A stretch of DNA of 55,411 nucleotides from an uncultured Oscillospiraceae bacterium (GTDB lineage: Bacteria > Bacillota > Clostridia > Oscillospirales > Oscillospiraceae), in NCBI GenBank assembly GCA_947629795.1, contig CANRFC010000016.1:1-55411 (forward strand), given 5' to 3'. This document shows positions 1 through 55,411 of this stretch, piece by piece. Position numbers and translations under genes: made by a program. Position 1 is the first letter of the stretch. Every line of letters starts with the position of its first letter. Below the pieces are notes generated by a model. It saw only the letters and a program-made list of their open reading frames with translations. It made no database searches and was not told the origin of the DNA.

Positions 1-236
1 CCGGGAACGGCAGCCTCGGCCTCGTCGATCTTGGCGCGTTCCGCCGCCCGCTGTTCCGCCATGAGCTCGTCGATCTTGGCCGCGTTTACCACCACGTCGC
101 CAGCCTCCGGCTGGGTGGGGCTGTCCTGCTCCGGCGCGGCGGGAGTTTCTTTGTCCGGGCCGGGAGCAGCGGGGGTAACGCTTTCTTCCATCGTGATCTG
201 CTCACCCTGGCCGGTATTCAGTTTTTCTTCTGCCAT
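1..236 (-). CDS. Unidentified Ala/Glu/Pro-rich protein, N-terminal part (runs off left edge)
   Basis: The gene reads leftward off the window, so only the first 78 codons are visible. ATG at 236-234 is preceded by a strong AAGGAGG ribosome binding site at 244-250. The visible protein begins MAEEKLNTGQGEQ, is very rich in Ala, Glu, Pro and Asp, has no signal peptide or membrane segment, and becomes charged and helical (AAKIDELMAEQRAAERAK) towards the cut. I do not recognise the family. Short acidic or Ala-rich proteins of this kind often sit in prophages and conjugative elements, so the left edge may be the end of a mobile element; this is inference only. Confidence 0.6.
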   Translation of the reverse strand, partial: MAEEKLNTGQGEQITMEESVTPAAPGPDKETPAAPEQDSPTQPEAGDVVVNAAKIDELMAEQRAAERAKIDEAEAAVP

Positions 237-412
237 TTACGATCCTCCTTCAAAAAATTTTTTGGTTGCTGTGAGCGCGTTTCTTGCGGCCCCGGTAAAG
301 CGGTATCTAACGGGGCAAAATTTTTTAGTCACCTCCCAAAATTCATCAGTTTGCACAAAATTGGTTTGAAAAGTTTGGTTAAAATTTTCTTCCTCCTTTC
401 AGCCTTTTCACG

Positions 413-447
413 CAAAAAAGCCGCCAGCAGGAACCCCTGCGGCGGCC
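413..447 (-). terminator. Rho-independent terminator read on the minus strand
   Basis: On the minus strand a GC-rich stem (GCCGCCGCAGG paired with CCTGCTGGCGGC) is followed directly by six T residues. It lies upstream of the minus-strand gene at 1-236 and would stop read-through from the right. No minus-strand gene now lies immediately upstream of it, which fits the rearranged look of this region. Confidence 0.65.
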
Positions 448-540
448 TTTTGCGTAATGTGATAGGCTATTTTTATTTTCCCGGTTTGTCAGGGCCCGGA
501 AACCCTTGTATTTGCAGCTTTCCTAATTGGAGCTAATCAT

Positions 541-987
541 ATGGTAAATGCCTTGAACCAGCTTTGTTACGAGTGTGCAGTGGATGAATTCCAGCACGAA
601 GTTATCGGGAACCCGGATGGTATGACTCCCCAGCGTATGTGCGATATTTGGCACAGCAAAGAACAAAAGTATGTTCCCTGGCGCGATTATGATGGCAATG
701 CGTTTTTTGAGCAGGGTGGTTTTTGGATGACAAAAATGCACCTGTTTATGGGACCGCTGATGTATATTGAATATGGCCTGGCAATGATTTGCGCCATGCA
801 GTATTACAACATGAGCAAAACAGACTACGAAGCGGCTTGGGAAAATTACTACCGTTTCTGCCACTTGGGCTGTCGGCTTGAATACCGTGATCTTCTGAAA
901 GCGGGAAATCTACAGTGCCCCTTTGACAGCGGAGTTGTGAAGCGTGTCGTCGATATGATCCGCCCTGACTTAGACTTATCCATATGA
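541..987 (+). pseudogene. C-terminal fragment of an M3-family oligoendopeptidase (PepF-like)
   Basis: The 148-residue product matches the C-terminal end of M3 oligopeptidases as I know them: a VDEFQHEV segment, a WRDYDGNAFFEQGGFW segment and the Tyr/Trp-rich helical tail (YIEYGLAMICAMQYY). Full-length family members have about 560-600 residues. The zinc-binding HExxH helix lies roughly 100 or more residues upstream of this part and is absent. The 80 bases before the ATG hold no continuation of the gene and no convincing ribosome binding site. I read this as the 3' remnant of a gene whose front was lost by deletion or element insertion. It cannot be an active peptidase. Confidence 0.8.
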
Positions 988-1018
988 ATTTCATAAATCT
1001 AAACAGGGGGAAGCGGTT

Positions 1019-1618
1019 ATGAACACAATTCTGAAGTACATTTCCAATATCGGTATTATCCCAGTCATCGCCTTCAACAGCGTGGAGGAGGCGGTGCCCC
1101 TGTGTAAAGCGTTGGCTGCCGGCGGATTGCCCGCAGCCGAGGTCACCTTTCGCACTGCCTGTGCCGAAGAGTGTATCAGAACCATCCAGAAAGAGGTGCC
1201 CGAGATGCTGCTGGGTGCCGGCACGGTGACCACTGTGGAGCAGGCCGACCGGGCCATCGCCGCCGGGGCCACCTACATCGTGGCTCCCGGTTATGATCCC
1301 GAGGTGGTCCGGCACGTCATCGGCAAGGGCGTGGTCATGATCCCGGGCACCGTCACCCCTGGCGAGATGCAGCAGGCCATGAATCAAGGCTGCGAGGTCC
1401 TCAAGTTTTTCCCGGCCGAGGCCAACGGTGGCGTGGCTATGCTGAAAAACATTGGTGCCGCTCTAAAGACGGCCAAGTGGATGTGCACTGGCGGCGTCAA
1501 TGCCAAGAACGTTAACGACTACCTGGGCTTTGACCAGATCACTGCCGTGGGCGGCACCTGGATGTGCAAGGGGGACATGATCAAGGCCGGCGAGTGGGAT
1601 AAGATCACTGCCTTATAG
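1019..1618 (+). CDS. eda: KDPG/KHG aldolase (Entner-Doudoroff aldolase), C-terminus shortened
   Basis: The 199-residue protein is a class I 2-dehydro-3-deoxy-phosphogluconate/4-hydroxy-2-oxoglutarate aldolase, which cleaves KDPG to pyruvate and glyceraldehyde 3-phosphate in the cytosol. Catalytic residues are in family context: Glu41 and Arg45 in EVTFRT, Schiff-base Lys129 in LKFFPAE, and the phosphate-binding CTGGVN and VGGTWM loops. ATG at 1019 has GGGGGAAG upstream. Family members usually have 205-215 residues; here the chain stops at WDKITAL, losing the final helix. The stop lies at the join with a lipoprotein lacking its signal peptide (1624-2289), so a deletion appears to have fused the two genes. 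The active site is intact, so the enzyme may still work. Confidence 0.9.
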   Translation: MNTILKYISNIGIIPVIAFNSVEEAVPLCKALAAGGLPAAEVTFRTACAEECIRTIQKEVPEMLLGAGTVTTVEQADRAIAAGATYIVAPGYDPEVVRHVIGKGVVMIPGTVTPGEMQQAMNQGCEVLKFFPAEANGGVAMLKNIGAALKTAKWMCTGGVNAKNVNDYLGFDQITAVGGTWMCKGDMIKAGEWDKITAL

Positions 1619-1623
1619 TCGGA

Positions 1624-2289
1624 TGCACTTCCTCGGCGGGGAAGTCCACTCCCACACCCGCCGCGCCGACGCCCACCGCTCCGGCGGCTGTTGAGTCCGC
1701 GCCCGCCGTATCGGAGCCTGAAGTGCTGGATGCCAGCGCAATGTACCGCGGCCACAATTCCGGCCTTACCAACCGGACCGCGGCTGAGGGCTACTATGTG
1801 CAGTATCTGGCCGCCGACCAGTTGGAGGAGGCCATTTTTGGGCCCCTCAAGCATGAGGGGAGCGAGGTCTCCTGCTTCCAGATCAACACGCTGGTGCTGA
1901 CCAACAACGAGTTTGCCTCCCGGGGCAACTGCCAGTTTCCCTATGAGCCGGGCCAGCGGTACGAGTTTACAAAGGATTTCAGAGACACACAGCGCGGCAT
2001 GCATTTTGTTTTCTCCTTCTACGGCACGTACACGGTGGATGGGGACCAGGTCACCTTGAGCAAGCCCGAGACCTTCTGCTATAACCTTTGGACTGGCGAC
2101 GGCGACCCCATCGCGGAGCCCACCGATGCCGGCGGATTCTGCTCCGATCCGGAAACTGATCCCTATGCCGACGCCATGAATACCGCCATTATGAACTATC
2201 GCTGCGCCTATGGGCATGAGGAGATGACCGTCACCATCGATCAAGAGAACTTCTCTTTTACCGTTAACGAGGTAAACGAGGACGACTGA
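1624..2289 (+). pseudogene. Lipoprotein of unknown function, signal peptide lost
   Basis: The frame is open from just after a TAA at 1600-1602. It reads LIVGCTSSAGKS followed by a Thr/Pro/Ala-rich linker and then a folded domain of about 190 residues ending NEVNEDD. The LIVGC stretch looks like the end of a lipobox with the lipidated Cys at codon 1624-1626. The hydrophobic signal peptide and start codon that should precede it are replaced by the 3' end of eda. A GTG at 1723 could give a 188-residue cytosolic product, but it lacks a ribosome binding site. The folded part has no motif I recognise. I read it as a truncated lipoprotein gene created by the same deletion that shortened eda. Confidence 0.6.
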
Positions 2290-2359
2290 CGACAGTCTTG
2301 GGGCGAAGCGTCTGAAGCAGCCGTTTCCATCAAGTGGGAAGTAACAGGAGCCGATAAAG

Positions 2360-2416
2360 ATCACCCTTCATTGTAATGGGAGCGCTCTCCGTACTATTAC
2401 ATGAAGGGTGATTTTT
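2360..2416 (+). terminator. Long Rho-independent terminator hairpin
   Basis: Arms ATCACCCTTCA (2360-2370) and TGAAGGGTGAT (2402-2412) pair, followed by a T-run at 2412-2416. Nested inside are TGTAAT/ATTACA and GGAG/CTCC pairs, so the hairpin is long and near-continuous. It would end transcription from the lipoprotein remnant. Its tip contains the operator-like palindrome annotated at 2377-2390. Confidence 0.75.
2377..2390. promoter_or_regulatory. LacI-family (CelR-type) operator-like palindrome
   Basis: The sequence TGGGAGCGCTCTCC matches 12 of 14 positions of the palindrome TGGGAGCGCTCCCA, known as the operator of the cellobiose-responsive LacI-family regulator CelR. It lies 87 bases before the start of a GH3 glycosidase gene. 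A local LacI-type repressor responding to beta-glucosides is a reasonable inference; no such regulator is encoded in the window. Confidence 0.45.
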
Positions 2417-2476
2417 AAGGACAGATGCTTTTCCCGCGCATATTGGGCTTGGCAAGACAGATTAGGAGGATTCATC

Positions 2477-5400
2477 ATGGAGAAGAAGAAAAGAAGGCTG
2501 ATTTCATGCAGCGCGGCGCTTGCGGTGCTCCTTGTCCTGGTGCTCGCCATCAATGCCGTGGCTCTCTACTGGGGCCAGGCGCTTCTGTTGTTCTTCGGTA
2601 CGGTGGGAGGCACGGAGGCGGTGGGATATACGCAGGAGTACTCCGACAACGCAGTCCTTCGGCAGGACCTGATGGCGTTTGTGCGGGAAGTGGTTGACGA
2701 GGGCAGCATCCTGCTGAAGAATGACAATGCGCTGCCGCTGGCGGGCAATGAGAAAGTAACGCTTTTGGGGCAGGGCTCGGTGAACTGGCTTTCCAGCGGA
2801 ACGGGCTCGTCTGAGATATCGGACAGCGAGTTCTCGGATCTGACCCTGAAAAAGTCCCTTGAAGACGCGGGATTCAGCGTCAACGGGGACGTTTGGAACT
2901 TTTACAGCGGGACCGGGAAGCGGATCAGCAGGGGCGGTGGCGGTGAAAACGCCGACTGGAGCCTGAATGAGACGGATTGGGCCGCCATAGAGGCCCAGTG
3001 CGGAGCCTCCCTGGGCGAATACAATGATGCGGCGGTCCTTGTGGTCTCCAGAATTGGCTGTGAGGGCGGCGACCTGCCCCGCAATATGTCCTGGTATGGG
3101 GGCGCCGCCGATGAGAATTACCTGGAGCTGAGCGCGACAGAGCGGGGCCTGCTGGAAGGAGCCAGGAAAGCCGGATTCAAGAAGATCATTGTGCTCTTGA
3201 ACTGCTGCAACGCGCTGCAAATGGACTTTATTGACGATCCCGCTTTGGGCGTTAACGCCTGCCTGGCCGTGGGAGCGACGGGGGCGAATGGCCTGGAGGA
3301 AGTGGGAAAGATCCTGAGCGGCGCGGTAAATCCGTCCGGACATACGGTGGATACCTATGTGTATGACAACCTTAGCAGTCCCGTTATGCAGAACTTTGGC
3401 GATCAGAGGTACGTCACGCTGTCCGGGGAGCTTCTGGGCGATGATTATGCCTTTATAAACTATGGGGAAAGTATCTACGTAGGCTACAAATACTATGAGA
3501 CACGGTATGAGGACAAGGTCATGGGAACCGGCAACGCCGGCAGTTATGACTATGCCGCCACGGTGGCCTTCCCCTTTGGATATGGCTTGAGTTACACCAA
3601 TTTTACGTATGGAGATTTCTCCCTTACGGAAAATAAGGACGGTACCCTAACGGCAAAGGCAACGGTGACGAACACCGGGAACGTGTCCGGCAAGGACGCC
3701 GTTGGGCTGTACTATCAGGCTCCCTATACGCAGTACGATATGGAAAACGGAGTGGAAAAGGCTTCCATCAACCTGGCCGATTTTGCGAAGACGAAGGAGC
3801 TGGCCCCCGGCCAGTCTGAGACTGTCACCTTTACCTTTGACGCGAATGACACCATGAAATCATACGACGCGGGGAAGGCCAAGGGGTATATCCTGGACCC
3901 GGGCGAATACTACATCACGGTGGCGCCGGACACCCATGAAGCGCTGAACAATATCCTGTGCGCGAAGGGGTACACCGTTGAGCAGGGGATGACCTCTGCC
4001 GGTGATGCCGCGCTGGTTGGCGTCCATACCGTCCATGAGCTTATCAATCTTCAGACAGACCGCGTTACCGGAACCGTGGTAACGAACCAGTTTGACGACG
4101 CCACCGCCGCCGATGGGGTATATCTGTCCAGAAGCGATTGGTCTGCCATGGAAAACGATGGACTGCGGTACGCTACCGGCACGGTGGCGCTGAGCGAAAA
4201 AAACATTGCCGGGACCCATGTGGCTGATGAGGAACTGATCGGCAACCTGAAAAATATCGGTTGGTCGGCCTCCGGGATCCCCGCCTCCGCGGAGGACTCC
4301 TCCGAGCCGGTCATCGATACCCCCGCCGGACTGAAGCTGGCGGATATGGTCGGCGCTGATTACGATGACCCGCGGTGGGAGACTTTGATTTCCCAAGCAA
4401 AGGTGAGTGAGATCCACTCGCTCTATAACCGCGCCGGATATATGACGGAGGCGGTGGAGTCCATCGGAAAACCCCAAACCAGTGATCTGGACGGCGGTTT
4501 GGGGCTGGCGAACTATATCAACGGGTGGCACTGCTTTGCGTATCCGGCGGAAAATGTGCTGTCCGCCACATGGAACCAGGAGTTGGCGGAAAGAATGGGC
4601 GAGTTTATTGGGGAGGAGGCGCTGCTGACAGGGGTGAGCGGCTGGTACGCCCCCGCCATGAACATCCATCGCGCGCCCTTCTCCGGCAGAAACTACGACT
4701 ATTATTCCGAGGATGCGGTGCTCTCCGGCAAGATGGGGGCGGGGGAGGTGCGCGGTGCCTCCTCCAAGGGAATGTACACCTTCATCAAGCATTTTGCCGT
4801 AAACGATCAGGAGACAAAGCGCAGCTCTCTAAGCACCTGGGTGCAGGAGCAGGCCATGCGGGAGATATACCTGAAGCCGTTTGAGATCGCGGTGAAGGAG
4901 GGAGGTTCAACGGGCGTCATGGCGTCCATGAACAGGATCGGATACCGCTATGCCAGGGGAAGCTATGCGCTGCTGACCACGGTCCTCCGGGACGAGTGGG
5001 GCTTCCGGGGCGCGGTCATCACGGACGCCTGTCAGACGGCCAACGAGTATTCCGATATGGCCCTTGCGGCGGGGATCGACCTGCAGTTGAATACCGCGAA
5101 GAACAAATTAACAGATACCAAAAACCCTGTTGTGAGGAATGCCCTTCAGAAGGCGGCCAAGAACACCTGCTATATGGTGGCGAACAGCTTGGCAATGAAC
5201 GCCTATGTGGAGGGCGTACCGTATACGCCGGGAGTTCCGGTTTATATCATTATCCTGGCGGTGTTCGATGTGCTGGCCCTGGCTGCTTTGGCCTTTGGAG
5301 AATTCAGAGTGGTCGTGAATTACAGAAGGCCGGACCGGAACGAGGATGGGAGCCCTGCCAAGGAGCGGATGAGTACAAAGAAGAAGATCGTGGTGCTGTG

Positions 5401-5479
5401 CGTTATCCTGGTTATTTTGGCCGCACTTGTGTTTGGCGCGTGGAGAGCGGTATCCTATATCATGTCCAAAATGATCTGA
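2477..5479 (+). CDS. Membrane-anchored GH3 beta-glycosidase with inverted domain order
   Basis: The 1000-residue protein starts at ATG 2477 behind TAGGAGGATT; the open frame extends further upstream but without a ribosome binding site. An N-terminal membrane segment covers residues 8-32. Residues about 60-330 form the GH3 C-terminal domain (VDEGSILLKN), followed by a fibronectin III-like domain at about 370-490 (YGLSYTNFTYGDFS). The catalytic TIM-barrel domain is last, at about 620-900, with KHFAVND and the nucleophile Asp850 in VITDA. This order is the reverse of standard GH3 enzymes and is known from Ruminococcus and Butyrivibrio beta-glucosidases. Two more hydrophobic segments (about 921-945 and 970-995) end the chain. 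The enzyme probably hydrolyses beta-linked gluco- or xylo-oligosaccharides at the membrane. Confidence 0.88.
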   Translation: MEKKKRRLISCSAALAVLLVLVLAINAVALYWGQALLLFFGTVGGTEAVGYTQEYSDNAVLRQDLMAFVREVVDEGSILLKNDNALPLAGNEKVTLLGQGSVNWLSSGTGSSEISDSEFSDLTLKKSLEDAGFSVNGDVWNFYSGTGKRISRGGGGENADWSLNETDWAAIEAQCGASLGEYNDAAVLVVSRIGCEGGDLPRNMSWYGGAADENYLELSATERGLLEGARKAGFKKIIVLLNCCNALQMDFIDDPALGVNACLAVGATGANGLEEVGKILSGAVNPSGHTVDTYVYDNLSSPVMQNFGDQRYVTLSGELLGDDYAFINYGESIYVGYKYYETRYEDKVMGTGNAGSYDYAATVAFPFGYGLSYTNFTYGDFSLTENKDGTLTAKATVTNTGNVSGKDAVGLYYQAPYTQYDMENGVEKASINLADFAKTKELAPGQSETVTFTFDANDTMKSYDAGKAKGYILDPGEYYITVAPDTHEALNNILCAKGYTVEQGMTSAGDAALVGVHTVHELINLQTDRVTGTVVTNQFDDATAADGVYLSRSDWSAMENDGLRYATGTVALSEKNIAGTHVADEELIGNLKNIGWSASGIPASAEDSSEPVIDTPAGLKLADMVGADYDDPRWETLISQAKVSEIHSLYNRAGYMTEAVESIGKPQTSDLDGGLGLANYINGWHCFAYPAENVLSATWNQELAERMGEFIGEEALLTGVSGWYAPAMNIHRAPFSGRNYDYYSEDAVLSGKMGAGEVRGASSKGMYTFIKHFAVNDQETKRSSLSTWVQEQAMREIYLKPFEIAVKEGGSTGVMASMNRIGYRYARGSYALLTTVLRDEWGFRGAVITDACQTANEYSDMALAAGIDLQLNTAKNKLTDTKNPVVRNALQKAAKNTCYMVANSLAMNAYVEGVPYTPGVPVYIIILAVFDVLALAALAFGEFRVVVNYRRPDRNEDGSPAKERMSTKKKIVVLCVILVILAALVFGAWRAVSYIMSKMI

Positions 5480-5557
5480 CCGTTATGCGGGAGGCCATTG
5501 ACCCGCACGGTCTGTGGCCCAAACGGGATTTAACGAGAACAAGGAGGGGACTCTTCA

Positions 5558-7975
5558 TTGGAAGCGATGGAATACATAGCGGCAATGACCCTGGAAGAGA
5601 AGTGTTCCCTCCTCTCCGGCAGTACGCAGTTTGACACCAAGGCCCTGCCTCGGCTGGGGGTCCCCTCCATCTGCTTCTCCGACGGTCCCAGCGGTGTGCG
5701 CCGGCAGACCGGCTCCGGCGACCACCTGGGCCTGGGGCCCAGCGAGCCCGCCACCTGCTTTCCCTCCGCTTCCACCATGGCCAACGCCTGGGACATCGAG
5801 CTGGAGGAGGAGTTGGGCCGCCGCCTGGGAGAGGAGGCCCGGAGCCTGGGGGTGGATGTGCTGCTGGGCCCAGGGCTGAATATCAAGCGTTCCCCCTTGT
5901 GTGGCCGGAATTTTGAGTACTTCTCCGAGGACCCCTATCTTTCCGGCAAGCTGGCTGCCGCCTGTATCCGGGGCATCCAGGCCCAGGGCGTGGCGGCCTG
6001 CCCCAAGCACTTTGCCGTCAACAGCCAGGAGACGCTGCGGATGCATTCCGACAGCGTGGTGGACCAGCGCACCCTGCGGGAGCTCTACCTCACCGCCTTC
6101 GAGATCGCGGTGAAGGAGGGACATCCCCGGTGGATCATGTCCTCCTACAACCGGATCAACGGCGTCTACGCCAATGAGAACCGGTGGCTCCTCCGGGACC
6201 TTCTGCGGGAGGAGTGGGGCTTCGACGGCTGCGTGGTCACAGACTGGGGCGGTTCCAGCGACCACGCCGCCGGAGTGGCGGCGGGCAGCCACATGGAGAT
6301 GCCCACCGCCGGTCCCGCCACCGACCGGGACCTGGTCCGGGCCGTCCGGGAGGGACGGGTGTCTGAGGACTGGATCGACCGGATGGTGGAGGAGTACCTG
6401 AGAAACCTGCCTGATGGGAAAAGCCCTGCCGCAGCGTTTGACCCGGAGGAGCATCACCGCTTTGCCCGGCGGGCAGCGGCGGAAGCTGTGGTCCTGCTGA
6501 AAAACGAGGAGTCCCTTCTGCCCCTGGCCCCGGGGACCCGGGCGGCGGTCATCGGCGACTTTGCGCAAACGCCCCGGTACCAAGGGGCGGGTTCCAGTAT
6601 GGTGAAGCCCACCAGGCTGGACAATGCCCTGGAGGAGCTGAGGAACAGCGGACTGGAGATCGTGGGCTATGCCCCCGGCTTCCGCCGCCACGGCGGCGAG
6701 GATGCCGCCCTCCTGGCCCGGGCCGTGGAGCTGGCCGAGGGGGCCGACGTGGTCCTCCTTTTCCTGGGCCTGGACGAGCTTGCCGAGTCCGAGGGCCTGG
6801 ACCGGACCGGGCTTCGGCTCCCGGAGAGTCAGATCCGTTTGCTGGAAGAGGTCAGCCGGGTCAATCCCAGGGTGGTCCTGGTCCTCGCCGGCGGCGCGCC
6901 GATGGAGTGCCCCTGGCTGGAACACTGCAAGGCCATGGTCAACGGCTATCTGGGCGGCCAGGCCGGAGGCGGAGCCCTGGCAGATGTACTTACGGGAAAG
7001 GTCTACCCCTCCGGCAAGCTGGCGGAGACCTGGCCCCTCAGGCTGGAGGATACCCCCGCTTTCCGCTGGTTCCCGGGAAGGGAACGGACGGCGGAGTACC
7101 GGGAGGGGATCTATGTAGGCTATCGCTACTATGATACCGCCGGGACAGAAGTCCGCTTTCCCTTCGGCTTCGGACTGAGTTATACCGACTTTGCCTATTC
7201 CGACCTGACTGCGTCGGAAGGAGAAGTTTCTTTCACGCTCACCAACACAGGAGCGAGAGCGGGGGCGGAGATCGCCCAGGTCTACGTCTCCCTCCCGGAC
7301 CGGCAGGTCTTCCGCCCCCGGCGGGAGCTGAAGGGATTTGCCAGGATCACGCTGGAACCGGGGGAGAGCAGGCGGGTGGCCATTCCCCTGGACGACAAGG
7401 CTTTCCGTTACTTTAACGTGAGCACCGGCCGCTGGGAGGTGGAGGGAGGGACCTACCTCATCCAGGTGGGGGCCTCCAGCCGGGATATCCGCCTTACCGC
7501 ACAGGTAAAAGTGGCGGGTCCCGGCGCGGGGACGCCTTACGACCCGGCGGCGCTGCCCAGCTATTTCTCCGGGCAGATCACCCGGGTAGGGGACGAGGAG
7601 TTTGCCGCCCTGTTGGGCCGCCCCCTTCCGGAAAGCCGCTGGGACCGAACTGTTCCCCTGGACCTCAACGACACCTTCACCCAGCTTCAGTATGCCAAAG
7701 GCTGGGTGGGCCGCCGGGTCTACAAGGCACTGAAGGGACAGGTGGACCGGGCAGAGGCCAAGGGCAGCCCTGACCTGGACGCCCTCTTCCGGCTCAATAT
7801 GCCCTTCCGGGGGGTGGCCAAGATGACGGGCGGTATGGCGGATATGGCCATGGTCCAGGCCCTGGTGGATATATTCAACGGCCGGTTCTGGAGCGGTCTG
7901 GGCCGGTTGGCCCGTTCCTGGCTTCGGAAACGGAGCATGGACCGAAGGACCATTTCGGAAGGAAAGGGGGAGTGA
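5558..7975 (+). CDS. GH3 beta-glucosidase, standard domain order
   Basis: The 805-residue protein has the usual GH3 order: catalytic barrel (FSDGPSGVRRQ, KHFAVNSQET, nucleophile Asp229 in VVTDWGG), GH3 C-terminal domain (AAAEAVVLLKNEES), then a fibronectin III-like domain (FGFGLSYTDFAYSD) and about 150 further residues. No signal peptide is present, so it acts in the cytosol, probably releasing glucose from imported beta-glucosides. TTG at 5558 is chosen as start because AAGGAGGGG lies 8-9 bases upstream; ATG 5567 is the alternative. It follows the membrane-bound GH3 gene by 78 bases on the same strand, so surface trimming followed by intracellular hydrolysis is a plausible division of work. 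Confidence 0.9.
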   Translation: MEAMEYIAAMTLEEKCSLLSGSTQFDTKALPRLGVPSICFSDGPSGVRRQTGSGDHLGLGPSEPATCFPSASTMANAWDIELEEELGRRLGEEARSLGVDVLLGPGLNIKRSPLCGRNFEYFSEDPYLSGKLAAACIRGIQAQGVAACPKHFAVNSQETLRMHSDSVVDQRTLRELYLTAFEIAVKEGHPRWIMSSYNRINGVYANENRWLLRDLLREEWGFDGCVVTDWGGSSDHAAGVAAGSHMEMPTAGPATDRDLVRAVREGRVSEDWIDRMVEEYLRNLPDGKSPAAAFDPEEHHRFARRAAAEAVVLLKNEESLLPLAPGTRAAVIGDFAQTPRYQGAGSSMVKPTRLDNALEELRNSGLEIVGYAPGFRRHGGEDAALLARAVELAEGADVVLLFLGLDELAESEGLDRTGLRLPESQIRLLEEVSRVNPRVVLVLAGGAPMECPWLEHCKAMVNGYLGGQAGGGALADVLTGKVYPSGKLAETWPLRLEDTPAFRWFPGRERTAEYREGIYVGYRYYDTAGTEVRFPFGFGLSYTDFAYSDLTASEGEVSFTLTNTGARAGAEIAQVYVSLPDRQVFRPRRELKGFARITLEPGESRRVAIPLDDKAFRYFNVSTGRWEVEGGTYLIQVGASSRDIRLTAQVKVAGPGAGTPYDPAALPSYFSGQITRVGDEEFAALLGRPLPESRWDRTVPLDLNDTFTQLQYAKGWVGRRVYKALKGQVDRAEAKGSPDLDALFRLNMPFRGVAKMTGGMADMAMVQALVDIFNGRFWSGLGRLARSWLRKRSMDRRTISEGKGE

Positions 7976-7981
7976 ACGGGG

Positions 7982-8194
7982 ATGTCCTCAACAAAAAGAT
8001 GGATCAGTGACCATCCCGACCTGTGGGAATTCATCCTCTTCAATCTTCTCTCCAACTGTGCCACGCTGGCGAACTTTGCGGTGATGTGGCTGTGTACCGG
8101 AGTCCTCTTCCGCACCTTTTGCACCCGCCCCTTTCAGTTCTTTATGTCCAACAAAGAAATCAGGGAAATGCTGTCCGGAGGCGACACAAGATAA
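7982..8194 (+). pseudogene. Truncated GtrA-like membrane protein
   Basis: Starting 6 bases after the GH3 stop, the 70-residue product begins with a segment resembling the N-terminus of GtrA-type small membrane proteins (WEFILFNLLSNCATLANFAV, with further hydrophobic residues). GtrA-type proteins have about 120-200 residues and four membrane helices. Here the similarity ends after roughly 50 residues and the tail MSNKEIREMLSGGDTR looks unrelated. None of the other frames downstream restores the missing helices. I read it as a 3' deletion remnant that was once the last gene of the GH3 operon. Confidence 0.55.
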
Positions 8195-8308
8195 AATCAT
8201 TTCCCCCGTGAGAGGGTCCGACGGCCTTGGGGATGACGAGGATATAGCGGACCGCGATTTGACCGGTCGGGATTGAGATATTATTTAAGCAAGGCGGAAC
8301 AAAACGGT

Positions 8309-8351
8309 AAAAGAGCTCCCCGAAAGTCTCGGCTTTCGGGGAGCTCTTTTT
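8309..8351. terminator. Bidirectional Rho-independent terminator
   Basis: A perfect 18-bp stem (8309-8326 with 8333-8350) around the loop TCTCGG has A-runs and T-runs on both sides. It can terminate the GH3 operon from the left and the minus-strand MerR gene from the right. The rest of 8195-8463 shows nothing else I can name. Confidence 0.85.
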
Positions 8352-8463
8352 CGGGAGGCCGGACAATAGCAGCCATTCCGCCGCCGACTTGAGCTCCTGC
8401 CGGAACTGAGCTGACAGGCTCCGTGGCATTTGCTGCGGGGTTTGCACACTCCTGCGTGGACCG

Positions 8464-9327
8464 TCAGGGCTCCGCTGCGTCATGCTGCGCCACGGAAAAG
8501 GGGACCGCGATCCTTGTGATATAGTGATTGGGGTCTACTTCTACGATCTCATCTGCCAGCGGCTCCTCATAAACGTATTCTCCGATTTGAAAGCCGTTGC
8601 GGCGGGCGTAATCGAGCAGCTTGGGAAAGACTTCCTGAGTGGCGTGATAGTCACCTCTGTAGTAGCAGAGCATATAATTTCCGGCTTCTTTCACAAAGCC
8701 TTCCTCCTTGGGGGATTCCGGAGCCAGTTCGGAATAGTACCAGCGGCAGTGGATGCCCTGAGGCTTTCCCTCCGCCAGCCACGAAGAGGGGAGTATGCCC
8801 CCGATGCCGCGGCCCAGTGACAGATTGTGCTCGACTCTGTACTGGACGATGCTGCCCATGGCAGAAGGCTCTCCCTTGCCGGGCTGAAGGGCGCATACGT
8901 CAGGGCTCAACTTCAAATATTCCCGCGGACAATACCGGACATAGATGATGGACTCCTCTGCATCAATGGCCTCCTGGACCAGGTCCAGCTTTCGCAGCAT
9001 CATAGCCCTCTCGTGCTCCAGGCGAGTGATCTGCTCTGTCAGATTTTCCACGCCTCGTTCAAATACTTTTTGAAAGTACGCCTTGTCCCGGACATGGACA
9101 TACCGCTTGAGATCAGACAGGGACATGATCTCGCGCAGGGCCAGGATCATATGAAAGGTATCTACCTGTCCCGGATCGTAATAGCGGATGCCGTTTTCCC
9201 CCTTATATCCGGGAGAAAAGAGCCCGATCTTGTCATAATAGAGCAATGTCTGCTTATTGACGCCGCAGATTGCGGCAAATTGACCTGAGACAATGAGATT
9301 CTTTTTCGGCTCTTGAGGAGTGCGCAT
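8464..9327 (-). CDS. MerR-family transcriptional regulator with C-terminal effector domain
   Basis: The 287-residue protein starts at ATG 9327-9325, which has AAAAGGGG about 8 bases upstream; an earlier in-frame ATG at 9369 lies inside an operator and lacks a ribosome binding site. The N-terminus is a MerR winged helix (VNKQTLLYYDKIGLF, then GIRYYD), followed by a long dimerisation coiled coil at about 75-120. The C-terminal half (about 135-285) looks like a GyrI-type ligand-binding domain, as in BmrR-type drug sensors. It is divergent from the Fe-dehydrogenase operon, and a 15-bp palindrome occurs in front of both units, so it very likely activates the operon and controls itself. The ligand is unknown. 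Confidence 0.88.
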   Translation of the reverse strand: MRTPQEPKKNLIVSGQFAAICGVNKQTLLYYDKIGLFSPGYKGENGIRYYDPGQVDTFHMILALREIMSLSDLKRYVHVRDKAYFQKVFERGVENLTEQITRLEHERAMMLRKLDLVQEAIDAEESIIYVRYCPREYLKLSPDVCALQPGKGEPSAMGSIVQYRVEHNLSLGRGIGGILPSSWLAEGKPQGIHCRWYYSELAPESPKEEGFVKEAGNYMLCYYRGDYHATQEVFPKLLDYARRNGFQIGEYVYEEPLADEIVEVDPNHYITRIAVPFSVAQHDAAEP

Positions 9328-9367
9328 AACTGAGACCCCTTTTCCGCGGTCCTGTACCCGCTGCTTC

Positions 9368-9382
9368 ATATAGTTACTATAT
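9368..9382. promoter_or_regulatory. MerR-type operator, copy near the regulator gene
   Basis: The perfect palindrome ATATAGTTACTATAT is identical, as a double-stranded site, to the one at 9555-9569 in front of the divergent operon. It lies about 40 bases before the regulator's chosen start codon. No good -35/-10 pair with a 19-bp spacer surrounds this copy, so it more likely serves autoregulation than activation. Confidence 0.65.
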
Positions 9383-9548
9383 CATATTTTTCGGATAAAA
9401 GATACCGTTTTGAAAAATGTTTTTCACAAAAAGGCTCACATCCTCTGCAAAAAATTCACAAAAAACTGGGAATCAGACCGAAACGTATACATAATGCACA
9501 AGAGAATTGCCTGCTCTTTGTGGAAAACAGAAAATTTGGAAAAAGCCC

Positions 9549-9579
9549 TTGAACATATAGTAACTATATATTTTAAAAT
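9549..9579 (+). promoter_or_regulatory. MerR-activated promoter with 19-bp spacer and palindromic operator
   Basis: A -35 box TTGAAC (9549-9554) and a -10 box TAAAAT (9574-9579) are separated by 19 bp, the over-long spacer typical of MerR-activated promoters. The palindrome ATATAGTAACTATAT fills 9555-9569 between them. This promoter drives the Fe-dehydrogenase operon. Its position rules out the upstream in-frame ATG codons of that gene. Confidence 0.8.
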
Positions 9580-9613
9580 CGTTACAGAAATAACAAAGAA
9601 AAGAGATGCCCCC

Positions 9614-10783
9614 ATGGAGTTTTCTATGCGCACCAAACTTGTGACCGGATATGGCTGCCTGGAGAAGATCGGCGAGATCGTTCAAAGCTTCGGTGTTTCC
9701 AAAGCAATGCTGTGTACCGATTCTTTCCTGGTCACCACTCCGGCGGCGGCGGCGATCCAGCAAAAACTGAAAGCCAGTGGGATCGAATGCCTGGTCTATA
9801 CACAGCTCCAGCCGGAACCCATTGATACAGACTGCGATGCAGGCGCTCTTTTTTGCAGGGAGCACGGGATAGAGCTGATCGTGGCCCTGGGCGGCGGCAG
9901 TGTGATGGATCAGTCCAAGGCCATGGCCGCCATTGTTACCAACGGGAAGAGCTGCCGGGAACTGGACGACACTGTTATTCCCCGGCGGATGCTGCCCCTC
10001 ATCTGCGTCCCCACCACGGCGGGAACAGGCAGCGAAGTGACCTATGTGGCGGTCATCACCAATACAGAAAAAAAGTACAAGATGACCATTATGGATGCGG
10101 ACAGCCTTTCCCCCAATGTGGCCGTCTGTGATCCGGCCCTTCTGACCACCCTGCCGAAAAAGCTCATCGCCTCCTGCGGCGTGGACGCTTTGACCCATGC
10201 CATCGAGGCCTATACCGCTGCAGATGGGGTCAAGAATCCCATTTCCGACGCCTTGGCTCTCCGGGCCATAGAGATGATTGGCCAAAGCCTGAAGCAATGC
10301 TGGGATTCTCCCACAGATCAACAGGCACAAAGCACGATGATGCTGGCCAGCACCATGGCAGGAGCGGCCTTCATCAACGCGGACGTGGGCGCGGTCCACG
10401 CCATTGCTGAGGTGGTAGGAGTGACCTACCACATTCCCCATGGGGTGGCAAATTCTCTGTTCCTTCCCTACGTGATGGAATTCAACCGTCCGGGAAACGA
10501 CGCCTACTACGCCCGGGTCGCCGAACAGCTGGGGGCCGCCCGGGTCGGCGCGGGGGACGAAGAGAACGGAAAACGGGCCATCCGCTTTGTGGAAGGGCTC
10601 ATTACGCAATTGGAGATCCCGGCCTTTTCCGATTTTGCTCAGGTGGATCCGGCGGACTTCCGGGACATGGCACAGCGGGCGTCAAAGAGCGCCATGAGCC
10701 AGGACAATCGGAAGGAGATCCACGCCGAGGATTATTTGAGTATCCTGCAAAGTGCCTATCAGAAAAAAAGGCTCTGTCAATAA
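9614..10783 (+). CDS. Iron-containing (group III) alcohol dehydrogenase
   Basis: The 389-residue protein belongs to the Fe-dependent NAD(P)-alcohol dehydrogenase family, which interconverts aldehydes and alcohols in the cytosol. ALGGGS (Gly93-Ser96) and PTTAGTGSE bind the dinucleotide. The metal ligands are in place as Asp191, His195, His262 and His276 (DALTHAIEA, VHAIAE, HIPHG). ATG 9614 is chosen because the open frame upstream contains the MerR promoter; it leaves a usual family length. It is the first gene of a five-gene operon under MerR control. The substrate cannot be told from sequence; propanediol, lactaldehyde, butanol and hydroxy-acid enzymes all fall in this family. Confidence 0.9.
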   Translation: MEFSMRTKLVTGYGCLEKIGEIVQSFGVSKAMLCTDSFLVTTPAAAAIQQKLKASGIECLVYTQLQPEPIDTDCDAGALFCREHGIELIVALGGGSVMDQSKAMAAIVTNGKSCRELDDTVIPRRMLPLICVPTTAGTGSEVTYVAVITNTEKKYKMTIMDADSLSPNVAVCDPALLTTLPKKLIASCGVDALTHAIEAYTAADGVKNPISDALALRAIEMIGQSLKQCWDSPTDQQAQSTMMLASTMAGAAFINADVGAVHAIAEVVGVTYHIPHGVANSLFLPYVMEFNRPGNDAYYARVAEQLGAARVGAGDEENGKRAIRFVEGLITQLEIPAFSDFAQVDPADFRDMAQRASKSAMSQDNRKEIHAEDYLSILQSAYQKKRLCQ

Positions 10784-10806
10784 ATCAAAGAGAGAGGGAG
10801 AAAAAC

Positions 10807-11307
10807 ATGTCCAAGATCAAAAACGAGCCCATCTGTCAGGAAGCGTATGTCCAAAAGGTGCGCAGCGCCATCCATCACAGATCCCAATGGCTTTACCTGC
10901 TGCTGGACGAGGCGAAGAAGCGGGGCGCCGACTGGGAGGAGATCGCCCGGGCTGCCACCACCCGCTGCGGCTGTTTCCAGGGCGCCGGCCTCAATGAGGA
11001 TTGGGCGGATCATGACAGCCTGAAGAGTTTTGCCGAAGTCTTTGCCGACGAGGATTTCAAAAAGTATTTTGATATGGAGATCCTGGAATGCACTGACGAA
11101 CTGCTGCGGATCAAGTTCCATCATTGCCCCCTGGTGGCCGGCTGGCAGGAGATCGGCTGCTCTGATGAGGAGATCGCCAAGCTGTGCGACATCGCCATGG
11201 ATGGGGACCGGAACATCGCCAAGTCCTGCGGATTGGACTTTACACTGGGAGAGACCATTGCCGAGGGTGGCTGCTGCTGTGAGCTGACCTTCCGGCTGAA
11301 GAAATGA
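10807..11307 (+). CDS. L-2-amino-thiazoline-4-carboxylate (ATC) hydrolase-like protein
   Basis: The 166-residue cytosolic protein resembles the ATC hydrolase family, whose founding member opens the ATC ring to N-carbamoyl-L-cysteine on the way to cysteine in Pseudomonas. Visible are a conserved acidic and Cys/His-rich core (MEILECTDELLRIKFHHCPL) and the C-terminal GGCCCELTFRL stretch. Many clostridial relatives have no tested substrate, so the name gives the family and not a proven activity. GAGAGAGGGAG precedes ATG 10807. The stop overlaps an ATG of the next frame, so translation is probably coupled to the YjiH-like gene. Confidence 0.7.
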   Translation: MSKIKNEPICQEAYVQKVRSAIHHRSQWLYLLLDEAKKRGADWEEIARAATTRCGCFQGAGLNEDWADHDSLKSFAEVFADEDFKKYFDMEILECTDELLRIKFHHCPLVAGWQEIGCSDEEIAKLCDIAMDGDRNIAKSCGLDFTLGETIAEGGCCCELTFRLKK

Positions 11308-11321
11308 GAGGAGAGAGAACC

Positions 11322-12665
11322 ATGGAAAAGAGAAAATTGACCACAGCGCAGATCCTGAAGTTTCTGATCCCGTCCCTGATGGGCGCCGCCCTGTTTCTGA
11401 TCCCCATGAAAATCGGCGGCAAGTACGTGCTGGGCGTATCCTTGCTGTGTGATGTCATTCAGCAGTGGATGACCCCTATCGTGGACCAGTGTTCTATCCT
11501 GTTCCTGGCCATCGCGTCGGCATTGCCTATCGTTGCCAAGCTCCTTAAGCCCAAGTTCATTATGGAAAACAAGACCATGCGCAGCCTGTTCGACGTCAGC
11601 CCTGTCATCATGGGCGTGCGTATCATAGGCCTGATCTACGTGGTGTGCTACCTGTTCCAGATCGGTCCGGAGTGCATTTGGAATCCGGCCACTGGCGGCG
11701 AGGCCTACTACATCGTCACCACCATCCTGACCCTGATGGTGGGCACCTGCTTCCTTATCAGCCTGCTTACCGACTTTGGTATTATGGACTATGTGGGCAT
11801 CCTGGTGCGCAGCCTGATGCGGCCCCTGTTCACGCTTCCCGGCCGGGCCTCCCTGGATTGTATCGCCTCCTGGGTGGGCAGCAGCCTCACCGGCGCCCTG
11901 CTTACCTCCAGCCAGTATAAGGACGGCTTTTATACGAAGCGGGAAGCCTGCGTTATCATGACCTGCTTCTCCACCGCCGCCTTCAGCTTCATTTTCATTC
12001 TGGCCCGCACCTGCGGCCTGGAGGAGTACTTCCTGCCCTCCGTGCTGACCATCTACGCGGCGGTGATCCCCTGTGCCATTATCCTGCCCCGGGTGTACCC
12101 CCTGAACCGGGCCAAGGATGAGTATGTTTCGGACGACATCGAGATCAAGGAAGATGTGCCCCAGAACATCAGCAAGACCCGTTGGGCGTTGGAGTGCGCC
12201 GTGGACCGGGCCTCTGAGATGAATGTGAAGAAGTTCCTCCTCAAGGGCGTGCAGAGCCTTGCCAGCGTGTGGTTCGATGTGCTGCCCATGGTCATGTTTG
12301 TGGCCTGTACCGGCATGATCGTCAACGAGTATACTCCCATCTTCAAAGTCCTGACCATGCCCTTCGTGCCCATTCTGAACCTGATGGGCTTTGCCGAGGC
12401 GGAGGTGGCGGCCCCCATGCTGCTCACCGGCTTCCTGGACCAGTTCCTGCCCATTGCCATGGCCGGCGCCATCACCAGTATCAGCACCCGCTTCTTCATC
12501 TTCTGCATGGCCATCGCCCAGATCATCTACCTCTCCGAGATCGGCGTTATGATGCTCCGCTCCAAGGTGGATTTCAACCTCGGCAAAATTTTCCTGGTGT
12601 TCATTGAGCGCACTATCCTTTCCATGCCCATCATCTGGGCCCTGACCAAGCTCCTGATCCATTGA
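11322..12665 (+). CDS. YjiH-family multi-pass membrane protein (putative transporter)
   Basis: The 447-residue protein is hydrophobic throughout, with about ten membrane segments and the layout of YjiH/nucleoside-recognition (Gate) domain proteins; key stretches are SWVGSSLTGALLTSSQY and APMLLTGFLDQFLPIAMAG. ATG 11322 is preferred to ATG 11304 because GAGGAGAG lies 6 bases before it. No member's substrate is firmly known. In this operon, between an ATC hydrolase-like protein and two peptidases, uptake of a small peptide or amino-acid derivative is a fair inference, but not shown by sequence. Confidence 0.8.
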   Translation: MEKRKLTTAQILKFLIPSLMGAALFLIPMKIGGKYVLGVSLLCDVIQQWMTPIVDQCSILFLAIASALPIVAKLLKPKFIMENKTMRSLFDVSPVIMGVRIIGLIYVVCYLFQIGPECIWNPATGGEAYYIVTTILTLMVGTCFLISLLTDFGIMDYVGILVRSLMRPLFTLPGRASLDCIASWVGSSLTGALLTSSQYKDGFYTKREACVIMTCFSTAAFSFIFILARTCGLEEYFLPSVLTIYAAVIPCAIILPRVYPLNRAKDEYVSDDIEIKEDVPQNISKTRWALECAVDRASEMNVKKFLLKGVQSLASVWFDVLPMVMFVACTGMIVNEYTPIFKVLTMPFVPILNLMGFAEAEVAAPMLLTGFLDQFLPIAMAGAITSISTRFFIFCMAIAQIIYLSEIGVMMLRSKVDFNLGKIFLVFIERTILSMPIIWALTKLLIH

Positions 12666-12678
12666 GGAAGAACGGGCG

Positions 12679-14079
12679 ATGATAGATACAATGGGTAAGG
12701 CCCTCCGGGAAAAAATGGCGGGCTATCAAGAGGAAATGCTGTTCCATTTTAAGGAACTGCTGAAAATCGACTCAGTACGGGGGGAGCGCCAGAATGGCGC
12801 TCCCTTCGGCCCGGGGAACCGCAAGGCGCTTGACTATGTGCTGGATCTTTCCAGAAGCTTTGGCTTGGAAACGGTGAACCTGGACTATTTTATCGGCTAC
12901 AGCGAGTACGGCCAGGGCGAAGACTACATTTGTTCCGTTTCTCACTTGGATGTGGTGCCTCCCGGCGACGGATGGAAGCACCCTCCCTTTGGGGCGGAGG
13001 TGGAGGACGGCGTCCTCTACGCCCGAGGAGCGGGAGACGACAAACCCGGCGTCATCGCCGGACTGTACGCTCTGCGGTGCATGAAGGAGCTGGGGTATCG
13101 GCCGGAACGGCGGATCCGGGTCATCTACGGCTGTGCCGAGGAGACCGGCATGGAGGACCTGGATCACTATCTGCGCTCCCAGCCCCTGCCTGTTTTTGGC
13201 TTTACTCCCGACAGCGACGGCTACGATATTGTCAATGCCGAAAAGGGCCGCATGGAGTTCAGCCTGGCGGGGAGCGTTGCAGAGGACGATCCTGTGATTG
13301 GCGTTTCCGGGGGACTTGCCTCCAATATGGTGCCTGCCTCGGTAAGTGCCATCTTTGACACTGCACGGATGACGGCTCCCGAGCGGGAACGTTTTGAGCG
13401 GGAACTTGCCGGGCCGGACCTGGAATGGGCCGCGCAAAAGGAACAGGTGACCGTTACATTTCGGGGGATATCGGCCCACGCTGCCATGCCCGAGACCGGC
13501 CGGAGCGCCATTTCCATGTACGCCCGGTTCGCCTGCCGGGTCCTGGCCGACCGCGTGGATCCCCTGACCCGTTTTATCCATGAAAACGTAGGCTTCGACT
13601 GGACCGTCCCCCACTTGGGGATCGCCTGCCGGAACGAGCATATGGGCAGCCTGACGCTGAGCCTTGGGCTCATTGAACTTCAGGACCACAGGCTCCGGAC
13701 GGTGGGAGATATCCGGTATCCCGCGGCTACCGATGCCCACAGGCTCCAGGACCGGCTTCAGGAAAAAGCCGCTGCGGCGGACCTGGAGTTTTGCGTGCTT
13801 TCCGCAATGGATGGACATTGCTGTACCAACGAGGAAGCGTTTTCCGTTCTGCGGGAGGTCTGCCGGGACAAGGGAAAGCCGGAGCCCAGGTGCAGGGCCA
13901 TCGCCGGCGGGACCTATGCAAAAAAGTTCCAGGGACGACTGGTGGCCTTCGGCGGCTGCGGGGACGGAGTCCATGCCCCGGACGAGTTTGTGGCGATCTC
14001 CGACTTTTTTGACCATACAGATATGGTCTCCTACGCGCTCTACCGTTTGGGCGGCAAGTGGAAAGAGGCCGCACAGTGA
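12679..14079 (+). CDS. M20-family dipeptidase (PepV/Sapep type)
   Basis: The 466-residue protein is a di-metal M20 peptidase. His89 and Asp91 (SHLDVVPPG), bridging Asp120 (GAGDDKPG), catalytic Glu154 with Glu155 (AEETG), Asp178 (TPDSDG) and His432 (GDGVHAPDE) are all present, so it should be active. The insertion between the lid and catalytic parts has the size seen in PepV and Sapep, which split dipeptides, including those with beta-Ala or D residues, in the cytosol. GAGGAAG precedes ATG 12679 and the gene follows the YjiH-like gene by 13 bases. Confidence 0.88.
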   Translation: MIDTMGKALREKMAGYQEEMLFHFKELLKIDSVRGERQNGAPFGPGNRKALDYVLDLSRSFGLETVNLDYFIGYSEYGQGEDYICSVSHLDVVPPGDGWKHPPFGAEVEDGVLYARGAGDDKPGVIAGLYALRCMKELGYRPERRIRVIYGCAEETGMEDLDHYLRSQPLPVFGFTPDSDGYDIVNAEKGRMEFSLAGSVAEDDPVIGVSGGLASNMVPASVSAIFDTARMTAPERERFERELAGPDLEWAAQKEQVTVTFRGISAHAAMPETGRSAISMYARFACRVLADRVDPLTRFIHENVGFDWTVPHLGIACRNEHMGSLTLSLGLIELQDHRLRTVGDIRYPAATDAHRLQDRLQEKAAAADLEFCVLSAMDGHCCTNEEAFSVLREVCRDKGKPEPRCRAIAGGTYAKKFQGRLVAFGGCGDGVHAPDEFVAISDFFDHTDMVSYALYRLGGKWKEAAQ

Positions 14080-15155
14080 AGGAGGACCGCCTCAGGGCTC
14101 TTGCCGGTGCCATGGCAGAACAAGGAGTCGACCTGGCCCTTATTGCCAGCGACCTGGAGCTGTTCTATTATACCGGCGTCTATGAAGAGTCAATGGAACG
14201 ATTGCGGGTCCTGCTGGTGGATCGGAAGGGGGATTGGCAATGCTATGCCAACCGGATCTTCCGTATGTCCGGGTCAGGCCCTCAGGCCATCAGCCATCGT
14301 GACGGGGAGGAATCCGCGGCATTAAAAGCATTGGCGGGCCGACTGGACCCCAATGAGACCATTGCGATAGACAGTGCCTGGCCCTCCGGCTTTTTGCTGG
14401 AGCTGCAGGCACTGGCGCCCGGCCGGAAATTCTGCGGAGCCGGGAGGCTGCTGTCTGTTCCCATGGCCTGTAAGGATAAAGAGGAGTTGGCTCTGATGCG
14501 CCGCTCCTCCCGGATCAATGATCAGGTGGTCGGGGAACTCATCTCCTCTGTCGGGCCAGCATCTACCGAGACCGGCCTGAGTCAGGCCATTTGCGCCCTC
14601 TATGACAGATACGGCGCCGACGGCCGCGAGGGCGGGGCCCTGGTGGCCTTCGGAGCTAACTGCGCCAGTCTCCATCCGGCAGCCCACAAGGTCTGCCCAC
14701 AGCCGGGAGACTGCATTATGATCGACGCCGGGGCGCCTTACGAACGCTATCAATCCGACATGACCCGGACTGTTTTCTTCCGGGATGTAAGTCCCGAGAT
14801 GGAGCGGATCTACCATATCGTGCTGGAGGCGAACCTGGCCGGGATCGAGGCGGTCCGCCCGGGACGGACCGCCGGGGAAATCGACAGAGTTTGTCGGCAG
14901 GTCATCGAAAAAAGCGGCTATGGAGCCTGTTTCACGCACCGAACAGGTCACGGCATCGGGCTGCACCTCCATGAGGAACCGTATATCAGCGCCGGATCCA
15001 GGACCGTTTTGCGGGAGGGCATGATCTTTTCCATCGAGCCCGGGATCTATGTCCCCGGCTCGGGCGGTGTCCGCATCGAGGACCTGGTGGCAGTGACTGC
15101 GGACGGAGCGGAAGTCCTCAATCAATTGCCAAAGGAATTGCGGGTGCTGGAATGA
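14076..15155 (+). CDS. M24-family metallopeptidase (Xaa-Pro dipeptidase/aminopeptidase type)
   Basis: The 359-residue protein has the creatinase-like N-terminal domain followed by the pita-bread catalytic fold. The five metal ligands are intact: Asp217, Asp228, His292, Glu321 and Glu335 (IMIDAGAP, SDMTRTVFF, RTGHGIGLH, SIEPGIYV, VRIEDLV). It probably releases the N-terminal residue before proline. GTG 14076 overlaps the stop of the M20 gene (GTGA), and AAAGAGG lies about 7 bases upstream. A GTG at 14058 is an alternative without a ribosome binding site. This is the last gene of the MerR-controlled operon. Confidence 0.9.
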   Translation: MKEDRLRALAGAMAEQGVDLALIASDLELFYYTGVYEESMERLRVLLVDRKGDWQCYANRIFRMSGSGPQAISHRDGEESAALKALAGRLDPNETIAIDSAWPSGFLLELQALAPGRKFCGAGRLLSVPMACKDKEELALMRRSSRINDQVVGELISSVGPASTETGLSQAICALYDRYGADGREGGALVAFGANCASLHPAAHKVCPQPGDCIMIDAGAPYERYQSDMTRTVFFRDVSPEMERIYHIVLEANLAGIEAVRPGRTAGEIDRVCRQVIEKSGYGACFTHRTGHGIGLHLHEEPYISAGSRTVLREGMIFSIEPGIYVPGSGGVRIEDLVAVTADGAEVLNQLPKELRVLE

Positions 15156-15308
15156 GCCAGCGTCCACTCCCGCTGCGGACTGCAGTCGGTCGGGCGGGGC
15201 CCGGCCTCCCGCCTTGGGGCGGGCCCGGGAAGGATAGCACATAGCCGGACCATAGAGCTTCCGGCTCCCCCTTTGCAAGCATCATATGCGCAAGACACTT
15301 TTCTGCAT

Positions 15309-15361
15309 AACGCCGGAAAACAGCAGGCCCGGATATGGGGACTGCTGTTTCCCGGCGTTTT
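15309..15361 (+). terminator. Rho-independent terminator of the peptidase operon
   Basis: Arms AACGCCGGAAAACAGCAG (15309-15326) and CTGCTGTTTCCCGGCGTT (15342-15359) pair almost completely and are followed by T residues. It lies 154 bases after the M24 stop codon. The bases between the stop and the hairpin (15156-15308) are GC-rich and show no gene. Confidence 0.75.
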
Positions 15362-15537
15362 ATATTCCTCCAACGTGCCGGACCCGGGAAAGGAGGGGCG
15401 CTGGGATACACGGCGCCCGGCAGCGGAAAGAAAAGCGCGGCCGTGCCCCGCTGCAACAGGGCCCTCAGTGACTTATTTCATGCATCATTTTGCCCCCTTG
15501 GGCGCCGGATCTGATGTGTTTGATGCCAAGAAAAGAC

Positions 15538-15566
15538 TTGCTATCAAAATTGAATGGTTGTAAAAT
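15538..15566 (+). promoter_or_regulatory. Sigma-A-type promoter of the MBL/HD-GYP/cyclase operon
   Basis: TTGCTA (15538-15543), a 17-bp spacer and TAAAAT (15561-15566) form a promoter upstream of the MBL-fold gene. The long leader that follows (about 180 bases) contains a perfect inverted repeat, CATTTGAAG (15669-15677) and CTTCAAATG (15692-15700), which could be an operator or an RNA hairpin. Confidence 0.55.
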
Positions 15567-15750
15567 ACAAATGTAAATATATCCCTGACAGCAAGAGGAT
15601 AGATCGGAGGGGCAGTCTGTTCCAGCACGGCTTCTCCGTTTTTCTGTATCTTTCTGCGTTACATAAATCATTTGAAGTTCACACCTGCGATCTTCAAATG
15701 GATCGGCTGTGTGGGGAATAGGATCAAATTGGTGGAAGAAGGATCTGACG

Positions 15751-16545
15751 ATGGAGCAACAGGTAAAGGTATGGGGCGTCCGGGGCTCGATGCCCCAGCC
15801 AGGGCCGGCATACCTTCAGTACGGCGGACATACCGCCTGTATCTCCCTGGAACGGGAGGGGGAGCTGGCAGTCCTGGATGCGGGCAGCGGCCTGTCCTGC
15901 CTGGCAAAGGAGCTGGAAGGGAAGGCCCTCCGGCGGCTGGATCTCTTTCTCAGCCACCCCCATTTTGACCATATGATGGGCCTGTTCACCTTCCCGCTCC
16001 TGCACGACCCGGGCATGGAGCTCCATCTGTACGGCGGGACCGGCCTGCAAAAGGACCTGGAAACGCTGATCGACCCACCCTACTGGCCTGTGGGGATGCG
16101 GGACTGTGAGGCCCGGCTGTTCTACCACGAGCTGCGGCCCGGGGAGCAGTTCCGGATGGGGAGCTTCCACGGGACCGTCGCGGCGGGGAACCATCCGGGC
16201 GGGAGCCTGGTCTGCCGCCTGGAGGCGGACGGCAAGAGCCTTGTCTACACCCTGGACTGTGAGACGGACGAGGCCATGTTTGCCCGGCTCACAGAATTTT
16301 CCCGGGGGGCGGACCTGATCGTTTGGGACGCCAGCTACACCCGGGCGGACAAGCGGCCCGGCTGGGGCCACTCCACCTGGGAAGAGGGGATCGCCCTCCG
16401 CCGCGCTGCCGGAGCGGGGCGGGTGCTGATGTCCCACTATTCACCGGACTACACGGATCCGTTTTTGCAGGAGCAGGAACTGGAGGCGCAGAGGGCAGAC
16501 CGAACCTGCATCTTTGCGAGAGAGGGCATGGTACTGGATCTATGA
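15751..16545 (+). CDS. MBL-fold metallo-hydrolase
   Basis: The 264-residue protein has the metallo-beta-lactamase fold: HPHFDH gives zinc ligands His69, His71, Asp73 and His74, followed by NHPGG, TLDCETD and the late His residues in WGHST and MSHYSPDY. The layout resembles the PhnP/RNase Z side of the superfamily (phosphodiesterases). ATG 15751 follows GAAGGAT; the longer frame from 15709 has no ribosome binding site. Its stop overlaps the ATG of the HD-GYP gene (ATGA), so the two are coupled. A role in cyclic-nucleotide breakdown is possible in this operon, but the substrate is not shown. Confidence 0.85.
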   Translation: MEQQVKVWGVRGSMPQPGPAYLQYGGHTACISLEREGELAVLDAGSGLSCLAKELEGKALRRLDLFLSHPHFDHMMGLFTFPLLHDPGMELHLYGGTGLQKDLETLIDPPYWPVGMRDCEARLFYHELRPGEQFRMGSFHGTVAAGNHPGGSLVCRLEADGKSLVYTLDCETDEAMFARLTEFSRGADLIVWDASYTRADKRPGWGHSTWEEGIALRRAAGAGRVLMSHYSPDYTDPFLQEQELEAQRADRTCIFAREGMVLDL

Positions 16546-18023
16546 GACAGGACGAAATGAAGAAGGTGCTGGAGATGGGGGTGCTGCTCTCTGCGGAGCG
16601 GGACCCCAACCGGCTGCTGGACCGGATCCTCAACTGCGTGATGGACCTGGCCCGGTGCGACGGAGGGACCCTCTATCTCCTGGACGGAGACGCCCTGCGC
16701 TTCAAGATCATGCGCACGGACTCCATGGGGACCCACACGGGCGGGGACGGAAAGGACCCGGACCTTCCGCCGGTGAAGCTGCGGCGGGAGAACGTGTGCG
16801 CCCTGTCCCTGCTGGAGGACCGGACGGTCCGCATCCAGGATGTGTATCATGACCCCACCTGCGACTTTTCCGGCCCCATCGCCTATGACGCCATGACGGG
16901 CTACCACACCCAGTCCATGCTGGTGGTGCCTCTGCGGGGCCGGGAGGGGGAGCGTATCGGGGTCATCCAGCTCATCAACGCCCTGGATGAGGAGGGAAAG
17001 GTCTGCGCCTTCTCCGAGGAGATGGTCCTGGTCCTGGAATCTCTGGCCTCCCAGGCGGCGGTGACCATCCAGAATACCCGCTACATCCTGGAGATCCAGG
17101 ACCTGCTCGACTCCTTCGTGCGGGTGATGTCCACCGCCATCGACGAGCGCTCCCCCTACAACGCCCACCACTCCCGCCGCATGGCGGAGTGCGGCGGCCG
17201 GTTCATCGATTTCCTGAACGCCCGGGCGGAGGCCCAGGGCCGGGAGCGGCCCTTCTCTCCCCATCACCGGGAGGAGCTGGTCATGAGTATCTGGCTCCAC
17301 GACATCGGCAAGCTGACCACCCCCCTGGCGGTCATGGACAAGTCGGAGCGGCTCTCCCCGGCGCAGAAGACGGAGATCCGCCACCGCCTGGAGACCATCC
17401 GCCTGCGGGGAAAGATCGACTTTCTGGAGGGCCGCATCTCCAGGGAAGCCTGGGATGCGCTGGAGGCAGAGACCAAGGAGACCGGGGCGACCATCGAACA
17501 GATGAGCACCGCCGGCTTTCTCTCCGACGAGAAGCTGGCCTGGCTGGCCGCGGTGCGGGCGCGGACCTACACCGATGAAGCCGGCCGGGAGTGCCATTGG
17601 CTCACAGATGAGGAGAGTGCCATGCTCTCCATCCGCAAGGGAACGCTCTCTCCGGAGGAGCGGGAGGTCATGGAGAACCACGTGGTGGTGACGGATAAGC
17701 TCCTGTCCCAGATCAAGTTCCCCATTGAGCTCTCCCATGTCCGGCAGTGGGCCGCCGCTCACCACGAACTGCTCAACGGCTCCGGCTACCCCGGCCATCT
17801 CACCGCGGAGGCCATTCCCACCGAGGTGCGCATCATCACCATCCTGGATATCTTCGACGCCCTGGTGGCTGACGACCGGCCCTATAAGCCGGGGATGCCG
17901 GTGGAAAAGGCCCTCTCCATCCTGAAGGAGATGGCGGACCGGGAGGGGAAGCTGGACCCGGGCCTGACAGACGACTTCCTGGCCAGCCGCTGCTGGGAGG
18001 AGACAACAGGGAAGGGGGCCTGA
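16542..18023 (+). CDS. GAF and HD-GYP domain protein (c-di-GMP phosphodiesterase)
   Basis: The 493-residue cytosolic protein has a GAF sensor domain (about 5-180), a short helix and an HD-GYP domain (about 190-480). Metal and catalytic residues are visible: NAHHS, His253-Asp254 (LHDIGK), ENHV, AHHE and the GYP motif at 415-417 (GSGYPGHL). HD-GYP enzymes hydrolyse c-di-GMP to pGpG or GMP. About 110 residues separate the HDIGK and ENH motifs, longer than in most relatives. The start ATG overlaps the previous stop, and the cyclase gene begins 2 bases after this stop. A small ligand bound by the GAF domain probably sets its activity. Confidence 0.9.
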   Translation: MRQDEMKKVLEMGVLLSAERDPNRLLDRILNCVMDLARCDGGTLYLLDGDALRFKIMRTDSMGTHTGGDGKDPDLPPVKLRRENVCALSLLEDRTVRIQDVYHDPTCDFSGPIAYDAMTGYHTQSMLVVPLRGREGERIGVIQLINALDEEGKVCAFSEEMVLVLESLASQAAVTIQNTRYILEIQDLLDSFVRVMSTAIDERSPYNAHHSRRMAECGGRFIDFLNARAEAQGRERPFSPHHREELVMSIWLHDIGKLTTPLAVMDKSERLSPAQKTEIRHRLETIRLRGKIDFLEGRISREAWDALEAETKETGATIEQMSTAGFLSDEKLAWLAAVRARTYTDEAGRECHWLTDEESAMLSIRKGTLSPEEREVMENHVVVTDKLLSQIKFPIELSHVRQWAAAHHELLNGSGYPGHLTAEAIPTEVRIITILDIFDALVADDRPYKPGMPVEKALSILKEMADREGKLDPGLTDDFLASRCWEETTGKGA

Positions 18024-18025
18024 CC

Positions 18026-19837
18026 GTGAAAGATTTCCGGAAAGGACGGGCCTATCCCCTGCTGCTTGCCCTGGCGGCTGCCGGGCTGCTGACATGCCTG
18101 GCCTGGGCGGGACTCCTGGACGGGGCGGACCGGACCGCGTCGGATGCCTGGTACCGGGACTTTCAGACCACCGAGGGAGACGTGGTGCTGGTGGGTATTG
18201 ACCAGCGGGCCCTGGAGGAGATCGGCCCCTACGAGGAGTGGGGCCGGGACATCATGGCCATGGCGGTGGAATACCTCAACGAGTCCGAGGACTGCCATCC
18301 GGCGGCCATCGCCCTGGACGTGCTCTACATCGGCGAGCGGGACCCGGACGCCGACGCCTGGCTGGCAGAGGCGGCGGCGGAGTACGGCAACGTCATCACC
18401 GGCTGCGCCGCCCAGTTCCAGGACGCCTTCGTGGAGCAGGCGGGCGGCGGATTTTACCGGGACCGGTTCACCATCGCCGCTTTTGAGGAGCCCTATGAGG
18501 CCCTCCGGGAAGTGGTGACCGAGGGGCACATCAACGTCATGCTGGACACAGACGGCGTGCTGCGCCACCACCTGCTCTCCTATCAGCTGGAGGACGGCCG
18601 GGAGATCCCCTCCATGGCCCTGGCGGCGGCCACCAAGTTCCGGGAGTTCCACGGCCTGGACCCCATCACCCTGCCGCCGGTGGACAGCAACGGATTCTGG
18701 TACGTGCCCTTCTGCGGCGCGCCGGGCGACATGTCCGAATCCATCTCGGTGGCGGACCTCCTCACCGGAGAGGTCCCGGCGGACTACTTCGCGGGAAAGG
18801 TGGTCTTCATCGGCCCCTACGCGCCGGGCCTGCAGGACACCTACGTCACGGCGGCGGACCACGCCCAGCCCATGTACGGCGTGGAGTACCAGGCCAACGC
18901 CGTCCAGGCCCTGCTGTGGGGAAACTATAAGCAGGAAGTGGGCCAGGCCCTTCAGCTTCTCATCCTGTTCTGCCTGCTGTTCCTGGGCTCCCTGTGCTTC
19001 CGGGGCAAGTCCGTGGGAATTTCCACCGCGGTGTGGGTCCTCATCGGCGCCGGCTGGCTGGGGCTCAGCCGTTGGGCTTACGGCGCCGGCTGGGTGCTCC
19101 ACGTGCTGTGGGTCCCGGTGGGCATCACCATCCTGTACGCCGGCTCCCTGGCCGTCAACTACATCCGCGCCGCCAGGGAGCGTCGGAAGATCACCGGCAC
19201 CTTCCAGCGCTACGTGGCCCCGGAGATCGTCCGGGAGCTGCTCAAGGAGGGCGACGCCCTGGAGCTGGGGGGCAAGCAGGTGAACATCGCGGTGCTCTTT
19301 GTGGACGTGCGGGGCTTCACCACCATGAGCGAGATGCTGGAGCCCACCCAAGTGGTGGAGATCCTGAACCGGTACCTGACCCTGATCTCCGATTGCATCC
19401 TGCGCAACCACGGCACCCTGGACAAATTTGTGGGAGACGCGGCCATGGCCTTCTGGGGTGCCCCGCTGCCCCAGGAGGACTACGTGATGAAGGCCGCCCA
19501 GGCGGCCATGGACATGGTCAAGGGCTCCCAGGCCCTCTCCGAGGAGCTCATGGCCCAGTTCGGCCGCACCGTGTCCTTCGGCATCGGCATCCACGTAGGC
19601 GAAGCGGTGGTGGGGAACATCGGCTCCCTGCGGCGGATGGACTACACCGCCATCGGCGACACCGTGAACACCGCCGCCCGCCTGGAGGCCAACGCCCCCG
19701 GCGGCACCATCTACATCTCCCGGGCGGTGGCCGACGCTCTGGCCGGCCGCATCGAGACCACCTCCCTGGGCAGCACCATCCGCCTCAAGGGGAAAAAGGA
19801 AGGCTTTGAGATCCTGACTCTGGACAAGATTTTGTGA
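18026..19837 (+). CDS. CHASE2 domain class III adenylate cyclase
   Basis: The 603-residue protein has an N-terminal membrane segment (about 10-30), an extracellular CHASE2 sensor domain (about 35-300), two or three membrane segments (about 305-385) and a class III cyclase domain (about 395-600). Metal-binding Asp427 (FVDVRG) and Asp471 (KFVGDA), base-reading Lys467 and Asp539 (MDYTAIGD), and transition-state Asn548 and Arg552 are present. The Lys/Asp pair points to ATP and so to cAMP. GTG 18026 follows GGAAGGGGG at a good distance. It sits between an HD-GYP enzyme and an exported FecR-domain protein, suggesting a signal from the surface to cyclic nucleotides. Confidence 0.9.
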   Translation: MKDFRKGRAYPLLLALAAAGLLTCLAWAGLLDGADRTASDAWYRDFQTTEGDVVLVGIDQRALEEIGPYEEWGRDIMAMAVEYLNESEDCHPAAIALDVLYIGERDPDADAWLAEAAAEYGNVITGCAAQFQDAFVEQAGGGFYRDRFTIAAFEEPYEALREVVTEGHINVMLDTDGVLRHHLLSYQLEDGREIPSMALAAATKFREFHGLDPITLPPVDSNGFWYVPFCGAPGDMSESISVADLLTGEVPADYFAGKVVFIGPYAPGLQDTYVTAADHAQPMYGVEYQANAVQALLWGNYKQEVGQALQLLILFCLLFLGSLCFRGKSVGISTAVWVLIGAGWLGLSRWAYGAGWVLHVLWVPVGITILYAGSLAVNYIRAARERRKITGTFQRYVAPEIVRELLKEGDALELGGKQVNIAVLFVDVRGFTTMSEMLEPTQVVEILNRYLTLISDCILRNHGTLDKFVGDAAMAFWGAPLPQEDYVMKAAQAAMDMVKGSQALSEELMAQFGRTVSFGIGIHVGEAVVGNIGSLRRMDYTAIGDTVNTAARLEANAPGGTIYISRAVADALAGRIETTSLGSTIRLKGKKEGFEILTLDKIL

Positions 19838-19850
19838 GGTGATCGAGGGC

Positions 19851-22800
19851 ATGAGAAGCATCAAAGACCGCGTCCTTGCGGCAGCGCTGTCCGTCGCGCT
19901 GGCCCTGGGCTGTATGTCCACCGCCCTGGCGGCGGAGACCGCCACGGCCACCAACATGCGCCTGACCAAGACGGAGGGGACCGTCACCATTACCAACAGC
20001 AGCGGGCGGGGGGTCTCCATCCTGAAAAACCTGCTCCTGCGCAGCGGCTACCGCATCCAGACCGAGAAGTCCAGCTACGCCTGGATCAGCCTGGACGGCA
20101 CGAAGCTGGTGAAGACCGACGCAGTCAGCGACGTGGAGATCCGCAAGAGCGGAAAGAAGCTGGAGGTCCTGGTGAACGAAGGCAGCCTCTTCTTCGATGT
20201 CACCGAGCCCCTGAAGGACGATGAATCCCTGAACATCCGTACCTCCACCCTGGTGGCGGGCATCCGGGGGACCTGCGGCATCGTGAAGACCGTGGACGAG
20301 AACACCAGCCGGCTGTCCGTGCTGGAGGGCACAGTCCACGTGTCCGTGGCCGACCCCGTCACCGGCGAGACTAAGACCGGGACCGTCACCGCCGGCGAGA
20401 CCGCCCTGTGCGCCATCCGGCCGGAGAACGGCGCCGGCAGCATCTGCGTGATCGAGACCGATGCCGTCCGGGCCGGGGAAGTGGACGGCTTTGTCCTGGT
20501 GGAAGCGGCGGCGGACGAGACCCTGCAGGCCCGGATCCTGGAGGGTTCCGGCCTGGACCTGACAGAGGAGGACCCGGCAGAGCGCCTGGGCCGGGACCAG
20601 GCGGCAGTGGAGGAAGAGCTCCAAGCGGTGGCGGCCCGGACCGAGGAGCAGGCGGCCCGGAGCGGAGTGCAGGCGGACGATGAGGTCAGCGTCCCCGTGT
20701 GGACGATGCCCCGGGCGGAGAAGACCGACCATCCCATCCCCACGCCCCCGCGGACCGGCGGCAGCAGCAGCGGAAGCGGCGGCGGAGGGGGCGGCAGCCA
20801 GCCCAGTCCCAGTCCTGCCCCCAGCGAGAGCCCCAGCCCCAGTCCCGACCCCAGTCCCAGCCCCAGCCCCAGTCCCGACCCCAGTCCCAGCCCCAGCGAG
20901 TCTGCCACACCCACGTATACCGTCACCTTTGACGCCAACGGCGGTGAAACTTTGGACCCCAATTCCGCCACCACCGGGGAGGACGGCACACTCGCCAGCC
21001 TGCCCACCCCCACTTGGAGCGGACATACCCTCCTGGGCTGGTTCACCGCCTCTACCGGCGGGACAGAGGTGACCAATGACACAAGATTCTCGGCGGACAC
21101 CACCATTTACGCCCAGTGGACGCCGGTCTATACCATTACCTTTGACGCCAACGGCGGCACTGTGACTCCCACCGCCGCCCAGACCGGGACGGGCAGCAAG
21201 CTCACCGGCCTGCCCACCCCCACCACCTCCGAAACAGGAAAGGTCTTTGGCGGCTGGTACACTGCCGCCAGCGGCGGCACGAGAGTGGAGGCAGACCGGG
21301 TATATACGGAAAATACCACCCTCTACGCCCACTGGTCAACCATCGGCTACACCTACGATGCAGCGAGCAAAACGCTGACCATCCAGGGCAGCGGGAGAAT
21401 GGAGAGCATCGAGGGCTATGATGATGATGCTATTGCCCCCTCTGTCCCCTGGAGCGCCCATACATCCGAGGTGGAGACCGTTGTGATTGGGAACGGTGTT
21501 ACCAATATCAGTGCAGGTGCCTTTGAAAACTGCACCAACCTGACCAGCGTGACGATCCCGGACAGCGTGACCATGATCAACAGGCATGCCTTCTTCGGCT
21601 GTACCGGTTTGACCGGCATCACGCTCCCGGATAGCCTTGGACTGATCGACTTGGGTGCCTTCTCCGGCTGTACCGGCCTGACCAGAGTAGACCTTCCCAC
21701 CGGAGTCAGAGAGATCCAAAATGGTGCGTTCAGCGGCTGCACCAACCTGACCAGCATCAACATTCCCGTTGGAGTGACCACGATGGGTACGGGCATCTTC
21801 AGCGGCTGTACCGGCCTGCAAACGGTGACAAATTCCTCCAGCGTGACTACCATCGGCGAGAGCATGTTTGAAGGCTGCACCGCCCTGACCAGCGTGGAGA
21901 TCCCCACCACCGTGACCACCATCGGCAATCGGGCATTCTACAACTGTAAGGTACTGCCCAGCGTAAATATCCCCGCTACCGTGACCAGCATTGGCAGCGA
22001 GGCATTCAAAAGCTGCTGGGCCCTGGCAAGTATCGCGCTTCCCACCGACCTCGAAACCCTTGGCAGCGAGGCGTTCAGCGGGTGTGATAAGCTGGCCGGC
22101 ACCGTGACGATCCCCGGTGGGGTGAAGACCGTTGGCAGCAAAGCTTTCTTTGGCTGTAAGATAACCGCCGTGACCCTGGAGAGCGGCGTGGAGGAGATCG
22201 GAGCCAGCGCATTTATTAGCTGTACCAGTCTGAATGCTGTGACGCTTCCCACCACGCTGAAAACCATTGGCGAAAGCGCGTTCTTTGGGTGTACCGGCCT
22301 GACCACCGTGACCTACGGCGGCACAGAGGCCCAATGGAATGCCATCACGATAGGCACTGGAAATACCAGTCTCAAAAATAAGATCACCGGCATTACCAAC
22401 GATACCCATACTTACAGTTACGCTCCTGTTACTTCCCCCGCCCGGCTCATGGCCCGGGGCGCCGCCCCCGACTATACGGGCGCGCCCCTCCTTGCCTCCC
22501 TCTCCCTTGTGCCCACCGCCCCGGCTGACACGCCCGTCTATACCGACATCCCCGCCGATGCGTGGTACGCGGAGGCGGCCGCCTGGTGCCGGGACCGGGG
22601 CCTGATGGTGGGCACCGGCGGCTCCGCCTTCTCCCCGGAGGACAGCATGACCCGGGCCATGATGGCCGTGGTGCTCCACCGACTGGCGGGCTCCCCCGGG
22701 GACCATCAGGCGGCCTACCCCGACGTGGCCGGGGACGCCTGGTACGCCGGGGCGGTCTCCTGGGCCAGGGACCAAAAACTCATGATCGGCTATCCCAACG

Positions 22801-23858
22801 GCAATTTCGGGCCCGACGACCCCGTGACCCACGCCCAGGTCGACCTGATCTTCCAGCGGTACAGCGGGGACCCCACCGTCCAGGCCGTCAGCGGGGATAC
22901 TCCCAATGCCCTGACCACCCGGGCCGAGCTTGCGGCGGCGCTGATGAAGTTTGACGGGGGGCAGCTCCTTCCGCCCGGCACCCTGTCGGAGTACAGCGTG
23001 ATGGACCTCCGCTGCGCCCCCTCCGGCCTGGCCCTGGCTGAGGACGGCTCCCTGCTGGTGACCGACACGTACAGCAAGCGGATCTGGCAGGTGAAGAGCC
23101 GCTCCGCCGAGGTCTATGCCGGCGGCGAGACCGCGGAGGGCCTGTACGGCCAGAGCGTGGGCGGCTACCGTGACGCGGGGCTGACGGACAGCTGGTTTGG
23201 GGAGCCCTGGGCCATCGCCTCCTTCCTGGACGGCTGGGCCGTGACGGACGCGTCCAATCACGTGGTCCGGCTGATCCAAAACGGCAGGGTCCGCACCCTC
23301 AACGGAGCCTCAACAGAGGGGTTAGAGACGGCGAAAAACGGCGTGATTTTCCACCATCCCACCGGCCTGGCCGCCGATGACCAGGGCAACCTGTATGTCT
23401 CCGACACCTTCAGCGGCGCGGTCCGCCGGGTCACGCCCCAGGGCAGCGTCACCACGGTGGCGGCGGGCCTCACCGAGCCCATGGGCCTGTGCTGGTCCGC
23501 CGGCGCCCTCTACATCGCCGAGACCGGGGCCAACCGGGTCATGAAGCTGGAGGACAACAAGCTGACTGTGCTGGCCGGCAGCGGCCAGGAGGGCGCGGAG
23601 GACGGCAGAGCGGACCGGGCCAGCTTTTCCTCTCCCCAGGGCGTGGCCGTGGGGGAGGACGGCAGCATATACGTGGCAGATACCTGCAACAGCGCCATCC
23701 GCCAGGTGAAGGACGGGACCGTGACCACCCTCGCCATCCGCGCCATGGAGACCACCGACCCGGGCCTGGTCAGTCCCACAGGTCTGCTGGTCCGGGACGA
23801 CAGGCTGTATATCAGCGACCCCTTTGCCAGAAAGGTGTTTGTGTATCAGCTGCGGTGA
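19851..23858 (+). CDS. Giant exported FecR / LRR / SLH / NHL protein
   Basis: The 1335-residue protein starts at ATG 19851 behind GAGGTGATC. It has a signal peptide (to about residue 27), a FecR-like domain (about 35-190, with LVAGIRGTCGIV), a Ser/Pro repeat linker (about 320-350), two Listeria-Bacteroides (Flg_new) repeats (about 355-495), a BspA-type LRR_5 array (about 500-850, pattern AFSGCTGLTRVDLP), two SLH domains (about 895-1005) and a C-terminal NHL beta-propeller (about 1045-1335, GLALAEDGSLLVTDTYS). The SLH domains should anchor it to the cell wall. It follows the cyclase gene by 13 bases. FecR domains usually pass or bind signals next to a membrane sensor, so it may act with the CHASE2 protein. 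Confidence 0.88.
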   Translation: MRSIKDRVLAAALSVALALGCMSTALAAETATATNMRLTKTEGTVTITNSSGRGVSILKNLLLRSGYRIQTEKSSYAWISLDGTKLVKTDAVSDVEIRKSGKKLEVLVNEGSLFFDVTEPLKDDESLNIRTSTLVAGIRGTCGIVKTVDENTSRLSVLEGTVHVSVADPVTGETKTGTVTAGETALCAIRPENGAGSICVIETDAVRAGEVDGFVLVEAAADETLQARILEGSGLDLTEEDPAERLGRDQAAVEEELQAVAARTEEQAARSGVQADDEVSVPVWTMPRAEKTDHPIPTPPRTGGSSSGSGGGGGGSQPSPSPAPSESPSPSPDPSPSPSPSPDPSPSPSESATPTYTVTFDANGGETLDPNSATTGEDGTLASLPTPTWSGHTLLGWFTASTGGTEVTNDTRFSADTTIYAQWTPVYTITFDANGGTVTPTAAQTGTGSKLTGLPTPTTSETGKVFGGWYTAASGGTRVEADRVYTENTTLYAHWSTIGYTYDAASKTLTIQGSGRMESIEGYDDDAIAPSVPWSAHTSEVETVVIGNGVTNISAGAFENCTNLTSVTIPDSVTMINRHAFFGCTGLTGITLPDSLGLIDLGAFSGCTGLTRVDLPTGVREIQNGAFSGCTNLTSINIPVGVTTMGTGIFSGCTGLQTVTNSSSVTTIGESMFEGCTALTSVEIPTTVTTIGNRAFYNCKVLPSVNIPATVTSIGSEAFKSCWALASIALPTDLETLGSEAFSGCDKLAGTVTIPGGVKTVGSKAFFGCKITAVTLESGVEEIGASAFISCTSLNAVTLPTTLKTIGESAFFGCTGLTTVTYGGTEAQWNAITIGTGNTSLKNKITGITNDTHTYSYAPVTSPARLMARGAAPDYTGAPLLASLSLVPTAPADTPVYTDIPADAWYAEAAAWCRDRGLMVGTGGSAFSPEDSMTRAMMAVVLHRLAGSPGDHQAAYPDVAGDAWYAGAVSWARDQKLMIGYPNGNFGPDDPVTHAQVDLIFQRYSGDPTVQAVSGDTPNALTTRAELAAALMKFDGGQLLPPGTLSEYSVMDLRCAPSGLALAEDGSLLVTDTYSKRIWQVKSRSAEVYAGGETAEGLYGQSVGGYRDAGLTDSWFGEPWAIASFLDGWAVTDASNHVVRLIQNGRVRTLNGASTEGLETAKNGVIFHHPTGLAADDQGNLYVSDTFSGAVRRVTPQGSVTTVAAGLTEPMGLCWSAGALYIAETGANRVMKLEDNKLTVLAGSGQEGAEDGRADRASFSSPQGVAVGEDGSIYVADTCNSAIRQVKDGTVTTLAIRAMETTDPGLVSPTGLLVRDDRLYISDPFARKVFVYQLR
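20805..20899 (+). repeat. Ser-Pro repeat linker DNA
   Basis: A run of CCCAGT, CCCAGC and CCCGAC hexamers encodes alternating Ser-Pro and Asp-Pro dipeptides between the FecR part and the Flg_new repeats of the giant exported protein. Such an array is prone to length change by slippage and probably forms a stiff cell-wall-spanning linker. Confidence 0.85.
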
Positions 23859-23907
23859 AGGCGTTTCAGAGACCGTGTGGGAGCCCTGCAGGAGTTCCCG
23901 CAGACGA

Positions 23908-23942
23908 TGCGAAGAGCGGCCCCGGCGGGGCCGCTCTTCGCA
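23908..23942. terminator. Perfect GC-rich hairpin, probable terminator without T-run
   Basis: TGCGAAGAGCGGCCCC pairs with GGGGCCGCTCTTCGCA around a 3-base loop, about 50 bases after the stop of the giant exported protein gene. No T-run follows, so it may act as a pause site or RNA-stabilising hairpin instead of a classical terminator. Confidence 0.5.
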
Positions 23943-24101
23943 CTTCAAAGCCGGACTTTTCATCGCCTGCGCCGCAATTTCCCGGCTTCAGCTTGGGGGA
24001 CGCCGGCGCGTCGGAACGGCTTCCGGGGACGCAGGAGGGGGATGATCTCCCGCCCCGCACAGGCAGGGAGCCCGCATGGTGCCCCGTGCCCGCCCTTTTT
24101 C

Positions 24102-24130
24102 TTGACAACCCTGTCTGGTTTTGAGATAAT
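24102..24130 (+). promoter_or_regulatory. Strong sigma-A-type promoter of the HTH/kinase pair
   Basis: TTGACA (24102-24107), a 17-bp spacer and GATAAT (24125-24130) form a near-consensus promoter 40 bases before the HTH gene. The rest of the gap 23943-24101 shows no gene. Confidence 0.8.
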
Positions 24131-24169
24131 AAAGTCAAAATAAATGTAAACGAGGCGGGAGGCGACAAA

Positions 24170-24576
24170 ATGCGGCCCACACAGGAGCTGGAGCAGGAGA
24201 TCCGGACAAGTTCCGACCCGGCAATGCTGGCCGGGGAGGACTATGCCCTGCCGACCCTTCCGGAGTACCTGTCCGCGCTACTGGCGGAGCGGGGGCTCAC
24301 CGTCCGGGAGGCGATCCTGGCCTGCAATCTGGACCGGAATTACGGCTATCAGCTCTTCAACGGCACCCGCCGCCCCACCCGGAACACCCTGCTGGTGCTG
24401 GCCCTGGCCCTGCATTTGCCGGAGGAGGAGGCCCAGCGGCTGCTGAAGATCGGCGGGAGGCAGCCCCTCTATGCCCGGAACCGCTGGGACGCGGCGGTGC
24501 TGTATGCCCTGGGCCACGACCTGGGAGTGGAGGGGGCGGAGGAACTGCTGCGCTCCCTGGGAGAGGGGGAGCTCCT

Positions 24577-24580
<4 letters not shown>
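24170..24580 (+). CDS. Small helix-turn-helix protein paired with a kinase
   Basis: The 136-residue protein contains an HTH similar to the Xre/Cro type at about 40-100 (LTVREAILACNLDRNYGYQL, then NGTRRPTRNTLLVLALAL). GGGAGG precedes ATG 24170. Its stop overlaps the GTG start of the Ser/Thr kinase gene (GTGA), and one strong promoter serves both, so the two probably work together. The HTH protein could be a substrate or partner of the kinase; this is inferred from the tight coupling only. Confidence 0.75.
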
Positions 24581-26460
<1,880 letters not shown>

Positions 26461-26476
26461 GGGGGCACAGACCTGC

Positions 26477-26529
26477 ATACCAAAAAAGACGGAGACTTTG
26501 GTATCCTTTGCCATAGTCCCGTCTTTTTT
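26477..26529. terminator. Terminator region with two competing hairpins
   Basis: AAAAAAGACGG (26482-26492) can pair with CCGTCTTTTTT (26519-26529), and ATACCAAA (26477-26484) with TTTGGTAT (26497-26504). The first is flanked by A- and T-runs and can serve both the kinase gene and the minus-strand MATE gene. The remaining bases to 26647 hold nothing I can name. Confidence 0.6.
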
Positions 26530-26647
26530 CAGCGTTTCCAACCATATGGATATGCAAACAAGAAATTTTACGGCATGTGCATGGATGACGATACGGTCAT
26601 CTGAAGGTACTGCGGCCGGAGGCTGGCGGGGGAGTGGACTGCCAAGC

Positions 26648-28615
26648 TCACATATGTGCAATATAGCTGCAAATCAGCTCTGCGGTCTCCTCCGGGCCGA
26701 TGGAGCTGTCCACGCACAGCTCGTACCCGTGGGGATTGCCCCAATCCCGGCCGGAGATGCTCTTGTAATAGGCCCTTCTGGCACTGTCCGAGCGGGCAAG
26801 GCTTCTCCGCCCGGCCTCCTCGGTGTCGCCGTACATCTCCATGACCTTCTTGACCCGGTACTCCTCCGGGGCGTAGATGAAGACCCGGACGATGTCTTTC
26901 CTGTCCCGCAGGACATAGTCCGCGGCCCGGCCGATGATGACGCAGGCGCCCTGATCGGCGATCAGATTGATGGCCTTTTCCTGGGCAATGACCGCCTGGC
27001 GCACGGCGCTGGTGCTCAGGTAGAGCTCCCGCATGACGGCGTTTTCGTCGGAGTTGATGCCGGAAATGAACTCCTTGGCGAGGCCGCTCTGTTGGGCGGC
27101 CAGAGCAGTCATCTCCTTGTAGTAGCAGGGGACGCCCAGCTTCTGAGCCACCAGTTGGCCCACACGCTTGCCCGCCGAGCCGTGTTCCCGCGCTATGGTG
27201 ACGATCACGCCGGGATGGGAGGGCTGCAGCACGCCCTCAGCACAGATCGGCTCCGGACGGCGGTCGGTGCCCATGGTCTTCCACACCCGGACCACCACTG
27301 CCGCCGTGATGACCATGGCGATGACGTCGGCTATGGGAGCGGCCCACAGGATGCCCATGATGCCCAAACCCATGGGCATGAGGATGGCCAGGGCAATGAG
27401 CAGGATGTCCCGGAGGACCGACAGGGGAACGGCGGCCTTGGCGTGGCCGATGGACTGCAGGAACATGGCACAGGCCTTCTGCAGGCAGGTGAGGATGACC
27501 AGAGAGAGGTAAATGCGCAGACAGCTGATGGCAAAGGCGGTGTACAGCTCGCCGCCGTCGGTGCCGAACATCCGCACAAAGACCAGGGGGGCGCCCTCAA
27601 ACAGAACGGTGGCGATGACACACACCGTCAAGGTGGAGAGCACCACCAGCTTGAAGGCCTCCTTGACTCTGCCGTACAGCCTGGCGCCGTAGTTGTAGCC
27701 CATGATGGGCAGGGCCCCGGCAGTGATGCCGCAGGCGATATTCAGGATGATCTGGAACAGCTTGATGATGACCACGAAGGCGGACAGGGGGATGTCCGGG
27801 CCGTAGACGCTCCGCTCACCGTAGGACTTGAGCAGGATGTTATTGGCGATGGTGGTGGCCACGATGCAAAGCTGGGTCAAAAAGCTGCCCGCGCCCAAGG
27901 GCAGAACAGGCTTGAGGAACTTCCAGCCGGGCACGAAGTCGGACGCCTTCACCCGGAAGACCCGGCTCTTCCTCAGGTAGGCCACGCAGACGAGAAAGCT
28001 GACAAATTGCCCCAGGACGGTGGCGATGGCTGCCCCCCGGATGCCCCAGCCCAGCACAAAGATGGCCACCGGGTCTCCGATCATGTTGATGACAGCCCCC
28101 ACCAGCATAGCCGCCATGGAATACCTGGGGCTGCCGTCGGCGCGGATGACGGAGGCAAGAGTATTCTGCACCAGGGCAAAGGGCATCATGATGAAAATAA
28201 TGCGGCCGTAGTCCCGGGTCAGGGCGATGGTGGCCTCGGTGGCGCCCAAGGCGTAGAACACGCGGTCCCCCAGGGCGTAACACACCGCGATGATGACCAC
28301 GCCGGAGAGGAAGGAGCCCAGGATGCTGTTGGCCACCGACCGGCCGGCGGCAGAGGTGTCTCCCTCCCCCTGGGACAGGCTGAGGAAGGTGGCCATGCCG
28401 TCGCCGAACAGCACCGACGCGCCCCAGCCGATGACGGTGATGGGAAATACGATGCCGGTGGCGGCATTGCCCAGATAGCCCACGCCGTTGCCCACGAAGA
28501 TCTGATCCACAATGTTGTAAAGGCAGGAGATGATAAGCGCCAGTGTGCTGGGGATGGCGAACTGCCTCAGCAGCTTTCCTATCCGCTCCGTTCCGAGATA
28601 ATTGTTTTCCTGCAT
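26648..28615 (-). CDS. MATE efflux transporter fused to a cytidylate kinase-like domain
   Basis: The 655-residue protein begins with a MATE-family drug/cation antiporter of 12 membrane helices (about 10-450; key stretches LYNIVDQIFVGN, SVIRADGSPRYSM and IMGYNYGARLYGRVKEAF). Residues about 470-655 form a cytosolic domain like Cytidylate_kin2: VTIAREHGSAGKRVGQLVA with a P-loop-like GSAGK, then YYKEM, IGRAADYVL and FIYAPEEYRVKK. ATG 28615 follows AAGGAGGTC. Its leader carries hairpin copy C and a second terminator, so expression is probably set by RNA folding. The domain may couple nucleotide binding to transport; whether it is catalytic is unknown. Confidence 0.88.
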   Translation of the reverse strand: MQENNYLGTERIGKLLRQFAIPSTLALIISCLYNIVDQIFVGNGVGYLGNAATGIVFPITVIGWGASVLFGDGMATFLSLSQGEGDTSAAGRSVANSILGSFLSGVVIIAVCYALGDRVFYALGATEATIALTRDYGRIIFIMMPFALVQNTLASVIRADGSPRYSMAAMLVGAVINMIGDPVAIFVLGWGIRGAAIATVLGQFVSFLVCVAYLRKSRVFRVKASDFVPGWKFLKPVLPLGAGSFLTQLCIVATTIANNILLKSYGERSVYGPDIPLSAFVVIIKLFQIILNIACGITAGALPIMGYNYGARLYGRVKEAFKLVVLSTLTVCVIATVLFEGAPLVFVRMFGTDGGELYTAFAISCLRIYLSLVILTCLQKACAMFLQSIGHAKAAVPLSVLRDILLIALAILMPMGLGIMGILWAAPIADVIAMVITAAVVVRVWKTMGTDRRPEPICAEGVLQPSHPGVIVTIAREHGSAGKRVGQLVAQKLGVPCYYKEMTALAAQQSGLAKEFISGINSDENAVMRELYLSTSAVRQAVIAQEKAINLIADQGACVIIGRAADYVLRDRKDIVRVFIYAPEEYRVKKVMEMYGDTEEAGRRSLARSDSARRAYYKSISGRDWGNPHGYELCVDSSIGPEETAELICSYIAHM

Positions 28616-28639
28616 AACGGGACCTCCTTGTTTTCAGGC

Positions 28640-28669
28640 AAAAAAACAGCGCATGGTAAGCCCATACGC
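28640..28669 (-). terminator. Leader terminator in front of the MATE-kinase fusion
   Basis: On the minus strand GCGTATGG (28669-28662) pairs with CCATGCGC (28656-28649) and seven T residues follow (28646-28640), all within the 5' leader. The left arm can also pair with the 3' arm of hairpin copy C, which makes the two structures mutually exclusive. Confidence 0.7.
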
Positions 28670-28670
28670 C

Positions 28671-28737
28671 GAAAAAAGCGGCACATGGGTGCGCATCCGT
28701 ACCGTGATCAGATTTACGCGCGGATGCGCCACATGTG
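28671..28737 (-). promoter_or_regulatory. Hairpin RNA motif copy C (candidate mepA/guanidine-IV-type riboswitch)
   Basis: On the minus strand CACATG and GCGCATCCG pair with CGGATGCGC and CATGTG, enclosing a loop that begins CGCGTAAATCTGA. Six T residues follow the stem at once. The loop shares GCGTAAATC with copies A (28915-28966) and B (29261-29315). All three lie before MATE-locus genes. The mepA motif, shown to be the guanidine-IV riboswitch, is known to precede MATE genes in Clostridia; I could not check the consensus, so the identity is a proposal. Confidence 0.55.
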
Positions 28738-28765
28738 TCGTTGATTGCCTATTCAATTCTCAGAT

Positions 28766-28794
28766 ATTATATGCAAAATTTCCTTTTCCTGCAA
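28766..28794 (-). promoter_or_regulatory. Promoter of the MATE-kinase fusion gene
   Basis: On the minus strand TTGCAG (28794-28789), a 17-bp spacer and TATAAT (28771-28766) are followed by about 30 bases and then hairpin copy C. The leader to the ATG is about 145 bases, long enough for RNA-based control. Confidence 0.7.
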
Positions 28795-28880
28795 ATGGGA
28801 TTTTGACCAAAATTTTGAGATGCGCGTCCGGGCAAAGTTTCACAAAAATTGCGAGAACAGGCTTTTTACGCAAAAACCCT

Positions 28881-28908
28881 TTGACAAATCTCGGAAAAGT
28901 GCTAAAAT
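28881..28908 (+). promoter_or_regulatory. Promoter of the 79-aa protein / second MATE operon
   Basis: TTGACA (28881-28886), a 16-bp spacer and TAAAAT (28903-28908) place the transcript start near 28915, right at the base of hairpin copy A. The transcript would therefore begin with the hairpin itself. Bases 28795-28880 between the two divergent promoters are AT-rich and carry no further feature I can name. Confidence 0.65.
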
Positions 28909-28914
28909 ATAATC

Positions 28915-28966
28915 AAACGTGTGGCGTAACTGCGTAAATCCAGTTTTCGCCCCACGTTTATTTTTT
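28915..28966 (+). promoter_or_regulatory. Hairpin RNA motif copy A (candidate mepA/guanidine-IV-type riboswitch)
   Basis: AAACGTGTGGCG (28915-28926) pairs with CGCCCCACGTTT (28948-28959), with one opposed T/C, and is followed by the T-run 28961-28966, so it is a terminator at the very 5' end of the transcript. An inner ACTG/CAGT stem holds the loop CGTAAATC. GCGTAAATCCAG (28932-28943) is identical in copy B. The 79-aa gene starts 22 bases later. Confidence 0.6.
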
Positions 28967-28987
28967 AGAACAGGAGAACGAGAGACC

Positions 28988-29227
28988 ATGAAACGAGTCA
29001 AGGCGGCCTGTATCTGCCAGACCCTTCACTTTATGCTGAAGGACGGCGCGGAGCAGCAATGGGCGGTCAACCAGGTCAAGCAGGATGTGGAGCACTATAA
29101 GCAGGGCCTGGAGCGCAACCGGACAAAATACAGGATCGTGGAGGAGACCACACAGCCCGACGGCTCTGTGATCCTCAAGGTCATCAAGCAGTACAACGCC
29201 AGCCCCGTGGGCGACTACTTGGACTGA
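28988..29227 (+). CDS. Small conserved-looking 79-aa protein between two RNA hairpins
   Basis: ATG 28988 follows AGGAGAAC at a good distance and the frame has 79 codons. The protein (MKRVKAACICQTLHFMLKDG at the start, DGSVILKVIKQYN near the end) has no signal peptide or membrane helix; it looks like two or three helices followed by a beta strand pair. I do not know a function. It lies downstream of hairpin copy A and upstream of copy B and the second MATE gene, on one likely transcript. That context suggests a role connected to the compound exported by the MATE pumps, such as sensing, buffering or modifying it; this is inference. Confidence 0.75.
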   Translation: MKRVKAACICQTLHFMLKDGAEQQWAVNQVKQDVEHYKQGLERNRTKYRIVEETTQPDGSVILKVIKQYNASPVGDYLD

Positions 29228-29260
29228 AGCCGCATCTGCAACAGAATATTTTTTGATCAA

Positions 29261-29315
29261 AGTGCGTGGCCAAAGAGGCGTAAATCCAGCTTCTCTTTGG
29301 CCACGTGCTGTTTTT
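29261..29315 (+). promoter_or_regulatory. Hairpin RNA motif copy B (candidate mepA/guanidine-IV-type riboswitch)
   Basis: AGTGCGTGGCCAAAGAG (29261-29277) pairs with CTCTTTGGCCACGTGCT (29293-29309) around a loop holding GCGTAAATCCAG (29278-29289), the same 12 bases as in copy A. Five T residues follow at 29311-29315. The stem sequences of copies A and B differ while the loop is kept, as expected for a functional RNA. It lies 34 bases after the 79-aa gene and 21 before the second MATE gene, so it controls read-through between them. Confidence 0.6.
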
Positions 29316-29335
29316 GTGTGTCTGGAGGGACATAT

Positions 29336-30760
29336 ATGGAACACAAGGCAAACGATTTTTTGGAGACGCAGAGCGTAGGGTCGCTGATGCGGCGTTACGC
29401 CGTCCCCTGTGTCATCTCCCTGCTGGTGGCGGCGCTCTATAACATTGTGGACCAGCTCTTCATCGCCAATGCCAGCTACCTGGGCTCCTACGGCAACGCC
29501 GCCAACACGGTGGTGTTCCCTATGACGGTGGTGGCCCTGGCCGTTGCCGTGATGATCGGGGACGGCTGCTGCGCCTTTGTCAGCATTGCCCTGGGCGGGG
29601 GGAGAAAGGACGACGCCCACAGGAGCATCGGCAGCGCGGTGTTGCTGTGCGTGATCGCCAGTCTGGTCCTCACCGCCCTGTACCTGCTCTTTCAGGAACC
29701 CATCCTGATCCTGTTCGGCGGCAGAGTGAACGAGGAGACCTTCCACCAGGCCAAGGAGTATTTCTTTTGGATCACGGTGGGTATCCCCTTCTATATGTTC
29801 GGGCAGGCGCTGAATCCCATCATCCGCTCCGACGGCAGCCCCAGGTTCGCCATGGCTTCCACCCTGGCCGGGGCGGTGGTCAATATCATTCTGGACCCTG
29901 TCTTCATCTTCGTGTTCCGGTGGGGGATGATGGGCGCGGCGGTGGCCACCGTGCTGGGCCAGGTGCTCACGGCCGCCCTGGCGGTGTGGTATCTCTGCCA
30001 CATGAAGGCGGTGCGGCTGGAGCGCGCCAGCTTCCGGCTCCATGGCCGTCTGGCCCGGAAATACCTGGCCTTGGGCATCACCAGCTTCCTCTCCCAGATC
30101 TCCCTGGTGGCCTCCATGGCGGCGGTCAACAACATGATCCGGACCTACGGCGCCCTGGATCCGGTATTCGGGCAGGAGGAGTATGCCCAGATCCCCATGG
30201 CGGTGGTGGGCATCGTGATGAAGTTCTTCCAGATCGTCATTTCCATCGCCGTGGGCACGGCGGCGGGCTGTATCCCCATTGTGGGCTACAACATCGGCGC
30301 AGGCCGCAAGGACCGGGTCAAAAGCCTGTTCACCCGCCTGCTGCTGACGGAAGCGCTGGTGGGGGCGGCGGCCCTGCTCATTGTGGAGCTGTGCCCTGGA
30401 CAGCTCATTGCCCTGTTCGGCGCGAAAAATGAGAGCATCCATTACACACAGTTCGCCGTCAGGAGCTTCCGCATCTACCTGTGCATGATGATCTTCGCCA
30501 CTGTGAACAAGGGGACCTTCATCTTCCTGCAATCTCTGGGCAAGGCGGTGGAGTCCACCCTCATCTCCCTGGTGCGGGAGGTGGTCTTCGGCGTGGGCTT
30601 TGCCCTGCTGCTGCCCCGGTCCTTCGGCCTGGACGGTGTGCTCTACTCCATGCCGGTGTCGGACCTTCTGACCTTCGTGATCGCGGCGGCAGTCATCCTG
30701 CGGACCTACCGGGAACTGGGCCGGTCGCCGGTGAGCAGGCGGCAGAAGTCCTCCTCCTGA
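29336..30760 (+). CDS. MATE-family efflux transporter
   Basis: The 474-residue protein is a 12-helix MATE antiporter with family stretches LYNIVDQLFIAN, NPIIRSDGSPRFAM and IVGYNIGAGRKDRVK. It exports cationic drugs or toxic metabolites in exchange for Na+ or H+. ATG 29336 has TGGAGGGAC upstream; the longer frame overlaps hairpin copy B. Unlike the divergent MATE protein it has no kinase-like tail. Control by hairpin copy B suggests a shared inducer with the other pump. The 3' end overlaps the convergent gene at 30706 by 55 bases. Confidence 0.92.
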   Translation: MEHKANDFLETQSVGSLMRRYAVPCVISLLVAALYNIVDQLFIANASYLGSYGNAANTVVFPMTVVALAVAVMIGDGCCAFVSIALGGGRKDDAHRSIGSAVLLCVIASLVLTALYLLFQEPILILFGGRVNEETFHQAKEYFFWITVGIPFYMFGQALNPIIRSDGSPRFAMASTLAGAVVNIILDPVFIFVFRWGMMGAAVATVLGQVLTAALAVWYLCHMKAVRLERASFRLHGRLARKYLALGITSFLSQISLVASMAAVNNMIRTYGALDPVFGQEEYAQIPMAVVGIVMKFFQIVISIAVGTAAGCIPIVGYNIGAGRKDRVKSLFTRLLLTEALVGAAALLIVELCPGQLIALFGAKNESIHYTQFAVRSFRIYLCMMIFATVNKGTFIFLQSLGKAVESTLISLVREVVFGVGFALLLPRSFGLDGVLYSMPVSDLLTFVIAAAVILRTYRELGRSPVSRRQKSSS

Positions 30761-31737
30761 GGAAGCATGGCCTCCCCCTCCTCCTGACTGAGCACCAGCA
30801 GATTTCCTCTGGAGTGGAAGTAGAGCCGGCTGGCCAGGGGGTAGCTGCGGGAGATTTGCCAGTAGAGACGGATGGAGCGGATGGCGGCGCCCTCCCCCTC
30901 GGGCTCCGGCTCCACATCCCCGGCAGGGTCGTTGGCCAGGGCCACCGTGGGCCCGCAGACATAGGCCGCCAGCCTTCCCCGCAGCAGCCGTGCCGCCTCC
31001 GGCGTCAGGAAAATGCTCCTATCCCGCCGCAGCTCCATAGTCGCCTTCCGGCCCACCCGCAGGGGCCGGAATTTTTTTGTGTCCTGCAGCAGCGCCAGCT
31101 CGGTCAGGCTCCAGGAGAGCACAGTGGTGTGGCCCACCATCCGGGCGTAGACCTCCCGGCCCTGCCAGTGCTCCCGGCAGAAGTCCACCAGGTCCGACCG
31201 GCGGATCATCCGCCGCTCTCCCAGGGGCTCCACCACCACCCGGCCGATGCTCTCCTTGCGCAGGGCCAGCATATCGCCCCATACCAGCGGGGTAGACCGG
31301 GTGGGCACGTGGGTCTCCAGGATCAGTCGGTCCTCCTCCACCCGGCAATTCACCTGCCGCACCTGCTGGGGGCAGGCCGGCGCCAGCGTCTCGGGCCGCA
31401 GAGAGGCGAACCGCTCCGCCGGGCCCAGCACAAGGCCGTCCAGCTCCCCGTCGTAAAAGGCCGGGATGCGGCGGCCTATGGGCGCCGTTAAGTACTCCGT
31501 CAGGAACTTGCACAGGCCTCTGACAGACAGCTCCAGCGCCCGCGCCTGATCGCTCCGTGCCCGGGGCCGGATCTCTCCCGCAGGGTCGTTTACCAGCGCC
31601 ACCAGACCGCCGCCGGCCAGCACGCTGATGGGGCCGCGCAGATACTGCGCCGCACCGGCGCACACGTAGACCCGGCTGGCCGTGCCGTTGTTCATGCACG
31701 TCACAAACAGCTTCCGCTCTTCGCCTCGCTCCCGCAT
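30706..31737 (-). CDS. Unknown protein with an internal two-fold duplication
   Basis: The 343-residue protein starts at ATG 31737-31735 behind AGAAGGATC; longer frames lack a ribosome binding site. Residues about 8-105 and 231-318 look like two copies of one module: each has a short beta-rich segment, then VALVNDPAGEI (residue 46 on) or VALANDPAGDV (residue 265 on), then a basic stretch and a closing strand (ELDGLVLG, RGNLLVLS). The modules faintly resemble AbrB/SpoVT-type swapped-hairpin folds. No signal peptide or membrane helix is seen. I cannot assign a function. It is convergent with the second MATE gene and lies just downstream of the broken adhesin, with 55 bases between. Confidence 0.7.
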   Translation of the reverse strand: MRERGEERKLFVTCMNNGTASRVYVCAGAAQYLRGPISVLAGGGLVALVNDPAGEIRPRARSDQARALELSVRGLCKFLTEYLTAPIGRRIPAFYDGELDGLVLGPAERFASLRPETLAPACPQQVRQVNCRVEEDRLILETHVPTRSTPLVWGDMLALRKESIGRVVVEPLGERRMIRRSDLVDFCREHWQGREVYARMVGHTTVLSWSLTELALLQDTKKFRPLRVGRKATMELRRDRSIFLTPEAARLLRGRLAAYVCGPTVALANDPAGDVEPEPEGEGAAIRSIRLYWQISRSYPLASRLYFHSRGNLLVLSQEEGEAMLPQEEDFCRLLTGDRPSSR

Positions 31738-31792
31738 TCCGATCCTTCTTTCTCTGTTGTCTGTTTGCATTTTCAAAGGCTGGACCGCGCCC

Positions 31793-34700
31793 CTACTTCG
31801 CCACCTCGCCGCCGGGGGCGGAGTGGGCGGTGGACCAGGCGCGCTCAAAGGCCGCCCAGTCCCGCTGCTTCAGCCTTCCGGTCCATTTCTCCATGCATTT
31901 TCTGTCCGACCCCTGGCCCAGCCAGGTGTAATCGTGGCTGTTGGTGGCCTCCTGCACATCGGCGTAGTACCAGCTGCCGGGCAGATTGTCCGGCCATGTG
32001 ACCATCTTTTCCGCCGGCAGCAGGTGCTCCTCGTCAGGCTTGCGCCCCAGGGCGCGGTTCACGATGACGCAGGCCTCGGCCCGGGTAATGGGGGCGTCAG
32101 GCCGGAAGGAGCCGTCCTCCCGCCCCCGGATCAGGCCCGTGCGGAAGGCCGCCTCCACATAGCCGGCATACCAGGCGTCGGGGTCTACGTCGGGAAAATA
32201 CCCGGCAAAGTCCTCCTCCGTGGTCTCGAAAAAGCCCACCGCGATCTTGGTGAACTCTGCCCGGGTGATGGCGTCGCCGGGGCGGAAGGTCCCGTCGTCA
32301 AAGCCGTTGAGGATGCCCGAGCGGGTCAGGGTGGAGATGGCGTTGTTGCACCACAGGTCGGGGGTGCAGTCCGTATAGGGGCAGCTCTGGCTCCAGTAGG
32401 TGTCCCGGGTCTTGTCGGTGAGCAGGCGGAAGAAGATGGTGGCCACCTCGCCCCGGGTGATGTTCCCGTTGGGCCGGACGGTGCCGTCCTGGAAGCCGAT
32501 GATGTAGGAGTAGTGGTCCTCGGTGTTCAGCCTGGGCTCGTCATCATCGTCATCATCGCTTGACGAGCTGCTTCTGGTGTTGGTAAAAGCGACCTCCTGG
32601 GTCTGGTCTGCCGTGATCACCCCCGCGGCGCCGGAGGATGTGGCGGTATAGCCGCTCTCCGCCGCTTCGGTCACCGTATATGCCACTCCAACGGGCAGCC
32701 TGTCGGCGGTGACGCTCTGCCCGTGCTTCAGGGTGAAGCGGGCGACGCCGCCGGTAAAGGTCATCCCGCCGTAGTCTCCGCTGAGGGTGGGGGAGTTGAG
32801 GGTCACCGTGAAGGAGAATTCCCGGCCGGTCTCCGCCCCGCTTCCCGAGACCGTCTTGGAGACCTTCAGACCCCCTGTGGCGGGCTCGTGGGAGGTCTCC
32901 TCCCAGTGGGCCACGAAGGTGAGGGCGCCTACGGTTCCCGCGTCCACTTAAAGGGTGGTATAGGTCTTGCCGGGGGTCTCATTCAGTTTTTCCGCCGTTC
33001 CCTCTCCCAGGCTCCAGTGGGAGAAGGCCCGCCATGTCCCGTCCTCTTCAAACACCGGGCCGGGATCTTTCAGGGTGAAGCTGTCCCTCGCCGTATATTG
33101 GGTGGGATTCTTGCCCTCCGCATCGCCCACGGGGGTGCTTTCCGCCGCCGTCACCGCGGAAAGGGTCTCCGCCGCGCCCTCCGGGGAGTTGTCGGCAGGC
33201 TGATAGGTGATGGGATACGGAATGGGCTGCACCAGATAGGTGATGACCGCCGGGATGTCCGCCCCGGTGAAAACGCCCGGTTCCTGTACCTGGCCGCTGG
33301 CGTCCAGCCAGGTCAGCGCCTGCCGGGACGTTACCTCCGTATATTTATCTCCGGCCCGGTTGACCAGTTGAAAGCCCTTTTCCGCCAGCACCTGCATGGC
33401 GGCGGCGCTGGGGGTGACCACCACCTGGTCCGCCGATACCGTGGACGCGTATACAACGGTGGGCTCGGCCAACGCCTCGGTCCCCGCCTCCACAAAGCGC
33501 ACCGTGTAGCTGCCGGTGGCCTGGGGATCGTAGCGGAAGATGATGTTATAGGTCTCGTTGGGCCGGTCCAGGGCCAGGGACTGGTTGGTCTCCCGGGGAG
33601 TATATCCCGCAAAGCTCCTGGCGGTCAGGTTCAGGGCGGTGTTCTCGGCATACAGCTGGGTGTGGGACTCCGTTTCCAGCACATACCAGACGGTCCCGCC
33701 TTCTTCCACGATGCCGCCGTCGTCGTCCAGCCGGACCGTGCCTTTTTCCTTATCCCCCTTCCGGAGAGAGGGGGTGACGTAGTAGACATTGTAGCTGTAC
33801 TGTTCGGTGCCGGCGGCCGACCATACCGCGGCCACATGCTGGTCCCTGATGATGACCCCGTCGAAGTTGAACAGGGCCTCATCCCCGGCCCCGACGGGCG
33901 TTCCCGTCTCATCCGACTGATACCATCCCTCCATGGTATAGCCGCTCCGGAAGGGCCGGGGGATGGACGCGTCGCTGTCGGTGAGCTTTTGGTTGGCGGG
34001 GACCTGCACTGTCACGTCGTCCGTCGCCTTGCCCACCTCGCCGCCGTTGAGGTGGAAGGTCACCGTGAGCATGGGTGCCTCCCAGATGGCATACAGCAGC
34101 ACATTGCTGCCGATGGGGAAGTCGTCGCTCACCTGGGCCTGGGGCTCGTCGGAGGCGGCGGGGTCGGGCGCCGGCCAGAGCATGTTTGCCCCCGCCGGGC
34201 CCAGGGCTCAACCCTTGAAGGTCCACGCCGCCGCCCCATCCGGATTCCGGTCCGGGCAGACCGGGACCACGATATACTCGTCATTGTCCTTGGGAACAGA
34301 CCAGAGATACTTGTAGGTGCTCTCATCCTCCATCGCCAGGTTGGTGTCTCGGTAGTTCAGCCGGAACCCGTAGACCTCCTGGGTCACCCGGGCGCCGTAG
34401 GGCAGCTCGATGCGGCCCAGCTCCACCTCATTCTCCCCGTCCTCGGTGCCCGCCTTGGGGGCCATGTACCGGATGGTGTACCGGTCCCGGTCATAGTAGA
34501 AATAGAGGTCGTAGGGGTCGTCCTGGGTGCCCACGGGGGTATCCGTGTCGTTCCACACCCTTCCGGCGTCATCTCCGTGCTCCGTGGTGTGGTCAGCGGT
34601 GGCGTTGGCCCGGGTCATGTGGGTCCGGGCGCTGGGGTTCTGCATATTGATGGCGTTGTCCGAGACCGTGGTGATCTGCCGGGCCACGGCGTAATACCTG

Positions 34701-37342
34701 GTCACGCGCTCCCCGTTCTCCACAGTGGTATACTCCCGCACGGCGTAATAGGGGCCGTCGGGCACGTCATAGGTCACCGCCCCGGTCTCCTTATCATAGG
34801 AGACGTGCAGCAGGTCACTGAATCCGAATTTGCTCTTTTCCGCGGGCACCAGATACAGTTTGTTGCTGGCATTGTCCGGGGCCGTTTCGTCCTCGTACAG
34901 TTGGACGGTCTTTATGTCCGGATCGGTCTCCAGGGCCATTCCCGTCAGCCCCGGCAGCTCGTAGCAGTGGGTATAGCGGTAGTAACTGACTCCGCCCTTA
35001 AATTTGCCGCCCCAATAGGCCACCAGGTGGTGGGGCTGCTCCGGCTTGGCCGGGTCGGCGATGATATAGCTGTCCATGGCGGCGTACAGGCCCATGAGGG
35101 TGGCCTCGTAGTAGTGGGAGGAGGTGGGGTCCAGGGCCTCGTCCCGGTATTTCCCGGCGGTGGTGGCCCAGGAGACCACCTGGCAGCGGCTGGGGATCGC
35201 CTCCTCACCCCTGGCCACAGGCCAGACCTCCCGCAGGTCGGCGCCGTACTTGGCTGTGATGGTGATGGTCCGGGGCACGATACCGCTTACCGTCTGGGGA
35301 TCTACCGTCCACCGCTCGTTTCCCCATGTTTTGCCTGTCGTGTCGCCCACGACCGTGCCGCCGCCGCTGTAACCGAAGTTCAGATCGCCATCATCGGTCA
35401 GGATGTTTTCCGGCCCGCCCCAGGAGTAGCCGTTGGTGTTGGCGGCGACCTGGGTCGCACCGCCCACCTCTCCGTAGTAGTGGAACTTCAGGGTGTAGAT
35501 GTTCCGGGTGAAATAGACGTAGATCATGGTCCTGCCGTCGGCGTTGGCGGTGGTGGTGCTGTAGTCGATCTCCCCGCTGCTGTCGTGGAGGATCTCAAAG
35601 CCGCACTGGGTGTAGAATTGGCTGGCATCCACCGCGTCAACGTCCTTGGCCTCAGCCATAAAGTTCTCGTCCACCTCGGCCTGGATCTTCTCCTGCAAGG
35701 TGGGCTCGTCACCCTGGGGCTCTCCGGTCAGCTCCGAGCCGGTGGTCACCGTCATGGTAAAGCTGCCCGCGTTGCTGAAATTCGTATTTGACCCCGTCGC
35801 GCCCAGGGCGGGCACCGTTGAAGTTACCTCGTCCGAGAAGGCGGCATACTTTGTGTGATAATGACCGTTCTCGGCTTCCCCCTCCACCGTGGCCTGCACG
35901 TCGGTGAGCCCGTCCAAGTCCTCGGTCCAGAGGACCACGGTGACCTGGGTCGTGTCGGCCTCCCAGATGGGGTAGAGGTGCAGGGCCTGCACCCCGCCGG
36001 TCTCCTTGAGCTTGGCCTTGCTGAAGATCAGCTCTTCATCGATGGTCAGCTGATACACCCCGTCCGCATCTTTGGACAGCGGGGTATAGTCGCCGGGACT
36101 GTATTCCCCGTTGCCGTCGGGCAAGGCGTCCTTGTTCAGATACTGCCACCCGGCGAAGGTGTAGCCCTTCCGCTGGGGCTCGGCCATATCCTGAAAGTCC
36201 ACCGGGTCCCCCAGATCCACCTGCTGGCGGGGGATATAGGTGTAGTCGGTGTCAAAAATGATCCGGTAGGACTTCGCCGCCTCGTAGTAGATGGGCACCA
36301 CCGTTCCGAGAGACGAGTTGGTCTCCAGCTCGTTGACAATGAGTTGCTGAGAGAAGGGGAGGGGGACCAGCAGGTCGTATACGCCCCCGGTCTTCATGGC
36401 GGCCCGGGTCAGGGCGCCCACCCGGCCCTGGGCCCGGTCCGTATCCAGCAGGACGTAGGTGACCTCCCCGTTGTCGTTTTCCCGGACCTCGCCCTTGGCC
36501 TTCTTTTCCGCGATCTTCTCCTCACTCAACCCGGAGAGCTCCGGCGGCACCCAGTGCTCCACGGTGTACCAGGTGGCATTGCGGCGGTAGCTGACGGTGA
36601 TATCCAGACCGTGCTCCAGCGCGTTGGTCAGCTGCTTCTGGGACAGAGTCACCTTTAGCCTGGGGCTTTGCAGGGCGTTGGCGCCGTGATTGCCGATCTC
36701 ATGGCCAAGGTGTTCCTCGCTTCCGCAGTAGGCCGTGGCGGTGTAGCCGTCCTCGCCCTCCACCGTCACGGTGCGGGCGGCGTTCCAGGCGTGGTTATAT
36801 CCGTCGGAATAGCGGTTCCCATAGGCGGGGTTCAGGGTCCCATCGGGGTACTCCTGATAGTAATAGACGGGCATGTCATCGTTGTCGGTGTTCACATCGA
36901 AGTCCCCGTGTTCCAGCTTGGCCTGAAGCTCCTCCGGGGTCTCATCTCCCGTGGGCGGGCTGACCAGATATGCGTTCAGCGGCCCGGGGTCCAGCACGAT
37001 GCGGAATCCCTCTACCTCAGGCAGGGAGAGCTCCAGCACATAGCTGTCCCCCTCCGGCTGTGCCTCCAGTTCCAATACCTCGGGGGAAGCCGCGTCGATG
37101 CCCGCCAGGCCGCCGGTGCTGGAGTATTGATAGCGCAGGCGGACCCGGACCACGCTGGCAGGTTCAAACTGGTATTCCGTGACCACTCCCTGGAACACCG
37201 AGCGAAGGAGACCGCCCTCCGCGGCGGCAGCGGTCCCCTCCACACCGGAACAGAGCAGCGCGGCGCACAGCGCCCCACTGACCAGTCTGCGCCCGGCCAC
37301 GGCTCCGGGCTTTTTCCCACGGGGCAAAAAGTGCTTTTTCAT
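31793..37342 (-). pseudogene. Giant SLH-anchored surface adhesin broken by two in-frame stop codons
   Basis: ATG 37342-37340 follows GGAGGAGGG and opens a frame of 1850 codons that stays in one reading frame to TAG at 31793-31795. It is broken only by TGA at 34210-34208 (codon 1045) and TAA at 32950-32948 (codon 1465). The protein has a signal peptide (to about 45), many beta-rich repeats of the InlB/Flg_new and MucBP kinds (KGYTFAGWQYL, YTVRFVEAG), a Cna/pilin-like domain (GLKVSKTVSGSG), a Ser/Asp linker and three SLH domains at the end. TGA falls where the repeat pattern expects Trp (AWTFKG, stop, ALGPAG). Without read-through the product would lose its wall anchor. Adhesion to host or food polymers is the likely original role. 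Confidence 0.8.
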
Positions 37343-37516
37343 GGATCGCGCCCTCCTCCATTCCTGACTGGACCATATCAAGTCACGATATGCACAGGCT
37401 GCCGTGTCCATGCCCCTGCCCGATATGGTAGACCTTTTCGTTCCATTTTTTCCCGCGTGATTCCACCGCATTTTACACTTTATACATAGAGACAGTGCAA
37501 AATCTCAACAATTCAT

Positions 37517-37545
37517 ATTATATCGCGCCTGAATGAAAATGTCTA
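37517..37545 (-). promoter_or_regulatory. Promoter of the SLH adhesin gene
   Basis: On the minus strand TAGACA (37545-37540), a 17-bp spacer and TATAAT (37522-37517) stand about 175 bases before the adhesin start. The promoter lies 24 bases downstream of the recombinase stop codon, so the recombinase and adhesin are transcribed in the same direction but separately. Confidence 0.65.
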
Positions 37546-37568
37546 CCTTTTCGTTGAAAAAACCCTTC

Positions 37569-38165
37569 CTATTTTCCCCGTGCCCACCGCAGAAAGGTGT
37601 CTTGGGAGATGGAGAGCCGGCGGGCGGCCTCCCGCGAGGTCAGCTTTTGCTCCTCCCACTCCTCCTTGAGCTGCCAGAATCCCTCGGGCACCGGCTTCCG
37701 CGGCCGGCCGAACCGGACGCCCCGCAGCCTTGCCGCAGCGATCCCCTCCTTCTGCCTCTGGCGGATGTTGTCCCGCTCGGTCTGGGCCACGTAGGAAAGG
37801 ATCTGCAACACCAGGTCTGCCACAAAGGTGCCGATGAGGTCCCCGCCCGACTTCCTGGTGTCCAGAAGGGGCATGGCCAGCACCACGATGTCGGCCCCCT
37901 TTTCTCTGGTGATGAGCCGCCACTGGACCAGGATCTCCTCATAATTGCGTCCCAGCCGGTCGATGGATTGGACCACCAGGATGTCGCCGGGCCGGAGCCG
38001 CCGGAGCAGCTTCTGATATTGGGGCCGGTCGAAATCCTTTCCGCTGAGCTTATCCAGATAGATGTTCTGGTCCCAGACGGGGAACTTCCGAAGGGCCAGG
38101 TACTGCCGGTCCTCGTTCTGTTCCTTGGTGGATACCCGAACATAGCCGTAGATCTTGTTTGCCAT
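37569..38165 (-). CDS. Serine recombinase (resolvase/invertase family)
   Basis: The 198-residue protein is a small serine recombinase: catalytic Ser12 in YVRVSTKEQ, followed by DKLSGKDFDRP, IDRLGRNYEEI and a C-terminal HTH (LTSREAARRLSISQDTFLRW). ATG 38165-38163 follows GGAGG; a longer frame has no ribosome binding site. The length is that of Tn3-type resolvases and DNA invertases. It lies directly upstream of the large adhesin gene, on the same strand. No inverted repeat pair that would mark an invertible segment was found nearby, so its target is unknown; it may be a leftover of a transposon. Confidence 0.9.
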   Translation of the reverse strand: MANKIYGYVRVSTKEQNEDRQYLALRKFPVWDQNIYLDKLSGKDFDRPQYQKLLRRLRPGDILVVQSIDRLGRNYEEILVQWRLITREKGADIVVLAMPLLDTRKSGGDLIGTFVADLVLQILSYVAQTERDNIRQRQKEGIAAARLRGVRFGRPRKPVPEGFWQLKEEWEEQKLTSREAARRLSISQDTFLRWARGK

Positions 38166-38294
38166 TGAAAACCTCCATTTCGTCTGCCGGTTGAGGTCGT
38201 GCACTGTCTCCTCCCCATTTTAAATGCAGATCCCCCCTTTTGTATCGGCCAAAGAGAAAAACAGAGACCCGCTCCCATAGCCTACCCAAAAAAG

Positions 38295-38322
38295 TTCCCG
38301 GAAACAGGAATGTTTCCGGGAA
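38295..38322. terminator. Terminator-like hairpin between the recombinase and the response regulator
   Basis: TTCCCGGAAAC and GTTTCCGGGAA form an 11-bp stem with a 6-base loop. The T-run is better on the minus strand (ACTTTTTT), where it would lie in the leader of the recombinase gene and could limit its expression. The remaining bases of 38166-38401 carry the leaders of two divergent genes and nothing else I can name. Confidence 0.6.
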
Positions 38323-38401
38323 TTCTTTGTCTATTTTAAGGAAATCTTCAGAACCTTCCGTTCCGGCTGTGATATACTGACAGGCGAAAGGGGGCGTCAG
38401 G

Positions 38402-39079
38402 GTGAAAAGGATCCTGCTGGTGGAGGACGATGGGGCACTGGGCCGGGGTGTGTGCCTGGCTCTGAACAGCGAGGGTATCGCCGTCACCCACTGTGAAGAC
38501 CTGCACCGGGCCCGGCAGGCCCTGGCCGCATCGGAGTTTGACCTGCTGCTCCTGGACGTCAACCTGCCCGACGGCAGCGGCCTGGAGCTCCTGCAGGAGG
38601 TCAGGCAGACCAGTGCGGTGCCCATGATCCTGCTCACTGCCAACGACATGGAGACCGACATCGTGGCGGGGCTGGAGTCCGGGGCCGACGACTACATCAC
38701 CAAGCCCTTCTCCCTGGCGGTGCTGCGCTCCCGGGTCAACGCCCAGCTCCGCCGGGCCTTTCCGGAGCGGCAGTCCGCTTTGGAGGTGGGGGACTTCACC
38801 TTTGATTTCCGGCAGATGGACTTCCGCAAGGGCGGCCGGAGCATCGACCTGAGCAAGACCGAGCAGAGACTGCTGCGAGCGCTGGTGGAGAACCGGGGGC
38901 GCATCCTCACCCGGGAGACTCTGCTGGACCGGGTGTGGAGCGACGGGGGGTCGTACGTGGATGAAAACGCCCTGTCCGTCACCGTCAAGCGCCTGCGGGA
39001 CAAACTGGAGGACGTCCCCTCCAAGCCCCGGTATCTGAAGACGGTGTACGGCATCGGCTATACCTGGGCGGTGAAGTGA
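38402..39079 (+). CDS. OmpR-family response regulator (BceR-like)
   Basis: The 225-residue protein has a receiver domain with Asp9 and Asp10 (LVEDDG), phospho-acceptor Asp52 (LLLDVNLPDG), Thr79 and Lys101 (ITKPF), and a C-terminal winged helix (about 125-225). GTG 38402 follows AAAGGGGG. The histidine kinase gene begins one base after its stop and an ABC exporter lies downstream, the gene order of Bce-type antimicrobial-peptide modules. It probably activates the ABC genes at 40707-44092 when phosphorylated. Confidence 0.9.
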   Translation: MKRILLVEDDGALGRGVCLALNSEGIAVTHCEDLHRARQALAASEFDLLLLDVNLPDGSGLELLQEVRQTSAVPMILLTANDMETDIVAGLESGADDYITKPFSLAVLRSRVNAQLRRAFPERQSALEVGDFTFDFRQMDFRKGGRSIDLSKTEQRLLRALVENRGRILTRETLLDRVWSDGGSYVDENALSVTVKRLRDKLEDVPSKPRYLKTVYGIGYTWAVK

Positions 39080-39080
39080 G

Positions 39081-39986
39081 ATGACGAGGGAGGGATATCT
39101 TCTGCTGGCCGCAGCACTCCTGGCCGCGGCAGCCGTGATCCTCTGGGACCGCCGGCGGCTGGGGCGGACCTTCCGGAGCCTGGAGCAAATGCTGGACCGG
39201 GCCATGGCGGGGAGCTCCCCCGAAGCCCACCTTGACGAGAGCCGCCTCTCGGCGGTGGAGACCAGGCTGGCCCATTACCTCTCGGCCGAAGCCGTCTCCG
39301 CCCAAAGCGTGGCGGAGGAGCGGGACCGGATCAAGACGCTGATCGGGGACATCTCCCACCAGACCAGGACCCCTGTCGCCAACATCCTGCTGTACGTCCA
39401 GCTCCTGGAAGAACAGGAACTGACGGCGGAGGGCCGCGCCTGCGCCTCGGCCCTGGAGGAGCAGGCAAAAAAGCTCCGACTGCTGATGGAAGCCCTGGTG
39501 AAGACCTCCCGGCTGGAGACCGGGGTCCTGGCCCTGCATCCCGCCCCCGGTCCGCTCTCGCCCATGCTGGAGGAGGCCGCGGCCCAGTTCGCCCCCAAAG
39601 CGGCGGAAAAGGGGGTGTCCCTGACCCTGAAGCCCACGTCCGCCGCGGCGGTCTTCGACGCCAAGTGGACGGAAGAGGCGGTGTGCAACCTGCTGGACAA
39701 CGCCGTGAAATACACCCCCGCCGGGGGCGGCGTCACGGTGGAGGCCATCTCCTACGAGCTGTTCTGCCGCATCGACGTCACCGACACCGGCCCCGGCATC
39801 CCGGAGGGGGAGCAGGCCAGGATCTTCGGGCGGTTCTACCGCTGTGCCGCCGTCAGTCAGGAGCCGGGGGTGGGCATCGGGCTGTACCTGGTCCGGCAGA
39901 TCGCCCAGGGCCAGGGCGGCTACGTCAAGGTGTCCTCCAGGCCGGGCCAGGGCGCAGCGTTCTCGCTCTACCTGCCCCGGGGCTGA
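39081..39986 (+). CDS. Sensor histidine kinase (BceS-like, short sensor)
   Basis: The 301-residue protein has one clear N-terminal membrane segment (about 5-22), no extracellular domain, a dimerisation/phospho-acceptor domain with His93 (IGDISHQTRTP) and an ATPase domain with NLLDNAVKYTP and DTGPGIPEG boxes. Bce-type kinases lack their own sensor and read the state of the ABC permease, and this layout agrees, though they usually have two membrane segments. The kinase is co-transcribed with the response regulator. ATG 39081 sits just behind the regulator's stop. Confidence 0.88.
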   Translation: MTREGYLLLAAALLAAAAVILWDRRRLGRTFRSLEQMLDRAMAGSSPEAHLDESRLSAVETRLAHYLSAEAVSAQSVAEERDRIKTLIGDISHQTRTPVANILLYVQLLEEQELTAEGRACASALEEQAKKLRLLMEALVKTSRLETGVLALHPAPGPLSPMLEEAAAQFAPKAAEKGVSLTLKPTSAAAVFDAKWTEEAVCNLLDNAVKYTPAGGGVTVEAISYELFCRIDVTDTGPGIPEGEQARIFGRFYRCAAVSQEPGVGIGLYLVRQIAQGQGGYVKVSSRPGQGAAFSLYLPRG

Positions 39987-39995
39987 GGCAAAAAG

Positions 39996-40035
39996 GGAAG
40001 CGGCCGGCTCCCCCTACGGAGTGCCGGCCGCTTCC
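39996..40035 (+). terminator. Terminator-like hairpin after the histidine kinase gene
   Basis: GGAAGCGGCCGGC (39996-40008) pairs with GCCGGCCGCTTCC (40023-40035) and TCTT follows. The right arm lies within the last codons of the convergent gene at 40014, so the two transcripts overlap here. Confidence 0.6.
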
Positions 40036-40502
40036 TCTTGGGCCAAGAGTTCTCTCGCTCGCTGAACGATCTCCGGTTCTGCCCGGTTCTTCTGAATGAT
40101 GTAGCGCAAAGCGTGACATTCCCAGCCCTGCCTGAAAATGTAGCGCGCGGTGGAGGAACGGGCTCGCTTGGACGCCTGCGTGAAAGGTTCCCCTGCCATA
40201 AAGACAAGAGGATCCTCCTGGTTCCGGAAGTGCGCATAGTAAGTCACAAAGATCCCTTTTCCTGTGCTGTCCAGCTTCCTGCGCAGCAGCGTTTTCTCTT
40301 CAACGGTCAGGGGGCGCCTGACTCTGCTGCTCTGGCGGTGTGCAGGCTCAGGCTCATCCGAGGGCAGCACGAAGGGTTTAAGGACATATTTAGGTACATT
40401 GTCCTGAATGATCACCGCCTCTCCGTATTGTGCGATCACTGCTTCTACTGCTTCGAATTCCGCGCAAAGCTTCTCTTTTGAAACAACGGCGTTCCAGTTC
40501 AT
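40014..40502 (-). CDS. Unknown protein with a Phd/YefM-like N-terminus
   Basis: The 162-residue protein starts at ATG 40502-40500 behind AGGAGGGTC. The first 45 residues (KEKLCAEFEAVEAVIAQYG, then AVIIQDNVPKYVL) resemble the dimerising fold of Phd/YefM antitoxins. The rest, basic and then helical (YYAHFRNQEDPLVFMAGEPF), is unfamiliar. No toxin gene is next to it. It is transcribed from its own promoter against the surrounding Bce-like genes, splitting the regulator/kinase pair from the ABC genes. It could be an orphan antitoxin-like transcription factor; confidence in any function is low. Confidence 0.7.
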   Translation of the reverse strand: MNWNAVVSKEKLCAEFEAVEAVIAQYGEAVIIQDNVPKYVLKPFVLPSDEPEPAHRQSSRVRRPLTVEEKTLLRRKLDSTGKGIFVTYYAHFRNQEDPLVFMAGEPFTQASKRARSSTARYIFRQGWECHALRYIIQKNRAEPEIVQRARELLAQEEAAGTP

Positions 40503-40548
40503 ATTGACCCTCCTATAAAGCCTAAACTTTGCTTAAACTTCTACCTTA

Positions 40549-40577
40549 ATACTACCATAGAATTAGGCCTTTGTCAA
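40549..40577 (-). promoter_or_regulatory. Promoter of the Phd-like gene
   Basis: On the minus strand TTGACA (40577-40572), a 17-bp spacer and TAGTAT (40554-40549) precede the Phd-like start by about 47 bases. The AT-rich flanks stand out against the GC-rich genes on both sides. Confidence 0.75.
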
Positions 40578-40653
40578 TGAAATTTTTCCGCAAAGCCGAA
40601 AAATCTTTCAACCCTGTTAGATTTCAGAAAGGGTGTGGAAAGATTCCTGTGAT

Positions 40654-40690
40654 AAAGTCGGTCTTGCCGAAAGGCGAGACTGACTTTTCC
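40654..40690 (+). terminator. Hairpin with T-run in the leader of the ABC genes (possible attenuator)
   Basis: AAAGTCGGTCTTGCC (40654-40668) pairs with GGCGAGACTGACTTT (40673-40687) around a GAAA tetraloop, followed by T residues. It ends only 17 bases before the ATP-binding protein gene and after the promoter region, so it could hold back expression until an inducing condition is met. Confidence 0.6.
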
Positions 40691-40706
40691 CTATGGAGGT
40701 AACAGT

Positions 40707-41378
40707 ATGACCATTTTGGAGACCAAGGACCTGCGGAAGACCTACGGCGCGGGAGACACCGAGGTCCGCGCCCTGGACGGGGTGGACCTGGCGGTGGAGA
40801 AGGGGGAGTTCGTGGCCGTGGTGGGCACCTCCGGCTCGGGCAAATCCACCCTGCTCCACATGCTGGGCGGCCTGGACCGGCCCACCTCGGGCGCCGTCAC
40901 CGTGGACGGGAGGGACATCTTCTCCCTGAAAGACGAGGAGCTGACCATCTTCCGCCGGCGGAAGATCGGCTTCGTGTTCCAGAACTACAACCTGGTGCCC
41001 GTGCTGAACGTGTATGAGAACATTGTCCTCCCCATCCAGCTGGACGGCGGGGCGGTGGACAAGACCTACGTGGACCGGATCATCGGGACCCTGGGCCTGG
41101 AGAGTAAGCTCCAAAACCTGCCAAACAACCTCTCCGGGGGCCAGCAGCAGCGAGTGGCCATCGCCCGGGCCCTGGCGGCCAAGCCCGCCATCATCCTGGC
41201 CGACGAGCCCACGGGCAACCTGGACAGCAGGACCAGCCAGGATGTGATGGGCCTGCTGAAGGTCACCAGCCGGAAATTCGTCCAGACCATCGTCATGATC
41301 ACCCACAACGAGGAGATCGCCCAGATGGCCGACCGCATCCTCCGCATCGAGGATGGGCGCATCGTGGTCCGGGGGTGA
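40707..41378 (+). CDS. ABC transporter ATP-binding protein (BceA/MacB type)
   Basis: The 223-residue ATPase has Walker A (GTSGSGKST), Q-loop (VFQNYNL), signature (LSGGQQQR), Walker B (ILADEPTGNLD) and switch His (ITHNE), all intact. ATG 40707 follows GGAGG. It belongs to the FtsE/LolD/BceA group, which works with FtsX-type permeases to pull peptides or lipids from the membrane surface. The permease gene overlaps or directly follows it. With the upstream two-component genes it is a probable bacitracin or lantibiotic-type resistance exporter. Confidence 0.92.
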   Translation: MTILETKDLRKTYGAGDTEVRALDGVDLAVEKGEFVAVVGTSGSGKSTLLHMLGGLDRPTSGAVTVDGRDIFSLKDEELTIFRRRKIGFVFQNYNLVPVLNVYENIVLPIQLDGGAVDKTYVDRIIGTLGLESKLQNLPNNLSGGQQQRVAIARALAAKPAIILADEPTGNLDSRTSQDVMGLLKVTSRKFVQTIVMITHNEEIAQMADRILRIEDGRIVVRG

Positions 41379-41383
41379 GGGCC

Positions 41384-44092
41384 ATGCTGAAGGTTTCCAA
41401 CGAAAGGTGCGTCCGGCGCCTGAGCCTGCGGGCCCTGGGAGCGGCCCGGACCAGGAACATCGTGGCCGTACTGGCCATCGCCCTGACCACTGTCCTGTTT
41501 ACGTCCCTGTTCACCATCGCCGCTTCCATCAATTACTCCTACCAGCAGGAGAACTTCCGTCAGATGGGGGGCGACGGCCACGGCGCCGTCAAGAATATCT
41601 CCTGGGAACAGGTGGAGGAGTTCCGGAACGACCCCCTTGTGGTGGACTCCTGGGCCCGGCTCTTTGTGGGGATGGTGACCCAGCCCCCCTTCAACAAATC
41701 CCACGTGGAGGTCAGCTACATGGAGCCCCACGGCGCGCCCCATATTTTCTGTGACCCTGTGGAGGGGACCCTGCCCCGGGAGGGCACGGACGAGGTGGCC
41801 ACCGACACCCACATCCTGGCCCTCCTGGGCGTGGAGCCGGCAGTGGGGGCCAAGCTCACCCTGCCCATTACCATCGACAGCGAGGCGGGCAGCGGCACAG
41901 TCATCCGGCGAACTTTCACCCTCTCCGGCTGGTGGGAGTACGACAGCGCCGTCATCGCCAACCATGTGCTGCTTCCTCGCTCGGCGGCCGAGGAACTCTC
42001 CGCCTTGTCGAAGCACCCTGACATTACCATGACAGGCAAGTGGACGCTGGATGTGAATTTCAAAAACGCCCTGAACATCCAGGAGGATCTGGAGACCGTG
42101 CTGGAGGACCACGGCTATCAGAACACTGAGCCGGGGAAGGACAACTACCTGAAGATCGGGGTGAGCTGGGCCCACACCGGGTCCCGGTTCACCGGCAGCA
42201 TCGACCCCATGACGGTCATCGCCATCGCCGCCGTCCTGCTGCTCATCCTCTTCACCGGTTATCTCATCATCTACAACGTCTTTCAGATCTCGGTCACCAA
42301 CGACATCCGCTTTTACGGTCTGCTGAAGACCATCGGCACCACCGGGCGGCAGCTGGGGCGCATCATCCGCCGGCAGGCCCTGCTGCTCAGCTGTATCGGC
42401 ATCCCCTTGGGCCTGCTCCTGGGCTTCGTCATCGGCAACGTGCTGACCCCTGTCATCATGGCCCAGCTCAGCTATAAGCGGGCCTTCGTCTCCTTCGACC
42501 CCTGGATCTTCCTGGGGGCGGCGGGGTTTTCCCTGGTGACGGTGTTCCTCTCCTGCCGCCGGCCGGGGCGCATGGCGGCCAGGGTCTCCCCGGTGGAGGC
42601 GGTGCGCTACACCGAGGGTGGCCAGCCCCAAAAAAGACCCGCCGGACGGCGGGCGGAAAAAGGGGCGGAGCGGGGCGCGTCCCTGCCGAAAATGGCCTGG
42701 GCCAACCTGGGCCGGAGCAAGGGCAAGACCGCGGTCACCGTGGCGTCCCTGGCCCTGGCAGTGGTGCTGATGACCCTGACCTACACCTTCACCAGCTGCT
42801 TTGACATGGACAAGTATCTGTCCAGCTTCGTGTGCACCGACTTCATCCTGGGCCACGCCGACCAGTTCGTGGCGGGCAGCGGCAACTTCCGCTCGGCGGA
42901 CAACGCCGTCCCCGAGGAGGTCATCGCCGACATCCAGGCCCAGGGCGGCGTCACCGAGGGCGGCCGGGTCTACGGCCTGACCTGGAACGTCCAGCAGTTC
43001 GTGGCCCCGGACTGGCTGAAGCAGGCGTGGATGAGCTTCGGGGACGAGGCTGCCCAGAGCCAGGTGGACTACGCCGAGCACCTGCCCGACGACCGGGTGG
43101 CGGCGGATGCCCTGCTCTACGGCATGGAGGACTTTCCTCTCAGCAAGCTGAGGGTCATCGAGGGGGATCTGGAGCCCCTGAAGGATCCCACCCGGAACGC
43201 CATCGCCGCCGTGGGCTATGTGGACGACTACGGGACCCTGATCCCCGGCAGCGCCTGGGCCGGGATCGGGGACACCGTGACCCTGCGCTATGTGTCGGAG
43301 TGGATGTATCTGGACCGGGAGACCGGGGAGGAGATCACCGGGGAGGAGATCGACGACCGGCTCAGCCGGGATGAGGGCGGCACCTGGTTCAAGCGCCCCA
43401 AGGTTTATGAGGAGAAGGAGTACACCGTCTGCGCCCTGGTGACGATCCCCTCCGCCATCTCCTTCCGCTATGGGCTGAAGGGGGCGGACGACTATATCCT
43501 GGGTGCGGAGCAGTTCAGGAAGGACACAGGCACCGACCTCATCATGATCTATCCCTTCAATACCACCGAGGACGCCAACGCCGCCATGGAGGACTTCCTG
43601 GCGGACTACACCGGGACCGTCCAGCCCCTCTACGACTACGAGAGCAGGCAGACTTACGTGGACGAGTTCGAGGGCTTCCGGGGGATGTTCCTCACCCTGG
43701 GCGGGACCCTGAGCTTCATCATCGGCCTGGTGGGGGTGCTGAACTTCGTCAACGCCGTGCTCACCGGCATCCTCACAAGAAAGCGGGAGCTGGCTGTCCT
43801 CCAGTCCATCGGCATGACGGGGAAGCAGCTCAAGACCATGCTGGTGTGTGAGGGGCTGTACTACACCCTCCTGGCCATGGCCCTCTCCCTGGTCCTGAGC
43901 CTGCTCCTGGGGCCCCTGGCGGGAAATACGGTCAGCAGTATGTTCCGGTTCTTTACCTACCGCTTCACCGCCCTGCCGGTGGCAGCGGTCCTGCCCGTTT
44001 TCCTGGCCTTGGGGGCGTTGGTGCCCCTGACGGTCTACCGCTCTCTGGCCCGCTCCACCGTAGTGGAGCGGCTGCGGGCGGCCGAGACATAA
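41384..44092 (+). CDS. FtsX-domain ABC permease (BceB/MacB-like)
   Basis: The 902-residue permease has an N-terminal helix (about 20-45), a large extracellular part (about 50-275), an FtsX helix bundle (about 280-405), another helix and a second extracellular part (about 450-765), and a C-terminal FtsX bundle (about 770-900; RKRELAVLQSIGMTGKQL). This two-bundle layout differs from the single large loop of classical BceB and is closer to large FtsX/LolCE-like permeases of clostridia. ATG 41384 is preferred, with GGTGAGG close upstream; GTG 41375, which overlaps the ATPase stop, is the alternative. Confidence 0.9.
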   Translation: MLKVSNERCVRRLSLRALGAARTRNIVAVLAIALTTVLFTSLFTIAASINYSYQQENFRQMGGDGHGAVKNISWEQVEEFRNDPLVVDSWARLFVGMVTQPPFNKSHVEVSYMEPHGAPHIFCDPVEGTLPREGTDEVATDTHILALLGVEPAVGAKLTLPITIDSEAGSGTVIRRTFTLSGWWEYDSAVIANHVLLPRSAAEELSALSKHPDITMTGKWTLDVNFKNALNIQEDLETVLEDHGYQNTEPGKDNYLKIGVSWAHTGSRFTGSIDPMTVIAIAAVLLLILFTGYLIIYNVFQISVTNDIRFYGLLKTIGTTGRQLGRIIRRQALLLSCIGIPLGLLLGFVIGNVLTPVIMAQLSYKRAFVSFDPWIFLGAAGFSLVTVFLSCRRPGRMAARVSPVEAVRYTEGGQPQKRPAGRRAEKGAERGASLPKMAWANLGRSKGKTAVTVASLALAVVLMTLTYTFTSCFDMDKYLSSFVCTDFILGHADQFVAGSGNFRSADNAVPEEVIADIQAQGGVTEGGRVYGLTWNVQQFVAPDWLKQAWMSFGDEAAQSQVDYAEHLPDDRVAADALLYGMEDFPLSKLRVIEGDLEPLKDPTRNAIAAVGYVDDYGTLIPGSAWAGIGDTVTLRYVSEWMYLDRETGEEITGEEIDDRLSRDEGGTWFKRPKVYEEKEYTVCALVTIPSAISFRYGLKGADDYILGAEQFRKDTGTDLIMIYPFNTTEDANAAMEDFLADYTGTVQPLYDYESRQTYVDEFEGFRGMFLTLGGTLSFIIGLVGVLNFVNAVLTGILTRKRELAVLQSIGMTGKQLKTMLVCEGLYYTLLAMALSLVLSLLLGPLAGNTVSSMFRFFTYRFTALPVAAVLPVFLALGALVPLTVYRSLARSTVVERLRAAET

Positions 44093-44245
44093 GCACGCCC
44101 TGGGCGGCGGTTGCAATTCCTCCGCCGGTATGGTATGCTTTCTCTATTCTCCGGCGAAAGCCGCGGCGAGGTGGTATGCGTGAAGCGCTGCATTGTCCTG
44201 TGCGGGGTCGTCAGCCAAACATAAAACGCACAGGAGGTATTTTTG

Positions 44246-44893
44246 ATGATCCCGCAATGGAAGATCCATCCCCGCTCCCAGGGCCCCAGTACCGTCTATC
44301 TCCGGAATGTGGTCACCGACCCCACCATCACCGTGGGGGAGTACACCACCTACGACGACTTTGTCCGGGACCCCCGGGACTTTCAGAGAAACAACGTGCT
44401 CTACCACTACCCGGAGTGTGATCCGGAAAGGCTGGTCATCGGGAAATTCTGCTCCATCGCCTGTGGGGCGAAATTTCTCTTCAACAGCGCCAACCACGCC
44501 CTGGGCTCCCTGTCCGCCTACCCCTTTCCCATCTTCTTTGAGGAGTGGGACCTGCCCCCGGACCCGGCCTCCATCGCCCAAGCCTGGGACAACCACGGGG
44601 ATATCGTGGTGGGAAACGACGTGTGGATCGGCTACGAGGCGGTGATCCTCGCCGGGGTCACCATCGGTGACGGGGCTGTCATCGGCGCCCGGGCGGTGGT
44701 GACCCGCGATGTGCCGCCCTACACCATCGTGGGCGGCGTCCCGGCAAAGCCCATCCGCAAGCGCTTTGACGAGGACACCGTCGCCCGTCTGCTGGCGCTG
44801 CGCTGGTGGGACTGGCCGGCGGAGAAGATCAAAGAGAAGATCCGGGCCATCCAGACCGGGGAGCTCGTCCGGTTGGAGGAACCGGAGGAATAA
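44246..44893 (+). CDS. Vat/CatB-type xenobiotic O-acetyltransferase
   Basis: The 215-residue protein is a left-handed beta-helix (hexapeptide repeat) acetyltransferase. It follows Vat and CatB proteins through [28 protein letters not shown], catalytic His84 (NSANHALGS), IGNDVWIGY-like [13 protein letters not shown] and the C-terminal WWDWPAEKI. Such enzymes move acetyl from acetyl-CoA to streptogramin A or chloramphenicol, but many relatives have other or unknown acceptors. ATG 44246 follows AGGAGGT. It stands alone between the Bce-like exporter and a hairpin. The resemblance to Vat motifs is strong; resistance itself is not shown. Confidence 0.85.
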
Positions 44894-44902
44894 GGGCAAA
44901 AA

Positions 44903-44934
44903 GCGGCGGCGCGGAGACCTCTCCGCGCCGCCGT
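44903..44934. terminator. Perfect GC-rich hairpin after the acetyltransferase gene
   Basis: GCGGCGGCGCGGAGA (44903-44917) pairs with TCTCCGCGCCGCCGT (44920-44934), allowing for the terminal pair. An A-run precedes it but no T-run follows, so on the plus strand it is a weak terminator; read on the minus strand it has a TTTTTGCCC tail. Confidence 0.55.
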
Positions 44935-44992
44935 GTTGATGGAAAGCATAAGCCCCATCTCAGATTTTTGCGTAGACAGTGGATGACTGTTT

Positions 44993-45337
44993 TTGAAACA
45001 CTTCTCACATAGGGGAAAAGAATATTTAGAAGCATCAGATATCGTTTCAGCAACAGTCCATTTGGCTCCGCCAGATAAAACAATCCAAGTAACAGATATC
45101 AAAAAACTTGCTGAATGTCTCAATAAAGTCGTTATCTATAACAAAGAAGATAACTCATATGCGGAATATAGTGGTCAAGCAGTCATTTTTACACTTACAA
45201 TGGCGGATGGTTCGCAGGAAGAAATCGTGGCATACAATCCGTTTGTTGTGATTAACGGAACTGGATATAAAGCAAAATATGAGCCGTGTGAAAAACTGAA
45301 TAGTTATGCTAACGAATTGTTACGCCAAGCAGAATAA
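44993..45337 (+). CDS. AT-rich unknown gene, probably N-terminally truncated
   Basis: The 114-residue frame starts at TTG 44993 with no ribosome binding site, and a TGA lies 9 bases upstream in frame. The protein (DIVSATVHLAPPDKTIQVTD, later VVINGTGYKAKYEPCEKLN) looks like the C-terminal end of a larger, possibly exported, protein; I do not recognise the family. Base composition is far richer in A+T than all neighbours and codon choice follows it, so the piece was probably acquired from another species. It has its own terminator at 45369-45413. Confidence 0.5.
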   Translation: MKHFSHRGKEYLEASDIVSATVHLAPPDKTIQVTDIKKLAECLNKVVIYNKEDNSYAEYSGQAVIFTLTMADGSQEEIVAYNPFVVINGTGYKAKYEPCEKLNSYANELLRQAE

Positions 45338-45368
45338 GTAAGACAACATAGCAATTAATCTTTGATTG

Positions 45369-45413
45369 GGTGCATACTGACTTACATTTTGATAAGTTAA
45401 TATGCACCTTTTT
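45369..45413 (+). terminator. Rho-independent terminator of the AT-rich gene
   Basis: GGTGCATA (45369-45376) pairs with TATGCACC (45401-45408), with an inner ACTTA/TAAGT pair, and five T residues follow. It belongs to the AT-rich block and marks roughly its right end. Bases 45414-45508 show nothing further. Confidence 0.75.
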
Positions 45414-45508
45414 GTATGCCAGACTGTATCAATACTTATGTGTGACTGGGAGTTCTGGAAAGATCCTGGTTGCCGGGCCCGTCCCCTGCGCAAGCGGGGC
45501 CTTTGCGC

Positions 45509-45778
45509 TTATGGAAACGGGGGTCGATCCCGGTCCCAGCGGGCGGCGTCGGTCCAGCGGAAGTTCGGGTCAGGATTGCGGAAGGGATCGTGCTTCCACC
45601 GTTCGGCGGACCTTCTGCTCAATTCAAGATCAAGCTTCCGCATCTCGGGGGTCTTGTCGCCGCCGGCGCGGAGCCATTCCAGCCTTCTCCGCTCATATTC
45701 CTCTGCCAGTTCGGCGTCGGACGCCGACGCGAGCCAGGCATCAAAGGGGTCCTTGAAGAGGTCGCGAAAAAATCCCAT
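45509..45778 (-). CDS. Small conserved-looking 89-aa protein of unknown function
   Basis: ATG 45778-45776 follows GGGAGGG at the right distance. The 89-residue protein is highly charged and aromatic (MGFFRDLFKDPFDAWLASAS at the start, EMRKLDLELSRRSAERWKHD, NFRWTDAARW near the end), with no signal peptide. From memory similar short proteins occur in many Clostridia, but without a known role. It follows the giant LRR/SLH gene by 21 bases on the same strand and may share its transcript. Confidence 0.75.
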   Translation of the reverse strand: MGFFRDLFKDPFDAWLASASDAELAEEYERRRLEWLRAGGDKTPEMRKLDLELSRRSAERWKHDPFRNPDPNFRWTDAARWDRDRPPFP

Positions 45779-45799
45779 AAGATGGCCCTCCCTTTCCGC

Positions 45800-48700
45800 T
45801 CACCCGAGCCGGGAGAGGATGAGACGGTGGAGGACGGTGGCCAGCTCGGCCCGGGTCAGGCTGCCCTGGGGGTCGAAGGTGTTGTCCTCTCGGCCCTGCA
45901 TCAGGCCCAGGGCCCGGACCTGGCGGACACTGGCGAGATAGCCGGCGCCGATCCGGTCCAGGTCGGCGTAGGTCACGGCCTCGCCGTCGCCGCTCTGGCC
46001 GGTGAACCGGGCCAGGAGGTAGGCAAGCTGCTCCCGGGTGATGGGGGTGTTGGGGTCCAGGCCGGCGGGGAGCAGGCCCTTCTCCCGGGCCCAGGCCAGG
46101 TGGGGCTGGGCCCAGAGGGCCGGGTCCACGGCATCCGCCACCCCGGCCAGCCGGCCCAGGACGGTGACGGCGGCGGCCACGGTGGCCCCGTCATCGGGGC
46201 GGAACTCCTCGGCACCCACGCCCACCACGATGCCCCGGCCGGCGGAGAAGGCCACATCGGCCCTGGCCCAGTGGGTCTGGGCGTCCCGGAATTGGGCGGT
46301 GTTCTCCACCAGGGCGTAAGAGGCGGTCTGATCGGCCCGGAAGACCAGCGCGCCGTCCACCAGGGCGGAGACGGGCACGGGGATGAGGGCGCCGTCCTCA
46401 GTCACCCGGCAGGCCATCAGGTCGCCGTCGGCGGTCCCGCAGGGGACGGATACCCGGAGCGCGCCGCCGGCAAGGCCGGTGACAGGCTCGCCGTGGGCGG
46501 TGACGGTGAGGTCATAGACGGGGGCGCCCTTCAGGGCGTCGGTTTGGGCCCGGGTCAGATCGGCGTCGGCCACCTTCTGAAGGGAGAGGGTGGCGTCGCT
46601 GCCCTGGAGCCGGTCAAGGGCCTCATTGTCCAGGGTGAGGGCGCCTTCAGGGGTCTCCACGGTGACGCCGGAGCCGTTGGCAGCCAGGGCCTTCAGGTTC
46701 TGGGCGGTGAGCTTCACCGTGTCGCTGTCGGCCCTGAGCACCGCGGGAGCATCCTGACCGGCGGCCTTCACCGCCTGGGAGACGGCAGCGGCGGTGACGG
46801 TAGTCACCTCGGGGGAGGCGCTGCCGCCGCCCACAGAGCCTCCGGCGGAACCGCCGCCGCCCAGAGAGCCGCCACCACCGGAGGGCTTGTCCTCAGGCTT
46901 TTCCTCGGGAAGGTCGTCCCCGGCGGGCGGAGTGGACTGGACGGTCCCGGACTCACCGGTGGGCACCTCGGGCAGCGCAGGGGCCTCTGCGGTGACATAG
47001 CCGGGGAGAGGGGGATTTTCCCCGGTCTCGCCGGTGTCCCCGGCGGCGGCCTGGGTCAGACCGGTGTCCCAGGGCTTGAAGGAGCCGGAAAAGCGGAAAT
47101 TGTCCAGCTTATCCTGGAACTCCCCGTTGCCCGCGGGGACGAACTCCCAGTGGTAGACGGCCTCCATCTGAACGGGGAAGTCCCCGGCGTCCCGGAAGGC
47201 GGGGTAGGGATTGTCGTCGGTGTAGATAAAGTAGCCCCCCACGTCCACGGTGTCATAGCCGGTGATCTTCCCGCTCTCATCCACCGTGGGGAAGTAGGCC
47301 ACGAACTGGCCGCCGCCGGGGCCGCAGTCCCGGACCCGCAGGCCGCTGTCCGAGTTCCACACCCGGCGGAAGACGGGCCTTTGCAGGACGCCGTCCACCT
47401 CCTTGATGTAGAGCTGGCCGTAGCTGACGTGGACCTTGAAGTAAGTGGCGGCCTCCCGGATCAGAGTGGGGTCCAGAGCGTAGTAGTCCCTGTCCGTCCC
47501 CACCAGCTCCAGCCTGCCGTAAAAGCTCTCGTTGATATTGGGGGCGGCGCCGCTCTCCCGGGTATTGCCGTCGTAGAAGCGGATGGCCAGGTCGTCGCCA
47601 GCTTCGGTGAAGCCCTTCAAGGGCTCGGCGGTGACCACGTCGATGGCGGTGGTGCCGTCGTAGGGCTTGTCGATAAAGTAGCTGTGGACGCTGGGGTTAT
47701 ACCAGGGCACATCGTCGCTGGTGTAGGTCTTGGGGGAGACGATGAGGGGGGTCTGGGTGGTGACGCCGCCGCCGGAGAGGGTGACGGTGACGCTTGTGCC
47801 CTTGGAATTCACGGTGTGATAGAAGTCCTTGTCCACCGGGAAGAGGGCCGCGCCGCCGTGGACGCGGGCGGTGACGCTGCCCTGGGCTCCGGTGAGGGTG
47901 ACCATGGTTCCATCGGCCACGGCGGCGGGGGCGGAGACCGTCAGGGCGTCGCCGTAGGCCAGGTAGTGGGTGTTCAGAGTGAAGCCGGCCATGGTGTCCC
48001 GGGTGGTGACGGCGACCTTGCTGTCAAAGGCGTTTTCGCCGATCTCCTTGGCAGAGAGGAGCACCGAGGCGGAGGTGAGGTTGGCGGCCCCGGCAAAGGC
48101 GCCGGCGTCGATGCCGGAGACGGTGTAGGTCACGCCATCGTGGGTGACGGTGGCGGGGACGGTGACCTGGCTGTCCGGGTAGTTGGGGTTGGGGCCCACC
48201 TTCACATGGGAAGCATCGGTGAGGGTGTAGATGACGCCGCTCTCCAGGAACCGGTCCCCAACCTGTTCCGCGGGGGCGATGAGGCCCACGTGGACCCGGG
48301 AGGGCTGGAAGGAGATGTCGGCGGCCGCGCAATTGTCGTCAAAGGTCTTGGCAAATTCGGCGGCGGCGGGGTCGTTGGGGTCGCCCTGGACGTAGACCTG
48401 GATATCTTCGCTGTTGCTCCCCAGGAATTTGGCATAGCCGGAGTAGGTGCCGGTGGTGATGGCGTCAAAGCTCCGGTAGATGTTCACCCGCTCCAGGCTG
48501 GGGGCGTTGTAGAAGGCGCTCATGCCGATGTTCTCCACGGTGGCGGGGATGGTGACCTCCTGGAGGTGGGAGACATTCAGGAAGGCGTTCAGGGCAATGG
48601 TGGTCACCCCGTCGGGCACCGTGTAGGACTCTCCCACCCTGGCGGGGGGATAGGAGATGAGGGTGGTCATGTCGGCGGTGAAGAGGACGCCGTCCCGCAC

Positions 48701-51121
48701 CACAAAGTGGGTGTTGCCCGCTTCGATTTGAAGGTCAGCCAGCTGGGTCAGGTCCTGGAAGGGGGAGCCCACCACGTATTCATTATCATGTTTTACGCTG
48801 CTGCTGCGGATGTCGGTGACGGTGGCGGGGATGGTGAGGGCTGTGACCTTGGACAGGGAGGGGAACTCACCATTCCCGCCGAAGCCGCCGCCTCCCAGGA
48901 CGGTGGTGCCCTCAGGGATGGTGATGGCGTCCAGGTGGTAGCACCCGTCAAAGATGCCCTTGCCCTGAGTGACGCCGGCGCCGACCTGGGCGGTCTTCAG
49001 GCTGATGCAGTGGCTGAAGGCGTAGTCGCCGATGGTTTGCAGGGTACCGGGGAAGGTGACGGCGGTCAGTGCCTCGGCAAAGCTGCAGGAGCCCCGGTCG
49101 ATGTGGGTGACGCCGTCGGGGATGCCGAAGACTTCCCCGGCGTGGCCGGCGGGATAGCAGGTCAGGTGGACTTCACTATTGATGGCCTGGTAGAGGACGC
49201 CGTCCTGGGCGTAGTAGCCGCCGGCGTTGCCCGCCGCCACGGTGATGGCGGTGAGGTTTTTGTTGATGCTGAAGGCCTCCCGGCCGATGGCTCTCACCGA
49301 GGCAGGGAGGGCCACGGTGGTCATGGCCGCCCGGCAGAAGGCCAGCTCGCCGATGGAAGTCAGCCCAGTGGCGGCGGAGAGGTCGATGTCCGTGAGACTG
49401 GGGCAGGAGTAAAACGCCTGCTCGTAGATGGTGTCCAGGCTGGCGGGGAGGACCACGGTCTCCAGGGCGTCGCAGTCCCGGAAGCACCGCTCGGGGATGA
49501 ACTGGGCGCCCTCGGCCACCGTCACCTTCCGCAGATTGTCACAGTCGTAGAAGACGTTGTCGCCGCCGAAGTCCTGCTCGGTGATGGGCAGATAGAGAAG
49601 GCGGGGAAGGGTGACCTGGGTGAGGTTATCGCAGTCGGTGAAGGCCATCATGCCCAGGGAGAGGGGAGCATTCTCCGGGCGATGGGGCCAGTGGATTTGG
49701 CGCAGGTTGTGGCAGTCGCCGAAGGCCAGCATCCCCACCGAGGAGACGGTGTCGGAGAAGGTGATGGAGGAGATGCCGCTTTCATTGAAGGCGTACTGGT
49801 CCACCCGCTCCATGCCTTCGGGGAGGGTGACGGCCACGTCGGCGCGCTCCACGGCGGCGTAGGCGAAGGTCCAGGCGGGCAGGACCTTCAGGTTGGAGGG
49901 GAGCTGGATGTTCTCCAGGGACCGGCACCAGTAGAAGACCATGGTGCCCATGACGATGTCCTTGCTGCCCTCGCCCCGGAACTCCAGGTCTTTCAGGTGG
50001 GAGCAGGAGTAGAAGGCCTTGTCCTCGATGGTCTCCACCGTGGCGGGGATGGAGAGGGCGTCCAGGGTGAAGCAGTACATGAAGGCCTTCTCCCCGATGG
50101 ACTTCACGCTGTCGGGGAGGACCAGGTCTTTCAGGCCCACGTACTCCTTCCTGCCGTCCCGCTCCATGATGGCGGTGCACTCCTGGAAGGCGTTGGGGCC
50201 GATGTGCTCCAGCGTATCGGGCAGGGTGATGTTGTCCAGGACGATACACTTCTGGAAGGCGCCCTGGTGGATGTAGCGCAGACGGCTTCCCTCGTCAAAG
50301 TACACGCCATAGGTCACGCCGCTCTCATCGGTGTAGTTCTGACCCAGGGAGTAGCAGTAGGCGAAGGCCCAGTGCCAGATGTCGGTGACATTGGGGCCGA
50401 TTTTCACGCTGGACAGACGGGTACAGCCGTAGAAGGTCTCCTCCTGGATGGAGGTGAGCCGGTCGGGCAGGGCGTAGGGGTCGGCGTCGCCCCCCTCGGT
50501 GTAGGAGCCCACGGCCTTCAGGTGGTCGCAGCCGGCAAAGGCCCAGGGGCCGATGGCCTCCAGATTGGCAGGCAGCCACAGCTGGGTCATGCCGGTCTGG
50601 TCGGCCAGGGCAGACTGGCCCACCTCCGTCACCCGGTAGGTAGTCCCGTTGTGCTCGAAGGTCTCGGGGACCTTGATGGGGCCGGTGAGGTCCCCGGCGT
50701 CGGCCAGGGTGGCCTGGGTGCCGTCGGTGGTGAAGTAGAGGGAGCCCACGCTCTGGCCCTCCAGGGTGAGGTCCAGCCTGACGGCGGGGACGCCGGAGCC
50801 GGTCCCGGTCTCGTCCTCGGCGGAGAGGAAAACGGGCAGATCCCGGTCCTCCGGGGCAGTCTCATCGGCCCCGTTTTCGGTCTCTACCCGGGCGGAAAAG
50901 TCCTCAGGAGCGCTCTGTACGGCGCCGTCATCCAGGAAGTCCGGGGAGATCACCTCCGGGTCGGGCAGGGTGTCCTCTGGAGGAAGCTCTGCTGCCGGAC
51001 GTTCCACGGCGGCGGGCTCGTCAGGCAGGCGGGGCCCCTCCTGGGCGGCCAGGGCGGCGGTGGGGAGGAGGGACAGGAGCATGGCGGCGGCCAGACAGGC
51101 CGAAATGGGGCGTTTTTTCAC
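45800..51121 (-). CDS. Giant BspA-type leucine-rich repeat surface protein with SLH anchor
   Basis: The 1773-residue protein has a signal peptide (about 1-26, KKRPISACLAAAMLLSLLPT), an acidic Pro/Glu-rich stretch to about 110, a long LRR_5 array (about 150-950; repeats such as LEAIGPWAFAGCDHL and YAFSHCISLKTAQV), beta-rich domains to about 1370, a Gly/Ser linker and three SLH domains at about 1590-1770 (FRDAQTHWARADVAF). GTG 51121-51119 follows AGAGGCGATC. BspA-like repeats bind host matrix or other bacteria in known cases, so adhesion at the S-layer is likely. The frame is intact, in contrast to the SLH adhesin at 31793. Confidence 0.92.
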   Translation of the reverse strand: MKKRPISACLAAAMLLSLLPTAALAAQEGPRLPDEPAAVERPAAELPPEDTLPDPEVISPDFLDDGAVQSAPEDFSARVETENGADETAPEDRDLPVFLSAEDETGTGSGVPAVRLDLTLEGQSVGSLYFTTDGTQATLADAGDLTGPIKVPETFEHNGTTYRVTEVGQSALADQTGMTQLWLPANLEAIGPWAFAGCDHLKAVGSYTEGGDADPYALPDRLTSIQEETFYGCTRLSSVKIGPNVTDIWHWAFAYCYSLGQNYTDESGVTYGVYFDEGSRLRYIHQGAFQKCIVLDNITLPDTLEHIGPNAFQECTAIMERDGRKEYVGLKDLVLPDSVKSIGEKAFMYCFTLDALSIPATVETIEDKAFYSCSHLKDLEFRGEGSKDIVMGTMVFYWCRSLENIQLPSNLKVLPAWTFAYAAVERADVAVTLPEGMERVDQYAFNESGISSITFSDTVSSVGMLAFGDCHNLRQIHWPHRPENAPLSLGMMAFTDCDNLTQVTLPRLLYLPITEQDFGGDNVFYDCDNLRKVTVAEGAQFIPERCFRDCDALETVVLPASLDTIYEQAFYSCPSLTDIDLSAATGLTSIGELAFCRAAMTTVALPASVRAIGREAFSINKNLTAITVAAGNAGGYYAQDGVLYQAINSEVHLTCYPAGHAGEVFGIPDGVTHIDRGSCSFAEALTAVTFPGTLQTIGDYAFSHCISLKTAQVGAGVTQGKGIFDGCYHLDAITIPEGTTVLGGGGFGGNGEFPSLSKVTALTIPATVTDIRSSSVKHDNEYVVGSPFQDLTQLADLQIEAGNTHFVVRDGVLFTADMTTLISYPPARVGESYTVPDGVTTIALNAFLNVSHLQEVTIPATVENIGMSAFYNAPSLERVNIYRSFDAITTGTYSGYAKFLGSNSEDIQVYVQGDPNDPAAAEFAKTFDDNCAAADISFQPSRVHVGLIAPAEQVGDRFLESGVIYTLTDASHVKVGPNPNYPDSQVTVPATVTHDGVTYTVSGIDAGAFAGAANLTSASVLLSAKEIGENAFDSKVAVTTRDTMAGFTLNTHYLAYGDALTVSAPAAVADGTMVTLTGAQGSVTARVHGGAALFPVDKDFYHTVNSKGTSVTVTLSGGGVTTQTPLIVSPKTYTSDDVPWYNPSVHSYFIDKPYDGTTAIDVVTAEPLKGFTEAGDDLAIRFYDGNTRESGAAPNINESFYGRLELVGTDRDYYALDPTLIREAATYFKVHVSYGQLYIKEVDGVLQRPVFRRVWNSDSGLRVRDCGPGGGQFVAYFPTVDESGKITGYDTVDVGGYFIYTDDNPYPAFRDAGDFPVQMEAVYHWEFVPAGNGEFQDKLDNFRFSGSFKPWDTGLTQAAAGDTGETGENPPLPGYVTAEAPALPEVPTGESGTVQSTPPAGDDLPEEKPEDKPSGGGGSLGGGGSAGGSVGGGSASPEVTTVTAAAVSQAVKAAGQDAPAVLRADSDTVKLTAQNLKALAANGSGVTVETPEGALTLDNEALDRLQGSDATLSLQKVADADLTRAQTDALKGAPVYDLTVTAHGEPVTGLAGGALRVSVPCGTADGDLMACRVTEDGALIPVPVSALVDGALVFRADQTASYALVENTAQFRDAQTHWARADVAFSAGRGIVVGVGAEEFRPDDGATVAAAVTVLGRLAGVADAVDPALWAQPHLAWAREKGLLPAGLDPNTPITREQLAYLLARFTGQSGDGEAVTYADLDRIGAGYLASVRQVRALGLMQGREDNTFDPQGSLTRAELATVLHRLILSRLG

Positions 51122-51175
51122 AAAGATCGCCTCTCTTGATGGAATGATAGGGGAAATTTTTCCAATTATACCTTG

Positions 51176-51204
51176 ATTATAAGTGATTCTTTATGGAAAC
51201 GCAA
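51176..51204 (-). promoter_or_regulatory. Promoter of the BspA-type surface protein gene
   Basis: On the minus strand TTGCGT (51204-51199), a 17-bp spacer and TATAAT (51181-51176) precede the GTG start by about 55 bases. A second TATAAT 12 bases downstream lacks a matching -35 box. Confidence 0.6.
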
Positions 51205-51391
51205 GACAATTGCCGCCCGATCCGGGAAAAATGTTTTCCACCGGAAAGAAATGGGCGGCGGCCCCGGGGTAGAGGCAGTCACGGCACTGTGCACAGATTT
51301 CGGCGGCGGGGCGGGAAAAGATCCGTCGATATTCCCGGGATTTCAATTTGCGTTTCACCGGGGAGGCTTGGCGGGAGGGGGAAAATGTGGT

Positions 51392-51417
51392 AGAATAGCC
51401 GCAAGCGGCTATTCTTT
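51392..51417 (+). terminator. Terminator-like hairpin GAATAGCCG/CGGCTATTC
   Basis: GAATAGCCG (51393-51401) pairs with CGGCTATTC (51406-51414) around a 4-base loop, followed by TTTT. The right arm is also the start of the first copy of the 67-bp tandem repeat. Upstream bases 51205-51391 contain no gene I can support. Confidence 0.6.
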
Positions 51418-51537
51418 TGACTTCAATGCCATGCCGCAACGCCGCAGAGCGGCTGCGGCATGGAGCCGCGAGCGGCTATTCTTTTGACTTCAATGCCATG
51501 CCGCAGCGCCCCGGGGCGGCCGGGGCATGGAGCTGCA
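51404..51537 (+). repeat. 67-bp tandem direct repeat upstream of yaaA
   Basis: Two adjoining 67-base copies (51404-51470 and 51471-51537) both begin AGCGGCTATTCTTTTGACTT and share about 38 identical leading bases. The second half of each has diverged but keeps a CCATGCC...GGCATGG inverted repeat. The region would be transcribed as part of the yaaA leader or lie just before its promoter. Confidence 0.85.
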
Positions 51538-51588
51538 AGCGGGCCCTCCGGGCCTGCGGCGGACGTATTTTGGAAAGGGGGCGGGACC

Positions 51589-52362
51589 ATGCGGATCATT
51601 CTGGCGCCGGCCAAGAGGATGCGGGTGGACACCGACAGCTTTCCCGTGGAGGGCCTGCCGGCCTTCCTCCCCGAGACCCGGCGGCTGCTGGGCGCCCTCC
51701 GGGCCCTGACCCCCGGGGAGCTGCAGGCCCTGTGGAGGTGCAATGACGCCATTGCCCGGCTGAATGTGGAGCGCCTGCGTGACATGGACCCGGAGCGGGG
51801 GCTCACCCCCGCCGTCATGGCCTATGAGGGCATTGCCTATCAATACCTGGCCCCCGGGGTGATGGAGGGGGCCCATCTGGACTACCTCCGGGAGCACCTG
51901 CGCATCCTCTCCGGCTTCTACGGCCTGCTCCGTCCCTTCGACGGAGTGGCCCCCTACCGGCTGGAGATGGGAGCCAGGCTGGCGGTGGACGGCTGCCGGG
52001 ACCTCTATCAGTTCTGGGGCGGGAAATTGGCCGGGGCCCTGGCCGCCGGGACCGATCTGGTCCTGGACCTGGCCTCCGCCGAGTACAGCCGGGCCGTGCT
52101 CCCCCACCTGCCGGCGGGGGTCCGGCACATCACCTGCGTCTTCGGGGAGCTTCGGGGGGACAGGGTAGTGGAGAAGGGCACCCTGTGCAAGATGGCCCGG
52201 GGGCAGATGGTCCGCTGGCTGGCCGAGAACCACATCACCCGGCCCCGGGACCTGGCGGACTTTGACCAGCTGGGCTTCCGCTTTTCTCCCTCCCGTTCCG
52301 GGGAGGACCGCTTTGTCTATCTGAAAGAAAATCGCCCCAAGGAGGAGTTTCCATGCGACTGA
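51589..52362 (+). CDS. yaaA: YaaA-family peroxide stress protein
   Basis: The 257-residue cytosolic protein follows the YaaA/DUF328 family from its start (MRIILAPAKRM) through YEGIAYQYL, RILSGFYGLLRPFD, YRLEMGARL, FWGGKL and the late CKMARGQMVRWLAEN stretch. In E. coli YaaA limits free iron and protects DNA under peroxide stress. ATG 51589 is chosen because GGAAAGGGG precedes it and the family start fits; the frame extending upstream runs through the 67-bp repeat. It overlaps the rhomboid gene by 10 bases, so the two are translationally coupled. Confidence 0.92.
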   Translation: MRIILAPAKRMRVDTDSFPVEGLPAFLPETRRLLGALRALTPGELQALWRCNDAIARLNVERLRDMDPERGLTPAVMAYEGIAYQYLAPGVMEGAHLDYLREHLRILSGFYGLLRPFDGVAPYRLEMGARLAVDGCRDLYQFWGGKLAGALAAGTDLVLDLASAEYSRAVLPHLPAGVRHITCVFGELRGDRVVEKGTLCKMARGQMVRWLAENHITRPRDLADFDQLGFRFSPSRSGEDRFVYLKENRPKEEFPCD

Positions 52363-52922
52363 AGCTGAAGTACAATTCCCCGGTGGTGCTGACCTTTGCC
52401 ATCCTCTGCGCCGCCACCCTGGCCCTGAACGCCCTGACCCACGGGGTCAGCAACGCCCTGCTCTTCATTACCCGCCGGGGGTCCCTGGCCGACCCGCTGA
52501 CCTATCTGCGGCTGTTCACCCACGTGCTGGGCCACGCCTCCCTGGACCACTATGTGGGCAACATGATGCTCTTCCTCCTCCTGGGGCCCATGCTGGAGGA
52601 GAAGTACGGCAGCCGGGACCTGCTGCTGGTCATCGCCCTTACCGCCCTGGTCACCGGCCTGGTCAACGCCCTCATGGGCACCGCCGGGCTGCTGGGGGCC
52701 TCGGGGGTGGTCTTCGCCTTTGTGGTCCTGGCCTCCATGACCTCCTTCCGGGCGGGGGAGCTCCCCCTGACCCTGGTGCTGGTGGTGCTGCTCTATCTGG
52801 GCCGGGAGGTCATGAACGGCCTGTTCACCCAGGACAACATCTCTCAGCTCGCCCACATCCTGGGCGGGCTCACCGGCGGCGTGTGCGGCTTTCTGGCCGC
52901 CCCCCGGACCCGGGAGGGGTGA
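52353..52922 (+). CDS. Rhomboid-family intramembrane serine protease
   Basis: The 189-residue membrane protein has about six hydrophobic segments and the rhomboid catalytic dyad: Ser117 in GASG and His168 in QLAHILGG. The HxxxxHxxxN-like set His61, His66 and Asn70 in the second helix is also present. It should cut membrane-spanning helices of substrate proteins. AAGGAGGAG precedes ATG 52353, which lies inside the end of yaaA. The substrate is unknown. Confidence 0.9.
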   Translation: MRLKLKYNSPVVLTFAILCAATLALNALTHGVSNALLFITRRGSLADPLTYLRLFTHVLGHASLDHYVGNMMLFLLLGPMLEEKYGSRDLLLVIALTALVTGLVNALMGTAGLLGASGVVFAFVVLASMTSFRAGELPLTLVLVVLLYLGREVMNGLFTQDNISQLAHILGGLTGGVCGFLAAPRTREG

Positions 52923-52927
52923 GGGCC

Positions 52928-53671
52928 GTGGCCGACGCGCGTGACTTGCGGGGGCCGGGGGCCGGGGAGCTGACCCTCCGCCCGGTGGCCCGGATGCGCA
53001 GCCAGTTCCCGGAGAAGTTCGGCATCCCCCGGCAGAGCGGCCTGGTGGAGGGCCTTTCGGGGGAGATCGTCTTCGAGCCGGAGTTCCGGGACCCCCAGGC
53101 CCTCCGGGGGCTGGAGGGCTTTTCCCACCTGTGGCTCATCTGGGGCTTTTCCGCCAACCGGCGGGAGGGCTGGTCGGCCACGGTGCGCCCGCCCCGGCTG
53201 GGGGGGAACCAACGCATGGGGGTCTTCGCCACCCGCTCTCCCTTCCGGCCCAATCCCCTGGGGCTGAGCTGCGTGAAGCTGGAGGGGATGGCCCTCCGGA
53301 GCCCCGAGGGCCCGGTGCTCACCGTCTCGGGGGCCGACCTGATGGACGGCACCCCCATCTACGACATCAAGCCCTATGTGCCCTACGCCGACTGCCGCCC
53401 GGAGGCGGCCGAGGGCTTCGCCCCCCGGCCGGAGGGGACGCTGAGGGTGGAATTTCCCCCGGAGCTGCTGGAGCGGGTCCCCCCGGAGGACCGGCAGGCC
53501 CTGGAGGGAGTGCTGTCCTGGGACCCCAGGCCCCACTATCAGAGCGACCCCCGGCGTCTCTACGGCCTGGCCTTTGCCGGGCTGGAGGTGAAGTTCACCG
53601 TGGAGGGGGAGACCCTCACCGTCCGGGAGGTGGGCCCCCGGGCGGAGAGAGAAGAGGAGGAGAGGAAATGA
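52928..53671 (+). CDS. trmO: tRNA (t6A37) N6-methyltransferase TrmO
   Basis: The 247-residue protein belongs to the TsaA/YaeB/TrmO family, which uses S-adenosylmethionine to methylate t6A37 in tRNA reading ACY codons. Family stretches are LRPVARMRSQFPEKFGIPRQ, GFSHLWLIWGF, GVFATRSPFRPNPLGLS, GADLMDGTPIYDIKPYVPY and the C-terminal DPRPHYQ. GTG 52928 is taken as start, with GGTGAGG just upstream; GTG 52919, overlapping the rhomboid stop, is close and cannot be excluded. It is coupled to the nitroreductase gene by an ATGA overlap. Confidence 0.92.
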   Translation: MADARDLRGPGAGELTLRPVARMRSQFPEKFGIPRQSGLVEGLSGEIVFEPEFRDPQALRGLEGFSHLWLIWGFSANRREGWSATVRPPRLGGNQRMGVFATRSPFRPNPLGLSCVKLEGMALRSPEGPVLTVSGADLMDGTPIYDIKPYVPYADCRPEAAEGFAPRPEGTLRVEFPPELLERVPPEDRQALEGVLSWDPRPHYQSDPRRLYGLAFAGLEVKFTVEGETLTVREVGPRAEREEEERK

Positions 53672-54417
53672 ATCCTGTTTTGGAAAGCCTGTTTGCCCGC
53701 AAATCGGTGCGGGCCTTTACCGATGAGCCGGTGACCGGGGAGGAGAAGGAGCTGCTCTTTGAGGCCGCCTTCCAGGCCCCCACCGCCGGGTGCCAGCAGC
53801 TCTACACCATCATCGACGTCACCGACGGGGCCGAGAAGGAGGAACTCTCCGAGCTGTGCGATCACCAGCCCTTCATCGCCAGGGCCCCGGTGGTGCTGGT
53901 GTTCTGCGCCGACTGCCAGAAGTGGCTCTCAGCCTACCGGGCGGCGGGGCTGGACCCCCGGGCCCCCGGCATGGGAGACGCCCTGCTGGCCATGGCCGAC
54001 GCCGTCATCGCCGCCCAGAACGTGGTGGTGGCGGCCGAGGGCCTGGGGCTGGGGAGCTGCTACATCGGGGACATCCTGGAGAACCGGGAGCGGGTGGGGG
54101 AGCTGCTGGAGCTGCCCGAGTACGTCTTCCCCGCCGCCATGCTGGTCATCGGCCGTCCCACGGCGCAGCAGAGGGAGCGGCCCAAGCCGGGGCGCTTCCC
54201 CGGGAAGTACACGGTGTGCCGGAATACGTTTTCCGACTGGTCCCATAGGTCGACCGAGGACTTCCGGGATATGTTCTCCGGCCGCACCGGCCCCATGGGA
54301 TTTGAGGAGTGGATCCGGGCCTTCTGCGCGCGGAAGTACGAGTCCGGGTTCTCCCTGGAAATGAGCCGTTCGGCCCAAAAGTGGATGGAGATGTTTCAGA
54401 AGGGTGCAAATCGGTGA
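53668..54417 (+). CDS. Nitroreductase-family flavoprotein
   Basis: The 249-residue protein is an FMN-dependent nitroreductase: RKSVRAFTDEPV at the N-terminus binds FMN phosphate, followed by AAFQAPTAGCQQL, ARAPVVLVFCAD, VVAAEGLGLGSCYIGDI and the basic RERPKPGRF stretch. Such enzymes reduce nitroaromatics, quinones or flavins with NAD(P)H; the natural substrate is unknown. The C-terminal 50 residues extend beyond the minimal family, as in NfsA-like members. ATG 53668 overlaps the trmO stop and follows AGGAGGAGAGG. It is the last gene of the yaaA-rhomboid-trmO operon. Confidence 0.9.
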   Translation: MNPVLESLFARKSVRAFTDEPVTGEEKELLFEAAFQAPTAGCQQLYTIIDVTDGAEKEELSELCDHQPFIARAPVVLVFCADCQKWLSAYRAAGLDPRAPGMGDALLAMADAVIAAQNVVVAAEGLGLGSCYIGDILENRERVGELLELPEYVFPAAMLVIGRPTAQQRERPKPGRFPGKYTVCRNTFSDWSHRSTEDFRDMFSGRTGPMGFEEWIRAFCARKYESGFSLEMSRSAQKWMEMFQKGANR

Positions 54418-54451
54418 AAGGGACGAAAAACGGCTGAAATAGTTCTCCAAA

Positions 54452-54475
54452 AAGAGCCAAACCGCTCTTGCTTTT
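54452..54475 (+). terminator. Short terminator after the nitroreductase gene
   Basis: AAGAGC (54452-54457) and GCTCTT (54464-54469) form a 6-bp stem followed by GCTTTT. Its right part overlaps the -35 box of the ppdK promoter, so end and start of two transcription units are packed together. Confidence 0.4.
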
Positions 54476-54496
54476 CCAGGGGAAAGTAGGTATAAT
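54468..54496 (+). promoter_or_regulatory. Promoter of ppdK
   Basis: TTGCTT (54468-54473), a 17-bp spacer and the consensus TATAAT (54491-54496) lie 52 bases before the ppdK start codon. Confidence 0.75.
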
Positions 54497-54548
54497 TGTG
54501 CCGAGCATCGTCCAAGAACAAAAGAATTCATATAGGAGGTCGATTCCA

Positions 54549-55411
54549 ATGTCCCACAAGTATGTGTACCTGTTCTCGGAAGGCAACGCGACCATGCGTG
54601 AGCTTCTGGGCGGCAAGGGCGCCAACCTGGCTGAGATGAGCAACATCGGCATGCCGGTGCCCCAGGGCTTCACCATCACCACCGAAGCCTGCACCCAGTA
54701 CTACGAGGACGGGCAGAAGATCAATGACGAGATCATGGCTGAGATCTGGGCCAACGTGGCCAAGATGGAGGAGATCAACGGCAAGAAGTTCGGCGATCTG
54801 AAGAACCCCCTGCTGGTCTCGGTCCGTTCCGGCGCCCGCGCCTCCATGCCCGGCATGATGGATACCATCCTGAACCTGGGCCTCAACGACGACGTGGTGG
54901 CTGCCATGATCGCCGGCAACCCCGATCCCAAGTTTGAGCGCTTTGTCTATGACTCCTACCGCCGGTTCATCCAGATGTTCTCCGACGTGGTCATGGAGGT
55001 GGGCAAGAAGTACTTCGAGCAGCTCATCGACGAGATGAAGGAGCGCAAGGGCGTCCACTTCGACGTGGAGCTCACCGCCGCCGACCTCAAGGAGCTGGCC
55101 GGCGAGTTCAAGGCCGAGTACAAGAAGCAGCTGGGCGAGGACTTCCCCTCCGACCCCAAGGTCCAGCTCTACGAGGCCATCCGTGCCGTGTTCCGCTCCT
55201 GGGACAACCCCCGGGCCAACGTGTACCGCCGGGACAACGACATCCCCTACTCCTGGGGCACCGCCGTCAACGTCATGCCCATGGTGTTCGGCAACCTCAA
55301 CGACAACTCCGGCACCGGCGTGGCCTTCACCCGTGACCCCGCCACCGGCGAGAAGAAGCTCATGGGCGAGTTCCTGACCAACGCCCAGGGCGAGGACGTG
55401 GTGGCCGGCGT
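54549..55411 (+). CDS. ppdK: Pyruvate, phosphate dikinase, N-terminal part (runs off right edge)
   Basis: The first 287 codons are visible of an enzyme that usually has about 875-900 residues. It interconverts pyruvate, ATP and phosphate with phosphoenolpyruvate, AMP and pyrophosphate, a central glycolytic step in many anaerobic Clostridia. Family stretches are LLGGKGANLAEM, PVPQGFTITTEAC, LLVSVRSGARASMPGMMDTI, GTAVNVMPMVFGN and GTGVAFTRDPATGEK of the ATP-grasp domain; the phospho-His domain lies beyond the edge. AGGAGG precedes ATG 54549. Codon use is strongly biased to C-ending codons, as expected for a highly expressed gene. Confidence 0.97.
   Translation, partial: MSHKYVYLFSEGNATMRELLGGKGANLAEMSNIGMPVPQGFTITTEACTQYYEDGQKINDEIMAEIWANVAKMEEINGKKFGDLKNPLLVSVRSGARASMPGMMDTILNLGLNDDVVAAMIAGNPDPKFERFVYDSYRRFIQMFSDVVMEVGKKYFEQLIDEMKERKGVHFDVELTAADLKELAGEFKAEYKKQLGEDFPSDPKVQLYEAIRAVFRSWDNPRANVYRRDNDIPYSWGTAVNVMPMVFGNLNDNSGTGVAFTRDPATGEKKLMGEFLTNAQGEDVVAG

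Follow-up and report, generated by a model that had tools for sequence, protein, structure and literature searches.

Several described riboswitch classes come close to the elements considered here, either in their gene context or in the way they control transcription. Guanidine-IV (the mepA motif, GGAM-1) and its variant Gd4v precede MATE genes, act through termination control and carry conserved nucleotides near the terminator loop (available parts of PMC7736828, PMC9788692 and PMC11611296). The accessible portion of PMC9788692 describes guanidine-IV as a pair of hairpins linked through a pseudoknot, of which the 3' hairpin is the terminator, and Gd4v as enriched in gut samples. Typical genes are sugE for guanidine-IV, a transaminase for Gd4v, and MATE and GNAT for both. 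Closest in mechanism is HMP-PP (the thiS motif), in the available text of PMC6478431 a very small aptamer inside an intrinsic terminator with an abnormally conserved loop, aptamer and terminator being mutually exclusive parts of a genetic ON switch; its authors remark there that simple terminator stems were met often and quickly left aside. The Na+ riboswitch (DUF1646 motif) precedes transporter genes, shares an aptamer strand with the terminator and is also of the ON type (PMC9337991, available part).

Two elements of the locus described here, copies A and B, share with guanidine-IV and Gd4v the position before MATE genes, a link to termination and conserved nucleotides near the terminator loop, but form one nested hairpin, mostly right behind a -10 box, instead of two pseudoknotted ones. 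Like HMP-PP, they are terminator-embedded and have exclusive folds; whereas HMP-PP serves thiamin genes and may contain a pseudoknot (same partial source), the A/B class stands mostly before MATE genes, comprises helices P1 and P2 with two joining strands and reaches no Rfam cut-off. Among the matches listed, 218 of 232 downstream ORFs were assigned to other gene kinds than thiamin biosynthesis, in a BLAST assignment that covered a set of chosen representatives. The Na+ riboswitch differs in its two extended stems with a conserved P1 base and P2 loop (PMC9337991, available part), and the A/B class is without an Rfam match at cut-off.

The first-pass annotation of this DNA had proposed the mepA/guanidine-IV identity or, failing that, an undescribed regulatory RNA, and the second alternative fits best, with copy C as a further class. 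A covariance-model scan found no family at cut-off: Rfam 15 gave no match at the gathering score over the window (the whole stretch analysed, 55,411 nt of a contig from an uncultured Oscillospiraceae bacterium), and at 20 + 17 further element-bearing loci no family reached its cut-off at the elements, although for guanidine-IV this null result is qualified by a library that may lack the model. At E<=10, five listings fell in 28560-29380, all far below cut-off; SAM-II (21.6 bits, cut-off 44, over the copy A promoter) and four miRNA families were taken as chance. Sub-cut-off overlaps elsewhere, namely mir-9256 at L059 (33.6 bits, cut-off 80), MIR6135 at L074 (30.6, cut-off 99) and Atu_C9 at L287 (30.2 bits, cut-off 40, E 0.0004, 3' part only), were attributed to hairpin likeness, and other listings at those loci, tRNAs included, lay away from the elements. 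No description of the motif was recognised in the open-licence papers searched, and supplements or subscription papers may hold one; the available parts of PMC9788692, PMC7736828, PMC11611296, PMC6478431, PMC9337991, PMC6429828, PMC11109978, PMC8632094 and PMC11477304 contain no such motif.

Layout of the locus

The features of the window that bear on the argument are as follows.

28881..28908, plus strand: copy A promoter, from sequence, with TTGACA at 28881-28886 and TAAAAT at 28903-28908
28915..28946, plus strand: predicted copy A mini-aptamer (R2 45.4 bits, E 1.5e-10; R1 71.8 bits; both models trained with copy A)
28915-28918/28943-28946, 28919-28923 and 28924-28926/28931-28933, plus strand: copy A P1, J1/2 and P2
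28934-28942, plus strand: copy A J2/1, GUAAAUCCA
28915..28966, plus strand: competing intrinsic terminator of copy A, whose 5' arm is the P1 5' strand, J1/2 and the P2 5' strand
28988..29227, plus strand: gene for a 79-aa protein that matches neither Pfam nor NCBIfam, located between the two copies A and B
29260..29292, plus strand: predicted copy B mini-aptamer, operon-internal (R2 36.6 bits, E 5.5e-8; R1 53.9 bits, copy B being in the R1 training set)
29260..29316, plus strand: competing intrinsic terminator of copy B
29336..30760, plus strand: MATE transporter gene 3' of copy B (Pfam MatE 111.8 bits; TIGR00797 157.9 bits, over its cut-off)
28766..28794, minus strand: putative copy C promoter, TTGCAG, 17 nt, TATAAT, from sequence only
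28699..28743, minus strand: copy C conserved core, second RNA class (R3 66.8 bits, R3 built with copy C)
28671..28737, minus strand: copy C terminator hairpin (28682-28737) with U-rich tail (28671-28682)
28640..28670, minus strand: second terminator-like hairpin with U-run, 3' of copy C
26648..28615, minus strand: MATE transporter fused to a cytidylate-kinase-like domain, 3' of copy C (Pfam MatE, Cytidylate_kin2, PF13189)

The plus-strand unit thus runs from promoter through copy A, the 79-aa gene and copy B to the MATE gene, and the minus-strand unit from promoter through copy C and the second terminator-like hairpin to the MATE-cytidylate-kinase-like fusion gene. The window contains exactly three occurrences of the sequence GCGTAAATC, at 28711-28719 (minus strand), 28932-28940 (plus) and 29278-29286 (plus), a count that none of 100 dinucleotide shuffles reached (shuffled mean 0.16); copies A and B have the longer GCGTAAATCCAG in common. 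All three sites sit in hairpins ahead of U-runs, with energies of about -20 kcal/mol (z -5.0) for copy A, -32.1 kcal/mol (z -6.6) for copy B and -30.5 kcal/mol (z -2.3) for copy C, or -45.6 kcal/mol (z -4.7) when the hairpin behind copy C is included.

These observations bear out part of what the first-pass annotation had read as three copies of one hairpin RNA, with a fixed loop and a covarying stem, in front of MATE pumps. The three hairpins before U-runs are there, but only A and B belong to one class. The picture of a fixed loop on a variable stem is incomplete, as the 5' strand of the stem is conserved too (consensus CAACGUGURGC); covariation is present, and a competing P1/P2 fold is what covaries. 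The MATE context recurs in other genomes, but here copy A directly precedes the 79-aa gene, followed by copy B and then the MATE gene.

Conserved core and competing terminator

At the level of sequence, the conserved part of the A/B class is a candidate mini-aptamer of about 32 nt, P1-GNGYN-P2-GUAANUCCR-P1', and not the hairpin loop. From the fetched loci 195 aligned rows were obtained, of which 121 with the conserved strand were kept, 4 were duplicates and 70 were dropped. The dropped rows were mostly opposite-strand mirror matches, together with plain terminators lacking the conserved strand (for example at L080, L082, L083, L090, L132, L136, L140, L145, L148 and L150); two of them, L066 at 1372 and L146, are probably true variants. 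The parse of the members relied on the anchor NUAANN[CU]C and on the first 12 positions, P1 and P2 playing no part in it. The 106 distinct members so defined consist of P1 (4 bp), J1/2 (GNGYN), P2 (GCN...NGC), J2/1 (GUAANUCCR) and P1'. J1/2 positions 1 and 3 are G in every member. Positions 2, 3, 4 and 8 of J2/1 (U, A, A, C) were set by the search anchor, so the invariance of UAA and of the last C is partly by design; all 106 members have C at position 7, where the anchor permitted C or U, and 102 have U at position 6.

Both helices show compensatory change. In P1, pair 3 is A-U in 50 members, G-C in 35, G-U in 15 and U-A in 4 (standard in 104 of 106, with 39 double changes), pair 4 is C-G in 86, U-G in 16 and U-A in 3, and pair 1 is standard in just 80. 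In P2, pair 2 is C-G in 98 members, U-A in 4 and U-G in 1, and pair 3 takes six standard types over 87 of the 106, with 44 double changes. Over P1 and P2 together, 679 of 742 cells are paired, where 2000 shuffles averaged 580 and reached 600 at most. Taken one by one, the observed values of P1 pairs 1 and 3 and of P2 pair 3 were reached by none of the 2000 shuffles, that of P2 pair 2 by 1, of P1 pair 4 by 32 and of P1 pair 2 by 120; P2 pair 1 hardly varies and was matched by all 2000. Thinning at 80% identity left 16 sequences with 102 of 112 cells paired. A MAFFT alignment (A4) of 73 of 75 thinned sequences, from which L100 and L123 were omitted for poorly parsing P2, a choice that slightly favours the structure, contains 57 cells with changes on both sides, where shuffles gave 18.1 and none of 500 reached the observed number; its covariation score of 0.406 falls to at most 0.081 when slid, and its numbers of doubly changed pairs and of pair types were reached by 20 and 5 of 500 shuffles. 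It should be noted that these tests correct for relatedness only in part.

The core overlaps a second fold. In the minimum-energy fold, 104 of the 106 members have 7 or more of their opening 12 nt paired with bases lying 3' of the aptamer, and an 8-nt stretch with 6 or more U follows in 102. The P1 5' strand, J1/2 and the P2 5' strand thus double as the terminator's 5' arm, which makes the two folds mutually exclusive. By pairing, 98 members have such a 5'-strand terminator, 4 are mixed, 3 unclear and 1 of another kind. That one, L112, pairs J2/1 and the P2 3' strand with a downstream complement, and the same design occurs outside the 106 in L282, L287, L302, L309, L312, L291 and L021; members of this kind are under-detected by the current models. 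In L112 (1440-1498, minus strand), L282, L287, L302, L309 and L312 the terminator sequesters the J2/1 strand and not the 5' strand. That a single core occurs with two terminator designs speaks for selection on the core and not on the terminator. The P1/P2 fold alone amounts to +0.3 kcal/mol in copy A and -3.5 in copy B, weak against terminators of -19.9 and -32.1, so the default state should be OFF.

Promoter position points to the start of the RNA. A -10 box (TATAAT, at most 1 mismatch) stands 3-13 nt before P1 in 186 of 225 distinct upstream regions among the matches listed (shuffled mean 40.6), exactly 7 nt before it in 119 of these 186; with an added -35 box (at most 2 mismatches) the count is 151 of 225 against 9.8 in shuffles. 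In copy A the box ends 6 nt before P1. This spacing suggests that the RNA most likely begins at P1; copy B, like other second copies, lies inside an operon.

Distribution, downstream genes and the copy C elements

The genome search confirmed that the element recurs in related genomes, mostly before MATE genes. The copy A region has a BLAST match in 8 of 101 family genomes, its own included. Model R1, built from 13 sequences, matches at E<=0.001 in 91 of 400 family genomes and 15 of 291 class genomes, both upper figures because plain terminators that lack the conserved strand are among these matches. The spread is patchy: of ten genomes listed from the same genus, only the own genome and G014 have an R1 match. 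R2 finds the element in 9 of 398 phylum genomes, 5 of them outside the class, and has three matches in the own genome: A, B and one on contig C4 preceding a CarD-like gene. A strict DNA pattern run over the contigs of 84,980 species returned at least 119 stretches in records named Oscillospiraceae, Lachnospiraceae, Blautia and Faecalibacterium and, among the matches listed, also Lawsonibacter, Pseudoflavonifractor, Yanshouia, others and one MAG named Synergistaceae; a short pattern was noisy, most of its matches being by eye without hairpin and U-run. Viral contigs L271, L272 and L273 also carry a main-class element, placed before a 64-aa ORF that received no assignment.

An ORF follows the element in 119 of 121 loci of the covariance-model set and, among the matches listed, in 113 of 119 of the pattern set, the two sets partly overlapping. 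ORFs were picked automatically and assigned by BLAST to representatives; gene names come from Pfam on one representative each, ABC and TetR being named by eye. The covariance-model set comprises MATE (87), the 79-aa protein (9), CarD-like (6), nitroreductase, rubrerythrin and kinase-like genes (2 each), ABC, MFS, UvrA, TetR and a membrane protein (1 each) and 6 ORFs without assignment. The listed pattern matches comprise MATE (64), the 79-aa protein (23), an 81-aa Veg-like protein (10; the L160 representative scores 25.7 bits for PF06257, cut-off 25), CarD-like (5), membrane protein (2), rubrerythrin (1) and 8 without assignment. MATE genes make up most of both sets (87 of 119, and 64 of 113 among the matches listed), so that the diversity of genes depends on few examples of each other kind. 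By eye, phylum matches L283, L285 and L288 precede CarD-like genes and L282, L284 and L287 MATE genes. That a conserved cis-regulatory RNA precedes MATE genes, as the first-pass annotation had supposed, is strongly supported by this recurrence together with the covariation, the terminators and the several kinds of downstream gene.

Some gene contexts are observations in their own right. The 79-aa protein (MKRVKAACICQTLHF...) recurs behind main-class elements and is carried by 17 of 101 family genomes. The Veg-like gene follows the element in records of Ruminococcus and other Clostridia (L154, L155, L157, L160, L185, L187, L204, L209), and stand-alone cytidylate-kinase-like (PF13189) genes do so at L076 and L151.

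Copy C, taken by the earlier reading as the third copy, has a conserved core of its own and founds a second RNA class of similar design, separate from A/B. It is unmatched by R1 (E up to 0.05) and by R2 with filters off (E up to 10); by eye it has no P1 and departs from the A/B class at position 1 of J1/2 and position 8 of J2/1. The class C core reads CGACACA-P2-GUAARYCUGAUYACGGNAC, and GCACGUAARYCUGAUYACGGUACGG is retained in the terminator loop upstream of homologues of the copy C gene in G030 and G029. Both classes place GUAARUC after P2. The pattern GTAARYCTGATYACGG occurs in 20 of 250 family genomes, its reversed control in none; of the 20, 18 show a GACACA flank ahead of the pattern and a P2 hairpin that can be made out by eye, and L320 and L323, where the flank is missing, look like chance matches. 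The 18 C-type loci stand before a MATE gene (6) or an MPxNxFQ membrane protein (12, L336 by eye). Alignment A5 holds 14 of the 18 sequences, the other four being identical there to included ones. In these 14, P2 covaries, with 9 cells changed on both sides against 3.0 (U-A/C-G, G-C/A-U); the pair types were reached by 500 of 500 shuffles and the doubly changed pairs by 381 of 500, so these two counts are not in excess.

Model R3, built from these 14 sequences, scores 69.1 bits at L170, 62.8 at L152 and 58.4 at L178, all outside its training set. Each of the three loci has a main-class element as well, at distances of about 160 nt, 400 nt and 3 kb. L152 and L170 seem to represent one region in related genomes. 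Behind the R3 element lie a MATE gene in L170 and an MPxNxFQ gene in L178; no intact MATE or MPxNxFQ ORF was read in L152. Searched over 17 C loci, R2 found no C-type core and gave two clear matches elsewhere, in L336 and L327. A tandem second terminator-like hairpin like that behind copy C was read in L326, L327, L333, L334 and L335. An N-terminus MPKNKFQ, similar to MPxNxFQ, stands behind the main-class elements L105 and L267.

Proposed switch and rival explanations

With moderate confidence, copies A and B can be read as uncharacterised terminator-embedded cis-regulatory RNAs, most likely riboswitches of the gene-ON type. The class combines a conserved candidate aptamer, covarying helices, several unrelated gene families and an expression platform, as riboswitches in general do. 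The conserved unit, its covariation, the alternative pairings, the terminators, the promoter position and the gene contexts can be read from the sequences themselves; from them we infer antitermination by binding, a small-molecule type of ligand, the ON direction and the order of gating. By default, the nascent leader would fold as a strong terminator, in which the P1 5' strand, GNGYN and the P2 5' strand pair with downstream sequence, and transcription would stop about 50 nt after its start. A ligand would hold the early-made mini-aptamer, that is P1, P2 and both conserved joining strands, and with the terminator arm thus occupied the polymerase would read on into the 79-aa gene and the MATE gene. 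Copy A would gate the whole operon and copy B the MATE gene again, and copy C, representing a second class built on a broadly similar plan, would gate the divergent MATE-kinase gene. Against this reading stand the very small size of a 4-bp P1 and a 3-bp P2 for an aptamer, and a gene list (CarD-like, Veg-like, rubrerythrin, UvrA, nitroreductase) that points to no single metabolite.

The same switch could also be operated with the antiterminator held by an RNA-binding protein or a trans-acting RNA, which we regard as rather unlikely. The RAT elements held by BglG/LicT are short antiterminator hairpins with internal loops that overlap a terminator. The A/B layout resembles theirs, and the downstream genes look like a stress or xenobiotic set more than one pathway. 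This explanation was examined for two antiterminator families and for the 79-aa protein. The BglG-type domain CAT_RBD occurs in 4 of 22 element-bearing genomes, the own genome not among them, and is absent from the other 18; LoaP exceeds its cut-off in none of the 22, with weaker NusG-level matches in all; and the 79-aa protein, with its 17 carriers among 101 family genomes, is missing from element-bearing genomes such as G020 and G014. All three were therefore rejected, the two families as general partners and the 79-aa protein as trans factor. As none of them is general, a small molecule is the first choice for the partner and another protein the second. It is highly improbable that A and B are ordinary constitutive attenuators or a mobile repeat whose conserved strand has no sensing role. 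Terminator-like hairpins are indeed common near transcription starts and the copies are short, but the joining strands are conserved over several families and classes, the fold that covaries is not the terminator, two terminator designs share one core, and an ORF follows nearly every element in both sets counted above.

Identity with guanidine-IV or Gd4v is hardly credible. What speaks for it is the shared position before MATE genes and a terminator with conserved nucleotides, along with the gut enrichment of Gd4v (available part of PMC9788692). Those RNAs need a 5' hairpin pseudoknotted to the terminator, and here that first hairpin is missing, P1 coming right after the -10 box. This promoter argument does not extend to the operon-internal copy B, but copy B matches the same one-hairpin model R2. 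No Rfam match reached cut-off, in a library that may lack the guanidine-IV model; and no ORF among the 232 listed was assigned to sugE, a transaminase or GNAT, in a BLAST assignment that covered a set of chosen representatives. Just as improbable is attenuation by a leader peptide, in which the strand would encode a peptide (GTG TGG CGT AAC TGC GTA AAT CCA) and the ribosome would pick the fold. A frame is open through copy A (ORF 28919-29227), and GTA AAT CCA can be written by eye for copy B and L007. There is, however, no space for a ribosome-binding site between promoter and frame, and the loop that separates the conserved strands can have anything from 2 to 8 nt, with no three-nt period. 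The idea was rejected because the frame breaks in some members, being interrupted by TAG in copy 1 of L053 and shifted in L054.

To return to the riboswitch reading, it may tentatively be extended to both classes, a possibility we hold somewhat short of probable: two undescribed, related, terminator-embedded riboswitch classes would lie side by side. Both would have GUAARUC in common and would gate, in gut Clostridia, exporters of the MATE type as well as small membrane proteins. Their ligands may be two related compounds of the gut, either toxic or used in signalling, much as is supposed for guanidine-IV and Gd4v. If the riboswitch reading of A and B is true, a recurrent RNA switch of gut Clostridia has been left unmodelled, probably because it resembles a plain terminator, and its 32-nt core would be a very small aptamer. 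The two terminator designs would offer a clean test of one aptamer coupled to transcription in two ways. As the element precedes efflux pumps and stress genes, its ligand would reveal the purpose of the pumps and the compound against which these bacteria are guarded.
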